This document shows, piece by piece, positions 1 through 46,109 of a stretch of 46,109 nt of DNA. Source of the DNA: a virus. The notes under the pieces are model-generated. The model had not been told where the DNA came from, did not search any database, and was given only the letters and a program-made list of their open reading frames with translations. The stretch covers positions 1 through 46,109 of IMG/VR virus record IMGVR_UViG_3300017963_000376. The stretch is one strand, 5' to 3'. The position numbers were made by a program, and so were the translations under genes. Each line of letters opens with the position of its first letter. Within the stretch, counting starts at the first letter, position 1.

Positions 1-2229
1 AGTGCCATCTTGAATTAATTTTAGACGCATAGTCCCAACTTTACCTGTAGGAGCAGTAAAAGTGAAAGTACAATCATCAGTCATTGTGACTTTTTGATAA
101 TTACCATTATTCCAATCTATTGTTTTAGAAGAACCAGAATTGCTATTATCATACTCAGCATCACATCCCATAAATTTATTACAGATAAAACTGTCGCTTG
201 AAATAACATCACCTTTAGTTGCATTAGAAGTTGATTCCAAAGTTAAATCATCTCCAGAATCAGTACCGCCTTTTAAAGTTTGTCCTCCTGAACGTCCAGC
301 TAGTAATCCATATTGAGTATGATCATCATTACTTAATCCAGACAATGAACCATGTGCTGCTGTTCCTGCTCCGGGTATTAATTCAGAGGTTCTCCAGTCT
401 ACATAGTCATTGCCATCAGAATTAGTTCTTACTCTTGCTCGTACTGCACTTCCTGTATAACTATCGCTAGTTTGAAATAGGACAGTTCCTAAAGGTCTGA
501 TTTCTGGTGTTGGTAATCCGGCAGTAAGTAAATTATTAATTTCAGTATTTGCCCCTGTCCTTGCAGCTACAATGTTAGCATAAATAGCCTGACCCATTAT
601 AGCAATAATAGGAGTATCTTTTTCTGTTGTCATAAAAATATGACATAATACGAAATCATTATTGCTAACTACAGCAGTACTCCAAGTGCCCGCAGTGTCA
701 AGATTGTAAACTAATCTTCCAGTTGAACCAACTCCTGTGTCATTATCAGTAAGAACAGAATAACCAGCCTTTACAATCTTTCTCCAATTACTTGTGCCGT
801 CACGATAAAAAACTGGAAAACCCGTTGTACTTGTTACTGCTGAAATACTTATAAACAAATCTTCATCTGATACACTGCCTAAATCAGAACCAAATTGAGC
901 AGAAGCATTATCCGGCGTTCCATTATCAGCATCAAAGGTATTAAGAGCAAGTCCGGTTGTATATCTAAGACCTTCGTGGAAATGTTCATAGGCATGAGTG
1001 ACACCATCCATTGTAATGCCGTGTCTTTCTTCCCCGATATAAATTCCTTTAGAATTAGTATTATCCCAATATATAACGCTCACAATGCATTTAGTTCTTA
1101 TAACAGCAGATATGTCTGCATTAGAAGGATTGACTGCTTCAGTTAAAGCGCCATCATCGTCATAATAAACATAATGAAGTCCTTCTGTTGGTGCTATTTG
1201 AAAAGTATCACCAGTTGTTACGTGTCTAATGCTTTTCACCCAAAAAGCAAAATTAGCTCCTGTAGGCTGAATTGATAATGTTCTAGTTCCATCTGTAAAA
1301 GTTAATGTAGAAAGAGATCGATCTTCAATCCCTCCCGGCTCACTTCTTTTTATATTTTCAAGTGCTTCATGTAGATTAGCCGTGCCATTAACTGTTTTAG
1401 TTCCACTTATCGCAGTAGTAACTACATTCATTATAGTTCCTGTGCCACAATTAAGGGCGGCACTACAATTAAGATTGCCAATAACCGCTTCAATCATTGC
1501 ATTAGAGCCAATTGTGAGCAATCCTGTTCCTGACCCTGCATCAGAAACTTCATTTGCAAAAACTATAATATTGCTATTAGCACCAGCACCAATAGCTGTT
1601 CCTGTTCCTGAAATATAAATATAATTACATTTTAAATAAACATTTTGAGTACTAGTCGAACCAATACCAAATCCATTATCTAATGATAATGCTTGACCAT
1701 TTGCTTCAATTGTTCCACTTGTACATACAATCCCTATTGCTGAACCAGTTACAGTTAATACAGAGAATACAATTGATGCTGATTTGCTTCCGGTACTTTT
1801 AGTAATTGCAGTTCCTGAATTAGCTAAAAATACCCTAGCTGTAATATTAGAATCATCTGCTATAGTATGATTTCCAACTAAAGTAGCATTTGAAGCAACT
1901 ACGCTCACAAATGAAGGAACAGCAATGTTCTCTGTGTATTGCCCACCATCAAAACATACAATGGAAATCCCATTAGTAGCAGAAGGCGTGTCTCCACTGG
2001 CTGCCGTTATAGCTTTTCCAAAAGTCAAGAAAGCAGTATTAATAGTTTTTCCTGAATTAGTATCATTGCCATGTTTGCCTACATAATAAATCTGAACATT
2101 TTGAGTTTCTCCATTATTAGTTGTCTGCAGTTTTCCAGTAGAATCAACTTCTAATGGTATGATCGCACCTGATGCAGTTCGACCATGTGCTAAAAATATT
2201 TTTGGTATAAAATCTAAAGGTTCTGCCAT
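1..2229 (-). CDS. Large tail fibre / receptor-binding protein, partial (3' end beyond window)
   Basis: Translating the minus strand from the ATG at 2229 gives 743 codons without a stop, running off the left edge, so the C-terminus is missing. The start has a good ribosome site (AGGAGAATAAA then ATG). Residues about 45-60 read YYVGKHGNDTNSGK, the usual opening of phage right-handed beta-helix (pectate-lyase-like) domains, followed by about 200 residues rich in T, S, N, G and I, as in a beta-solenoid. Around residues 620-665 is the tail-fibre signature GLSNDDHTQYGLLAGRSGG followed by a QTLKGGT and DLTLEST pattern, well known from siphovirus and myovirus fibres. It is the last gene of the tail operon in this window, which also fits a distal fibre. 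Which receptor it binds, and whether the solenoid is enzymatic, cannot be told; I see no catalytic triad. Confidence 0.88.
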   Translation of the reverse strand, partial: MAEPLDFIPKIFLAHGRTASGAIIPLEVDSTGKLQTTNNGETQNVQIYYVGKHGNDTNSGKTINTAFLTFGKAITAASGDTPSATNGISIVCFDGGQYTENIAVPSFVSVVASNATLVGNHTIADDSNITARVFLANSGTAITKSTGSKSASIVFSVLTVTGSAIGIVCTSGTIEANGQALSLDNGFGIGSTSTQNVYLKCNYIYISGTGTAIGAGANSNIIVFANEVSDAGSGTGLLTIGSNAMIEAVIGNLNCSAALNCGTGTIMNVVTTAISGTKTVNGTANLHEALENIKRSEPGGIEDRSLSTLTFTDGTRTLSIQPTGANFAFWVKSIRHVTTGDTFQIAPTEGLHYVYYDDDGALTEAVNPSNADISAVIRTKCIVSVIYWDNTNSKGIYIGEERHGITMDGVTHAYEHFHEGLRYTTGLALNTFDADNGTPDNASAQFGSDLGSVSDEDLFISISAVTSTTGFPVFYRDGTSNWRKIVKAGYSVLTDNDTGVGSTGRLVYNLDTAGTWSTAVVSNNDFVLCHIFMTTEKDTPIIAIMGQAIYANIVAARTGANTEINNLLTAGLPTPEIRPLGTVLFQTSDSYTGSAVRARVRTNSDGNDYVDWRTSELIPGAGTAAHGSLSGLSNDDHTQYGLLAGRSGGQTLKGGTDSGDDLTLESTSNATKGDVISSDSFICNKFMGCDAEYDNSNSGSSKTIDWNNGNYQKVTMTDDCTFTFTAPTGKVGTMRLKLIQDGT

Positions 2230-2241
2230 TTTATTCTCCTT

Positions 2242-2445
2242 TTAATAAATTATTTTCCCATCAGTATTACATTTTATAATATACAAATTCCCTGTCTCTG
2301 TATCTTTCCCGGCAATCATAACTCTTTCAGGAATATAATTTAATTCATTACCTCCAGTAGTTAATAATACTGTGCGATTCTCACCGTTCTCGTCCTGACC
2401 ATTTATTAAGACGTCTTTTATTTCTTGACCAACTTCTTCAGCCAT
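2242..2445 (-). CDS. Small hypothetical tail-region protein (67 aa)
   Basis: A 67-residue acidic protein of unknown family. The start is supported by GAGGA six bases upstream of the ATG, and its first 28 bases overlap the end of the preceding gene, as expected for a translationally coupled operon. It has no membrane segment or cysteine motif. The C-terminal half (residues about 40-67) has alternating hydrophobic residues (ERVMIAGKDTETGNLYIIK) consistent with a small beta fold. Its place between fibre genes suggests an accessory structural protein or fibre chaperone, but that is inference. Confidence 0.7.
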   Translation of the reverse strand: MAEEVGQEIKDVLINGQDENGENRTVLLTTGGNELNYIPERVMIAGKDTETGNLYIIKCNTDGKIIY

Positions 2446-2657
2446 TTTAATGTCCTCATAAAATCATTTTTAATTATCATAGGCAAAGAAATGTTATTTA
2501 TCCTTGTGCCTAAAACCGCATGTCCCTCAAGTAAAATATCTTGAGTGCTTCTTACCTGATCGATTTTGTGAATTATTTCTTGAATATTTTCTTCACATTG
2601 ACAACCAGATTTTTTTTCTTTTACAGATTTAACTAGTCTTTTTGTTCTTGATGCCAT
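2418..2657 (-). CDS. Small basic coiled-coil-like protein (79 aa)
   Basis: A 79-residue lysine-rich protein with no recognised family. It has one CxC pair (GCQCEE, residues 18-23), then a predicted helix (ENIQEIIHKIDQVRSTQDILLEG) with coiled-coil-like spacing and a basic, amphipathic C-terminus. The start follows a G-rich site (GGGGG, seven bases upstream), and its stop overlaps the next gene. It could be a membrane-active peptide or a fibre accessory; there is no clear transmembrane segment, so holin is not supported. Confidence 0.65.
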   Translation of the reverse strand: MASRTKRLVKSVKEKKSGCQCEENIQEIIHKIDQVRSTQDILLEGHAVLGTRINNISLPMIIKNDFMRTLKWLKKLVKK

Positions 2658-2981
2658 TTAAAACCCCCAAGCAAGTATTTTATAGTTAATAGCTCCACCT
2701 GAACTATTAGTTAATGTAATACTTTCAATCTCAATTTTATCAATTACTTTTTCGCTATCCCCTATCACGCTGAAATTAGCTCCGCCATTAATTGATACTA
2801 ATAAATCTCTACCTGTCGTATCATTTGTAATTTCTACTGAAGTAATAGTATCAAGTGAACTAAGATCAATTGAAATACTATTTCCATCATTTAATGAAGC
2901 TTCTGCAGGATGATAATTGTTAGCATTAAATCTAACATCATATCCTTCTACCTTAAGTTGTGCAATTGATTTTTTTGCCAT
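2658..2981 (-). CDS. Small beta-rich structural protein (107 aa)
   Basis: A 107-residue protein with a clear SD (GGAG before ATG). Composition is rich in S, T, N, I and V with alternating strands (SVEITNDTTGRDLLVSINGG, residues about 50-69), typical of small immunoglobulin-like or jelly-roll phage decoration proteins. It sits between two fibre-type genes and its stop abuts the next ATG. I do not recognise a named family. A tail-fibre cap or virion decoration protein is a reasonable inference. Confidence 0.72.
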   Translation of the reverse strand: MAKKSIAQLKVEGYDVRFNANNYHPAEASLNDGNSISIDLSSLDTITSVEITNDTTGRDLLVSINGGANFSVIGDSEKVIDKIEIESITLTNSSGGAINYKILAWGF

Positions 2982-2999
2982 AATTGTTTTCTCCTAGAA

Positions 3000-4583
3000 T
3001 TAAAAATCTAATCCTAATATATTTAATGGTATAATATTATCTATTAATGAAGTAGCCAGATTATTATATAATGCTTGATCAACGATTCCAGCACTGCCAG
3101 CATCGCCATTAGCACCATCACCACTGCCGGGGCCAGATGAAGAACCAGCAGAACCACCAGCCCCACCAGCAGCTTGGGCAGTGCCATTATTTGTATATGA
3201 TAATGATCTAATCAATAATAAACCACCTGCGCCACCGCCACCACCGCCACCTGATTTGTTAGCCGTAGATCCTCCAGATGCATCTCCACCAGCTCCGCCA
3301 ACTCCCCCATCACATGAGACAGTTACACCAGAGTCAATTGTTATATCATTATTAGAAATTAACATCATAATACCACCAGCATTACCACCAGCTCCGCCAC
3401 CACCACGGCGTAAATCAACAACAGTACCATCTGCACCATCACCACCAACTCCCCCATTATTTTTAAAATCTGCTTGGAAAGTCATATTATAAGCTAAAAT
3501 AAATATAGCTGGATTATTAGTCACATTTTGTGCCCCTCCAGCTCCATCATTGTCAGCACCAGCACCAGCAATTAAACCATCTCCACCATCACCACCAGCA
3601 GCAAACATTGAAGCACCGCCACCGCCACCGCCACCTGAATTTTCCTGACCAGCACCTACACCGGCAGTTGCACCAACACCACCATAACCAACAGAATAAC
3701 TCATATGATCTGTTGTCACTAATCCTGCAACCCCTCCAGCGCCACCATTCTGATTAACTCCATTACTGCCATTATTTGCATTACTATTAGTGATACTTAA
3801 TGAGTCTGGTATTGATAAAGCCCCTGAATTTGCGACATAAAAATTTCCTATACATTTTATTATTATGTATCCTCTATTAATAACATAAAAACCACTAGAG
3901 CTTGTACAATCAATAGTTAATGTGTTATCAATAATTAAATTATTAAAATTATATTTACCTTGATTTAATGTAGTTGCTTGTTTAATATAATAATTAGGTA
4001 AATAATTATCTTCTTTAAGGGTATAAGCATCTCCTACAATTCCTGTATCATCTACATAAATACATCCAAGAGACATTCGAGTTGTCGCTATACTTGGAAA
4101 AATCGGATCAGTAGTAGTATCATCAGTCTCAGAACCAGTAACAATTATTATAGTACTATCACTTTGAGCTGCAATTACATCCACTCTATGTTTATTCGCA
4201 GCAGCAGCAGAAATAACTCCAGAAGTAGCAGCACTCCATTTTATATCTATACCATTTACTTTTGCTTCCCCCGCTGTAACTTCAATTAGATTAGCAGAAT
4301 TTTTAGATACAACACCACCATATTTTAAATAATTTTTTCTTCCCGGGAATAATGTTTCTTGACCTGAACCAATACTATCTAGTCGTTCTTTTAAACTTAT
4401 ATGGTATGGCCTTGCTGCAGTTGTTTCCGCATTAGTTGTCCCGATACTTACGGCAGCTAAATCATCTATAACTTCATTAATTTTATTAGTTAAATTTGTA
4501 TAATTATCATCTAATGGAATCGAGTCTGCATCTTCTTGGATACCAATAGGTATTATATCTGCACTGGTTAATTTGCTCGCCAT
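3000..4583 (-). CDS. Glycine-rich tail adhesin / fibre protein
   Basis: A 527-residue protein with SD AGGAG before the ATG. The first 50 residues have a trimer-fibre-like start. Residues about 95-175 look like a fibre base domain (YLKYGGVVSKNSANLIEVTA and a following beta region). The second half, about residues 255-500, is built of glycine blocks such as SGGGGGGGASMFAAGGDGG and KSGGGGGGGAGG, separated by short hydrophobic strands. Such blocks form polyglycine-II sandwiches in phage adhesins (known for S16 gp38), which carry host-range loops. It is the likely receptor-binding tip or a second fibre. The opposite-strand frames here are long and proline-rich only because they mirror the glycine codons. 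Confidence 0.82.
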   Translation of the reverse strand: MASKLTSADIIPIGIQEDADSIPLDDNYTNLTNKINEVIDDLAAVSIGTTNAETTAARPYHISLKERLDSIGSGQETLFPGRKNYLKYGGVVSKNSANLIEVTAGEAKVNGIDIKWSAATSGVISAAAANKHRVDVIAAQSDSTIIIVTGSETDDTTTDPIFPSIATTRMSLGCIYVDDTGIVGDAYTLKEDNYLPNYYIKQATTLNQGKYNFNNLIIDNTLTIDCTSSSGFYVINRGYIIIKCIGNFYVANSGALSIPDSLSITNSNANNGSNGVNQNGGAGGVAGLVTTDHMSYSVGYGGVGATAGVGAGQENSGGGGGGGASMFAAGGDGGDGLIAGAGADNDGAGGAQNVTNNPAIFILAYNMTFQADFKNNGGVGGDGADGTVVDLRRGGGGAGGNAGGIMMLISNNDITIDSGVTVSCDGGVGGAGGDASGGSTANKSGGGGGGGAGGLLLIRSLSYTNNGTAQAAGGAGGSAGSSSGPGSGDGANGDAGSAGIVDQALYNNLATSLIDNIIPLNILGLDF

Positions 4584-4591
4584 ATCATCTC

Positions 4592-6634
4592 CTAATTAAA
4601 ATCTACGTTTCTTTTATAAGTTGTTTGAGCTAAAATTTCAGCCCGAGTTACTCCGATCCGGTATTTAGAATCATAAAAAATACCAGTATCAAATTGCCAA
4701 GCAGGAGCTGTTCCAAAATAATCTCTGTTCCAAACTATAGCACCTTGATCGGTAAATTTTCTACCTGTATCAAGTAACTCAAATTGAGTTTTTTTACTTA
4801 CTTCACTCTGTATAATATGCTCAATGCTAATAATCTGGAAAATAGAATCATCAAATAAATCTTCTGATACCCACAATGATTGATCGTTTATTTCTTCCAA
4901 TGGATGTAAATAAGAAGTTAATACTTTGACATTAAAATCCGGAGTTCCGAATTCATCTCGTTTTGCTTCAGACGCTGCCTTTGCCTCTGTCATTGATTTT
5001 AATAATTTATTTTCTACCTGAAATCTCCGGCCATTATTATTTTCCATATTTGTAACATTAACAGCCTCACCATAATAATCAGGAACAGTGCTTGAGAACT
5101 CATTACCTTTTACTGTTATGGTTAAACTTCCTGTTCCGGTTAAAGTAAAAATAGCCTTCTTATTGCTGTCATCAAACTCGACATTAGTTATAGTGAGTCC
5201 ACCTCCACCAACCGAGTCCGTTGGAGTTTCCCAGTATTTTGCTATAGCATCATTTGCCCAAGATATTTCGTGATCTCCTGCGGTATAAAAAGTATTACTT
5301 CCTAAAATAATTGTTTCATCTAAAACCTGTTTAGAACTAAAAAAAGTTATTCTTTGTATCTGCTTGTCACTTTGATTGCCTTGATCAGCTGTTAAATAAT
5401 TCTTAAAATTAAGAACTGTATCGGTTAAGTAAGATGTCCCTCTTAAAGTTACAAATAATACATTCTCATCACTAATATACATACGGTAAGTTGCGCCAAT
5501 TATATCGTTTATATCTTCAAAGATTTCTGATACATCAACTTGGTCACCATATCCATCAGTTAAATTTCTGGCTCCGAAACTTGATAAGTCAGCTATTGAA
5601 GATGCAGTGTAACTAATATTTGCTTGATCGCATACTTCTTTTATAACATCATCCAAATAAGAACCGTTTACGCTTTGTAGATTTATTTTTGTTTCTAATG
5701 CTCTTTTCCAAGCATTCCTGCCAGTGACATTTGTTACACTAATTTTAGCTCCCGGGCGATCTCTAAAATCCGGATCGTCAAGAAAAAAACTGCCTAATAA
5801 AATCCATTCTACATACGATTGTAAACTTAAACTTGCAGTTGTAGTCACATCTTCTGCCCAAGTTATACCGTCATAAATTACAGCAATTTGTATAACTGCT
5901 GAACGCTCTACATTAATTGTAAATGTATCGCTCCCACCTGTTGTATATCCGGCCAATGTCCAAGATGCTGAGGTTTTACTAAACTCCATTTCTTCCTGCT
6001 CAATACCTGTGCGATAATAAACCGCATGGCCTATGGATGCACAATTAACAGTAAAACTATTCCATCTTTCTATATGAGAAAAACTTCGATCAATAGTAGC
6101 GACAAAATAACCAGCTGGTGTATATGTGCCGCTATCATAGGTACTAGCATCATAATATAAAGCAAATAAATCTTGAAAATAATCATCACTATTGCCATCA
6201 GAATTACTTTCATCAAGTATAATAGACCCTCCACTTTCTGTAGTATAAAAAGTATGAGCAGAAGTCATATCAAAATTAACCGTCTGAACCGTACTTGATA
6301 ATTCCTCTAATCTCTTTCCATCATAAAATTTAAATACTCGATCACGTACAAATATGCCAGACAGTCCTGAAGCAGTATTTTTAGGACTATAAACTCCATT
6401 TTTATTAATAACACTAAATTGGGCATCAGCAGCAGCAGGATTATAATTAGTATTTGCATATATAGGCGGTTTCCCACGCTTTGTTATAGTTATAGGGTAT
6501 TTTGCATCATTAAAATTTTGTTCTACGCTATTATCGTCAATATACGTCACTCTGGTAAAACTATGGCCTTGACTAGCTTTTAAACCTAGTTTAATTAGGG
6601 ATGTTCTTCTTGCTGTAGATGCTGACTTTGCCAT
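4592..6634 (-). CDS. Tail tip / baseplate hub protein
   Basis: A 680-residue protein starting at a TAATG junction with the preceding gene. It begins with a basic leader, then YPITITKRGKPPIYANTNYN and several beta-rich segments. Around residues 370-400 the motif INDIIGATYRMYISDENVLF resembles the baseplate-hub fold seen in phage tail tip proteins (gpJ or Tal type central domain). The C-terminal third has a beta-domain, then SIFQIISIEHIIQSE and a tail-associated end. Position after the tape measure and a small tail protein, and before the fibres, fits the central tip protein that seals the tube and carries fibres. No peptidase motif is visible. Confidence 0.75.
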   Translation of the reverse strand: MAKSASTARRTSLIKLGLKASQGHSFTRVTYIDDNSVEQNFNDAKYPITITKRGKPPIYANTNYNPAAADAQFSVINKNGVYSPKNTASGLSGIFVRDRVFKFYDGKRLEELSSTVQTVNFDMTSAHTFYTTESGGSIILDESNSDGNSDDYFQDLFALYYDASTYDSGTYTPAGYFVATIDRSFSHIERWNSFTVNCASIGHAVYYRTGIEQEEMEFSKTSASWTLAGYTTGGSDTFTINVERSAVIQIAVIYDGITWAEDVTTTASLSLQSYVEWILLGSFFLDDPDFRDRPGAKISVTNVTGRNAWKRALETKINLQSVNGSYLDDVIKEVCDQANISYTASSIADLSSFGARNLTDGYGDQVDVSEIFEDINDIIGATYRMYISDENVLFVTLRGTSYLTDTVLNFKNYLTADQGNQSDKQIQRITFFSSKQVLDETIILGSNTFYTAGDHEISWANDAIAKYWETPTDSVGGGGLTITNVEFDDSNKKAIFTLTGTGSLTITVKGNEFSSTVPDYYGEAVNVTNMENNNGRRFQVENKLLKSMTEAKAASEAKRDEFGTPDFNVKVLTSYLHPLEEINDQSLWVSEDLFDDSIFQIISIEHIIQSEVSKKTQFELLDTGRKFTDQGAIVWNRDYFGTAPAWQFDTGIFYDSKYRIGVTRAEILAQTTYKRNVDFN

Positions 6635-7044
6635 TATAATAAATTCACACTTTGTATAGTTAATAAAAATTCATAAATAATTGGTTGTCCTTTTGTTTGA
6701 CTTACATTTTTAGCGTGAAGACTAATTTTAAAATTATTACTTTGACTCACACTAGAATCATTTGACAATAAAGAAGGGGCGGTTGCATAAGTAATATAAT
6801 AATCATTTGATTGATCAGTATATAAATTATGAAAACTAATATACTTACTTTGTGTAAGATTCATTTGATAAGTTTTATTAAATCTTTTGCCCGGTCTAAT
6901 CTGTTGCTTAATTCTGCCTCCGGCACTCTCTTCGACTCCTCTAAGTATTGAGTAAAAAGGTTGAGTTTGACCTGTGTCTGTAGCCTCAGAACTATCAAAT
7001 GTTACACTATTGCCAGCGGTTGAATTAATTGTAAATTGTGCCAT
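6634..7044 (-). CDS. Minor tail protein (tail tip, 136 aa)
   Basis: A 136-residue protein coupled to the tape-measure stop by TAATG and to the next gene in the same way. It is strongly beta (SVTFDSSEATDTGQTQPFYS near the N-terminus, YEFLLTIQSVNLL at the C-terminus). In siphoviruses the gene right after the tape measure encodes a distal-tail or tip-initiation protein, so that role is inferred from position. It is shorter than a typical Dit protein, and I do not recognise the family. Confidence 0.75.
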   Translation of the reverse strand: MAQFTINSTAGNSVTFDSSEATDTGQTQPFYSILRGVEESAGGRIKQQIRPGKRFNKTYQMNLTQSKYISFHNLYTDQSNDYYITYATAPSLLSNDSSVSQSNNFKISLHAKNVSQTKGQPIIYEFLLTIQSVNLL

Positions 7045-9251
7045 TATTGAAAATCTCCTCCAACTGCTAACCTCTTGTCAACCATACTATTAAAGTCGCC
7101 ATCTCCTTGAACATTAACATTATCAATGTTGACTTGTCTTGACATATTTTGATTATTATTGATATTTGTATTAGCAATGCTTGAGGCATTACCACCTAAT
7201 AATCCCGCAGTTTCTAAAGCATTAAATAAATTCCTACTTTGTCCAGCATTAAATACATTCTCATTATTACTTAAGCGAGCATTTAAACCATCGTTTGAAT
7301 TTGTAACCCCGGGAGTAATCCCTGTATTCCCGCCAGTTGCAAAAGAAGGTATTGCTGGCAATGGTTTGGCTGCAATGGCTGCTGCCTGTATTCCGCCTTG
7401 TATTCCTGCAGCAATTGAAGCTGCTATTCCGGCAGGAGATGGAGGAGGTCCAAATATTGCAAAACCTTTCATAATAGCTTTAGCAGTATTTATACCTACA
7501 TCAATTACACCAGCTATTTTATCAGCTACTGCGGTTGCTCTTTGAAATTTAGCTTTCTTTTTTGCTGCTTGTTTCTCATCTTTAACATTACGATCGACTA
7601 AACTTGATTGTAAACTAGTTAAGGCAGATGCTGTATTGCCAATAAAATTAGAATAAAAAGAAAACCCTTCAAGTGTCTGCTTTAAAGCATCTAATCTTTT
7701 TTTAAGTAATACTTCTTCAAGTTGTTTTTGAAACTCTGTTCTGGCAAAATCAATAGCCTTTATTTGTTCATCTGTTAATTTATACTGTTCTAAGTATTGA
7801 TTTAATTTTTCAATTCTATTTTGCAGTTTTTCTTCATCAGTCATAAACTGATCTGCTTTTGTTAATGCCTCAATTTCTTTAATTTGATCAACAGTTAATT
7901 GTCTTAATTTGACAGTTTCTTCTTGTAAATTTTTCCTAGAATCGAGTATGGCAGCATTTTTTTCATTTTCAGTATTTACTGCTTCTTCAGCTGCACCTTT
8001 TGCTATTCCTTGTATATTTTTTGTAGTTTTTTTAACTATATTAAAAGCATCTACAATACCACCAGCTAACGCCGTTTTATATATATTACCTAAATCTTTT
8101 GCATTATCTTTAAAAGCACCACCAAGTTTTTTTAACCCATCAACCGCTACATTTTTTGCTTCTTTAAATCTTCTCTGGAAAACTAAATTTAAAACATCAC
8201 CTAATGTAGAAACACTTTTAATAGTATCTACAATAGTATCGCCTAAATTTTTCCAAAACTTAATAACATCTGGAATTAATGTAAAAGGTCTAATGAATTG
8301 CTTTAAAGCTGTTACACCTAATTTTAATATTCCAACTATAACTTCAATTGTTATTTTAAATGCCTTCCAACCTTTACTAGCTCTATCGATTTCTCTAAAA
8401 TCATCTGCAATTTCTTTTAGTGGTTTTAGAAATTCATTTAATTTAATGACAACTTTTGTAGCAATAGGAATAAAAATAGTGCCTAATGATACTAATAAAT
8501 CGTCTATTCTGGCCTGAAAAATTCTAAGTTGGTTAGCTAAATTTTGTTGAGTTCTGGCAAAATCTCCGACTGCTTTACCACTTTGTTTCAATGCTAAATC
8601 AAGAGTGATATATGCTTTAGCTTGATTTAATGCTTCACCAGTTAAATTTTGCTGACCTCGTAAAAATAATTCTGTTTGAATATCTGCTTCTCGTATAGCA
8701 ATACCATAAGTTTTAAGACTTTCTCTTTCACCTAATAATGCCTTTGTTAATGCTGCACTTACTGCCTCTGCACCACCTTGGGCATTAGTAAATGATGCTA
8801 AATCAACACTTAATTGATTTACTCTTTTTGAAACATCAAGAGCTGCCTTATCCGTAAACCCAAATCCAGTTAATAAATCACCTGTAGCTCCAAGTAATTC
8901 TTTTGCTTTTACTACACTTAAACCAAAGCTATCAGCGAGTTCTTTTGCAGTTTTATTTGCTTCTTTACTTACACCTGCGAAAACAGTATTAAATTTAGAT
9001 ATAGTTTCTTGGGCATCAGATGCTTTTTTGATTAATTTAACGAAACCTTGAACTACTACTCCAGTTATTACAGCTGCAACTGCAGCATATCCAACTTTTA
9101 AACTTTTAAATAAACTGGTTTGTGCCTTTGCAGCTTCTTTACTTTTCTTCTTGGTATTATCTATACCCTTTTCGAGTTTCTTAACTGACTTTACCGCACC
9201 AGTTTCATCTACTTCAATTTCAAGAACTAGTTGTTGTTTTAGATCTGGCAT
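7044..9251 (-). CDS. Tail tape measure protein
   Basis: A 735-residue protein that sets tail length and is ejected with DNA. It opens with the typical beta hairpin (LVLEIEVDETGAVKSVKKLEK), a lysine and alanine-rich helical stretch, then a hydrophobic helix (residues about 52-70, VGYAAVAAVITGVVVQGFV). Next comes the tape-measure core with repeated helices (KELADSFGLSVVKAKELLGA, then TDKAALDVSKRVNQLSVDLA). Residues about 585-650 form a second Ala/Gly-rich hydrophobic block. The C-terminus, rich in N and Q, looks like a tip-binding tail. The start is preceded by the -1 frame of the chaperone gene, which ends inside this gene at 9220. Length predicts a tail of roughly 110 nm by the usual 0.15 nm per residue rule. 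Confidence 0.92.
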   Translation of the reverse strand: MPDLKQQLVLEIEVDETGAVKSVKKLEKGIDNTKKKSKEAAKAQTSLFKSLKVGYAAVAAVITGVVVQGFVKLIKKASDAQETISKFNTVFAGVSKEANKTAKELADSFGLSVVKAKELLGATGDLLTGFGFTDKAALDVSKRVNQLSVDLASFTNAQGGAEAVSAALTKALLGERESLKTYGIAIREADIQTELFLRGQQNLTGEALNQAKAYITLDLALKQSGKAVGDFARTQQNLANQLRIFQARIDDLLVSLGTIFIPIATKVVIKLNEFLKPLKEIADDFREIDRASKGWKAFKITIEVIVGILKLGVTALKQFIRPFTLIPDVIKFWKNLGDTIVDTIKSVSTLGDVLNLVFQRRFKEAKNVAVDGLKKLGGAFKDNAKDLGNIYKTALAGGIVDAFNIVKKTTKNIQGIAKGAAEEAVNTENEKNAAILDSRKNLQEETVKLRQLTVDQIKEIEALTKADQFMTDEEKLQNRIEKLNQYLEQYKLTDEQIKAIDFARTEFQKQLEEVLLKKRLDALKQTLEGFSFYSNFIGNTASALTSLQSSLVDRNVKDEKQAAKKKAKFQRATAVADKIAGVIDVGINTAKAIMKGFAIFGPPPSPAGIAASIAAGIQGGIQAAAIAAKPLPAIPSFATGGNTGITPGVTNSNDGLNARLSNNENVFNAGQSRNLFNALETAGLLGGNASSIANTNINNNQNMSRQVNIDNVNVQGDGDFNSMVDKRLAVGGDFQ

Positions 9252-9414
9252 TTGAAATTACTCCAGCAAGATTTTTGCTGCTTTTTTTAAAGTCAGCAAG
9301 CATTTTAGAATTATAATCTTGAGCTTTTTGGTGTTCATATCTTCTTATAATATCCAAACTACATCTTAGATGTTTTAGTTGTTTGAGTTGCCTTGCAATG
9401 CTAGTTCTTGCATT
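9220..9414 (-). CDS. Tail assembly chaperone, -1 frameshift extension (T-like part)
   Basis: The 0-frame of the chaperone gene stops at 9375, leaving a 123-base gap before the tape measure. Reading -1 from the A-run at 9413-9420 opens a 64-codon frame (AAT at 9414-9412 onward, stop TGA at 9222-9220) that runs through the gap and 32 bases into the tape-measure gene. The extension is lysine-rich and helical (for example KQLKHLRCSLDIIRRYEHQK). The +1 frame closes within four codons. A long product of 214 plus 64 residues is predicted. This matches the G/GT chaperone arrangement of lambda-like phages, where the frameshifted tail binds the tape measure. Confidence 0.8.
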   Translation of the reverse strand, partial: NARTSIARQLKQLKHLRCSLDIIRRYEHQKAQDYNSKMLADFKKSSKNLAGVISNARSKTTTSS

Positions 9415-10055
9415 TTTTTTGTAACTCGTGCTGAACCCTCCGCCAACTTTTTTTTGTAAGTATCCCAGTTGAAAGAGTTGCTCAATACGCTCAGAGATCC
9501 CGGGTTCGTACCCGCTAAAGTTATATTCATAATCTTGAATAAATCTAAAGTTTTTTTTTTAAGGCCGTCAAAATTGAACAGCCACAAATAGCAAAAAATT
9601 GTCAATGTATCAATTGGTCTCATAAGTTTTTGATATTTTCTCCAAGAAATCCATCTTGATATTAATCTTAATTTTTTTAAATTATAATAAAACTCATATC
9701 TAACAGAAATATCTTCAAATAAATATGATAAAGTTTTACTTTTTTTCTTAACATCTTCAGGTTCTTTGACGCTTAAGATATCATTCATAAAATTATTTAA
9801 TTTTTCTATGATTTTTTTTTGATCAATTTCCTGCTTTTCATTAACGAACCTATTGGCATAATAGTTAATAAATTTATCCCTCATAGGACAAAGTATATAA
9901 TAATAATCATACTCACTAACCATTGTTATTTTGATGGAAGATATGCCCGGTATTTTTATTATTGCACAGGGCATATCTTTCTCATCATTTGCTATCTCTA
10001 GATCAGTTAATGCCTGATATGCTTTATCTAAACTATCATACTTTTTTGTTGGCAT
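9375..10055 (-). CDS. Tail assembly chaperone (G-like, 0-frame product)
   Basis: A 226-residue mainly helical, charged protein between the tail-tube candidate and the tape measure, the fixed place of tail chaperones. There is no sequence family I can name, which is normal for this class. The N-terminal part (residues about 1-60) carries a short beta section (MPCAIIKIPGISSIKITMVS) and the rest is helical, with a run of aromatic residues around 130-160. Near the end, codons ACA AAA AAA ATG contain the slippery run used for the -1 product. The start has only a weak SD (GAG), but the preceding gene stops four bases upstream, so coupling is likely. Confidence 0.8.
   Translation of the reverse strand: MPTKKYDSLDKAYQALTDLEIANDEKDMPCAIIKIPGISSIKITMVSEYDYYYILCPMRDKFINYYANRFVNEKQEIDQKKIIEKLNNFMNDILSVKEPEDVKKKSKTLSYLFEDISVRYEFYYNLKKLRLISRWISWRKYQKLMRPIDTLTIFCYLWLFNFDGLKKKTLDLFKIMNITLAGTNPGSLSVLSNSFNWDTYKKKLAEGSARVTKKMQELALQGNSNN
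9413..9420 (-). promoter_or_regulatory. Programmed -1 ribosomal frameshift site
   Basis: Eight consecutive A residues on the coding strand, read as ACA AAA AAA ATG, contain the ideal slippery heptamer A AAA AAA. After a -1 slip, both tRNA-Lys re-pair perfectly. The run lies 12 codons before the 0-frame stop and within the only region where the extension frame is open. I did not identify a clear downstream pseudoknot. Confidence 0.8.
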
Positions 10056-10058
10056 AAC

Positions 10059-10580
10059 TTAAGGCTCAATATAAATGCTAGGCAATGTCGCTGGTACATC
10101 AATATCAGGAAGTGCCTGAATATTGTTTGGCTGCACTACATGTCCTTCACCAGGAGCCATTTCAGAAGAATCAATATTTTTTGCTTTAGGTGCTGTTATC
10201 CTGATAATTTTAGCGTCATCATTATAACAGGAGTCAAACCAAAAAGCATATTCCTGAACTGTCCCATCAAAGGTAAGGGTATTACCATCTGAACTAATTG
10301 AACCACCATGGGTTAATTGTAAAATGGGAATAGTAGTTTCTTGGATACTGAAAGCAGCCCGAAAATCAAATCTTTGCTGATCTTGCCGTACAGTATATAA
10401 AATTCCACTACACTCATTGTAACTTTCAGCAGCAACAAATTCTTTATTAAAAGAAAATGTCATTGCTGGTAGAGTATGGAATGAAGGATTAGCTGGAATG
10501 CCCTCTCCTACACTTGCTACTCTAACTGAAAAAGGGTTAAATAAGTATCGACTTATATTCCTTTCGCTAATTGCTGGCAT
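10059..10580 (-). CDS. Major tail (tube) protein candidate
   Basis: A 173-residue beta-rich protein with a strong SD (GGAGGAAAATT before ATG), the best-initiated gene of this section, as expected for an abundant product. It lies directly upstream of the chaperone and tape-measure genes. Features include NPSFHTLPAMTFSFNKEFVA, an internal beta region (GSISSDGNTLTFDGT) and an acidic, proline-rich C-terminus (ALPDIDVPATLPSIYIEP). I infer tail tube from position, length and fold; I do not recognise a named family. Confidence 0.7.
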   Translation of the reverse strand: MPAISERNISRYLFNPFSVRVASVGEGIPANPSFHTLPAMTFSFNKEFVAAESYNECSGILYTVRQDQQRFDFRAAFSIQETTIPILQLTHGGSISSDGNTLTFDGTVQEYAFWFDSCYNDDAKIIRITAPKAKNIDSSEMAPGEGHVVQPNNIQALPDIDVPATLPSIYIEP

Positions 10581-10592
10581 AATTTTCCTCCG

Positions 10593-11237
10593 TTAGTACG
10601 GCATCGCATATTCAAATATGGTCAACGCCGAATTTTTATTGCAATTAAAAATATTGCTTGTATCTTTAATCCTATCAAACTCTCCTATCATTCCAGAGAG
10701 TCTATCATAATGAGAATCTAAATGATTCTGCTCATAATATTTTTTACCGTGTCCAACATGGTCGCCATAAAAATGGCTTTGTTTTTTGCCATTGACCATT
10801 TCGGTTTTAAAATCAAATCCAATCAAATATATTTTTTCAAAATTCATAATTCGTTTGGCTATAATAATGCCTTTTAATCCGGTATTATCATTGTCCTTAA
10901 TCACTTCTTTTAAACTTAAATCTGAATCAGTGTAACCGTAATACTCGCCTTTGTAATTTAATCCTTTGCTATAATAAGTACTTCGAAAACAAATTATATT
11001 TTTAACTTGAAGCAATTCACCTTTGGCACTCATCTCTTTTAAAGGATCAATAAAACAGCAATCTCGGTATACTAAATAATCAATTATTACATCTTTTGGC
11101 TTTGCATCATTAATACAAAAAATAATCATATCTTTTGGCAATTGACTAAAATCAAATCTACTTACAGACATTCCCCCGCCTATAATTAGACATCGTTTGC
11201 CTTTGCCTTTATCTTTTAACATTCTTACGCTAAACAT
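10593..11237 (-). CDS. Rossmann-fold DUF115 / sialyltransferase-like protein inside the tail operon
   Basis: A protein of 214 residues from the ATG at 11237, which overlaps the upstream stop as TAATG; a GTG at 11249 is possible but lacks an SD. The N-terminus KRCLIIGGGMSVSRFDFSQL is a nucleotide-binding Rossmann turn, followed by a short INDAKP block, a YLVYRD block and GIIIAKRIMNFEKIYLIGFD. This order matches the DUF115 (MptE-like) and GT29/GT42-like sialyltransferase group. C-terminal histidines (HFYGDHVGHGKKYYEQNHLD) could be catalytic or metal-binding. It interrupts the usual order between the tail terminator and the tail tube, so it may glycosylate a tail protein. Function is inferred. 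Confidence 0.75.
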   Translation of the reverse strand: MFSVRMLKDKGKGKRCLIIGGGMSVSRFDFSQLPKDMIIFCINDAKPKDVIIDYLVYRDCCFIDPLKEMSAKGELLQVKNIICFRSTYYSKGLNYKGEYYGYTDSDLSLKEVIKDNDNTGLKGIIIAKRIMNFEKIYLIGFDFKTEMVNGKKQSHFYGDHVGHGKKYYEQNHLDSHYDRLSGMIGEFDRIKDTSNIFNCNKNSALTIFEYAMPY

Positions 11238-11704
11238 TAGGCACCACACGTTAAAGTCTGATTGACTATTTCATTAAAGCCCATTTGTATAACTGCAGTA
11301 TGAGCAGGGTTCTGTACGTAAACAGTATTAGCAACAGTTGTAAGTAATGGAGCTTGAGGCAATGTCACTCCGGGCAAACCAAGAGGATTTTTTGAGGCAC
11401 CAAATCCATTCAAAATAGTTTCAATATTTGTCTCAAATTGTTTACTGGATTCTGCAGTAGTTTGAATAGAATAATAACCTGTAATATTGAATAACCAAGT
11501 TATATTTTTATCTTCTGCATTGACTTGATGCTGAGGAGTATTTTGTAAAGAAATCATCCAAGTATCAACCCGCCCATTTTTTCTAAATAACGAATAAATA
11601 GTCTGCCAATCATCTGTCCATACTACATAGTCAAGGACATTATTAATATCAGTTAATGTTTCTAATTTAGACTTAATACCGGATCGAATAGTTGCTAAAC
11701 TCAT
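11237..11704 (-). CDS. Tail terminator / completion protein candidate
   Basis: A 155-residue protein in the gpU-like slot, between a neck protein and the tail tube. It begins with a helix (SLATIRSGIKSKLETLTD), then beta segments with WTDDWQTIYSLFRKNG and DKNITWLFNITGYYSIQ, and ends in a beta strand (TAVIQMGFNEIVNQ). This alpha-then-beta layout fits tail terminators that cap the tube for head joining. Its start overlaps the upstream gene by four bases. Confidence 0.6.
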   Translation of the reverse strand: MSLATIRSGIKSKLETLTDINNVLDYVVWTDDWQTIYSLFRKNGRVDTWMISLQNTPQHQVNAEDKNITWLFNITGYYSIQTTAESSKQFETNIETILNGFGASKNPLGLPGVTLPQAPLLTTVANTVYVQNPAHTAVIQMGFNEIVNQTLTCGA

Positions 11705-12213
11705 GTCATAAGTCCTACTGCCAAGCGTCTATTTAAAATACCTGCTTCAAGTCGTAATCTTTTTTGCGATCTCTTAATACCTCTACTAAAGAATGGATTA
11801 GCTTTTCGTTTTCTTCTTTTCATAGAACGGCCAAGTAAAAATGCTGCTTGCCTAACTGTTATTCTCGGATAACGTCTTTTTAAATTAGCAAGATATCTTT
11901 GTCCTTTTTTGCTTAACCTAATCCATTGGATCAATGGTGTGGTTGGGGGGAATTTCCCTGCCCGCCTTCCAGCTTCAATTACAGGGGCATAATTAACAGT
12001 AGGAAACACTCTGCCGACATTATTAGCCACAGATGTCCCAATTTGTCGTAATCTTCCTGTATGACCAACTGGAGCAGCAAAAACAATATTTGTTCTTGCT
12101 ACCTCAACCATTATATTAAGACTACGAGTTGCTTCTTTATTGAATAAAGCTTGAGCTTGTTTGGAATCAAATAAGGGAATGTCTGGAATATTCCACTTAA
12201 ACTTAACAGTCAT
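11701..12213 (-). CDS. Neck / head-tail joining protein (HK97 gp10-like)
   Basis: A 170-residue very basic protein. The pattern APVGHTGRLRQIGTS, then VNYAPVIEAGRRAGKFPP and LIQWIR is characteristic of the HK97 gp10 / minor tail Z family, which sits at the neck or tail terminator ring. The C-terminal half is packed with Arg and Lys (RSMKRRKRKANPFFSRGIKR), suggesting contact with DNA or an acidic partner. The ATG overlaps the previous stop by one base (TAATG). Confidence 0.78.
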   Translation of the reverse strand: MTVKFKWNIPDIPLFDSKQAQALFNKEATRSLNIMVEVARTNIVFAAPVGHTGRLRQIGTSVANNVGRVFPTVNYAPVIEAGRRAGKFPPTTPLIQWIRLSKKGQRYLANLKRRYPRITVRQAAFLLGRSMKRRKRKANPFFSRGIKRSQKRLRLEAGILNRRLAVGLMT

Positions 12214-12884
12214 TATTGATCAGTCCTATTCCAGTATGACCAATCTACAAAAGGAATATTATCCCAAGTACTGGTTAAATCGGGTTTAATTGTTTGATGA
12301 TATTTTTTCTTCCAACTATTTGATTTTGTTTGAAATTCCGCTACCCTATCTTTGTACTCAACTATGTCTACATTAGGTAAATTGGCGTTCGCTTTTTGTG
12401 CATAATAAGTTGATAACATTTGACACATAACACTTGTAGCCAAATAAGATAATCCAACCAAATCAGCTTCATCAATATTACTAGCTCCTGAACTCTGAAA
12501 AGAATGCCTGCCAGTAAATTTAATATAAAAAGTTTCTCCGGTTGCCGGGTTCACTGTGCCAAATCTAAGCTGTTTACCTGTAGGGCGTAAGTCAATATGC
12601 CAATATCTTTGCCTAATAATTTCCTTTGGTACTCGATTCACCGGATATTCGATTTCAGCTATAACAGAAAACCCCTCATCCCAAGCAGTAGGCAAATTAT
12701 AAAAAGGCGCATCACCACCAACTCCGGTGTAAGATTCTAAAATATAAAAAGGTCTTATTCTTGAATATTCTTGAACTGCTTTTTTGCAAGCATTTTCTCT
12801 TTCTGTAGTTGTTAAGATTATAGTATCATCGAACTGAAGATTCTCATTAGCTTCATCTAAAAGTTGCGTTAAAGTTAGTCCCAT
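12213..12884 (-). CDS. Head-tail adaptor (connector) protein candidate
   Basis: A 223-residue protein directly after the capsid gene. It begins with helices (LTLTQLLDEANENLQFDD; NACKKAVQEYSRIRPF), as in phage head-completion adaptors, followed by a beta section with a G-rich turn and a helical region (YLATSVMCQMLSTYYAQK), and a tryptophan-rich C-terminus. This helical-bundle-with-inserted-domain layout and the position fit the ring that binds the portal. The SD is weak and a strong hairpin precedes it, suggesting lower expression than the capsid. Confidence 0.65.
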   Translation of the reverse strand: MGLTLTQLLDEANENLQFDDTIILTTTERENACKKAVQEYSRIRPFYILESYTGVGGDAPFYNLPTAWDEGFSVIAEIEYPVNRVPKEIIRQRYWHIDLRPTGKQLRFGTVNPATGETFYIKFTGRHSFQSSGASNIDEADLVGLSYLATSVMCQMLSTYYAQKANANLPNVDIVEYKDRVAEFQTKSNSWKKKYHQTIKPDLTSTWDNIPFVDWSYWNRTDQ

Positions 12885-12902
12885 AATTTATTCTATTGTT
12901 TA

Positions 12903-12926
12903 AGCCGAGGGATTGCTCCCCCGGCT
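12903..12926 (-). terminator. Strong hairpin with GCAA tetraloop after the capsid gene
   Basis: On the minus strand AGCCGGGGGA and TCCCTCGGCT pair over ten positions (one G-T) around a GCAA loop, a GNRA tetraloop. The flanking GTTTA and TTAAAC can extend the stem past a bulged T. It lies between the capsid stop (12953) and the next ATG (12884). There is no long U-run, so it is either a leaky terminator that lowers expression after the capsid or an mRNA-stabilising or processing structure. Confidence 0.65.
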
Positions 12927-12952
12927 AAACAAATTATAGAAGTTTTATATGA

Positions 12953-15652
<2,700 letters not shown>

Positions 15653-15771
15653 ATATTATCCGCCCTCGCTGGCTACTGACTTTCGCTCAATGGCTAATAG
15701 CCTTGGCTCACGAAATTTTTTGATTTCTCTACTTACATTCCCAAACGGTAATTGTTTTCGATACTAATAAT

Positions 15772-15800
15772 ATTATACTCGATATTTCTCTGAATTTCAA
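15772..15800 (-). promoter_or_regulatory. Promoter for the capsid fusion gene
   Basis: Minus-strand -35 TTGAAA (15800-15795) and -10 TATAAT (15777-15772) are separated by exactly 17 bases. The transcript would start near 15765, giving a leader of about 110 bases before the ATG at 15652. The leader contains short inverted repeats (GGCTATTAGCC). A private promoter for the capsid gene inside the late operon fits the need for high capsid dose. Confidence 0.7.
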
Positions 15801-15818
15801 GTTTTTACAATTTTTCTT

Positions 15819-16004
15819 TCAAACTTCATTTGGTTCCTGAAGACCATATAAATCAATCTCTACTAGTTTCTTATCTGTTTTTTCAGTCTTTCCCATATGG
15901 AGACTGTTTTTTGAAGTTGATTTAATAATATATTCTTTCTCGTGAAATTTAATTACTATAGGCAATGTTTCTTTATTTACTGTAATAATGCTTTTAGGTT
16001 TCAT
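15819..16004 (-). CDS. Small hypothetical protein (61 aa)
   Basis: A 61-residue protein overlapping the end of the Mu F-like gene by 11 bases, with an SD-like AAGGAT upstream of the ATG. The first half is a beta pattern (SIITVNKETLPIVIKFHEKE), the second is charged. I do not recognise it. Many phages carry a small gene here between the minor head protein and the protease. Confidence 0.6.
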   Translation of the reverse strand: MKPKSIITVNKETLPIVIKFHEKEYIIKSTSKNSLHMGKTEKTDKKLVEIDLYGLQEPNEV

Positions 16005-17037
16005 CCAATATCCTTTTTGGAGTTATGTTTTCTTTTGATAATGTACCTAAATCAGAAAAATCTTTTGGATTAACTATAACAGTTGTACAGCCACAATTAA
16101 CAACCTCTCCAACAGGGAGAGCCGGATCAAGAGGATAATCTGCCGGATTTCCATTAACTGAAAATTGCTCATTTAATCCTATTGGTTTTGCCTTTGTGGT
16201 GTTTTCTACGGATATATGAGCACCTCTGGCTCCCGGTTTATGTAAATTAATCCATATTCTTTTAGCTTGAGGATTTACCGCTGCTATTTCTTTTGTTCTT
16301 AATTGTCTTGAAAAACTGGCTGCTCTATTCATTTCAGTCATTGCAATTCTCTGCGCCCGGGCAAAAGACATCATTGATCCCTTTTCAAGTTGCTTATTAA
16401 TTTTAGTAAGTTTTTTTTCATATTGTGTTTTACTAATTCTGCCTGCATCAAAATCTTGCTGCAATGTAGCCTTCTGTTTATTTAAAAATTTAATTCTTTC
16501 AGATGTGTTACCAAAATTATCACGTATTCTTTTAGCTACCACCATTGTTCCTTCGCCATTTACAAGTCCAGTTGTTATTTCGGCTTTTACTATTTTAGAT
16601 AAATCAACCGAAAAAACATTAGTAAATACAGTTGTAAGAGGTTCCAAAATTGCCAGTATATCTTCTGTTAAAACTGGATTTAAAGGAGCCGTCAATCCAA
16701 TTGTAGCTATTTCTTTATTCATTGAAGCAACACTAAAATCAATTAATGCATCTTGACTAGCTAAAACTGAATCTGTATAAGTAGGGGCAAATGAATTAAT
16801 AATGCCTTGAACTTGGCCTAAAATATTGTTTAAATTAGATAATTGCCAATCTGATAAACTGTATGTTCTTATCCGGGTTAAGATATCATTTTCAACACTT
16901 TTAAGTGTAGGTAATACTTTTGTGCGCCATTCTTTTGCTGAAATTTTTTCCCGGCGGTCAAGATACGCTCGAACCTGCCGAGCAAGTGCCGGATTAGCTG
17001 CCAGTAACCTTGTTATCTTTCTTTTTAGATTTAGCAT
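15994..17037 (-). CDS. Minor head / head morphogenesis protein (Mu gpF / SPP1 gp7-like)
   Basis: A 347-residue protein, mostly helical over the first 220 residues, then the diagnostic C-terminal Mu F domain: ARAQRIAMTEMNRAASFSRQ, GARGAHISVEN, FSVNGNPADYPLDP and VVNCGCTTVIV. In the family this protein enters the head with the portal and is ejected or stays inside. The position directly downstream of the portal and upstream of the protease/capsid is standard. The gene overlaps the preceding zinc-ribbon gene by 44 bases. Confidence 0.86.
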   Translation of the reverse strand: MLNLKRKITRLLAANPALARQVRAYLDRREKISAKEWRTKVLPTLKSVENDILTRIRTYSLSDWQLSNLNNILGQVQGIINSFAPTYTDSVLASQDALIDFSVASMNKEIATIGLTAPLNPVLTEDILAILEPLTTVFTNVFSVDLSKIVKAEITTGLVNGEGTMVVAKRIRDNFGNTSERIKFLNKQKATLQQDFDAGRISKTQYEKKLTKINKQLEKGSMMSFARAQRIAMTEMNRAASFSRQLRTKEIAAVNPQAKRIWINLHKPGARGAHISVENTTKAKPIGLNEQFSVNGNPADYPLDPALPVGEVVNCGCTTVIVNPKDFSDLGTLSKENITPKRILDET

Positions 17038-17278
17038 TCTTTTTAGATATTTTAGTTACATCTAAAGGCAATTGAGCTTCAAAATGTGTTCTTGGATACA
17101 TTTTATTTTCGAACTCTTTTATTATTCCACAATGATTACACTTATGTATATAATAAAATACGCCTCTCTTTATAGCAGCCTCTCTCCTTTTTTGGGTAAA
17201 AATCAAATGTCCTTTTTTGCACTCATCACAAAAATAATTGATAAGATAAATATCTGCTTGCTGTTTAATCTCAGGCAT
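16994..17278 (-). CDS. Zinc-ribbon protein (94 aa)
   Basis: A 94-residue protein with two CxxC knuckles (CDECKKGH at residues 17-24 and HKCNHCG at 45-51), a classic zinc ribbon, followed by a lysine-rich tail. SD GGAGG lies ten bases upstream of the ATG. The 3' end overlaps the Mu F-like gene by 44 bases. Its function is unknown; small zinc ribbons near portal genes are common in phages and may help portal or terminase assembly. Confidence 0.72.
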   Translation of the reverse strand: MPEIKQQADIYLINYFCDECKKGHLIFTQKRREAAIKRGVFYYIHKCNHCGIIKEFENKMYPRTHFEAQLPLDVTKISKKNAKSKKKDNKVTGS

Positions 17279-17432
17279 TTTTTTTTGTCCTCCACTTAAA
17301 GCCCTTAATAAGAAAATCTTCTGTTATATATCTCATTTGATGTTTGCCGCATCTTTTACAAGTTTTTGAATTAATGAGTGGAATATTCCTATATTCCCAC
17401 TTATGTCCAAATAATAAACATAAAATTTTCAT
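17271..17432 (-). CDS. Small zinc-binding protein, DUF1660-like (53 aa)
   Basis: A short gene that would be missed by a 60-codon cutoff. The ATG at 17432 overlaps the portal stop as ATGA, and its TGA at 17271 overlaps the next gene by eight bases. The 53-residue product begins MKILCLLFGHKW and contains CKRCGK, the FGHKW...CxRCG pattern of small phage DUF1660-type proteins. Function is unknown. Gene packing, start-stop overlap and the motif make it very likely real. Confidence 0.75.
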   Translation of the reverse strand: MKILCLLFGHKWEYRNIPLINSKTCKRCGKHQMRYITEDFLIKGFKWRTKKNA

Positions 17433-18781
17433 TTTCTTTTATTTTTTGTTTTTTGATTATATGCAGTAAGAAATTTATGAGCTGCAGCCATTGTCTTTTC
17501 ATTCAGTGTTTCATCTTCAGTAACATCAATCTCAACACCAAGCTGACTTGTGATTAAGTTTAATATTTGTTTCGCTTCCTCATTTTCAACTAAACCAGCA
17601 GCCTGCAATGTCATAACTGACTTAGAAAATCTTTCTAATGCTTCTGCTAAATCTGAAGCCTTATCCGGATCAGGTTCACTTACTGATATTGTAAATTTTT
17701 GATCGATCTCAGAAGACAACATTCCTTTTTGTACAGCCTGCCATAATACATATTTAAACTGTTCATTAAAAATATTTTTAACATAATTTTTTCGAGCTTT
17801 CACATTCTTAAAAAAAGGAATTGACATTACTTTTGCAGTAGCCAAATTGGTTTGCTCACCTATACCATAATACCATTCAGGCATTCCAGATCCGGCGATA
17901 ACTTGGCTCTTAATAAGATTATTTAATTCTTTTATATCAGAGCCATTAAGATTAGGTGCTTCGGCTTTCCAAGTTTCTTTTTCATTGTGAACTCTGGTCG
18001 AACCTGGCCGAGGAGGATTCTGTGCAATTTGCTGCTCTTTTCTTTTTAAGTCGCCAAAATCTCCGCCCTGAATAGTTATGTCCCATATAAATGATAATAA
18101 CAATCCTGACCTTTTAGCATTTGCATAAAGATTTTTATCATAAAGTTTTAACCAATCACGCCAGAAATACATATCACTTAGACCACGAGTTTGAAAAGCA
18201 GTTTTATTGATTGGAAAATAAAATATATCTCCAACATATTGACCGCCTACTGGAGACTCAACCCATTCAATAACCTTTAATGGTTTATCTATATGATTGA
18301 ATTTTATTGCAGTTACTCCCTCATCTGTTCCACGTTCTTTATATAATTTTTGAATATGACCGGGATATAGATTAGTCATTTTAACTTTTCCGGCAAACTG
18401 TGTAACTTCTGGCCATAAAATCATTTCACCCATAAGGGATAGCGTCTTAATTCTCATTTGATAATTAGTTTCCCAGTTATTAATAGGGTGCTTCCAATAA
18501 TTATCAAGTATTTTTTGAACTTCCTCATCTTCTGCAGAATATTGGAAATCATCTCCAGTTACAAAGTCATTAAAAGTTTCTGTAAATCGATAAGCTAAAG
18601 GATTGTTTAGCCATAACTTCTGCATATCTTCGATCATTGTAACCGAATCAATTGGATTAAGGCTGTCTATATTTGTTTGACCTAAAGGATAAAAACCAAA
18701 CATATCAATTCTTTCTCGATTTAAAATATCTTGAGTTGCAGAAGCGATTATACGATTAAAATCATTAGCTGTTACTGGCAT
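17429..18781 (-). CDS. Portal protein
   Basis: A 450-residue protein in the right size range and position (after terminase, before minor head protein). Recognisable portal features are DMQKLWLNNPLAYRFTETF near residues 50-72, a WE/P-rich region with GEMILWPEV, YFWRDWLKLYDKNLYANA, and IAGSGMPEWYYGIGEQTNLA, where the stem leads into the wing. The C-terminus is acidic then helical. It forms the dodecameric vertex ring through which DNA is packaged. The ATG has SD GGAGG-like sequence (GGGAGG) upstream. Confidence 0.9.
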   Translation of the reverse strand: MPVTANDFNRIIASATQDILNRERIDMFGFYPLGQTNIDSLNPIDSVTMIEDMQKLWLNNPLAYRFTETFNDFVTGDDFQYSAEDEEVQKILDNYWKHPINNWETNYQMRIKTLSLMGEMILWPEVTQFAGKVKMTNLYPGHIQKLYKERGTDEGVTAIKFNHIDKPLKVIEWVESPVGGQYVGDIFYFPINKTAFQTRGLSDMYFWRDWLKLYDKNLYANAKRSGLLLSFIWDITIQGGDFGDLKRKEQQIAQNPPRPGSTRVHNEKETWKAEAPNLNGSDIKELNNLIKSQVIAGSGMPEWYYGIGEQTNLATAKVMSIPFFKNVKARKNYVKNIFNEQFKYVLWQAVQKGMLSSEIDQKFTISVSEPDPDKASDLAEALERFSKSVMTLQAAGLVENEEAKQILNLITSQLGVEIDVTEDETLNEKTMAAAHKFLTAYNQKTKNKRK

Positions 18782-18805
18782 TAGAACCTCCCGTTTACTT
18801 CTGAC

Positions 18806-19321
18806 TTATTTTTTCATTGACATTCCAATAGCAAAAATCATAATCAAAGAATAGTAAATCAATGTCTTTGTGTCAATAATTTTATAAATATTATAATGCG
18901 ATAAAAAGATTATATTGAAAAGAAGCCAGAAAAGTAATAAATAATTTTTAGTTATATTAAATGAATTTAACATATTCTTGAGTTTAATTATAATCCTTTT
19001 TATGTCATTTTTCAAGAGCTGTAATTTAGTAATCTGTAAGAAGTTTTTACAATTTTTCTTTCTATTTACTGCCTTACATTTGCGATAAATAGGTTGCCTA
19101 TCATCCTTTAAAACACTTCCACACTCTTCGCAGTAAACTAAATCTCCCTGAGTAATTATACTTTCATTGCCTATATGATTTTTTTCGGAAGATATTGAAT
19201 ACCCGCATATATCCCGACCATCTTCACTTTCTTTGCCAATTTGAATTATTTCCTGACTAAATGGAATATAAAACTGGCATTCTTTACAATAAATTTTTTT
19301 ATCTCGTTGTGCTCGTGCCAC
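18806..19321 (-). CDS. Membrane-anchored zinc-ribbon protein
   Basis: The best start is the GTG at 19321, with GGAGG six bases upstream; an ATG at 19363 has no SD and would overlap the J-domain gene more. The product has 171 residues: an N-terminal CKECQF knuckle paired with later cysteines (CEECG, CKAVNRKKNC), then a basic helical stretch and two C-terminal membrane segments (LLLFWLLFNIIFLSHY and LIYYSLIMIFAIGMS). A membrane protein between J-domain and portal genes is unusual. Possible roles are assembly at the membrane or a superinfection function; neither is shown. Confidence 0.65.
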   Translation of the reverse strand: MARAQRDKKIYCKECQFYIPFSQEIIQIGKESEDGRDICGYSISSEKNHIGNESIITQGDLVYCEECGSVLKDDRQPIYRKCKAVNRKKNCKNFLQITKLQLLKNDIKRIIIKLKNMLNSFNITKNYLLLFWLLFNIIFLSHYNIYKIIDTKTLIYYSLIMIFAIGMSMKK

Positions 19322-19934
19322 TATTTGCCTCCGATAATATATTAAAAAATTCTTGCTCCGCATTTATCATTTTCTTTTCATCTGTTTTATATTTGAAATC
19401 TTTTAAGAACTTTATTATTTTTTTGCCTATATCAATTTGATCATTCTTTTTGTCAATGTTTTTATTAAGACTATCAATTTGAGCATCTAATGTCTGATGA
19501 AAAATATTAAAATCTTTTTTAGAACTTATTCTTTTTTTTACAATTTTGAGCATTCGTTGTTTGCTTTTAAGGCCATCAATTTCTTTTTTAAAATTTCTCT
19601 CTTGCCTTTGTATTGTCTCTGCCATTACCTTAAAAATATTAGCATACAAGTATTGATCATCTTTCCTTAAAGCATCTATAGTTTGATAGAATAAACCGAT
19701 TAAAATATCATTGAATAAATTTTTAGTATTATCTTTTGCCCTACCATGTGTATCGTAATATTCTTTAGATTCAGGATTGCTGATTATTGCATAGGCTTCG
19801 CTAATATCAGCAAATTTTTTCATATCACCACCTTTATCCGGATGATTTTCTTTTGCCAATTTGCGATAAGCAGATTTAATTTCCTGCTGAGTAGCATTTT
19901 TATTAAGACCTAATATTCTATAAATATCAGTCAA
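19299..19934 (-). CDS. J-domain (DnaJ-like) co-chaperone
   Basis: A 211-residue protein with a canonical N-terminal J domain (YRILGLNKNATQQEIKSAYR, HPD at residues 31-33, ISEAYAIISNPESKEYYD), which stimulates host DnaK. It lacks the Gly/Phe, zinc and substrate domains; instead a long charged coiled coil (about residues 100-200) follows, so it is a class III J protein with its own targeting domain. The start is a TTG at 19934 because a stop lies in frame just upstream; AGGGG is about ten bases before it. It heads the portal operon, so it may recruit DnaK to portal or head assembly. Confidence 0.85.
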   Translation of the reverse strand: MTDIYRILGLNKNATQQEIKSAYRKLAKENHPDKGGDMKKFADISEAYAIISNPESKEYYDTHGRAKDNTKNLFNDILIGLFYQTIDALRKDDQYLYANIFKVMAETIQRQERNFKKEIDGLKSKQRMLKIVKKRISSKKDFNIFHQTLDAQIDSLNKNIDKKNDQIDIGKKIIKFLKDFKYKTDEKKMINAEQEFFNILSEANSGTSTTR

Positions 19935-19983
19935 TTGAATTATATCCCCTCACTTATTTTATATATCTTCCTTTAAATCAAAG

Positions 19984-20132
19984 GTGGAGCTACCAAGGAT
20001 TTGCACCTTGGATAATAGACTTTAAGAAGTTATCAACTTCTCAGAGTCGCCTTTGGCTACTATATTAAACCCTGATTAAAAGGTTTATGTCTATCTACAC
20101 TCAACAGAGTCTACCTTTTCCTCCATAGCTCC
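19984..20132 (-). ncRNA. tRNA-like element with oversized core (149 nt)
   Basis: The ends form a perfect 7-bp acceptor-like stem (GGAGCTA with TAGCTCC), followed by A and CC, as a discriminator and partial CCA. Next to it is a T-arm-like hairpin (CAAGG, loop TGCAAAT, CCTTG), and after the 5' strand a D-arm-like GAG...CTC with a GGTAGA loop. A perfect anticodon-like arm (AGAAG, loop TTGATAA, CTTCT) is also present. However, the total is about 60 nt too long, and extra hairpins fill the core between two copies of GACTCTG. It is either a tRNA with an insertion, a degenerate tRNA, or a tRNA mimic. An aminoacylatable tRNA is not shown. Confidence 0.35.
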
Positions 20133-20134
20133 AT

Positions 20135-20157
20135 AAAAAAGGCCTCGGTCAGACCCT
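20135..20157 (-). terminator. Weak intrinsic-terminator-like stem with T-run
   Basis: On the minus strand GGTC and GGCC pair around a seven-base loop and are followed by TTTTTT. The stem is short (four to six pairs with wobbles). It sits between the hairpin array and the tRNA-like element and could end the array transcript. Confidence 0.4.
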
Positions 20158-20161
20158 ATTG

Positions 20162-20205
20162 TTATCTACCCGATGCAAATGCATCCTGCCGAATAAGATA
20201 GATAA
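20162..20205 (-). ncRNA. Hairpin of the array (TTATCTA/TAGATAA with inner GATGC stem)
   Basis: A 7-bp outer stem (20162-20168 with 20199-20205) encloses a second perfect stem, GATGC/GCATC with an AAAT loop (20172-20185). It is the array member nearest the terminator-like stem. Confidence 0.5.
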
Positions 20206-20246
20206 ACCAAACGGATGGCACAAATTTTCAATAGTTATACCATCCG
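20202..20246 (-). ncRNA. Array hairpin with conserved box (CGGATGG stem)
   Basis: A perfect 7-bp stem CGGATGG/CCATCCG (20212-20218 with 20240-20246). The plus-strand box ATAAACCAAA (20202-20211) directly abuts it; on the transcribed strand this reads stem then TTTGGTTTAT. Confidence 0.6.
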
Positions 20247-20285
20247 CTCATTTCCATTCAAGGAGAACAAAAATCCTTAAATCAG

Positions 20286-20323
20286 TGGGACGGCGGATTA
20301 AATATGCAAACACAACCGTCCCA
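20286..20323 (-). ncRNA. Array hairpin (TGGGACGG stem)
   Basis: A perfect 8-bp stem TGGGACGG/CCGTCCCA with a 22-base loop. It lacks the AACCAAA box, but is preceded on the plus strand by TCCTTAAATCA, similar to TCCTTTAAATCA beside the tRNA-like element. Confidence 0.5.
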
Positions 20324-20396
20324 TATTAGTTAAACCAATGCTTACTTGACTACTGATATCATCTTTCAGCGTTTTTCGGCAATTACAATTCCTTAG

Positions 20397-20419
20397 AGGA
20401 GTTCCGGATTGCTACTCCT
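20397..20419 (-). ncRNA. Array hairpin (AGGAGT stem)
   Basis: A 6-bp perfect stem AGGAGT/ACTCCT with an 11-base loop; TTCCTTAG precedes it on the plus strand. Shorter than the other array stems, so less certain. Confidence 0.4.
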
Positions 20420-20439
20420 AATCTACTGCATACTACCGT

Positions 20440-20466
20440 CCACTACTTTTATTTTGCGCTTAGTGG
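20440..20466 (-). ncRNA. Array hairpin (CCACTA stem)
   Basis: A 6-bp perfect stem CCACTA/TAGTGG with a 15-base loop, just before the next box-bearing hairpin. Weakest member by stem length. Confidence 0.35.
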
Positions 20467-20481
20467 TCATGCGACTTGTTT

Positions 20482-20548
20482 ATAAACCAAAGCAGTCAAT
20501 ACCGGTCTGTACAGGTTGGGGATAGACATGACCAGAGATATTGACTGC
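20482..20548 (-). ncRNA. Array hairpin with conserved box (GCAGTCAATA stem)
   Basis: A perfect 10-bp stem GCAGTCAATA/TATTGACTGC (20492-20501 with 20539-20548) with an inner CTGGTC/GACCGG helix. The box ATAAACCAAA (20482-20491) abuts the stem exactly. Confidence 0.65.
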
Positions 20549-20567
20549 ATTTTTATATATGCTTGAA

Positions 20568-20632
20568 ATAAGCCAAAACAGCCAGCACCGGCCTTCATCA
20601 ACAGAACGGAATACCGGGGAATGGCTGGCTGT
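20568..20632 (-). ncRNA. Array hairpin with conserved box (ACAGCCAGC stem)
   Basis: A perfect 9-bp stem ACAGCCAGC/GCTGGCTGT (20578-20586 with 20624-20632) and an inner ACCGG/CCGGT-type pairing. The box variant ATAAGCCAAA (20568-20577) abuts the stem. Confidence 0.65.
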
Positions 20633-20667
20633 AAAATATTTGAAGTTAGTTATTGTTACCATGAAAA

Positions 20668-20714
20668 GGAAACCAAAAGGGTAGTTAGCATAAGACTAAA
20701 AACACTAACTACCC
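20668..20714 (-). ncRNA. Array hairpin with conserved box (GGGTAGTTAG stem)
   Basis: A perfect 10-bp stem GGGTAGTTAG/CTAACTACCC (20679-20688 with 20705-20714), loop 16 bases, with box GGAAACCAAA (20668-20677) one base away. It lies just downstream of the SH3 gene stop, so it could also act as its terminator; on the minus strand the stem is followed by TTTTGGTTT. Confidence 0.65.
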
Positions 20715-20748
20715 ACGACATTATTTACCTTTAGGAGGATTTTAATAT

Positions 20749-21180
20749 CTATTCTACGCAGACCTTTGAGATCCAACCTAACTTGGTTTTATACCAAACA
20801 ATATTTTTATCTATAATTTTAATAGCTGCTCCGCCTTTTACTGTGCCATCAAGTGTATCTTCTGCCTTTCGAGGTTCAGTTCTTAAGGCTGCTCCTTGAT
20901 GTAGTACAACGCCATCACCAACATATTTAGAATACATCCATCCTTTATCGCCTACACGGGTTGAAGTACTTTTCTTATCTTTACCTTTTATGACTTCGAT
21001 ATAAATATAATCAGCCCATGCTTCGAGAACTTCCAGTTCCGTACCGGGTTTCGCAGAATCGATAATCTCAGATTTTGCACTATGATTTTTTCGAACATTT
21101 GCCCATTCTTTAATTGTAATAGTCTCAGCTGCAAAAATTACTGATACCATAATTAATGTTAACATTAAAAGTTTTTTCAT
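20749..21180 (-). CDS. Secreted protein with two SH3b domains
   Basis: A 143-residue protein with a clear signal peptide (MKKLLMLTLIMVSVIFAA, cleavage near residue 18), then two bacterial SH3-like domains (about 20-80 and 85-143). The first contains WANVRKNHSAKSEIID and the second ALRTEPRKAED, both typical of SH3b cores, which bind cell-wall peptides. There is no catalytic domain, so it is not an endolysin. SD AGGAG precedes the ATG, and a consensus promoter lies just upstream, so it is transcribed independently of the terminase. This resembles a moron-type gene acting in the envelope, perhaps in lysis control or superinfection exclusion. Confidence 0.85.
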   Translation of the reverse strand: MKKLLMLTLIMVSVIFAAETITIKEWANVRKNHSAKSEIIDSAKPGTELEVLEAWADYIYIEVIKGKDKKSTSTRVGDKGWMYSKYVGDGVVLHQGAALRTEPRKAEDTLDGTVKGGAAIKIIDKNIVWYKTKLGWISKVCVE

Positions 21181-21208
21181 TTATTAATCTCCTAAATTAT
21201 TTTTACTT

Positions 21209-21237
21209 ATTATATAATACTTACATACTGATGTCAA
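21209..21237 (-). promoter_or_regulatory. Consensus promoter for the SH3 gene and hairpin region
   Basis: Minus-strand TTGACA (21237-21232), 17-base spacer, TATAAT (21214-21209): a perfect sigma-70 class match. The predicted start is near 21202, about 22 bases before the ATG. The spacer matches that of the promoter at 41030-41058 at 13 of 17 positions, and both are followed by AAG. Confidence 0.85.
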
Positions 21238-22731
21238 TTAATATCGATCATCATCCAATAAATAATCAATATTATTAGTACCAAAGGATTCTTGTATAAT
21301 AGGTCCACTCCCTGATAATTCAGTCAATGCCCATACCAAAGCGTCAAGCCTGTTAGGTGATCTTCCTTGACCTGCATATGTAGTTAATTCTTCCTCTAAT
21401 TTATAAAAATTTCCTACGTGATGTACTAATCCCTGAGAATACAAGGCAGCAATTGGTTCAGCCCTTATTAATTTTCCTCTTGAAGCATTTACATCTTTAT
21501 AAAAAACCTTCTCCCCGCTTGGTACAGTTCTAATTGTTCTTTCAACCATTGCACCACCATAATTTTTTTCTGCAACCATTACATTACATTTATATTTTTC
21601 ATAATTCTCTACTGCTTTTTTCGCCCATTGCTCAGGGGAGCCGTTTAAAGTTGCATCTTCAAGAACATAATAATGCTCCTCTTTTCTCGCACAAACCAAG
21701 ATACCTATTGCATCAGCGGTACTGTCTTCTGCTCCATCATCTCCGGAAGGATCTACGCCAATTACTATCTCAGTCACATCTTTTGGCAATTCCATCACTC
21801 GATATTTATCGATAATATCCTCATCCCATAAAGCACCTTCGATTTTATATTTTTCCGGATCTTGCATATATTGACACCAGTAAGTCCTTTTATGGCTCAT
21901 TAATGATTGCCTATGTTCTTCGGAATGTTTAGCTATCCAAAGCCAACCGTTAGGTAAATTGTGTTTAATTGGGATACCAAATTTATATTCAGGGTTATAT
22001 TCTTGGTCACGATCAATAAATACAGGAAGATTTAAGTGATGCCATTTTTCACCGCTTCCGCCCCTCAATAAATACCCTGTTAAGTCGTTTTTATGTATTC
22101 TTTGGTGTATCACAATTATTGGCACATTTTCATTTGCTAATCGTGACTTAATAGTTTCATTAAATCGATTATTTACCTTCTTTCTCTCTTCATAAAGAGC
22201 ATCGTCTGGCTTAACCGGGTCGTCAATAATTAATGCTCCGCTAAATCCCTTATCCATGTGACCAGCTCTGAAACCTGTTACCTGCCCTCCTGCAGAAGTT
22301 GCATATACCCCACCTCCCTGTAAAGTCCACCATTTTTTCTTAGAATCTGAATCTTCCTTAATTTCGATGTTCCACATCGCTTTATATATGCCTGATTTAA
22401 TGATATTCCTTGCTACAGAAGAGTTTTCGAGGGCAAGGCTATCAGAATACGATAAATGCAGGAAACGTGCCTTAGCGTTCAAGGATAAGCCTCGTGCTAT
22501 AAAATTTATAACAGCCAGCTCAGTTTTCGTATATCCGGGAGGAACGTTGATAATTAATCGCTTAATATCGCCATTTATAACCCTTTCTAATGTATCTTGT
22601 ATTAACTTATGATGGGGCGATATAATCATTTTACTGCTATATCTCTGTTTAAAGAAATAACGGGCAAAATAAAGGCCGTCAATTTCACATTCTAACTTTC
22701 TGACAGCATTCATTTCTTCAACAGTCGTCAT
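21238..22731 (-). CDS. terL: Terminase large subunit
   Basis: A 497-residue packaging motor. The ATPase domain has a Walker A-like loop VPPGYTKT (residues 63-70) in place of the classic GKT, as in many terminases, a Walker B LIIDD (about 167-171), and IIVIHQRIHKNDLTGYLL as the coupling region. The nuclease domain begins at VIGVDPSGDDG (Asp327), followed by VMVAEKNYGG and SPNRLDALVWALTEL, which supply the RNase H-like acidic residues. It overlaps the small subunit by 14 bases. It binds the portal and cuts concatemers. Confidence 0.93.
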   Translation of the reverse strand: MTTVEEMNAVRKLECEIDGLYFARYFFKQRYSSKMIISPHHKLIQDTLERVINGDIKRLIINVPPGYTKTELAVINFIARGLSLNAKARFLHLSYSDSLALENSSVARNIIKSGIYKAMWNIEIKEDSDSKKKWWTLQGGGVYATSAGGQVTGFRAGHMDKGFSGALIIDDPVKPDDALYEERKKVNNRFNETIKSRLANENVPIIVIHQRIHKNDLTGYLLRGGSGEKWHHLNLPVFIDRDQEYNPEYKFGIPIKHNLPNGWLWIAKHSEEHRQSLMSHKRTYWCQYMQDPEKYKIEGALWDEDIIDKYRVMELPKDVTEIVIGVDPSGDDGAEDSTADAIGILVCARKEEHYYVLEDATLNGSPEQWAKKAVENYEKYKCNVMVAEKNYGGAMVERTIRTVPSGEKVFYKDVNASRGKLIRAEPIAALYSQGLVHHVGNFYKLEEELTTYAGQGRSPNRLDALVWALTELSGSGPIIQESFGTNNIDYLLDDDRY

Positions 22732-23221
22732 GTTTAATCATCTCCTCCCTTATCCTCATATAATCATCTTTATTAATATTGCACACTACTGAGGCAACTT
22801 TAGCTTCAATATTCGTTACAAATGAATGATTAAATTTCCCGATCAATTCGATATATTCTTTTCTCGTTTTAAAATCAACTTGATTTTCTTTGTGATACTC
22901 ATACCTCTCATTTCCGTATTTATTATTACCGATCTTCTCCTGATGCACTTTAGTCACAAAAGCGTTAGTGCCTTCATGGAGTTTCTTTGCTATATACTCT
23001 TCAGTTAATCCGGCCTTTTCAAGGGCTAATTGAAGCGAATTTCGTGGTTTCCCGTGGACTTTACGATATAAATCACCTGATTGAACAGTTGCTTCAGCAT
23101 ACCCAGCCTGCCTGCCTGCATCGGCTATTGTCATTGTGGGATTCTTTGCAAGGAGGTCGAAGAATTTGGCCTCTCTTGGGGTCAATTTCCGCTTCTTCTT
23201 TTCTTTATTGAATAATGCCAT
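22718..23221 (-). CDS. terS: Terminase small subunit
   Basis: A 167-residue protein with an N-terminal helix-turn-helix (KLTPREAKFFDLLAKNPTMT, then ADAGRQAGYAEATVQ) that recognises the packaging site, a middle helical oligomerisation region (GLTEEYIAKKLHEGTNA, then KTRKEYIELIGKF), and an acidic C-terminus for contact with the large subunit. Gene order, overlap and fold are all typical. Confidence 0.85.
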   Translation of the reverse strand: MALFNKEKKKRKLTPREAKFFDLLAKNPTMTIADAGRQAGYAEATVQSGDLYRKVHGKPRNSLQLALEKAGLTEEYIAKKLHEGTNAFVTKVHQEKIGNNKYGNERYEYHKENQVDFKTRKEYIELIGKFNHSFVTNIEAKVASVVCNINKDDYMRIREEMIKHDDC

Positions 23222-23224
23222 AAA

Positions 23225-23806
23225 TTAAATCTGTGTAAATTTACATGACTTATACTGCTCACATATTTCTTTTATCTTAGGTACCATTTTCCAATCTTTT
23301 TTATCAACTGTTATAGCGATTTTAATTATATTATCGTCCTTATCAGATCCGGCACCTGTGTCTTTGAATTGTTTCCAGTCAAAATTCATAAGTGCAATCT
23401 GCCTATCAAGCTCTTCCTGTGAATAAGGCATAGTTACTTCAAGGTCTTTTATATCAATTTCTTTCTGTAAATCAGATATAATCTCAGCTAATTTTATATT
23501 GTCAGTCTCAAATTTAGTCTCATTTGTCTCAATAGCAATTCTTTTAGCCTGCAGCTCTGAAATCTCCCCGAAGTCATACGCCATTACTTTGGCCATATTG
23601 AGCTTATTAAATACATCAAGCCTATGGTTTCCGTTTAATACTTCCCATTCATATTTGCCTTTTATTCTTCTGATAAGGATATTTTCGACCTGACCGTTCT
23701 TTTTTATCTGATTAAGGAGCTTTTGGGACAGTTCCTCATTTTCTGTCTTATAATTCCAAGCAGCTTTTTTTAAAAATTTAATCTCTATTTCTTTCCATTC
23801 TCCCAT
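23225..23806 (-). CDS. ParB/Sulfiredoxin-like domain protein (first of two)
   Basis: From the ATG at 23806, which has AGAGG six bases upstream, the product has 193 residues; the ATG at 23827 has no SD. The ParB N-terminal fold is visible: KLLNQIKKNGQVENILIRR and then EVLNGNHRLDVFNKL, the GxHR box that binds nucleotide or acts in nuclease activity. The second half is helical. It is four bases from the terminase small subunit, a common location for phage ParB-like proteins, which may nick DNA, modify host protein or regulate packaging. The true role is unknown. Confidence 0.78.
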   Translation of the reverse strand: MGEWKEIEIKFLKKAAWNYKTENEELSQKLLNQIKKNGQVENILIRRIKGKYEWEVLNGNHRLDVFNKLNMAKVMAYDFGEISELQAKRIAIETNETKFETDNIKLAEIISDLQKEIDIKDLEVTMPYSQEELDRQIALMNFDWKQFKDTGAGSDKDDNIIKIAITVDKKDWKMVPKIKEICEQYKSCKFTQI

Positions 23807-24633
23807 ACGATTCCTCTCTTTGTCCATAAGTCGGTATAATACTTTTCCATCAATGAAAATTGTTCTGCGCTATAAATTGCTGTATAACCCTCAAAATTAC
23901 CCTGTAAGCTAACCTGTTTTAATAACTTAACTGGCAGCCTCCTCACAACAGCTTCTTTATCTACATGGGTTGCGATTCGTTTTAATCTACCATTCTTGAA
24001 CTCGAATACTTGTCCGAATCTCTCCGAAGATACCCAGCTTGAGCTATCAGAGGAGAAAAAAGGGTACTTATTGAACATATCATCCTTTGTTACGCCCAAA
24101 GCGTGTACTTTGACCTTATCTATCTGCTTCGTATCAAGCAAGTATCTAAAAAATCCATTCAGATAATTTTTATACCTTACATCATCTGAAGTCTTAAAAT
24201 TTGCCGTCCAAGATATCGCTATATAAGGATATATATCAATAAAGGCTTGGATTTGCTGCAGACTCATTTTATCAGATACGATTCCTATAGTCGGTATACC
24301 TTCTGAGGTTAATGCTTTAAAATTATCTAATTGTTCTTCATAAGTGCCTTGATCAAGGGTGAAAAAATAACTACAAGAATCAATATTCGCTTTACAAAAG
24401 TCTATATATTTATCCAAGGGCAATATTTCATCCTTCTGCCTTGCAGTAAATACTCCGCTATCAATAACAATTTTTTTATTTATTTTACTACATAAGTCCT
24501 TAATGATACTAAATCTATCACTCTGCTTTGACTTAATATAATAATATGAGATTAAAATATCATTCTTTACTTTAGTATTTTTGAGCAAAAATTCAGTTCT
24601 TTTATCTAGATTTGTTGCCAGAAATATCTTCAT
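23785..24633 (-). CDS. dpdA: DpdA-like 7-deazaguanine transglycosylase (TGT fold)
   Basis: A 282-residue protein that looks like the TIM-barrel tRNA-guanine transglycosylase superfamily in its phage form. Supporting blocks are IDSGVFTARQKD (Asp58), TLDQG (Asp94), GIPTIGIVSDKMS, VHALGVTKDDM (His177) and YPFFSSDSSSW, where Asp196 is the expected nucleophile. In DpdA, a guanine in DNA is swapped for a 7-deazaguanine base. The neighbouring QueD, QueE and FolE genes supply the precursor, which supports the DNA-modifying role over a tRNA role. It overlaps the ParB-like gene. The symbol is given on motif and context only. Confidence 0.7.
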   Translation of the reverse strand: MKIFLATNLDKRTEFLLKNTKVKNDILISYYYIKSKQSDRFSIIKDLCSKINKKIVIDSGVFTARQKDEILPLDKYIDFCKANIDSCSYFFTLDQGTYEEQLDNFKALTSEGIPTIGIVSDKMSLQQIQAFIDIYPYIAISWTANFKTSDDVRYKNYLNGFFRYLLDTKQIDKVKVHALGVTKDDMFNKYPFFSSDSSSWVSSERFGQVFEFKNGRLKRIATHVDKEAVVRRLPVKLLKQVSLQGNFEGYTAIYSAEQFSLMEKYYTDLWTKRGIVWENGKK

Positions 24634-25382
24634 ACTGAATTATACTCCTGAAGTACTGAATTGCTTAATCTTAATAACCTTAATGTCCTTGAAACTAATT
24701 CTTTAGTCGTCTTTTGCAGGTTATAAGTTTTCTTCTGCGTATCTAAATGAAAAGCTAATGCCTTGCTGGCCATATAAACCTTTTTATCGTTTTCTTTTAA
24801 AATTTGCCCTGCGATCCAATCTTCCCCTAATGTAGTTTCTTTCTCTACTTCAGGGAATATATCAATATCTAATTTCTTTTTATTAAATAAAGTGTTACCT
24901 AAATCAAGATGTATCCTTTCAAGTGAAAAATCAGTCTCATATATTGCAAAAGGATTATTGCTTTTTTCTTTTGTCGGCTCAATCGAATAATCTTTATAAC
25001 TATGTCTGTTAGAAACATCGACTTTACAACCTACAACCGCAGCACATCTCCTGTACTTAATTGTTTTCACTAATTGATATAGGCAAACAGGCATATAATA
25101 TACATCACTATTTAAAAACCAAATATAATCTGACTCAACACTAATCATTTGTCTGTACATATTAACCATACCAGTGTCTTTGTCAATTCTTATCTCAACC
25201 TTAATAAAGTTTGCTCTAAGTAAGGCGATCACTTGTTCAAAATAAAATTCAGAAATATTTAATATATTTCCCTGTACAAAAATAACTACTTTTTTAGGTT
25301 TTAATATCTGCCCTGCAAGTGAAGATAGAGTAAGTAAGGTTTCTGCCCCTACCGATCGCAATCCGACTACTGCTGTTGCCAT
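24630..25382 (-). CDS. Glycosyltransferase, GT2-like (GT-A fold)
   Basis: A 250-residue protein with an N-terminal GT-A nucleotide-binding start (ATAVVGLRSVGAETLLTLSS), a metal-binding-like segment SDYIWFLNSDVYYMP (NSD in place of DxD), a conserved GEDWIAGQIL near residues 200-212 (ED acid motif), and a basic C-terminus. It transfers a sugar from a nucleotide donor to an unknown acceptor. It overlaps the upstream GT-B gene by one base and the DpdA-like gene by four, so the three are probably made together. Confidence 0.75.
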   Translation of the reverse strand: MATAVVGLRSVGAETLLTLSSLAGQILKPKKVVIFVQGNILNISEFYFEQVIALLRANFIKVEIRIDKDTGMVNMYRQMISVESDYIWFLNSDVYYMPVCLYQLVKTIKYRRCAAVVGCKVDVSNRHSYKDYSIEPTKEKSNNPFAIYETDFSLERIHLDLGNTLFNKKKLDIDIFPEVEKETTLGEDWIAGQILKENDKKVYMASKALAFHLDTQKKTYNLQKTTKELVSRTLRLLRLSNSVLQEYNSV

Positions 25383-26449
25383 TAAATTAGCCCCATTAAT
25401 TGTAAATATCGCTCAACTGACTTATCATAATACTCAGGAATTTTTAATAATTCTTTATCGAAAATAGAGTGCCTATCAATAACCTCAGCTGCACTTTCTG
25501 CACTTCTTGGCTCATATAAATACTCTGCTGGTAAGTATTCAGGGAAACTACGATACTTTGGGTAAATAGGAATGCAATGATAAGTCAAACTTTCAAGTAA
25601 TGTCCAACTAAGCCAATCTTGGTAAGCTGTATTTAACTGATACTTTGACTTCATCAATTCATTGTAGTATTGTTTTTTTGTAAGACCGGTTTTAATTGTG
25701 ATAATACCTTTCTTTTCCGCAGCTTTAAATTCCTTAACAATAATTGGCCTATTTGATCGCAATTCCTTAGCAGAGGTCGTAATAACAAATTCATACCTAG
25801 ATTTAAGCATTTCTGCGATTCTAAGCACTAGCATAGGATTTTTCTCGGAGTCTAATCTTGATGTATATATAATTTGATTTTTCTTTGCTGAGACGTTCCT
25901 AGGGGCAAATTTGAGCAACTCCTGAAGATTATAGGGCAATCCTCCGAAAAATACGTTTTTTAGACCAGCTTCTGTACATAAGTCGATTAAATACTCACTT
26001 GTACAAAAAACGCCTGACATATAATTAGATTGACCTATTTCGTAATGCCTCATCCAATTTTTCATTTTATATGTAAAGTCATACTTGTCAACTGACTGGG
26101 CATGGAGCATTGCATAAATTTTGATACTAATCCCCAGTTGACTACATATATAAGGAATTGCCTCAATGCCGGGTGTCCAAAAATCATCAAGGTATAATAT
26201 ATCCCCATCTTTAATTTTTCCTGACTTAATCAATTTAACTACTTTTGCAATCTGAGTCAGCGAATAATAACTCCGATTATAACAATCTAATACTTGACCA
26301 TTTCTAATATCTTTCCCTAATGACTCTCCCTCTACTCTCATAAACTTAATTTTATATTTTTTGAGCTTACTTTCAAACCATCCATTTTTTGAACTTAATA
26401 ATATAGTGTACCGCTCCTTATAAGGCTCCAAAGGCAAATAAACTAACAT
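25382..26449 (-). CDS. Glycosyltransferase, GT-B fold (GT4-like)
   Basis: A 355-residue GT-B enzyme. The C-terminal half has the family signatures YTSRLDSEKNPMLVLRIAEM (donor-binding loop) and LLESLTYHCIPIYPKYRSFP, corresponding to the E-x7-E phosphate-binding region. The N-terminal half has Rossmann strands, including DGDILYLDDFWTPGIEAIPY, and the acceptor-facing helix. It sits between the QueD-like protein and a GT2-like enzyme, next to the deazaguanine genes. The acceptor could be modified DNA or a virion/host glycan. Confidence 0.8.
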   Translation of the reverse strand: MLVYLPLEPYKERYTILLSSKNGWFESKLKKYKIKFMRVEGESLGKDIRNGQVLDCYNRSYYSLTQIAKVVKLIKSGKIKDGDILYLDDFWTPGIEAIPYICSQLGISIKIYAMLHAQSVDKYDFTYKMKNWMRHYEIGQSNYMSGVFCTSEYLIDLCTEAGLKNVFFGGLPYNLQELLKFAPRNVSAKKNQIIYTSRLDSEKNPMLVLRIAEMLKSRYEFVITTSAKELRSNRPIIVKEFKAAEKKGIITIKTGLTKKQYYNELMKSKYQLNTAYQDWLSWTLLESLTYHCIPIYPKYRSFPEYLPAEYLYEPRSAESAAEVIDRHSIFDKELLKIPEYYDKSVERYLQLMGLI

Positions 26450-26751
26450 ACTTCTGCTCCATTTTCATTATCTTCAAGTACTGAGCAATAAGATAGTCTA
26501 AATTTATTAAACAAATTACTTGCAATCAATTCACAACTTGCTGTATCCCAAGAATTACTTTTTAAATATTCAAGTATTTTTCTCTTCAAACTTATTATCT
26601 CAATCTGTCTCTCTGTATGCTCAACTTTTTTCTTACAAGTAATATAAAATATATGTCTATGAGGATATTTCAAATACTCTACTTCAGGCAAATTGCATTC
26701 TGGCCATCTATGTATAGCCTCAAATTGTAACTTCACTATAATATTGATCAT
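26443..26751 (-). CDS. Divergent QueD-like (T-fold) small protein
   Basis: A 102-residue protein with FEAIHRWPEC, KYPHRHIFYITCKKKVEHTE, ASCELIASNLFNKF and a VLEDNENGAEV end. The order His, HxH strand, SCE..A helix and final ED motif follows that of QueD/PTPS T-fold proteins (AH, HGH, TAE.LA, ET), but with WP and shorter loops. It is coupled by overlap to the FolE fusion gene and the GT-B gene. It may handle a pterin or deazaguanine intermediate, or may be a catalytically altered QueD paralogue. Similar small proteins occur in other phages. Assignment is an inference. Confidence 0.6.
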   Translation of the reverse strand: MINIIVKLQFEAIHRWPECNLPEVEYLKYPHRHIFYITCKKKVEHTERQIEIISLKRKILEYLKSNSWDTASCELIASNLFNKFRLSYCSVLEDNENGAEVC

Positions 26752-27626
26752 TTTACTAATCCTATGAACTCTGTCCTTGCTTCTTTCTTTTCAAGGAATA
26801 CGCCCTTTAAGCTAGATGTTACCATTTTACTTTTTTGTTTTTCTACACCTCTTGAAGTCATACAAAAATGCTGAGCCTCAAGGATACATCCAGCTCCTTT
26901 GGCATTAAGCGATTCCATTATAAAACATGTAATTTGCTCCCCGATTCTTTCTTGAATTTGGAGGCGACGAGAAAACACCTCAAGCAAACGGGCAAGTTTT
27001 GATACTCCGAGTACTTTGTCTTTCGGAATATATGCAATATGAGCCTTCCCAAAAAACGGTAACATATGATGTTCACAAGTAGAATAAAATTCAATATCCT
27101 TAAGCAACACCATTTGATTATATGTTTCCTTATCGAAAACTTTAAGTAATTTTTTAGGGTCTTCATTGTATCCTCCATATAATTTTTGCCAAGATTTTCT
27201 TACTCTCTCAGGCGTTTCTTTTAAACCTTCTCGATTAGGATTTTCTCCGATAAATTCAATCTGCCTAATAACTGTATCTTCAATATCGTTTTCTTTTTCC
27301 CAAGGGAATTTTATCCAACCCTCAATCTTTTCTGCATAATACGTGACTTCATTTTCTTTGTTATTCTTTACTAATAAAACTGCTTTATCATTATCATAGT
27401 TAGACAAAGTTTTACCGCTATCAATAATATCATCAACTATTAAACTATGTGACTTTAAATAATTGGATATAGGAATCTGTAGAATATTACTTAATACAAC
27501 TGCTACAGGATAACCTCCCATTGGAACAGGCCATATCTCAGAATATTTTTTACCTGAGTCAATTATAGTACCTGCTAATTTTACTGTATGGAGATCAATT
27601 TCTGTATTTGTAAGCTTAACTTGCAT
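26748..27626 (-). CDS. folE: Phosphoribosyltransferase-like domain fused to GTP cyclohydrolase I (FolE)
   Basis: A 292-residue fusion. Residues 1-90 resemble a small type I phosphoribosyltransferase: EIWPVPMGGYPVAVVLSN and the PRPP-binding loop VDDIIDSGKT (64-73). Residues about 115-292 are FolE type I, with zinc ligands Cys184, His187 and Cys255 in STCEHHMLPFFGKAH and HFCMTSRGVEK. FolE converts GTP to dihydroneopterin triphosphate, the first step to preQ0. The ATG at 27626 has AAGGAG eight bases upstream, inside the end of queE. The fused PRTase is unusual and could channel purines into the path. Confidence 0.88.
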   Translation of the reverse strand: MQVKLTNTEIDLHTVKLAGTIIDSGKKYSEIWPVPMGGYPVAVVLSNILQIPISNYLKSHSLIVDDIIDSGKTLSNYDNDKAVLLVKNNKENEVTYYAEKIEGWIKFPWEKENDIEDTVIRQIEFIGENPNREGLKETPERVRKSWQKLYGGYNEDPKKLLKVFDKETYNQMVLLKDIEFYSTCEHHMLPFFGKAHIAYIPKDKVLGVSKLARLLEVFSRRLQIQERIGEQITCFIMESLNAKGAGCILEAQHFCMTSRGVEKQKSKMVTSSLKGVFLEKKEARTEFIGLVK

Positions 27627-28150
27627 TCTGGATACTCCTTAATTATCCTAACACATTTATCTATATATTCTTTTTTATTGCTTTCTGATTGAAGATAAAT
27701 ATCAAAAGCATACTTAAAAGAATCCATTATTCTATCTATGTTAAATTTTTCTCCAACTATATACTTAACTTCATTTGTAAAAAAAGGATAATAAGAATAA
27801 TCATTTTCTTTTTTCGGCGAACAGGTTATCCAGTCGGCTATTATTTTTTGTGTTCCATTAGTTTCAACTTGTACATAATAACCTCTTTCTTTTAATTTAA
27901 GAATAAATTGATTTATATTAGGCACAATTCCCGGCTCGCCTCCAGTTAATACAATATGAGAATATTGCTCATATTTTTTAATTTCTTTTATAATATCGCC
28001 AAATGTCATTAATTTGAAAGTTTGATGTTTAGTATCACAAAAAGGACAACTTAAATTGCAGCCTGAAAATCTTATAAAGATTACTGCTTGACCAGTATAA
28101 AATCCTTCCCCTTGGATTGATATGAAAATTTCATTAATTTTATAATTCAT
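27581..28150 (-). CDS. queE: 7-carboxy-7-deazaguanine synthase (QueE)
   Basis: A radical-SAM enzyme of 189 residues from the ATG at 28150; a TTG at 28159 is a weaker choice. The cluster motif is CNLSCPFC (Cys31, Cys35, Cys38, the canonical CX3CX2C) after QGEGFYTGQAVIFIRFSG, and TGGEPG follows. QueE converts carboxytetrahydropterin to 7-carboxy-7-deazaguanine (CDG). It overlaps queD by 11 bases upstream and the FolE fusion by 46 downstream, so one polycistron makes the pathway from GTP to CDG. Confidence 0.92.
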   Translation of the reverse strand: MNYKINEIFISIQGEGFYTGQAVIFIRFSGCNLSCPFCDTKHQTFKLMTFGDIIKEIKKYEQYSHIVLTGGEPGIVPNINQFILKLKERGYYVQVETNGTQKIIADWITCSPKKENDYSYYPFFTNEVKYIVGEKFNIDRIMDSFKYAFDIYLQSESNKKEYIDKCVRIIKEYPECKLSLQIQKLISIQ

Positions 28151-28490
28151 AGATCGCAATATTCTTTGGTGTTTCTGCTACTGAAATTTTAATATTTTGT
28201 ACTTTAAATTTATCTTTTAATTCATTCGCCCAGTACCATGCTAAATGTTCTGCTGTAGGATTTGATTTTAATTCCTTTGGTAGCTTGTCATTTAAATAAC
28301 AATGATCAAATTGATTAAAATATTTTTTAATTTCACTAAAATCAATTATCATGCCATTACAGATTGTTTTATCATTTTTGATTTCTATATCAATTTCCCA
28401 TCTATGACCATGTAAATTATTACACTTGCTTTCGTATGGTAGCTCTAATTTATGAGCAGAATCTATTGAAACATGAGTTTTAATTATCAT
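28140..28490 (-). CDS. queD: 6-carboxy-5,6,7,8-tetrahydropterin synthase (QueD)
   Basis: A 116-residue protein. SAHKL (His13) and NLHGHRW (His27, His29) form the zinc site, Cys23 is the catalytic cysteine, GMIIDFSEIKKYFNQFDH carries the Asp-His pair, and SNPTAEHLAWYW plus VAETP complete the QueD fold. It converts dihydroneopterin triphosphate to carboxytetrahydropterin. The length equals that of bacterial QueD. Its stop overlaps queE. Confidence 0.92.
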   Translation of the reverse strand: MIIKTHVSIDSAHKLELPYESKCNNLHGHRWEIDIEIKNDKTICNGMIIDFSEIKKYFNQFDHCYLNDKLPKELKSNPTAEHLAWYWANELKDKFKVQNIKISVAETPKNIAIYEL

Positions 28491-29116
28491 TCTGGTATCC
28501 TTAAACTTATTGGTTCAAAAAATTTTATAGGTTCAGCACGTTCTACTTTATCTGCTAAACTTTTATAAGTCGATAACAACCTGTCCTTTTGCGGATGATT
28601 TTGCCAATTTGATTCTCTTTTTTTAAATGGAATTAAATCAAATTTAAATCCAAGGAAATTATATAAGCGATTTAAATCTATTTTGCTTAAAGTCTCATAC
28701 TTAATTGCCACAAAAGGAAATCGCTGAGGTTTATACCACATATCAAAATTTTCCTCTAACCTCAATGTATCTTTATCATAAATTTTATGATGTTCCAATA
28801 TATCTGCATTGTGATATTTATAAAATGCTTCCCAAGGAGAATAAATTTGGTGTACATTTTTATGAACTTTATAATCAAATTTTTCCAAAGCACTGACTAT
28901 AATATTCATAGGACATCCGAACATATATACTATTTTCATATAAGGTGCTATATTTGGGGGTGGAAAATCATGAGTTTTATAAAGAGTATTTTTATTAAAA
29001 TTAATATCTCCGAAATTATAAAAACTATGAAAGTTAGAATAATTTTTTATAACGCTATTGCAGAACCACCAAGAACCGCATCTGCCTAAACTTGCATGTA
29101 TTAAAGCATTTTCCAT
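28487..29116 (-). CDS. Sulfotransferase-like P-loop protein
   Basis: A 209-residue protein. The N-terminal ALIHASLGRCGSWWFCNSVI is the PAPS-binding P-loop of sulfotransferases (GRSGT-type), followed after a strand by TLYKTHDFPP (KTH box) and later KIVYMFGCPMNIIVSALEKF and a basic LSTYKSLADKVERAEP end. These match the phosphosulfate-binding pattern, though the arginine-serine motif is less clear. It would transfer sulfate from PAPS to an acceptor such as a sugar, consistent with the glycan cassette. It overlaps queD by four bases. Confidence 0.68.
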   Translation of the reverse strand: MENALIHASLGRCGSWWFCNSVIKNYSNFHSFYNFGDINFNKNTLYKTHDFPPPNIAPYMKIVYMFGCPMNIIVSALEKFDYKVHKNVHQIYSPWEAFYKYHNADILEHHKIYDKDTLRLEENFDMWYKPQRFPFVAIKYETLSKIDLNRLYNFLGFKFDLIPFKKRESNWQNHPQKDRLLSTYKSLADKVERAEPIKFFEPISLRIPE

Positions 29117-29439
29117 TAATTTTCTCCATATTTATTACTTATCACTTCACTCAATCTTTTTGAAAATTCATCTGCTCCAGCTTTTTTGCCTGTCATAAAC
29201 CCTTCATTTCTTCCTGCATGCCAACCTCTCTCATATCCTAATGTATACATATCACCTTTGATAGCATTTAATTTTTCAGTCCATTTTGAATGATTAGTTT
29301 TTCTTAAAATCAAATACCAAAGTCTGTAAATAAAATTAATCGGGATTGGTGCTATTTCGCTTCCCAAATAACTAGGAGAAGGCCCTATAAGACCATACCA
29401 AAAAGGCATACATTCTCCTTGTCTAATTGTTTTAACCAT
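29116..29439 (-). CDS. Small hypothetical protein (107 aa)
   Basis: The ATG at 29439, with GAGGGG four bases upstream and overlapping the preceding stop, is preferred over an upstream in-frame start. The product has 107 residues, with PIPINFIYRLWYLILRKTNH, a possible membrane-associated helix, and a helical region rich in Gly, Arg and Lys (GYERGWHAGRNEGFMTGKKA). No family recognised. Confidence 0.6.
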   Translation of the reverse strand: MVKTIRQGECMPFWYGLIGPSPSYLGSEIAPIPINFIYRLWYLILRKTNHSKWTEKLNAIKGDMYTLGYERGWHAGRNEGFMTGKKAGADEFSKRLSEVISNKYGEN

Positions 29440-29812
29440 ATAACCCCTCGAATTTATATATTTTAACTCCATTTTCAAAATGAATATAAGAATATTCTTT
29501 CTTACCATGACCGCAGCAGGCAGCAGTTACGCCCGGCAAATGTCCAAGACAAGCATCTTCTCCATTTTTATTTGGCTCTTTTCCGCATTTAAAACATCTT
29601 CTCTCTTTACCGCCAAATTCAGGAGTTGGTTCCCAGTCATCTTCAAATAACCATTTGTCATTTACATATACGATTGGATACCCTCTATGAAAAGCACGAG
29701 CTGAAATTTTATATTTTTTAGCATTTTTTAATTTTATTAAAGATTTTTTCATAAAACCTAATGTAGTAATTACACTTATCATTATGGTAGTTAAAAAAAA
29801 AATTATAATCAT
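29432..29812 (-). CDS. Membrane-anchored cysteine-rich protein
   Basis: A 126-residue protein with an N-terminal membrane segment (MIIIFFLTTIMISVITTLGF), then a globular part with CFKCGKEPNKNGEDACLGHL and ACCGHG, and a beta end YIHFENGVKIYKFEG. The CxxCG, DACLG and ACCGHG pattern recurs in many phage small proteins of unknown role and suggests a zinc site. It overlaps its neighbours at both ends, so it is part of an operon. Confidence 0.65.
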   Translation of the reverse strand: MIIIFFLTTIMISVITTLGFMKKSLIKLKNAKKYKISARAFHRGYPIVYVNDKWLFEDDWEPTPEFGGKERRCFKCGKEPNKNGEDACLGHLPGVTAACCGHGKKEYSYIHFENGVKIYKFEGLYG

Positions 29813-30447
29813 TTTTTATCCTCCAGCATTTTTAAAAATAAATCGCTGGTTGAAGTCACTCCATAATAATTGCTGGCTTCAGCACATAATTCTTTAACTT
29901 TAACATAATCTTCCCGGGTATATTCAAGAATGATTTTTGCTAATTTAGTACTTGCTGCCCGAGAAGGTCGGGGATCGGCCTTTGGATTATCTTCTTTAAT
30001 CTCTTTCGCTGCCAATTCCTGATCCATTTTTTTTGCTATATGACTAATATCAATATTCATTGTCTCCTGAATATTAGTTATATTATCCTGCAAGTTAGGA
30101 AAAATTTCCTTTAATTCTGCATGAAGTTTTTTGTCATCAATATCGTTTGATTTTAAAGAATTATCAATTACCCGTAATCTTTTTTGCTTATCTTCTGGCA
30201 AATCTGAACAGTCATCAACTTCAATAGTCATATCTTTATTAATTTGCATGAGGGCAGACCATCTGGAATGACCATATACAATTATATTGTCTGAACCAAT
30301 ACCGATTTTTTGTCTATATCCAAACTCTTCAATTGATCGCTTAATTTTTTCTATTTGTTCCTCAGAATGGATCACATAATTTTTCTCATATGGGACTAAG
30401 TCACATACTTTTATTTCTTTAGTTTTTCCGTGTTTAATTTCTTTCAT
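29809..30447 (-). CDS. ParB-like nuclease-domain protein (second of two)
   Basis: The ATG at 30447 has GGGAG a few bases upstream and is preferred over 30486. The 212-residue product contains the ParB fold: VCDLVPYEKNYVIHSEEQIE, RSIEEFGYRQKIGIG and NIIVYGHSRWSALMQI (the GHxR box). Downstream is helical with a basic segment. It lies among small unknown genes and is not adjacent to any partition gene, so a DNA-binding, nuclease or adenylate-related role is likelier than segregation. Confidence 0.75.
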   Translation of the reverse strand: MKEIKHGKTKEIKVCDLVPYEKNYVIHSEEQIEKIKRSIEEFGYRQKIGIGSDNIIVYGHSRWSALMQINKDMTIEVDDCSDLPEDKQKRLRVIDNSLKSNDIDDKKLHAELKEIFPNLQDNITNIQETMNIDISHIAKKMDQELAAKEIKEDNPKADPRPSRAASTKLAKIILEYTREDYVKVKELCAEASNYYGVTSTSDLFLKMLEDKK

Positions 30448-30486
30448 AATTATCTCCCGTAATTTTTTTAATAATTTTTTAATCAT

Positions 30487-30696
30487 TTATTCCCCATCTT
30501 TGTCACTCATTTCAACCATTGCTTTATCAAAAGATTTTTTATCTACTCTTAATACAAATTCAAAATCATTTATATAAAAAGCATAAAATTTATCAAAAGA
30601 TACCACTTTTGAAATATTCAATGGTCTTAAGTCACATACTTTTACGCCAATTCTATATTCATCTATAGTTTTTTTATCAATATCTAATTTAATCAT
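30487..30696 (-). CDS. Small hypothetical protein (69 aa)
   Basis: The start at 30696 overlaps the preceding TGA as ATGA, so it is preferred over the ATG at 30717. The 69-residue product has a beta pattern (VSFDKFYAFYINDFEFVLRV) and an acidic C-terminus. Not recognised. Confidence 0.55.
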   Translation of the reverse strand: MIKLDIDKKTIDEYRIGVKVCDLRPLNISKVVSFDKFYAFYINDFEFVLRVDKKSFDKAMVEMSDKDGE

Positions 30697-30923
30697 TTTG
30701 GCAAACATCCTTGACATTCTGGCGTGTCCTTAAACCTGCTTTCATTACAAATTCCTTCTACCATTTTTTTACTTCTTACATATTCTTTAGGATTAAAGCA
30801 TATATTCCAAATCAATCTTGATAAAAGATTTTGAGGTGCAGCAAAATCTCCGGTTGCAGCAACATATATTTTAATTGCCTTATCCATAAGCATAATATCT
30901 TTTTCTGATATTTTAAACTTCAT
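30693..30923 (-). CDS. Small hypothetical protein (76 aa)
   Basis: A 76-residue protein with an N-terminal helix (EKDIMLMDKAIKIYVAATGD) and a C-terminal cysteine cluster (EGICNESRFKDTPECQGC). It overlaps genes on both sides by 4 to 11 bases. A small metal-binding protein is possible; no family recognised. Confidence 0.55.
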   Translation of the reverse strand: MKFKISEKDIMLMDKAIKIYVAATGDFAAPQNLLSRLIWNICFNPKEYVRSKKMVEGICNESRFKDTPECQGCLPK

Positions 30924-31287
30924 TTTTAACTTCCTTATATTTTTTTAAAAGCCAATCAATTCCATTTTCAAATTTTTCAAAACTTTCTGATTCTCGGAAT
31001 TCATGCCCAACATGGTTAGGGACAATATTATATCCAAAATAAAAATCAATAGGGCCATCCCATAGAGATTGAATTTTAAAATTGATTTCAGTTTTCCTGT
31101 GCAACTTATCTATTTCTTTTAGTTTATTTTTATTAAAAATAGAATTAATTTCTTTATTTAATGCTTTTATTTTTTTTTTAACATTTTTAGTTACCTCTGT
31201 ATTATGCAGTGTTTTTAAAATTTTTTTACTAGGAATATCTGGAATTTTAATTTTCTTAATATCTTTAGAATTTAACTTTTTAACCAT
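30913..31287 (-). CDS. Hypothetical protein (124 aa)
   Basis: A 124-residue basic, helical protein with two long amphipathic helices (residues about 25-75), then SLWDGPIDFYFGYNIVPNH and GHEFRESESF. The latter block, W-x-G-P with an aromatic core, looks like a small folded domain. Function unknown. It overlaps the next gene by 11 bases. Confidence 0.58.
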   Translation of the reverse strand: MVKKLNSKDIKKIKIPDIPSKKILKTLHNTEVTKNVKKKIKALNKEINSIFNKNKLKEIDKLHRKTEINFKIQSLWDGPIDFYFGYNIVPNHVGHEFRESESFEKFENGIDWLLKKYKEVKNEV

Positions 31288-31492
31288 CTAAGTCCTCATA
31301 GCTGAAATTAAAATTTTCGTGAGCAATAATTTCTCGACCGTCATCAAATAATATTCTACGAGTTCTTTCTTCATTTTCATCTCGATAGGTAATCTTTTTA
31401 ACTCTGCCTTCCCAGACTCTGCCTGAAGAATTGCTTTTTAATTTAATATATTTACCTTCCAATGATTTAGTTACTTGATTTATTCCCGGCAT
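31280..31492 (-). CDS. Small beta-rich protein (70 aa)
   Basis: The ATG at 31492 has a perfect GAGGAGG six bases upstream, so it is preferred over 31507. The 70-residue product reads as a small five-strand barrel (GKYIKLKSNSSGRVWEGRVK, ERTRRILFDDGREIIAHENF), reminiscent of SH3/Tudor-like or KOW-like folds that bind nucleic acids or peptides. Function unknown. Confidence 0.6.
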   Translation of the reverse strand: MPGINQVTKSLEGKYIKLKSNSSGRVWEGRVKKITYRDENEERTRRILFDDGREIIAHENFNFSYEDLDG

Positions 31493-31715
31493 TTTTTTCC
31501 TCCTCATATTTATACCAAAGCTTATCTAATATTGGCTTAAGTGTTGGGACACCTATTACCGCATTCATACTATTTTTAGTTAAACAGTGAGAGCACTCAT
31601 ACCACCATCCTTTAGTTTCTATATCTCCCTCTTTCTCAATTAATTCATTTAAATCCTGTTTCCATTTTTCAAAAGGTATCCCAAAATCTTTTGTATAAGT
31701 ATCTAAGTCAAACAT
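31467..31715 (-). CDS. Small hypothetical protein (82 aa)
   Basis: An 82-residue protein with DFGIPFEKWKQDLNELIEKE and a Cys pair (ECSHCLTK), then IGVPTLKPILDKLWYKYEEE. It overlaps the next gene and shares its start base with the upstream stop. No recognised family. Confidence 0.55.
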   Translation of the reverse strand: MFDLDTYTKDFGIPFEKWKQDLNELIEKEGDIETKGWWYECSHCLTKNSMNAVIGVPTLKPILDKLWYKYEEEKNAGNKSSN

Positions 31716-31924
31716 TATTTTTTTTGCTCCTCTACTTTAAAATGTTTTATTGATTTTAGCATATCATAAGGCACTACAATGACTTTATTTTCTTTAAATA
31801 TTTTTTGCAAACTATCATTTATATTATCTATAACTGATCTATGATAATCCCTTCCTAATTCAAAAAGCAAAACTTCTCCGGGTTCTACTTTAATTTTTGC
31901 GACTTGTTTAATATCAATTTCCAT
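31715..31924 (-). CDS. Small hypothetical protein (69 aa)
   Basis: A 69-residue protein, GEVLLFELGRDYHRSVIDNI followed by a helical region. The stop overlaps the next start by one base and the start overlaps the upstream stop. No named family. Confidence 0.55.
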   Translation of the reverse strand: MEIDIKQVAKIKVEPGEVLLFELGRDYHRSVIDNINDSLQKIFKENKVIVVPYDMLKSIKHFKVEEQKK

Positions 31925-32202
31925 TACTTCCCCTTTTTAATTCTCCAGCATTTAAAATGTAAATGCGGTTGCTCAATTATCTCCATTCCTACAAAGTCAG
32001 GTTTAAATATATCTCTAAGTTCATTTTCAATTTCAAATTTAGCATCATGGATATTTCTTTTGCAAGTCCTCACTCCTCCCCAACTAACGCACTCATGCCA
32101 TATCCCATAATAAAAAGAATCGTCTTTTATGATTTTATATTTCTCTCCCACTGCTACAATTTCAGCATTATTATAAAGATGACAAATATTGCAATCAGCC
32201 AT
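31924..32202 (-). CDS. HIT-like small protein (92 aa), uncertain
   Basis: A 92-residue protein starting MADCNICHLYNNAEI, with a CxxC pair, YYGIWHECVSWGGVRTCK, and PHLHFKCWRI near the end, which recalls the His-x-His-x-His active site of HIT-family nucleotide hydrolases but with only two of the histidines. It may be a diverged HIT protein or an unrelated metal-binding fold. Confidence 0.6.
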   Translation of the reverse strand: MADCNICHLYNNAEIVAVGEKYKIIKDDSFYYGIWHECVSWGGVRTCKRNIHDAKFEIENELRDIFKPDFVGMEIIEQPHLHFKCWRIKKGK

Positions 32203-32365
32203 TTGTATACTCCAATCGTAATTTTTTATTATACTCTACAAACCATTTTCTTAGATCATCTAACCATTGGTCTTTAGTTAAAAATTGTTCTCCTTCAAGA
32301 TTACGCCAGTATTTTGGATCATTACTTAATTCTTCTGGTGTCTTAATATTGCTTTTTCCTTTCAT
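32195..32365 (-). CDS. Small hypothetical protein (56 aa)
   Basis: A short gene too small for common cutoffs. It runs from the ATG at 32365 to a TGA at 32195 that overlaps the start of the next gene. The 56-residue product (KTPEELSNDPKYWRNLEGEQ, then QWLDDLRKWFVEYNKK) is helical and acidic-basic balanced. The SD is weak, but it fills an otherwise empty 176-base gap, and composition matches its neighbours. Confidence 0.5.
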   Translation of the reverse strand: MKGKSNIKTPEELSNDPKYWRNLEGEQFLTKDQWLDDLRKWFVEYNKKLRLEYTNG

Positions 32366-32378
32366 CTTAAATTAAATA

Positions 32379-32648
32379 TTATTTTTTTTTAAATATAACA
32401 TATGAATTAAATCCAATTTTTGTATATACAGCATCATTAGTCATTGGATCATTTTTAAATTTATATTTTCCTTCTGGTATAATAGCCCCTAAGTCAGTTT
32501 TTATAATGCGATAAATTTTATAAGTGTCCGACCAACTATCAGTAACAATATGATGATCAATATTTTTAATAATTCCTTTATATTGATATTGTTTTTGAGA
32601 ACAACTATATAAAAATAATATTAATATTAATAAAATATACTTTTTCAA
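32379..32648 (-). CDS. Small lipoprotein
   Basis: An 89-residue protein with a signal peptide ending in the lipobox FLYSC (KKYILLILILFLYSC), so Cys16 is the lipidation site. The mature part (IIKNIDHHIVTDSWSDTYKI and GKYKFKNDPMT) is a small beta fold. Phage lipoproteins often block infection by related phages or DNA injection at the membrane. No specific family identified. Confidence 0.75.
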   Translation of the reverse strand: MKKYILLILILFLYSCSQKQYQYKGIIKNIDHHIVTDSWSDTYKIYRIIKTDLGAIIPEGKYKFKNDPMTNDAVYTKIGFNSYVIFKKK

Positions 32649-33391
32649 ATTATACTCCCTAATTGTTCGCTATATTTAAATATATTACTAAAAACATTTT
32701 TCCCTCGTAAAATCAGCGGCATTGTCATATTACGAATATTATCAGCATATTGAGAATGATTCATCCCTATTGCTATGGTATTGGTTTTAAAAAAAGGTTC
32801 TATAGGAGAGTTCTGCCACCAGACGTTTTGCTGAAAAGGAAATTGAATTGGCAAAAATATTTCCGGATCAACGAATCTCATATGCTTAGGGTTTTCATAG
32901 TGCATTTGACCAACCATATGTTCACCAAACCAGACGCCTTGATGTCTCGGGTAATGAGTTTGATTAGGTGCAGCTCGTAATTGTTTATTAATCCAATCAA
33001 GACATATTCTCAAAAATTCACTGCCTTGATTAGCAAAAAAATAACCGTTTAATATTCTACCTGTCCTTCGCCATCTCATACAAATAATATCTGCTTCTTG
33101 AAGATTTTCAAAAGTTGAATTCATATCTTTTAACATTACCGTATCTGCATCCATCCAGCAACCGCCGTACTTATAAAGTAAAGCGACTCTTAATACGTCA
33201 ATACGCTGAGATATTGGCCGTAAGTTTGCCCAATTATCAGCAAGGTCTACACCTTTAATATAATCTCTGACATTGCCTTGAGTAATAAAATGACTTTCAA
33301 CACCACATCGTTTCTCAATTGATTTTAAGCAGTAATTAATATAAGGGTATCGAGTCCCTTCCCAGTAATAAAAAATCTTTTTAGGTATCAT
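32645..33391 (-). CDS. Glycosyltransferase, GT32-like (DxD sugar-binding)
   Basis: A 248-residue protein starting IPKKIFYYWEGTRYP, the entry motif of the GT32 (DXD sugar transferase) group. The DxD is in GGCWMDADTVM (Asp81, Asp83), after LRPISQRIDVLRVALLYKYG, which forms the donor-binding helix. A C-terminal AIGMNHSQYAD segment fits the usual acid. It overlaps the radical-SAM gene by four bases. Acceptor unknown. Confidence 0.85.
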   Translation of the reverse strand: MIPKKIFYYWEGTRYPYINYCLKSIEKRCGVESHFITQGNVRDYIKGVDLADNWANLRPISQRIDVLRVALLYKYGGCWMDADTVMLKDMNSTFENLQEADIICMRWRRTGRILNGYFFANQGSEFLRICLDWINKQLRAAPNQTHYPRHQGVWFGEHMVGQMHYENPKHMRFVDPEIFLPIQFPFQQNVWWQNSPIEPFFKTNTIAIGMNHSQYADNIRNMTMPLILRGKNVFSNIFKYSEQLGSII

Positions 33392-34518
33392 ATCAATTTA
33401 ACATTCATAGGATCAGATTCAATTGTATTTTTGTATAAATCAATCCAACTATAACTTGTACACCGAATGCAATTATTAACATTTTTATTAATTTCTTTTA
33501 GCATTGCAATGTGTTCTGCTCCTCCCCATTTACGCCTAATTGCCTCAAGCCCTTCGTCAATAAAATTACCTAGATTCATATTAGGTTTATAAACAGACCA
33601 TCTACGATCTGGACAGGGTGCAACCATGCCATTTGCCATCCAAGTTGAACCAAGAGGAGTTGTCATACATCTTTCAATTACTCGCTTTTTAAAATCAGGA
33701 GTAAACTTTTCACGAATACCATATACATTAAACTCACGTTCTCTTTCTAATCGTAGACCTAATTTAATTTGTTTCTCGACTTCTTCAACATCAATTTTTT
33801 TTGATTCTTCTTCGGGCAATTCACAAGGTCTTATTTGAAAATGCCTTACCCCGATTTTACTTGCTAATTCAATACCAGAATAAATCGCCTTATAATTATA
33901 TGGTGCAATTAAATACTTGTATCCTATATCGTGATTAAGGTTATATTCTTTACAATAGTCATACATATATTTAATATTATTTATTATTTTATCAAAGGTG
34001 CCTTTAGGGGTATTAGAAAATGCCTGATGAGATTCAGAATCCCCGGCATTAATTGACCAACCAGACCAGACACAAGTTCTTGCTACCTCTTCAAGTAGAT
34101 GTTTATTAAAATATGCTCCATTGCTTACGAAACCTACTTCAATATTCCATCTGTTACAAAGTCGTAAAAAATCAATTAAATCCCTATGAGGATACATTAC
34201 CGGATCGCTGTGATGCCCGGCAAGGCAAATTGACTTCACTCCCCATTTATTATAGAACTCTGGGATTTGAAATAAAATATCTCTCGGGATATATGCTTCC
34301 TCGCTTTGATCTTCAAGATTACTCATACAAGGTTTACAATTAAATCCTTTGCCGCATAATTTTTTGTCCTGAGTACCTTGACAAATATCAAGAGCAATAT
34401 TAACCGGGGGAGCAAAATTTCCAGTTTTAATTTTTTTCATTCTCTCATACCAACAAAGTACTTTAAATTTTTGAAAAGGGCCATACTCATCAGTTAATAT
34501 ATTTGTATTTTCGCTCAT
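33388..34518 (-). CDS. Radical SAM protein with SPASM-like C-terminus and variant cluster motif
   Basis: A 376-residue enzyme. The [4Fe-4S] ligands appear to be Cys55, Cys61 and Cys64 in LCGKGFNCKPC, spaced CX5CX2C rather than the usual CX3CX2C; another cysteine (Cys46) lies nine residues earlier. SICLAGHHSDPVMYPHRDLI, VGFVSNGAYFNKHLL and GWSINAGDSESH follow as the TIM-barrel strands. Near the C-terminus, RCMTTPLGSTWMANG, APCPDRRW and NCIRCTSYSW resemble a SPASM/Twitch domain with extra clusters. Located in the glycan cassette, it may modify a sugar or peptide side chain. Confidence 0.8.
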   Translation of the reverse strand: MSENTNILTDEYGPFQKFKVLCWYERMKKIKTGNFAPPVNIALDICQGTQDKKLCGKGFNCKPCMSNLEDQSEEAYIPRDILFQIPEFYNKWGVKSICLAGHHSDPVMYPHRDLIDFLRLCNRWNIEVGFVSNGAYFNKHLLEEVARTCVWSGWSINAGDSESHQAFSNTPKGTFDKIINNIKYMYDYCKEYNLNHDIGYKYLIAPYNYKAIYSGIELASKIGVRHFQIRPCELPEEESKKIDVEEVEKQIKLGLRLEREREFNVYGIREKFTPDFKKRVIERCMTTPLGSTWMANGMVAPCPDRRWSVYKPNMNLGNFIDEGLEAIRRKWGGAEHIAMLKEINKNVNNCIRCTSYSWIDLYKNTIESDPMNVKLI

Positions 34519-35168
34519 TTTACTACCACCACCTTAACACCGCTTTCAAAAAACACTTGTTCAAACTCTATATCATATTCTTTGCATATCTGCATATGAG
34601 CTAAGCTTTCTCCGATTGTATATTCTTTTGCACCTTCCCATTGAGGATGAGTGAAGTCTCCCCAATCATCATATCTGATAACAGTACCTTTTACTAATAA
34701 TTTTTGATTAACCATATATTCTAAAACTTGAAAAGCAGATTTATATATATCAACATCAATTGATACAAATAAAGCAGGTTTAAATTGTTTTTCTTTTGCC
34801 AGTTCCGGAGTTAATGTATTTTCATAAAATCCTTTTACAAATTCAATTGGCCTATCAGTTAAATCTTTTACCAAATTAATTAAATAAGGCACAACTTCAT
34901 CTTCTTTTTTACCAAGCAAACTTTGAGCATTAAAAGCACCTTTATGCCAAATATCAGGCCGGAATAAACCTTTTGTCTCTTCTGGCAATCCTTCGAAAGA
35001 ATCAAAACCAAAATACCTATCATACTGAATAAGATTTTTTGTAAAGCCCCTTAATATCTGCCCAGTACCACCCCCGGTGCAAACTCCGAATTCATAAATA
35101 TCTCTATCCATAGAATCAATATTTTTTTTCTGGATATAATCAATTATTGCGTCCATTCCTATTAACAT
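34515..35168 (-). CDS. SAM methyltransferase, TylF/MycF-like
   Basis: A 217-residue class I methyltransferase. DIYEFGVCTGGGTGQILRGF is motif I (glycine loop), FGFDSFEGLPEETKGLF the TylF hallmark, and PALFVSIDVDIYKSAFQVLE carries the DVD metal-binding motif of sugar O-methyltransferases. RYDDWGDFTHPQWEGAKE completes the site. This family methylates sugar hydroxyls, which fits the adjacent glycosyltransferases. SD AGGAG precedes the ATG. Confidence 0.83.
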   Translation of the reverse strand: MLIGMDAIIDYIQKKNIDSMDRDIYEFGVCTGGGTGQILRGFTKNLIQYDRYFGFDSFEGLPEETKGLFRPDIWHKGAFNAQSLLGKKEDEVVPYLINLVKDLTDRPIEFVKGFYENTLTPELAKEKQFKPALFVSIDVDIYKSAFQVLEYMVNQKLLVKGTVIRYDDWGDFTHPQWEGAKEYTIGESLAHMQICKEYDIEFEQVFFESGVKVVVVK

Positions 35169-35177
35169 TTTTTACTC

Positions 35178-35831
35178 CTACCTAATTATATATTCGTTAT
35201 CCTCATCTATCTCAACTTTAAGGCAATTAACAATACCGTATAAAGGAGAATCAGGGAATTCTTCAAGCTCAAATTTATTATGAGCGATTAATAAATATTT
35301 ACAATCAAAAAATCGATGCTCTGAAGCATACTCAAGGGAACCGAAACCACTTTCACTTATCCCCCAAGTTGATATAAACATGTCAGGATAATGATTAATA
35401 TTTCCAAGGAAGGGTAGAGCCACAAGATTAATACCTTGATATATTGGATGCTTAGGACTTGTGATAACATTAACTTTAATTTTTTTTGAAGCAAAATATC
35501 TTGCTTGTAAATAAGTCATTATTGGAATATCGACCATGATATAAGTATTAATATTTTGATACTTTCTTTTAATTATTTCAGCCATACGGCCAAGGCCACC
35601 GCCCCATTCAATTACCATTTTTGATTTCTGGAAACCTTCACTAAGCATATTATAATTTTTAATATGCTGTAAATATTTTTTAGTATTAGCAACCATCTCA
35701 AATGTATCACCAATTATAATAGTTTCGTGTAATATCTTTAAAGCTTTCTCTAAAGCCTTAGAACGTTTTTTCCAAAATGGAGTAAGTAATTTTGGATCGA
35801 ATTTTTTATTTAAGTATGTGAAAAGTTTCAT
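35178..35831 (-). CDS. Putative sugar O-methyltransferase
   Basis: The ATG at 35831 overlaps the preceding TGA (ATGA) and replaces the in-frame start at 35849. The 217-residue product has IEWGGGLGRMAEIIKRKYQN, a SAM glycine motif, then YIMVDIPIMTYLQARYF and MFISTWGISESG, the order of the putative sugar O-methyltransferase family. Three methyltransferase genes in a row suggest several methylated positions on one glycan. Confidence 0.72.
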   Translation of the reverse strand: MKLFTYLNKKFDPKLLTPFWKKRSKALEKALKILHETIIIGDTFEMVANTKKYLQHIKNYNMLSEGFQKSKMVIEWGGGLGRMAEIIKRKYQNINTYIMVDIPIMTYLQARYFASKKIKVNVITSPKHPIYQGINLVALPFLGNINHYPDMFISTWGISESGFGSLEYASEHRFFDCKYLLIAHNKFELEEFPDSPLYGIVNCLKVEIDEDNEYIIR

Positions 35832-36385
35832 ACTATTTGTTTGACCCATGATCCATCTTCATATCTTTTATCATAACCGCCTAATTCTTTTTCAATTACA
35901 TCACTTACAACTAAATCTCCAACATCGTGACCACATATGAAACCATCAGTTTTAATTTTATTTTTCCAGTGTGATAAGTCATAAGTGACACCTTCCCGAG
36001 TGTGATCGCCATCTATATAAATTGCATCAACTTTATCTTGAAAAGAATCATAAAATTCCTTACTAGTGCATTTAAACATTCTGACATTTGGGTAAGGCAT
36101 TAGTCTTTTAGTTGCTATTTTTTCAGCTTGAATTAAATTGTCTTTTGTTTCTTGAGTTTTCAAATATCCGTCTGCATAAGGATCGATAGTTATAACTTCT
36201 CTGCAAGTCAACGCAAATAATACTGCTGTCACCCCTTCATAGGTTCCTATTTGGATTACTCTGAATTCAGGAGAAAAATTTTCTTTAATCAACTGATATA
36301 ATCCTCTGGAAAAATTACCTTCCTCATTTGCGTGATCTGCCATTCGAGGCATATTAATTATTATTTCTATTTTTTTATTTATCAT
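35828..36385 (-). CDS. SAM methyltransferase, Methyltransf_24-like
   Basis: From the ATG at 36385 the protein has 185 residues. RVIQIGTYEGVTAVLFAL is motif I, EVITIDPYADG the acidic SAM loop, and VDAIYIDGDHTREGVTYDLS, followed by GFICGHDVG, the hallmark of the Methyltransf_24 group. It is coupled to the glycosyltransferase fragment upstream by overlap and to the next methyltransferase by ATGA. Probably acts on a sugar or lipid-linked substrate. Confidence 0.8.
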   Translation of the reverse strand: MINKKIEIIINMPRMADHANEEGNFSRGLYQLIKENFSPEFRVIQIGTYEGVTAVLFALTCREVITIDPYADGYLKTQETKDNLIQAEKIATKRLMPYPNVRMFKCTSKEFYDSFQDKVDAIYIDGDHTREGVTYDLSHWKNKIKTDGFICGHDVGDLVVSDVIEKELGGYDKRYEDGSWVKQIV

Positions 36386-36701
36386 TTTCAAATTGTCTGA
36401 AGAAATTATAATAGATATAATCTTCTACACTCCCATATAATTTGCTAGCTACCTCAAAATTTTCTTTAACTGAAGCCATCATATTATTATATAGCTCTTC
36501 ATTAAGACCATCAAGTATTTTTTCTAATTGATCAATCTCTCGCCATAAAATCATTCCCTTAGCATTAAAGTATTGTTTTATGAAACCATTATTCCACATA
36601 ATAGGAATTGTGCCAGTTAAAAAGCAATCAAGCAATTTGTCAGTCCAATAATCTTCAATAATTTCATTCTCAATTACAATAGCAAATCGATGTTCTTTGA
36701 A
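36375..36701 (-). CDS. Glycosyltransferase, C-terminal part (frame-shifted, GT10-like)
   Basis: In the -1 frame relative to the preceding piece, starting near 36701, the translation reads FKEHRFAIVIENEIIEDYW and continues as LDCFLTGTIPIMWNNGFIKQ. RFAIVIEN and DCFLTGTIPIMW are the core donor-site signature of fucosyltransferase-like (GT10) and related enzymes. A late ATG (36635) could start a fragment, but it would lose half of the signature. Together with the upstream piece it forms one complete enzyme interrupted by one missing base. Confidence 0.7.
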   Translation of the reverse strand, partial: FKEHRFAIVIENEIIEDYWTDKLLDCFLTGTIPIMWNNGFIKQYFNAKGMILWREIDQLEKILDGLNEELYNNMMASVKENFEVASKLYGSVEDYIYYNFFRQFENDK

Positions 36702-37228
36702 TGTTCCAGTTGATAGTCATAATATTTGTAAGCTCTGCCATATATGGAATTTATTTTATCTTTATATTTGGCAATTACTTGATGCCTTAATCTATGCCCA
36801 ACTGTCCAATCTTTTTTGCTTGCGATAATTTGAACATTTTTTTTCTTAGAATAAATTTTCCAATCCTTTGCATAAATATAAGAACCGCCCGGTGTCCACC
36901 AAATTACTTTCCAATTATTTAATTTAAATCGTTGAGAATATTTGTGATCAAAACAAAATATATAATCAAATTTAGAACCATATTTAATTAATAAATCCTC
37001 ATAACCATATTTATGAATTGAAGCTGGCTCTAATGGCCATGCTACTTTAATAGCACCATTAAATTTTGGATCATTAACTTTCTCATAACATCTTTCTGTG
37101 AAACAAATTATTTTACATCTCTCTGGAGTATCCCTGATCCATTCAATTTTTTTTGGAGGTTCGTATCCAGTATAATGACTAGGATTTTTTATATGTTCAA
37201 ATTCTAAATCAACTAAACCTATTTTCAT
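36674..37228 (-). CDS. Glycosyltransferase, N-terminal part (frame-shifted, GT10-like)
   Basis: A 184-residue piece ending prematurely at TAA (36676-36674). It carries the N-terminal domain (KIGLVDLEFEHIKNPSHY, then DYIFCFDHKYSQRFKLNNWK and ASKKDWTVGHRLRHQVIAKY), where the last block normally leads into the donor-binding signature found in the next frame. The overlap window between frames is about 40 bases (36677-36720). There is no slippery heptamer, so a recent deletion, phase-variable site or sequencing error is more likely than programmed shifting. Confidence 0.72.
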   Translation of the reverse strand: MKIGLVDLEFEHIKNPSHYTGYEPPKKIEWIRDTPERCKIICFTERCYEKVNDPKFNGAIKVAWPLEPASIHKYGYEDLLIKYGSKFDYIFCFDHKYSQRFKLNNWKVIWWTPGGSYIYAKDWKIYSKKKNVQIIASKKDWTVGHRLRHQVIAKYKDKINSIYGRAYKYYDYQLEHSKNIDLLL

Positions 37229-38073
37229 CTTTGCTCGCTTTCAAACTGATATTTCCAATGGACATGTGCCTGCCGTGGTTTAAGTTCATATATTTTTTTC
37301 TTACTGATTCGATTAAAATCAAGCCATAACTGATTTATTTCTTCAATAGTCTGACCAGTGCCTTTCATGTTTGGATTATCATTCTGTCCAGTAGTATTAG
37401 CCATTAATGAAATTAATTTAGGTCGTTTAAATGAAACCATCCAAGGCTTGGTCATGTCTCTGTTAGTGTTCAATGCATTTTCTAATTCATAAGGATTATT
37501 AAATTCTTTATCTTTAAGCATTTTAAGTAACCATCTTTTTTTATAAATATTAGAATCGTAAGGCTGAGGATAACCATACGCTGTCCTCCTATCGCACTCA
37601 GTCCAATTCCAAGAGATAAAATTTGATGACTCCCAATATTTAAACGGTGGAGGAATAACTTCTAGCTTGGCAGGCAGACAATAATTAATATAACAACCCA
37701 TCCTCAATGAAAATGCTACATGGTCTTCCGGTAAATTAAATTTTTTAGTAGAATAAATTTCAAAATCAACTCGATCAATAAATACATTATCATCTGAATT
37801 CATTAAAATATATTCTGTTTTTGATTCCCTGATTAATTTTAATAAATCTTCCTTGTAGTTTTTTTCTTCGCACTCAATCAGATAATCTTGACCAATATCA
37901 ATATTAAAATATTTTGAAAAAAATTTATCATACCCTTTTTTATAAAAATCATTATCCGCACGCCATAAAATTTTTGTCTGCTCACATTTCTGAAAATGAT
38001 CATCTGTTGAGCTAACCAATAAATCTAATTGAGCTGCCCGATTATAACTAGATATTATTTGCGTTACTTTCAT
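37225..38073 (-). CDS. Glycosyltransferase-like protein (GT-A)
   Basis: From the ATG at 38073 (AGGGA upstream) the product has 282 residues; the upstream in-frame starts overlap the preceding gene without SD. VTQIISSYNRAAQLDLLVSS is a GT-A entry strand, EYILMNSDDNVFIDRVDFEI holds a SDD metal motif, and ISWNWTECDRRTAYGYPQPY a conserved acceptor loop. It probably transfers a sugar; the precise family is uncertain. It overlaps the frameshifted gene by four bases. Confidence 0.75.
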   Translation of the reverse strand: MKVTQIISSYNRAAQLDLLVSSTDDHFQKCEQTKILWRADNDFYKKGYDKFFSKYFNIDIGQDYLIECEEKNYKEDLLKLIRESKTEYILMNSDDNVFIDRVDFEIYSTKKFNLPEDHVAFSLRMGCYINYCLPAKLEVIPPPFKYWESSNFISWNWTECDRRTAYGYPQPYDSNIYKKRWLLKMLKDKEFNNPYELENALNTNRDMTKPWMVSFKRPKLISLMANTTGQNDNPNMKGTGQTIEEINQLWLDFNRISKKKIYELKPRQAHVHWKYQFESEQR

Positions 38074-38083
38074 TTTATATTCC

Positions 38084-38740
38084 CTAGAAAGGATTCCTAT
38101 TCCATTTCTTTTTAAAATATTCGTGGTTATCTTCCCATCTAAAATCAGGAGTTCGCCACACTTCATTATTTAAATGCACTACTTCAACTTTTTTATAAAC
38201 TCCAGTTTTACAACCGGGAAAAGTCGTGCATACTGCCATTATAAAATCCGCATCCTCTGCAACTGCCTTTTTATAATTAACATCAAAAGGAATGTTCCTT
38301 GGTACAGTCGGATCGGTTCTAACTGCCTCCCAAGTATTTCTTGAAAAGACGATACAGGCAGAAGGCAAAATAAAATTAGGATTGATCCATAAATCATCTG
38401 TACATTGAGTAATTGATCCGGCATAAGAAATCATCGTACCGGGCGTTAAATTTTTAGTCATTAGTCTGGCCGATACGACTTTTAAATAATTATCTTTCTT
38501 TAAGGGTTCAATTAAATCAAATGCCCAGTTTTTAGGGAAGCGGGTAATATCGTCATCTATCATTACCACATACTCGCCTTTTGATTTTTGTAAAGCAGCA
38601 TTTCTGTTTAAAGCTGCAGATTGATTTTCGCTTTGTATTATAATTTCGTAATCTCCTCCGAGAAGACTATTATCAATATCCTTAATCTGTTGTAATAATT
38701 GATTTCCTGGTCTTAATGTTGGTATGCAAATGCTTATCAT
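38084..38740 (-). CDS. Glycosyltransferase family 2
   Basis: A 218-residue GT2 enzyme: SICIPTLRPGNQLLQQIKD is the donor-binding start, ALNRNAALQKSKGEYVVMID leads to DDD (62-64), the metal-binding motif, and EDADFIMAVCTTFPG is the acid motif. Full length for a compact GT2. GAGGG precedes the start, inside a small overlapping gene. Confidence 0.87.
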   Translation of the reverse strand: MISICIPTLRPGNQLLQQIKDIDNSLLGGDYEIIIQSENQSAALNRNAALQKSKGEYVVMIDDDITRFPKNWAFDLIEPLKKDNYLKVVSARLMTKNLTPGTMISYAGSITQCTDDLWINPNFILPSACIVFSRNTWEAVRTDPTVPRNIPFDVNYKKAVAEDADFIMAVCTTFPGCKTGVYKKVEVVHLNNEVWRTPDFRWEDNHEYFKKKWNRNPF

Positions 38741-38897
38741 TTCTCCCTCCCTTTTCTAAAAATTGTTTTAACTTAACATAAGTAGTTTGTAAATTAGCAT
38801 AATCCACTGTAAGTTTTATTACTTCTTCAATAAGTTTTTTCTTACTAAATTTTTGTAATTTAAATCTATAATCATTAATGTGAGCTTGGACGTCCAT
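38682..38897 (-). CDS. Small coiled-coil-like protein (71 aa), uncertain
   Basis: An open frame of 72 codons overlapping the GT2 start by 59 bases. The product is a helical, lysine-rich chain (FKLQKFSKKKLIEEVIKLTV and DYANLQTTYVKLKQFLEK). Coiled-coil heptads are convincing, but the long overlap and weak SD make it less secure than its neighbours. Confidence 0.45.
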   Translation of the reverse strand: MDVQAHINDYRFKLQKFSKKKLIEEVIKLTVDYANLQTTYVKLKQFLEKGGRNDKHLHTNIKTRKSIITTD

Positions 38898-39033
38898 TGT
38901 AATTCTCAATAGTTTTTATAACCTGCTTTTCATAAAAAAGTTTATAATTTATCTTAGGATAAAATTTTAAACTTAAAATCATAAATGCTATACTAATCAT
39001 TATAATAAAAAAAATAAATATTTTATTTTTCAT
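38875..39033 (-). CDS. Small single-span membrane protein (52 aa)
   Basis: An ATG at 39033 overlaps the preceding gene and opens a 52-residue frame with one clear membrane segment (IFIFFIIMISIAFMILSLK) and a short basic tail. It fills a 113-base gap and overlaps both neighbours. Function unknown; a membrane modulator is possible. Confidence 0.55.
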   Translation of the reverse strand: MKNKIFIFFIIMISIAFMILSLKFYPKINYKLFYEKQVIKTIENYNGRPSSH

Positions 39034-39805
39034 CACTGCTCATATACTCCCTTATTCTATTATCATTCAATATTAATTGATTGTTTAATAATATAACATT
39101 TTTCTCTTGCTGTCGCCGATCAAAATTTGTCTTATCAACTTCTCGCTCGTGGAAAAGATGTTCCCAAGCATCATAAAAGTATACTTTTTTTAAAATACCG
39201 TGTGCCATCATTTTGCTTGATGTGATCGAGAGCATCGAATCCTCTCCTCCCCAACCTAGAAAATTTTCATTATAGAGTTTATCTAATTTTAAAATATTCA
39301 TATATTTTTCTAAGGTATCTTTCCTGATGGAAATATTGCCAACAAAGCGGTTCATTTTGTTTTCTCGTATACTTTTATTATTTTTCCCCAATAATTTTAT
39401 ATTATCCCATTTTAACATCTTTTCAAAAAAATACTCAGTAGATTCTTTGGTTAATTTTTCTCCTGATAATACAATCCATTCAGCGTTGCTTTTTTCAATC
39501 ATATCAAATAAGTCAGGATTCATTACTAAATCAGCATCCCACTGTATAAAATAATCATAATTTTGATCCATTTTAGAAATAGCCTTATTCAGATATTTTG
39601 ATTTATTGAATAATTTATCTCTATCTTCAATGTATCCTGATACAATATTTAAATTTTTAAAACCACTTGCATTATATTCTTGATTGCACATTGTATAAAC
39701 ATTAACATCGTGCTTTTGATCTCTGTTCGCAATATTAATATAAAATAAATTTCTGATTAAATATTTATATCTATCTTTACAAGTAATGACTATATTAAAT
39801 TTCAT
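39023..39805 (-). CDS. Glycosyltransferase, galactosyltransferase-like (GT-A)
   Basis: A 260-residue protein: FNIVITCKDRYKYLIRNL is the nucleotide-sugar entry, DYFIQWDADLVMNPDLFD has DxD (Asp90, Asp92), and NENFLGWGGEDSMLSITSSK is the GWGGED motif of Glyco_transf_7C/galactosyltransferase C-termini. These two motifs together give a firm GT-A call. Overlaps the upstream cysteine-rich gene by four bases. Confidence 0.87.
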   Translation of the reverse strand: MKFNIVITCKDRYKYLIRNLFYINIANRDQKHDVNVYTMCNQEYNASGFKNLNIVSGYIEDRDKLFNKSKYLNKAISKMDQNYDYFIQWDADLVMNPDLFDMIEKSNAEWIVLSGEKLTKESTEYFFEKMLKWDNIKLLGKNNKSIRENKMNRFVGNISIRKDTLEKYMNILKLDKLYNENFLGWGGEDSMLSITSSKMMAHGILKKVYFYDAWEHLFHEREVDKTNFDRRQQEKNVILLNNQLILNDNRIREYMSSDEK

Positions 39806-40053
39806 TGCTCCTCCGGTTTTTTAATTGTATAACATTCTACGCCTTGATCATCATTGCCGACATTTTCACACATTCCATTCTCGCATTCTTTGCAGTTCGC
39901 ATCTTTTTTTAAATAGGCTGGTTGACAATCCATTATATTATCACAACATGGAGCCATATTATTTATTCCACATCCACAAGGAACATCTGAGCAACAAAGC
40001 CCATCATAATTATTTTTTTCTAAATATTCTTTTATGATTTCAATTACTGTCAT
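39802..40053 (-). CDS. Small cysteine-rich protein (83 aa)
   Basis: An 83-residue acidic protein with about eleven cysteines: GLCCSDVPCGCGINNMAPCC, then CQPAY, NCKEC, MCENV and ECYT. This 'DGL..CGC..dDlapC' pattern recurs in small phage proteins of unknown role and suggests zinc or iron-sulfur binding. It overlaps the GT8 gene by 14 bases. Confidence 0.7.
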   Translation of the reverse strand: MTVIEIIKEYLEKNNYDGLCCSDVPCGCGINNMAPCCDNIMDCQPAYLKKDANCKECENGMCENVGNDDQGVECYTIKKPEEQ

Positions 40054-40846
40054 TGTATTTATCCCATATACTTTTTAATGTCTTATTTTGAGAATAACAA
40101 TTATCCCATGGTTTATGCATACCGTGAAAATGATATAATTTGCATTTCTTATAATCACTATGAATGCAAGGCGGATGAGCTTTAAAGTTATCAGTTATAC
40201 AATTTGCCGGAGCGTACCAAGTATCATCTAGTTGAAAAATATCATTATAACAGACCACATTGAGCGCAATTTGATCAGCTGTTTTATACTTAATAATAAA
40301 ATCAATTAATTTTTTTGTAATTTCTTTTTGACGCCATTTCTTTAAATCAATTACCGCCTGACCAGAGTTGTAATTTGTATTATTAATATCGCAGTCGTAA
40401 TTTATAAATGCTTCAGTTTCATCTACGTGACCTTGATAAAATATTGTCTTTCTAATTGAATCACCAAACTGACTTCTCACTAACCCGATCATTTTATCGC
40501 CTAAATCAATGTCCCATAATTCTTTTATATCAGCATTTAAGAGGCAATCAGGTTCTAAATAAATACATCGATCAATTTCAGGTATTTTGTCAGCAATTAA
40601 CCAGCGAAAAAACATTGCCTTACTTTTTACTTTGTCCCTTTTAAAATCTTTGATTTCAGGAATATCTACATTTGTGATTACTTTAAAACCTCTTTGACCA
40701 TATTCGGCTAAATAATAAGAATTAAAATTCCTTCCAGTTAAAATATAAATTTGAATTTGCTCTTTAGTCCAAGCTTTTATTGAGTTGATGCAATTATAAA
40801 TTTTATCGCCTAATTTAGTATCAATACAAAAAACTATATTAATCAT
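40040..40846 (-). CDS. Glycosyltransferase family 8
   Basis: A 268-residue GT8 enzyme: INIVFCIDTKLGDKIYNCIN at the start, MFFRWLIADKIPEIDRCIYL, the NYNSGQAVIDLKKWR loop, ADQIALNVV and the HFHGMHKPW tail are all GT8 hallmarks. The metal-binding site reads EPDC (98-101) rather than the usual DxD, so metal binding may differ. It overlaps the repressor-like gene by eight bases. Confidence 0.88.
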   Translation of the reverse strand: MINIVFCIDTKLGDKIYNCINSIKAWTKEQIQIYILTGRNFNSYYLAEYGQRGFKVITNVDIPEIKDFKRDKVKSKAMFFRWLIADKIPEIDRCIYLEPDCLLNADIKELWDIDLGDKMIGLVRSQFGDSIRKTIFYQGHVDETEAFINYDCDINNTNYNSGQAVIDLKKWRQKEITKKLIDFIIKYKTADQIALNVVCYNDIFQLDDTWYAPANCITDNFKAHPPCIHSDYKKCKLYHFHGMHKPWDNCYSQNKTLKSIWDKYNDSN

Positions 40847-41024
40847 TGACCTGCATAATTTGTAAAGTTATTTTATTGTCGCTATATATCTCTAATAATT
40901 TCCTTATAAGCCAACTAAGAGATGATAAATTGTCTTTTTTTAATTTCTTTTTAACTTTTTCAATTATCTTTTTATCAAGACAAACTGAATATCTATTATG
41001 TGTTAAATTTTCTTTCGTTTTCAT
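40839..41024 (-). CDS. Ribbon-helix-helix DNA-binding protein (61 aa)
   Basis: A 61-residue protein: NRYSVCLDKKIIEKVKKKLK and LSSLSWLIRKLLEIY give the strand-helix-helix of MetJ/Arc/CopG-type repressors. The ATG at 41024 lies only five bases downstream of a TATAAT, so the mRNA is likely leaderless. It may autoregulate the promoter at 41030-41058 and, because the spacer is almost the same, the promoter at 21209-21237. Confidence 0.72.
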   Translation of the reverse strand: MKTKENLTHNRYSVCLDKKIIEKVKKKLKKDNLSSLSWLIRKLLEIYSDNKITLQIMQVND

Positions 41025-41029
41025 TTCTT

Positions 41030-41058
41030 ATTATATAATTATTAAATACTAATGTCAA
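41030..41058 (-). promoter_or_regulatory. Consensus promoter for the glycan operon
   Basis: Minus-strand TTGACA (41058-41053), 17-base spacer, TATAAT (41035-41030). The -35 and -10 plus flanks match the promoter at 21209-21237, suggesting coordinated control. The -35 overlaps the end of the HNH-like gene. The predicted start is within one or two bases of the ATG at 41024. Confidence 0.8.
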
Positions 41059-41438
41059 TTGCCATTGAAATATTTTTGTAAAAATAATCTATACTCCTGA
41101 TTATATCCCTGCCTAATATAAGTGATCGGCCATATCGCCCTAAATGCTAATTCAGGGTATTTTCTCATTCTTGACTCCATTCTTTCCGCTCTATATGTAC
41201 TAATGTTTCCATATGACCTATGAGTTGTACAGTTGCAAGTATTGTGCATTAGGCAAGTATTAAAAACAGAATGAATAAATAACGGATAGCATCTTATTGC
41301 CCATTTTTCTTTATGCAACCTGTGCTGAATATCGATTTTATTTCCGGAGATATCTAATTCCCTTCCGCAAGCAGGACAAATATTATTTTGCTTATTGTAA
41401 TGAAATAAATAAATTTCTCTATAATTTAACATTTTCAT
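41055..41438 (-). CDS. HNH-like endonuclease (zinc-finger variant)
   Basis: A 127-residue protein: NNICPACGRELDISGNKIDI, then QHRLHKEKWAIRCYPLF, and TCLMHNTCNCTTH. CxxC plus H..H pairs match the metal-binding half of HNH nucleases (CPxCG, IDIQHRL, CNxxCH-like). A third knuckle is present. Compact HNH genes near phage lysis or terminase regions are frequent. Activity not shown. Confidence 0.55.
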   Translation of the reverse strand: MKMLNYREIYLFHYNKQNNICPACGRELDISGNKIDIQHRLHKEKWAIRCYPLFIHSVFNTCLMHNTCNCTTHRSYGNISTYRAERMESRMRKYPELAFRAIWPITYIRQGYNQEYRLFLQKYFNGN

Positions 41439-41709
41439 ATTTTCTATAATTACCCGGCAATGACCAATCTTTTTTATTATTCCTATTTATTAATTTTTTT
41501 TCTTTCTCAACTTTGTCTTTATAAATTTTAATTTTTTCTTTGCATAAAATTAAATACTCAATCAACTCGGGATTATCTAAATTTTTTTTTTTGCAGCTTT
41601 CAGGAATCCCGGGAATTATTTTTTGTCGAAGATAACTAAAAAATGCTGTAGTACTAACATCCATAAATTCATATTTAAAATATAATGCTACATCAGTTTT
41701 GTATAACAC
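41419..41709 (-). CDS. Small helix-turn-helix-like protein (96 aa)
   Basis: The start is a GTG at 41709 with AGGAG five bases upstream. A 96-residue protein with DVALYFKYEFMDVSTTAFFS (HTH-like) and then a coiled, lysine-rich region (KIKIYKDKVEKEKKLINR). Possibly DNA-binding. No family recognised. Confidence 0.55.
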   Translation of the reverse strand: MLYKTDVALYFKYEFMDVSTTAFFSYLRQKIIPGIPESCKKKNLDNPELIEYLILCKEKIKIYKDKVEKEKKLINRNNKKDWSLPGNYRKYENVKL

Positions 41710-41711
41710 AC

Positions 41712-42272
41712 TTACTCCTGAATATAATATTTAAATGCCTTTTTTAAATAATTAGTTCTCCACTCGTGCTTATGTTTGAACTTCCCTGTATAGCCGCCGA
41801 ATCGTGAAACAGCCTGAGTATAACAGCCATTGGCTTCATCTCTATAATCTTTTAAAACCTTTCCACCAACTTCGGTATTAACTCCGATATATTTTAATAC
41901 ATTTATTATGTTAGTCCCTTTATGTTTTTTTAATAATTTTTTATACCTTCCATTGCGTGCTTTGTAAACCTTGTCTTTATGGAAATCAACATTTACTTGA
42001 TATAATCCAAAACAAGTATTATTAAAATTTATTGCCTTCCAATCAAACTCACTTTCTGCTTCGCAAATGCCGACAAAAAGTTTTATAGGATGATTATATT
42101 TATAAGCATTTATTCTTATACATTTTGCAATTCTTTTTTTATGTGGAACATCATACTTATTAATTATTGATTCAATAAAAATTAAGTCGTGATCAATTTT
42201 ACTTTTTAAATTTAATTCGTCTCGATAAGCAAAAGCAGTAAATACAATTAATAATATTATTAATTTTTTCAT
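41712..42272 (-). CDS. Lytic transglycosylase-type lysozyme (endolysin candidate)
   Basis: A 186-residue protein with an N-terminal signal or SAR-like segment (MKKLIILLIVFTAFAY) and a goose-lysozyme/SLT-like core: KLFVGICEAESEFDWKAINF (Glu73 in ESEF is the expected catalytic residue), CFGLYQVNVDFHK and a C-terminal YTQAVSRFGGYTGKF. It cleaves peptidoglycan. Export by signal peptide could remove the need for a separate holin, and I see no clear holin gene in this window. SD AGGAG is eight bases before the ATG. Confidence 0.78.
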   Translation of the reverse strand: MKKLIILLIVFTAFAYRDELNLKSKIDHDLIFIESIINKYDVPHKKRIAKCIRINAYKYNHPIKLFVGICEAESEFDWKAINFNNTCFGLYQVNVDFHKDKVYKARNGRYKKLLKKHKGTNIINVLKYIGVNTEVGGKVLKDYRDEANGCYTQAVSRFGGYTGKFKHKHEWRTNYLKKAFKYYIQE

Positions 42273-42307
42273 TCGTTTCTCCTGCCCTGAAGTATACTCG
42301 ATTAAGT

Positions 42308-42508
42308 TTATTTTTTCAAGATCATCAATTGTTCTTTAGTTTTAATGCACCAAGGATGATAAAAAAATTTTTCGCCGTCTTTTGTTTGATTGGAAACCAT
42401 TTCTCTGACCTGATTCCCCTCATGATTTATATACATTCCAATCTCACTTTCGCAAAAATCGCAGACAGTAATTTCTTGACCACATCGTTTGCAAATTTTT
42501 TTAACCAT
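42308..42508 (-). CDS. Small zinc-ribbon protein (66 aa)
   Basis: A 66-residue protein: ICKRCGQEITVCDFCESEIG with two CxxC knuckles, and a late HPWC. A double zinc ribbon. It overlaps the RecU-like gene end by eight bases. Function unknown. Confidence 0.6.
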   Translation of the reverse strand: MVKKICKRCGQEITVCDFCESEIGMYINHEGNQVREMVSNQTKDGEKFFYHPWCIKTKEQLMILKK

Positions 42509-42992
42509 TTGATTCTCTCCTTAAAATCCTATAAAAATCAATTGGTATATTAAAAATATCCTTATGACAATTATAGGCTAATTTATTATTTATAAAAAAT
42601 TCTTTCTTTAAACTTTTCTCTCCGGCATCTAACATTGAAATTATTTTATCAATTAAAATAAAATGGACTTGTTTAATTTTGTTAGGCAACCAAGTATAAA
42701 TTGCAATTAAACCAAAGGAACCAATTCGGCTATTTACATCAACTAAATTTTCAATCTGATGTTCTGCTATACTGCTCAGACTAAATGATCTATAATCATT
42801 TTTTAATTTCATATACTTACCTTCAATAGCAATACAGAACCCTGCATCTTCTACAGCAAAAATATCGTAAGGCTTTTCCGTCATAAAGCGATTGTCTCCA
42901 CCCGGTATTCCAGAGTCGGGGATTTTATTACAATGCCAATCAATATTTCGAAAACTTCGTACAAGTATCGAATTAAAATTAGTCTCTCTCAT
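42501..42992 (-). CDS. RecU-like Holliday-junction resolvase (PD-(D/E)XK)
   Basis: A 163-residue protein: NKIPDSGIPGGDNRFMTEKP and PYDIFAV (Asp43), then AIEGKYMK (Glu57, Lys59) as the ExK, and SLSSIAEHQIENLVDV. The order PD..E-x-K with a HQ helix is that of RecU/phage resolvases, which cut branched DNA before packaging. It has low similarity but all catalytic positions. Context with replication genes supports the call. Confidence 0.6.
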   Translation of the reverse strand: MRETNFNSILVRSFRNIDWHCNKIPDSGIPGGDNRFMTEKPYDIFAVEDAGFCIAIEGKYMKLKNDYRSFSLSSIAEHQIENLVDVNSRIGSFGLIAIYTWLPNKIKQVHFILIDKIISMLDAGEKSLKKEFFINNKLAYNCHKDIFNIPIDFYRILRRESNG

Positions 42993-43255
42993 TATTTATC
43001 CTCATTTGGTGATTCTGGTAGTGGCATCCAGTGGGTTACCTCATAATCATCATCCCATTCTGGGGCAAAACATGTTATATCACCATAACAATTTGCCCAT
43101 ACCCATCCTGACGTCTCATTTCCATTTTCATCAATAGCGCCATCTATATATTGATATTCAAAAACCATAATTTCATTATTTGTACACTGTGGAGTAATTC
43201 CAAAAACTATTTGATTTTCTTCAGGCAATCTATCTTTTACACTTATCCATTCCAT
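42992..43255 (-). CDS. DUF551-like small protein (87 aa)
   Basis: An 87-residue protein: EWISVKDRLPEENQIVFGI at the N-terminus and THWMPLPESP at the end. These are the two conserved ends of DUF551, frequent in phages, function unknown. The TAATG junction with the next gene gives coupled translation. Confidence 0.72.
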   Translation of the reverse strand: MEWISVKDRLPEENQIVFGITPQCTNNEIMVFEYQYIDGAIDENGNETSGWVWANCYGDITCFAPEWDDDYEVTHWMPLPESPNEDK

Positions 43256-43428
43256 TATTTACTCTCCTTAGATATCTCAATATCAACTAACTTTTGAAAT
43301 TCAGGCATTATATTTAATTCTATTCCAGTAAAGTAATCATCAACAACGCATTTAATAATTTTGTTTTCATCATTCAGCAAACATTCAATATATTGTCCTT
43401 TGAAATGAATACCTATAATTCTATGCAT
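43255..43428 (-). CDS. Small hypothetical protein (57 aa)
   Basis: A short gene filling a gap of about 170 bases. ATG at 43428 (or 43431) follows AAGGAGG and overlaps the upstream stop; TAA at 43255-43257 overlaps the next ATG. The product has a beta region (RIIGIHFKGQYIECLL) and an acidic C-terminus. No family. Start-stop overlaps on both sides make it very likely real. Confidence 0.6.
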   Translation of the reverse strand: MHRIIGIHFKGQYIECLLNDENKIIKCVVDDYFTGIELNIMPEFQKLVDIEISKESK

Positions 43429-43670
43429 CATTTATCCTCCTTTAATGCTTCTCTGGCTTTTTTACCAATATCGTTATCAATAACACTATACCCATAACCA
43501 GTATCATTTATATAATAATCCTTTTTACTATAAAACTCTAAGGCTTCTTTCATTTTTCTATTTTCTTTTTCAAGTTCTGCTATGCGTTCTCTCATTGCCT
43601 CTATATTGCTTTTAGTTTCTCCCAAAACAACGCCTAGCTCTATTAGTTTTTTATTTATTAAATTCATCAT
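43428..43670 (-). CDS. Coiled-coil small protein (80 aa)
   Basis: An 80-residue protein, mostly one long coiled coil (NIEAMRERIAELEKENRKMK), then YSVIDNDIGKKAREALKEDK. This helical core with a KAREAL end is frequent in phage Ead/Ea22-like proteins. Function unknown. Confidence 0.6.
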   Translation of the reverse strand: MMNLINKKLIELGVVLGETKSNIEAMRERIAELEKENRKMKEALEFYSKKDYYINDTGYGYSVIDNDIGKKAREALKEDK

Positions 43671-43946
43671 TTATCCTCCTTTGACCTCAAACATAATATT
43701 CCAGGTAAACAGATTGCATACATTTGACAATCTAATATCTGTAGCTTCACTATTACTGCTGCCTAATTCTTTACACTTATAATACCTTTTATCATGATAA
43801 TCAAATACAATTAAATTAATACAGTTCTTACATCTGCTACTGTCAATAGCCTTCCTGTAATTATTTTTAGCCTTAAATAACTGGCAATAACCTTTCTTAG
43901 GTGGTTCTTTTTTAACTTCATTACCCCAGAAATCAATTTCCATCAT
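43671..43946 (-). CDS. Small cysteine-containing protein (91 aa)
   Basis: A 91-residue protein starting right after the previous stop (TAA then ATG). MEIDFWGNEVKKEPPKKGYC begins it; SSRCKNCINLIVF and YYKCKELGSS suggest a metal site. No named family. Confidence 0.55.
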   Translation of the reverse strand: MMEIDFWGNEVKKEPPKKGYCQLFKAKNNYRKAIDSSRCKNCINLIVFDYHDKRYYKCKELGSSNSEATDIRLSNVCNLFTWNIMFEVKGG

Positions 43947-44039
43947 TTAATCCTTATTATTAGATTTTGATTGTCTAATCATTATAACCATCATTAAAAC
44001 ACCTATTATAATTATTATAATTAAATTTGGTAAATTCAT
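43947..44039 (-). CDS. Micro membrane protein (30 aa), tentative
   Basis: An ATG at 44039 opens a 30-codon frame, with GGGAG about ten bases upstream, coding one hydrophobic segment (LIIIIIIGVLMMVIMI) and a short polar tail. Its TAA is directly followed by the next ATG. The tight spacing supports it, but at this size it could be chance. Confidence 0.4.
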   Translation of the reverse strand: MNLPNLIIIIIIGVLMMVIMIRQSKSNNKD

Positions 44040-44045
44040 AATAAT

Positions 44046-44264
44046 CTATCTCCCTCGCTTTCTTTTCTTTTTTAACTTCTCTTCATTGTACTGTTTTAAT
44101 CGATCGTGATCAATATTTGCATCCCTCTGCTTACTAAGTTCCTCTTCTTTTTCTTCTATCTCGCATAGACCGCAATATTCTTTACCACAAATTATTAGCT
44201 TTCTAATTTTATGCTTCGAGCAAATTTCTTTTGATTGCTGAAAAATCCCTTTTTTTAATCCCAT
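44046..44264 (-). CDS. Small zinc-binding protein (72 aa)
   Basis: A 72-residue protein with CSKHKIRKLIICGKEYCGLC, a CxxH..CxxxxCxxC-like cluster, then a lysine- and glutamate-rich C-terminus. It lies after the helicase-loader-like gene and may be a fragment of a loader zinc domain or a separate protein. Not recognised. Confidence 0.5.
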   Translation of the reverse strand: MGLKKGIFQQSKEICSKHKIRKLIICGKEYCGLCEIEEKEEELSKQRDANIDHDRLKQYNEEKLKKKRKRGR

Positions 44265-44737
44265 TATTTAAATCCTAATTGGTTCATTATATTTGTTGAG
44301 TTATCATTTACAAGCTGTCTATAATCGTTTCTTTTGTGTATATCAAATGTTTCAATAAAAATTTTTCGCATCTCATTTAAGGTATATTCTGATTCTGTAA
44401 ACCGAAGCTTATTTAAACCACCTGCAGACTTCAATGCTAATTTTGTATTTTGATTTAAATTATCATAACCCTGCCCGCCATCTTTTGCAACTCTAACTAC
44501 TTTATCCCACTCAATAACTGCAGCTTCTTTATTTGATGATTCCAGTTCGTCGAGTATCATTTTAATTTCAAAAAAACCATCTTTTTTTAAAACGGCATTA
44601 AATGCTTTAGCCAATTGTTTTATCTCATAATTTTTTAATACCTCGCACCAAGTTGATACTACGAATTTATCAGGTGTCTTATTTTTAAGTGCAAAAAGTT
44701 TTTTCACCATTTCTTTAACTTGAATTATTTTTTCCAT
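44264..44737 (-). CDS. Possible helicase loader (G39P-like)
   Basis: A 157-residue helical protein directly after the initiator-like gene. FVVSTWCEVLKNYEIKQLAK and AVLKKDGFFEIKMILDELES resemble the N-terminal helical domain of phage loader proteins (G39P type), which bind the replicative helicase. No Walker motif is present, so it is not a DnaC-type ATPase. Inferred from position and fold. Confidence 0.5.
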   Translation of the reverse strand: MEKIIQVKEMVKKLFALKNKTPDKFVVSTWCEVLKNYEIKQLAKAFNAVLKKDGFFEIKMILDELESSNKEAAVIEWDKVVRVAKDGGQGYDNLNQNTKLALKSAGGLNKLRFTESEYTLNEMRKIFIETFDIHKRNDYRQLVNDNSTNIMNQLGFK

Positions 44738-44738
44738 A

Positions 44739-45407
44739 CTAAAAATCCCATTTACTTTTCGGTTCTGCTTTTAAAGGAAATAAACCTTGCCAGCCATTTT
44801 CGATACTTTGTTTAATCATTTTAATAGCTGCATCTGAACCAACTTTTTCTAATTTTGATAATTGAGCTATTGCAGTTGTTGGAGTTATTTTCTTTTTAAT
44901 CTCTTTTCTGAATTGAGCCCAAATTTCCCAAGTTTCTTTAAATTCTGGTGTATCTAATACAGTAGGGAATAAAATCTCTTTATTACATGTATTATTCTTT
45001 GTATTATTACATGTATTATTCTCTTTCGAATTTTCTTGATACCCTATGCGAATTTTCTTGATACCCTGTTCGAATTTATTTGATACCCTATCAAGTTTAT
45101 TTGATACCTCTTTAGAATAAAAAACAGTCATTTTAATGATTCTTTTTGAAATTTCTTTACCTTTTCTCTCATATGTTATTTTGATAAAACCTTTTTTTTC
45201 AATACTTTTTATAATCTGACTGCATCTCTGTTTGGTGATTGCAAAAAAATCAGCGAAATATTGGTTGCTTGCCCAACATCCTTCTTTATTATTTAGACTA
45301 TCAATTTCCACTAAAAATATTTTTTCAAGTATTGTTAATTCTTTAGTTAACCATAATTTAGCAGGTATCCATATACCTTTAAATTGTCTTTTTTGATTTT
45401 CTTTCAA
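44739..45407 (-). CDS. Replication initiator (O-like) protein with origin repeats in its gene
   Basis: A 222-residue protein starting at TTG 45407 with GGGAGG six bases upstream. The N-terminal winged-helix region (WASNQYFADFFAITKQRCSQ, then IIKSIEKKGFIKITYERKGK) is typical of phage initiator proteins. The middle encodes low-complexity NNTCNN residues and repeats that correspond to DNA iterons (45027-45114). The C-terminal helical part (ETWEIWAQFRKEIKKKITPT and AIKMIKQSIENGWQGLF) is typical of O/DnaT-like loader-binding domains. The gene with internal iterons mirrors lambda O. Confidence 0.78.
   Translation of the reverse strand: MKENQKRQFKGIWIPAKLWLTKELTILEKIFLVEIDSLNNKEGCWASNQYFADFFAITKQRCSQIIKSIEKKGFIKITYERKGKEISKRIIKMTVFYSKEVSNKLDRVSNKFEQGIKKIRIGYQENSKENNTCNNTKNNTCNKEILFPTVLDTPEFKETWEIWAQFRKEIKKKITPTTAIAQLSKLEKVGSDAAIKMIKQSIENGWQGLFPLKAEPKSKWDF
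44981..45024 (-). repeat. AT-rich direct repeats (possible DNA unwinding element)
   Basis: Two 20-base copies (44981-45000 and 45005-45024), 24 bases apart, differ at one position (plus strand TATTACATGTATTATTCTNT). They contain an ACATGT palindrome and are almost pure AT, next to the iterons. In the protein they encode NNTC repeats. Together with the iterons they look like a replication origin core. Confidence 0.6.
45027..45114 (-). repeat. Four 22-bp iterons (likely replication origin)
   Basis: Four tandem units of exactly 22 bases (45027-45048, 45049-45070, 45071-45092, 45093-45114) with core GGGTATCAA(G/A)(A/T)AAATTCG on the minus strand; unit 4 is the most diverged. As 22 is not a multiple of three, each unit is read in a different frame, so the repeats are conserved as DNA, not as protein. 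Two helical turns per unit fits binding of one initiator per repeat on one face of the DNA. Confidence 0.8.
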
Positions 45408-45449
45408 TGATTTCCTCCCATTATTTTTTTGCCCTTCACTATATTGATG

Positions 45450-45481
45450 ATTGAGGGCGATCCGGCCGGAACGCCCTCAAT
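45450..45481 (-). promoter_or_regulatory. GC-rich 10-bp hairpin in the replication leader
   Basis: A perfect 10-bp stem (ATTGAGGGCG with CGCCCTCAAT) with a 12-base loop that contains a palindrome (TCCGGCCGGA). It lies within the first ~10-40 bases of the transcript from the promoter at 45497-45525, before the initiator start. It may be an mRNA-stabilising 5' cap, a dimerisation or regulatory loop, or an origin hairpin. There is no U-run to act as a terminator. Confidence 0.6.
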
Positions 45482-45496
45482 ACAGGAAGGAAACTA

Positions 45497-45525
45497 ATTA
45501 TATAATGATTATTATTTTTTCGCAA
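45497..45525 (-). promoter_or_regulatory. Promoter for the replication operon
   Basis: Minus-strand TTGCGA (45525-45520), 17-base spacer, TATAAT (45502-45497), followed by TAG. Start near 45490, just before the hairpin. It is placed between the lipoprotein gene and the initiator gene. Confidence 0.65.
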
Positions 45526-45535
45526 ATTTCACTTA

Positions 45536-45883
45536 TTACTCTATATCCAACGTGTCTGAAGCAGTCGCAATTACATATGCTCCGGAACTTGTAGACGATT
45601 TTTTAAGATCATCATTAACATAAATTGAAACAGTTACGCTGCCACTTGTCCCTTGATTCTGTGCTGATATATATAAAAACCAGTCCTTAAAATCATTATA
45701 TGTATAAGTAACTGGTAATGGCACATTACTAAATTGCTCTGTGCCTCCGGTCGAATTATTGAGAGTTACGTCAACTGTGCTGGCTGTTCCTGTTATTTTA
45801 TATTCAACATTATAAATTTCCGGCTCAAAAAAGTTTGAACAGGAAAAGAAAAATAATGGTATTAATATAAATAATGTTTTCAT
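45536..45883 (-). CDS. Lipoprotein (115 aa)
   Basis: A 115-residue protein with signal peptide MKTLFILIPLFFFSC: Cys15 is a lipobox cysteine. The mature part is beta-rich (YKITGTASTVDVTLNNSTGG; VPLPVTYTYNDFKDWFLYIS), an immunoglobulin-like fold. Its ATG overlaps the previous TGA as ATGA. A surface lipoprotein that may exclude other phages is possible, but this is inference. Confidence 0.75.
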   Translation of the reverse strand: MKTLFILIPLFFFSCSNFFEPEIYNVEYKITGTASTVDVTLNNSTGGTEQFSNVPLPVTYTYNDFKDWFLYISAQNQGTSGSVTVSIYVNDDLKKSSTSSGAYVIATASDTLDIE

Positions 45884-46038
45884 TTCAACCTCCTTTTCTT
45901 CTTAGTAGGAACTATGATTTTATACCCATCTAATGTTATAGGTTCTATTTTAGGTTTGGGAAATATAAAAGTAATATTTTTCCCTACTTCTATTTTCATT
46001 GGTTTACTAAAATCCCATTCAATAATATAATCTCCCAT
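45880..46038 (-). CDS. Small hypothetical protein (52 aa)
   Basis: An ATG at 46038 with AAGGAGG about six bases upstream opens a 52-residue frame ending in a TGA that overlaps the lipoprotein ATG. The product begins MGDYIIEWDFSKPMKIE and ends in a basic KKKRR tail. Not recognised, but position, SD and overlap strongly support it. Confidence 0.6.
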   Translation of the reverse strand: MGDYIIEWDFSKPMKIEVGKNITFIFPKPKIEPITLDGYKIIVPTKKKRRLK

Positions 46039-46039
46039 T

Positions 46040-46108
46040 TTAATCCTCCTTATATACTTGTATTAATCTATCTTTAGGGGCTTTTTTCATCATATGATCA
46101 TAACCATA
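46040..46108 (-). CDS. 3' end of a gene entering from outside the window
   Basis: An open frame of at least 22 codons enters from the right edge, reads YGYDHMMKKAPKDRLIQVYK and ends in TAA one base before the next ATG. The start is outside the window, so neither length nor function can be judged. Confidence 0.45.
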   Translation of the reverse strand, partial: YGYDHMMKKAPKDRLIQVYKED

Positions 46109-46109
46109 T

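Follow-up and report, generated by a model that had tools for sequence, protein, structure and literature searches.

Some phages are known to encode small RNAs 3′ of their moron genes (PMC4104026), so small regulatory RNAs are a reasonable product of a non-coding tail in that position. For example, the anti-sRNAs AgvB and AsxR, found at moron sites of lambdoid phages, are single, short sRNAs that carry one terminator and occur in convergent pairs behind the moron gene (PMC4104026). ROOL and GOLLD are also phage RNAs; they are ornate, extend over several hundred nucleotides and often lie near tRNA islands (PMC12286853). The ToxI RNAs of type III toxin-antitoxin systems consist of tandem structured units, nearly identical in sequence and processed into pieces, that are encoded beside an endoribonuclease gene. 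CsrB and RsmZ similarly combine multiple hairpins with a repeated motif, in their case GGA displayed in the loops.

The window that we analyzed is the whole 46,109-base IMG/VR record of an uncultured virus of bacteria. On its minus strand, directly behind the stop codon of a gene for an SH3_3-domain protein, a non-coding stretch of approximately 600 bases carries a row of hairpins at positions 20162–20714 (hereafter, the array). The layout is that of AgvB and AsxR, with a predicted non-coding RNA 3′ of an accessory gene, a terminator and a location in the gap before the next phage gene. The likeness is one of layout and, unlike the lambdoid sRNAs, the array is a co-oriented hairpin row with a repeated 3′ box. 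It resembles ROOL and GOLLD in its length of several hundred nucleotides and in its proximity to a tRNA-like element, but its hairpins are modular and linear, it has no covariance-model match and a terminator-like site precedes the tRNA-like element. The tandem structured units recall ToxI, yet the array has neither near-identical repeats nor an endoribonuclease gene at its side. Multiple hairpins and a repeated motif are also features of CsrB and RsmZ, but the motif of the array (UUUGGYUUAU) flanks the stem instead of sitting in a loop, and GGA shows no enrichment.

An exact stem search, with dinucleotide shuffles as the null, identified six perfect Watson-Crick stems of at least 7 bp (7–10 bp) in positions 20162–20714, compared to 1.4 ± 1.2 expected from shuffles of the array (maximum of 6 in 200). 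Three stems reached at least 9 bp (0.07 expected) and 11 reached at least 6 bp (5.3 expected). Hence, the initial annotation, which described at least seven hairpins with stems of 6–10 bp, is accurate only when the 6-bp stems are counted. It had also called the region gene-free, as it is apart from one 60-codon ORF that has no relatives. The perfect stem arms are separated by loops of 16–37 nt. Equally many stems occur in some AT-rich parts of the window, where they are AT-rich by composition. The GC content of the array (39–43%) is higher than that of the genome (32%), as is typical for an accessory insert or a structured RNA.

In the direction of the minus strand, the array begins with hairpin H1 (20679–20714), which has a 10-bp perfect stem (13 bp including G-U pairs). 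It is followed by H2 (20578–20632), with a 9-bp outer stem and an inner CCGGU/GCCGG helix, and H3 (20492–20548), with a 10-bp stem (12 bp with G-U pairs) and an inner CUGGUC/GACCGG helix. The middle stretch (20345–20475) has weaker structure (z −1.2) and no box; it contains a 6-bp CCACTA/TAGTGG hairpin (20440–20466) and a GGAGT/ACTCC pairing (20398–20418). Beyond it are H4 (20286–20323; 8-bp stem), H5 (20212–20246; 7-bp perfect stem that G-U and A-U pairs lengthen further) and H6 (20162–20205; 7-bp stem with an inner GATGC/GCATC helix), the last without a box.

Five of the six hairpins continue the perfect stem inward with a pair that is U-G on the minus strand (0.19 expected for each; P ~0.001). 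Because a minus-strand U-G pair is an A-C mismatch on the plus strand, this pattern supports an RNA over a DNA structure. Every unit of the array also folds more stably as minus-strand than as plus-strand RNA, as in H5 (z of −5.4 and −3.2, respectively). For the whole array, the folding z against shuffles was −4.9 on the minus strand and −3.7 on the plus strand, a marginal difference, since 5% of the shuffles reach it. H2 and H3 share the sequence AGRCCGGT…TTTGGYTTAT (local alignment z 3.4) and are likely, from their sequences, to be diverged copies (paralogues). Four of their nine common stem pairs differ by double compensating changes and the other five are identical, with no pair disrupted; two of the changes in the inner helix pass through G-U pairs. 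They are the only hairpins of the array that align convincingly, and MAFFT/RNAalifold alignments of five hairpins misplace the stems of unequal length. Covariation between copies within one genome is weaker than covariation across species. Thus, the description of the locus as covarying structured RNA draws support from the G-U extensions, the folding and the H2/H3 pair, and is limited by covariation confined to two copies in one phage. We regard it as fairly firm, on sequence grounds, that the array is a predicted structured minus-strand RNA.

The sequence TTTGGYTTAT occurs three times in the 46 kb, counting both strands, at 20577, 20491 and 20211 (minus strand), and all three copies directly abut the 3′ arm of an array stem (9, 10 and 7 perfect pairs, respectively). 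These are the boxes after H2 (20568–20577; TTTGGCTTAT), H3 (20482–20491; TTTGGTTTAT) and H5 (20202–20211; TTTGGTTTAT). The last four bases of the H5 box are common to the H6 stem and can also pair there. The same box had been reported to abut four stems, which is true of the three exact copies; the fourth, after H1 (20668–20677; TTTGGTTTCC), is a variant separated from the stem by one T (read from 20678 as TTTTGGTTTCC, one base off the stem). Another variant follows H4 (20275–20285; CTGATTTAAGG). A second family of flanks, based on TCCTTAAATCA, was said to link the hairpin at 20286 with the tRNA-like element, and here the likeness is only partial (TGATTTAAGGA versus TGATTTAAAGGA on the minus strand).

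TTTGG follows 5 of the 240 minus-strand stems of at least 7 bp in the window, four of them array hairpins, and none of the plus-strand stems of that length. Other viral contigs, chosen for holding box-like sequence, contained 463 TTTGGYTTAT boxes, of which only 21 directly flank a stem of at least 7 bp; many of these 21 are identical coding repeats. The link between box and stem in the array is therefore not attributable to chance (three of three boxes versus 21 of 463 elsewhere, and four of the five TTTGG-followed minus-strand stems). Some folds pair the 5′ flank with the second half of the box in an outer helix, which did no better than shuffled flanks and was rejected.

The promoter that the initial annotation placed ahead of the hairpins is real: a sigma-70-type TTGACA-17-TATAAT sequence matching at 12 of 12 positions (21209–21237, minus strand), located in the gap that separates the terminase stop codon from the start of the SH3 gene. 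The hairpins do not follow it directly, however, as the SH3_3-domain gene (20749–21180, minus strand) lies in between. It encodes a 143-aa protein (PF08239, E 2e-12) whose N-terminus reads like a signal peptide. The window has two perfect matches to this promoter sequence in total, the other at 41030–41058 (minus strand). The start of the SH3 gene also contains a perfect 16-bp palindrome (TTAATGTTAACATTAA, 21153–21168), possibly an operator.

At the far end of the array, the terminator scan marked a hairpin with a T run resembling an intrinsic terminator (20139–20157, minus strand), which ends the unit. The scan returned two sites versus 1.0 expected, at 20157–20139 and at 20593–20580 (the inner part of H2). 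The array hairpins themselves were rejected as intrinsic terminators: they have loops of 16–37 nt and only one array stem passes the scan. The unit sits among head and packaging genes: the terminase lies upstream, and the genes for a DnaJ-like protein, the portal and head proteins follow downstream. It has its own predicted promoter (12 of 12), a terminator-like site and a non-coding tail of higher GC content, and the array is absent from the relatives examined. Promoter, SH3 gene, array and terminator-like site likely form a self-contained accessory unit with a moron layout.

Beyond the terminator-like site, a 147-nt element (19986–20132, minus strand; z −5.7) looks like a tRNA or an interrupted tRNA gene, which is not the same as a confirmed tRNA. 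Its parts resemble an acceptor stem (8 bp), a D arm (GAG-GAAAAGGTAGA-CTC) and a T arm (CAAGG-TGCAAAT-CCTTG), and a perfect 5-bp arm with the loop TTGATAA resembles that of an anticodon. An extra 63-nt stretch lies between GACTCTG repeats at 20111 and 20048, although a 7-base direct repeat within 150 bases is not rare by chance. ARAGORN at default settings found no tRNA at 19986–20132, with or without the 63-nt stretch; a cloverleaf with the anticodon GAT was returned only with a relaxed threshold and after removing the stretch and joining its flanks. With none detected at default settings, neither the array nor the element was retained as a tRNA or tmRNA. The element is followed by TTTGATTTAA, and TTTGATTTA behind it is a box-like site.

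The array was found in one other record, IMGVR_UViG_3300028840_003776 (59,357 bases), which is the same phage and carries it with 100% identity; a second near-identical contig of the phage ends before the array. When viral contigs were searched with the terminase, the portal, a portal alignment, the major head protein and the SH3 protein, every match was either the same phage again or a relative lacking the array. Neither the terminase relatives (up to 67% identity) nor approximately 70 portal relatives (up to 33% identity) had a box-bearing hairpin array, and the long gene gaps inspected in both groups held nothing similar. Genome contigs yielded no relative of the portal or SH3 protein. Among the matches listed for box-pair patterns in viral contigs was the phage itself, and those examined were mostly chance or coding repeats. 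The H2/H3 consensus also matched one extra viral contig, where the match is antisense within an ORF and lacks a stem. Blastn against phages and plasmids gave chance-level pieces only.

The array matches no described RNA family. Rfam 15 had no match at gathering score in the whole window, ROOL and GOLLD included, and a permissive search of 19900–20800 produced chance-level matches only. Pfam, NCBIfam and PADLOC identified no adjacent endoribonuclease gene of a type III toxin-antitoxin system; the neighboring genes have DnaJ, SH3_3 or terminase domains or nothing. Tandem Repeats Finder detected no near-identical tandem repeats in 19900–20800.

The reading that we favor, tentatively and at well under an even chance, is a moron-linked structured RNA in which the box is an RNase E-type processing site and the tail is cut into hairpin-capped RNAs. 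The minus-strand transcript would start at the sigma-70-type promoter and run through the SH3 gene and the six hairpins to the terminator-like hairpin. UUUGGYUUAU, predicted to be single-stranded between stable hairpins, would be the common working site. An RNase E-type endonuclease, if the host has one, would cut there, at G-G or G-A before U-U-U, leaving short, stable, hairpin-capped RNAs. The stems could differ because each would need only to be a stable cap. The nearest precedent for the products may be anti-sRNA or sponge activity, by analogy with the phage sRNAs at moron sites.

RNase E maps favor RN/WUU in single-stranded RNA (PMC5222698), a consensus that fits UUUGG/UUUAU after H3 and H5 and UUUGG/UUUCC after H1. 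GA/UUU, in the variant after H4 and after the tRNA-like element, fits as well. The H2 box (GG/CUU) departs from the consensus with a C at +1, and the consensus does not account for the three invariant U residues ahead of GG. A further point against a processing site is that neither H6 nor the middle stretch has a box. RN/WUU is a weak motif, with 22 matches in the array stretch alone, and the RNase E reading is therefore only a lead. Our case for a mechanism at the box, be it cleavage or protein binding, is weak. Among the roles initially offered (small RNAs, decoys or processing signals), we infer that the box would best fit a processing signal.

Four other readings come after processing in roughly the order given here. 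An uncut transcript showing at least four single-stranded UUUGGYUUAU sequences could act as a decoy or sponge that titrates either an RNA-binding protein of the host or some complementary RNA. Multi-copy display is a hallmark of decoys, and the box is the only conserved sequence, set between stable stems. However, only three exact copies and one variant are present and the box matches no known protein motif; we judge this function unlikely. A decoy for CsrA in particular was rejected, because GGA is at chance level and not enriched (9 observed versus 7.5 expected). The position immediately behind the SH3 stop codon would suit a structured 3′ UTR whose sole role is to protect or regulate the SH3 mRNA, with hairpins blocking exonucleases and U-rich boxes working as partial terminators. 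Such boxes after stems do resemble imperfect terminator tails, but ordinary intrinsic terminators do not have loops nearly as long as these (16–37 nt), the terminator scan accepts only one array stem (20593–20580) in addition to the terminal hairpin, and the invariant GG within the U tract goes unexplained. We consider it doubtful that the array does no more than this.

The repeats could also act at the DNA level or be inert, as remnants of a small mobile or recombination element or of a decaying RNA or tRNA cluster with no present function. The restriction of the array to one phage lineage among the viral contigs searched, the resemblance of H2/H3 to a duplication and the seemingly interrupted tRNA-like element are in line with this reading. 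We nonetheless judge it improbable: the stems are perfect and have G-U extensions on one strand, compensating changes between copies are not expected for inert DNA, and the stem sequences are not conserved, unlike those of REP sequences or transposon ends. Least probable, and quite unlikely, is a single large, composite RNA akin to ROOL and GOLLD, whose hairpins would radiate from a common fold that includes the tRNA-like element and whose boxes would make tertiary contacts. Approximately 770 nt fold at z −4.3 and adjoin that element; against this stand the absence of an Rfam match, permissive search included, the terminator-like site between array and element, and the weakly structured middle stretch.

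We give only a small chance to the broader proposal that the array represents a new class of phage RNA, in which a promoter-driven row of freely varying stems with a fixed single-stranded 3′ UUUGGYUUAU would be cut or bound at the box to provide several hairpin RNAs per transcript. Were the box a shared site of cleavage or binding, several hairpin RNAs would come from one short phage transcript, a compact route to several small regulators or decoys. As no described RNA family matches the array, the non-coding tails of accessory units in phages merit a structure-based search.

Other features of the window lie outside the accessory unit. An O-like replication-initiation protein gene (44739–45407, minus strand) contains approximately four copies of a 22-bp tandem repeat (45026–45108; TRF score ~100). 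The iterons of phage lambda lie inside gene O and, by analogy, the 22-bp repeats likely mark a replication origin. Genes for a GTP cyclohydrolase (FolE), a QueE-like radical SAM protein and a queuine tRNA-ribosyltransferase-like protein (23785–28159) suggest a 7-deazaguanine DNA modification pathway. An 899-aa head protein (12953–15652) matches the family of fused head proteases and major head proteins and includes a repetitive stretch. Among named phages, Microcystis phage Mae-JY22 provides its best match (26% identity).
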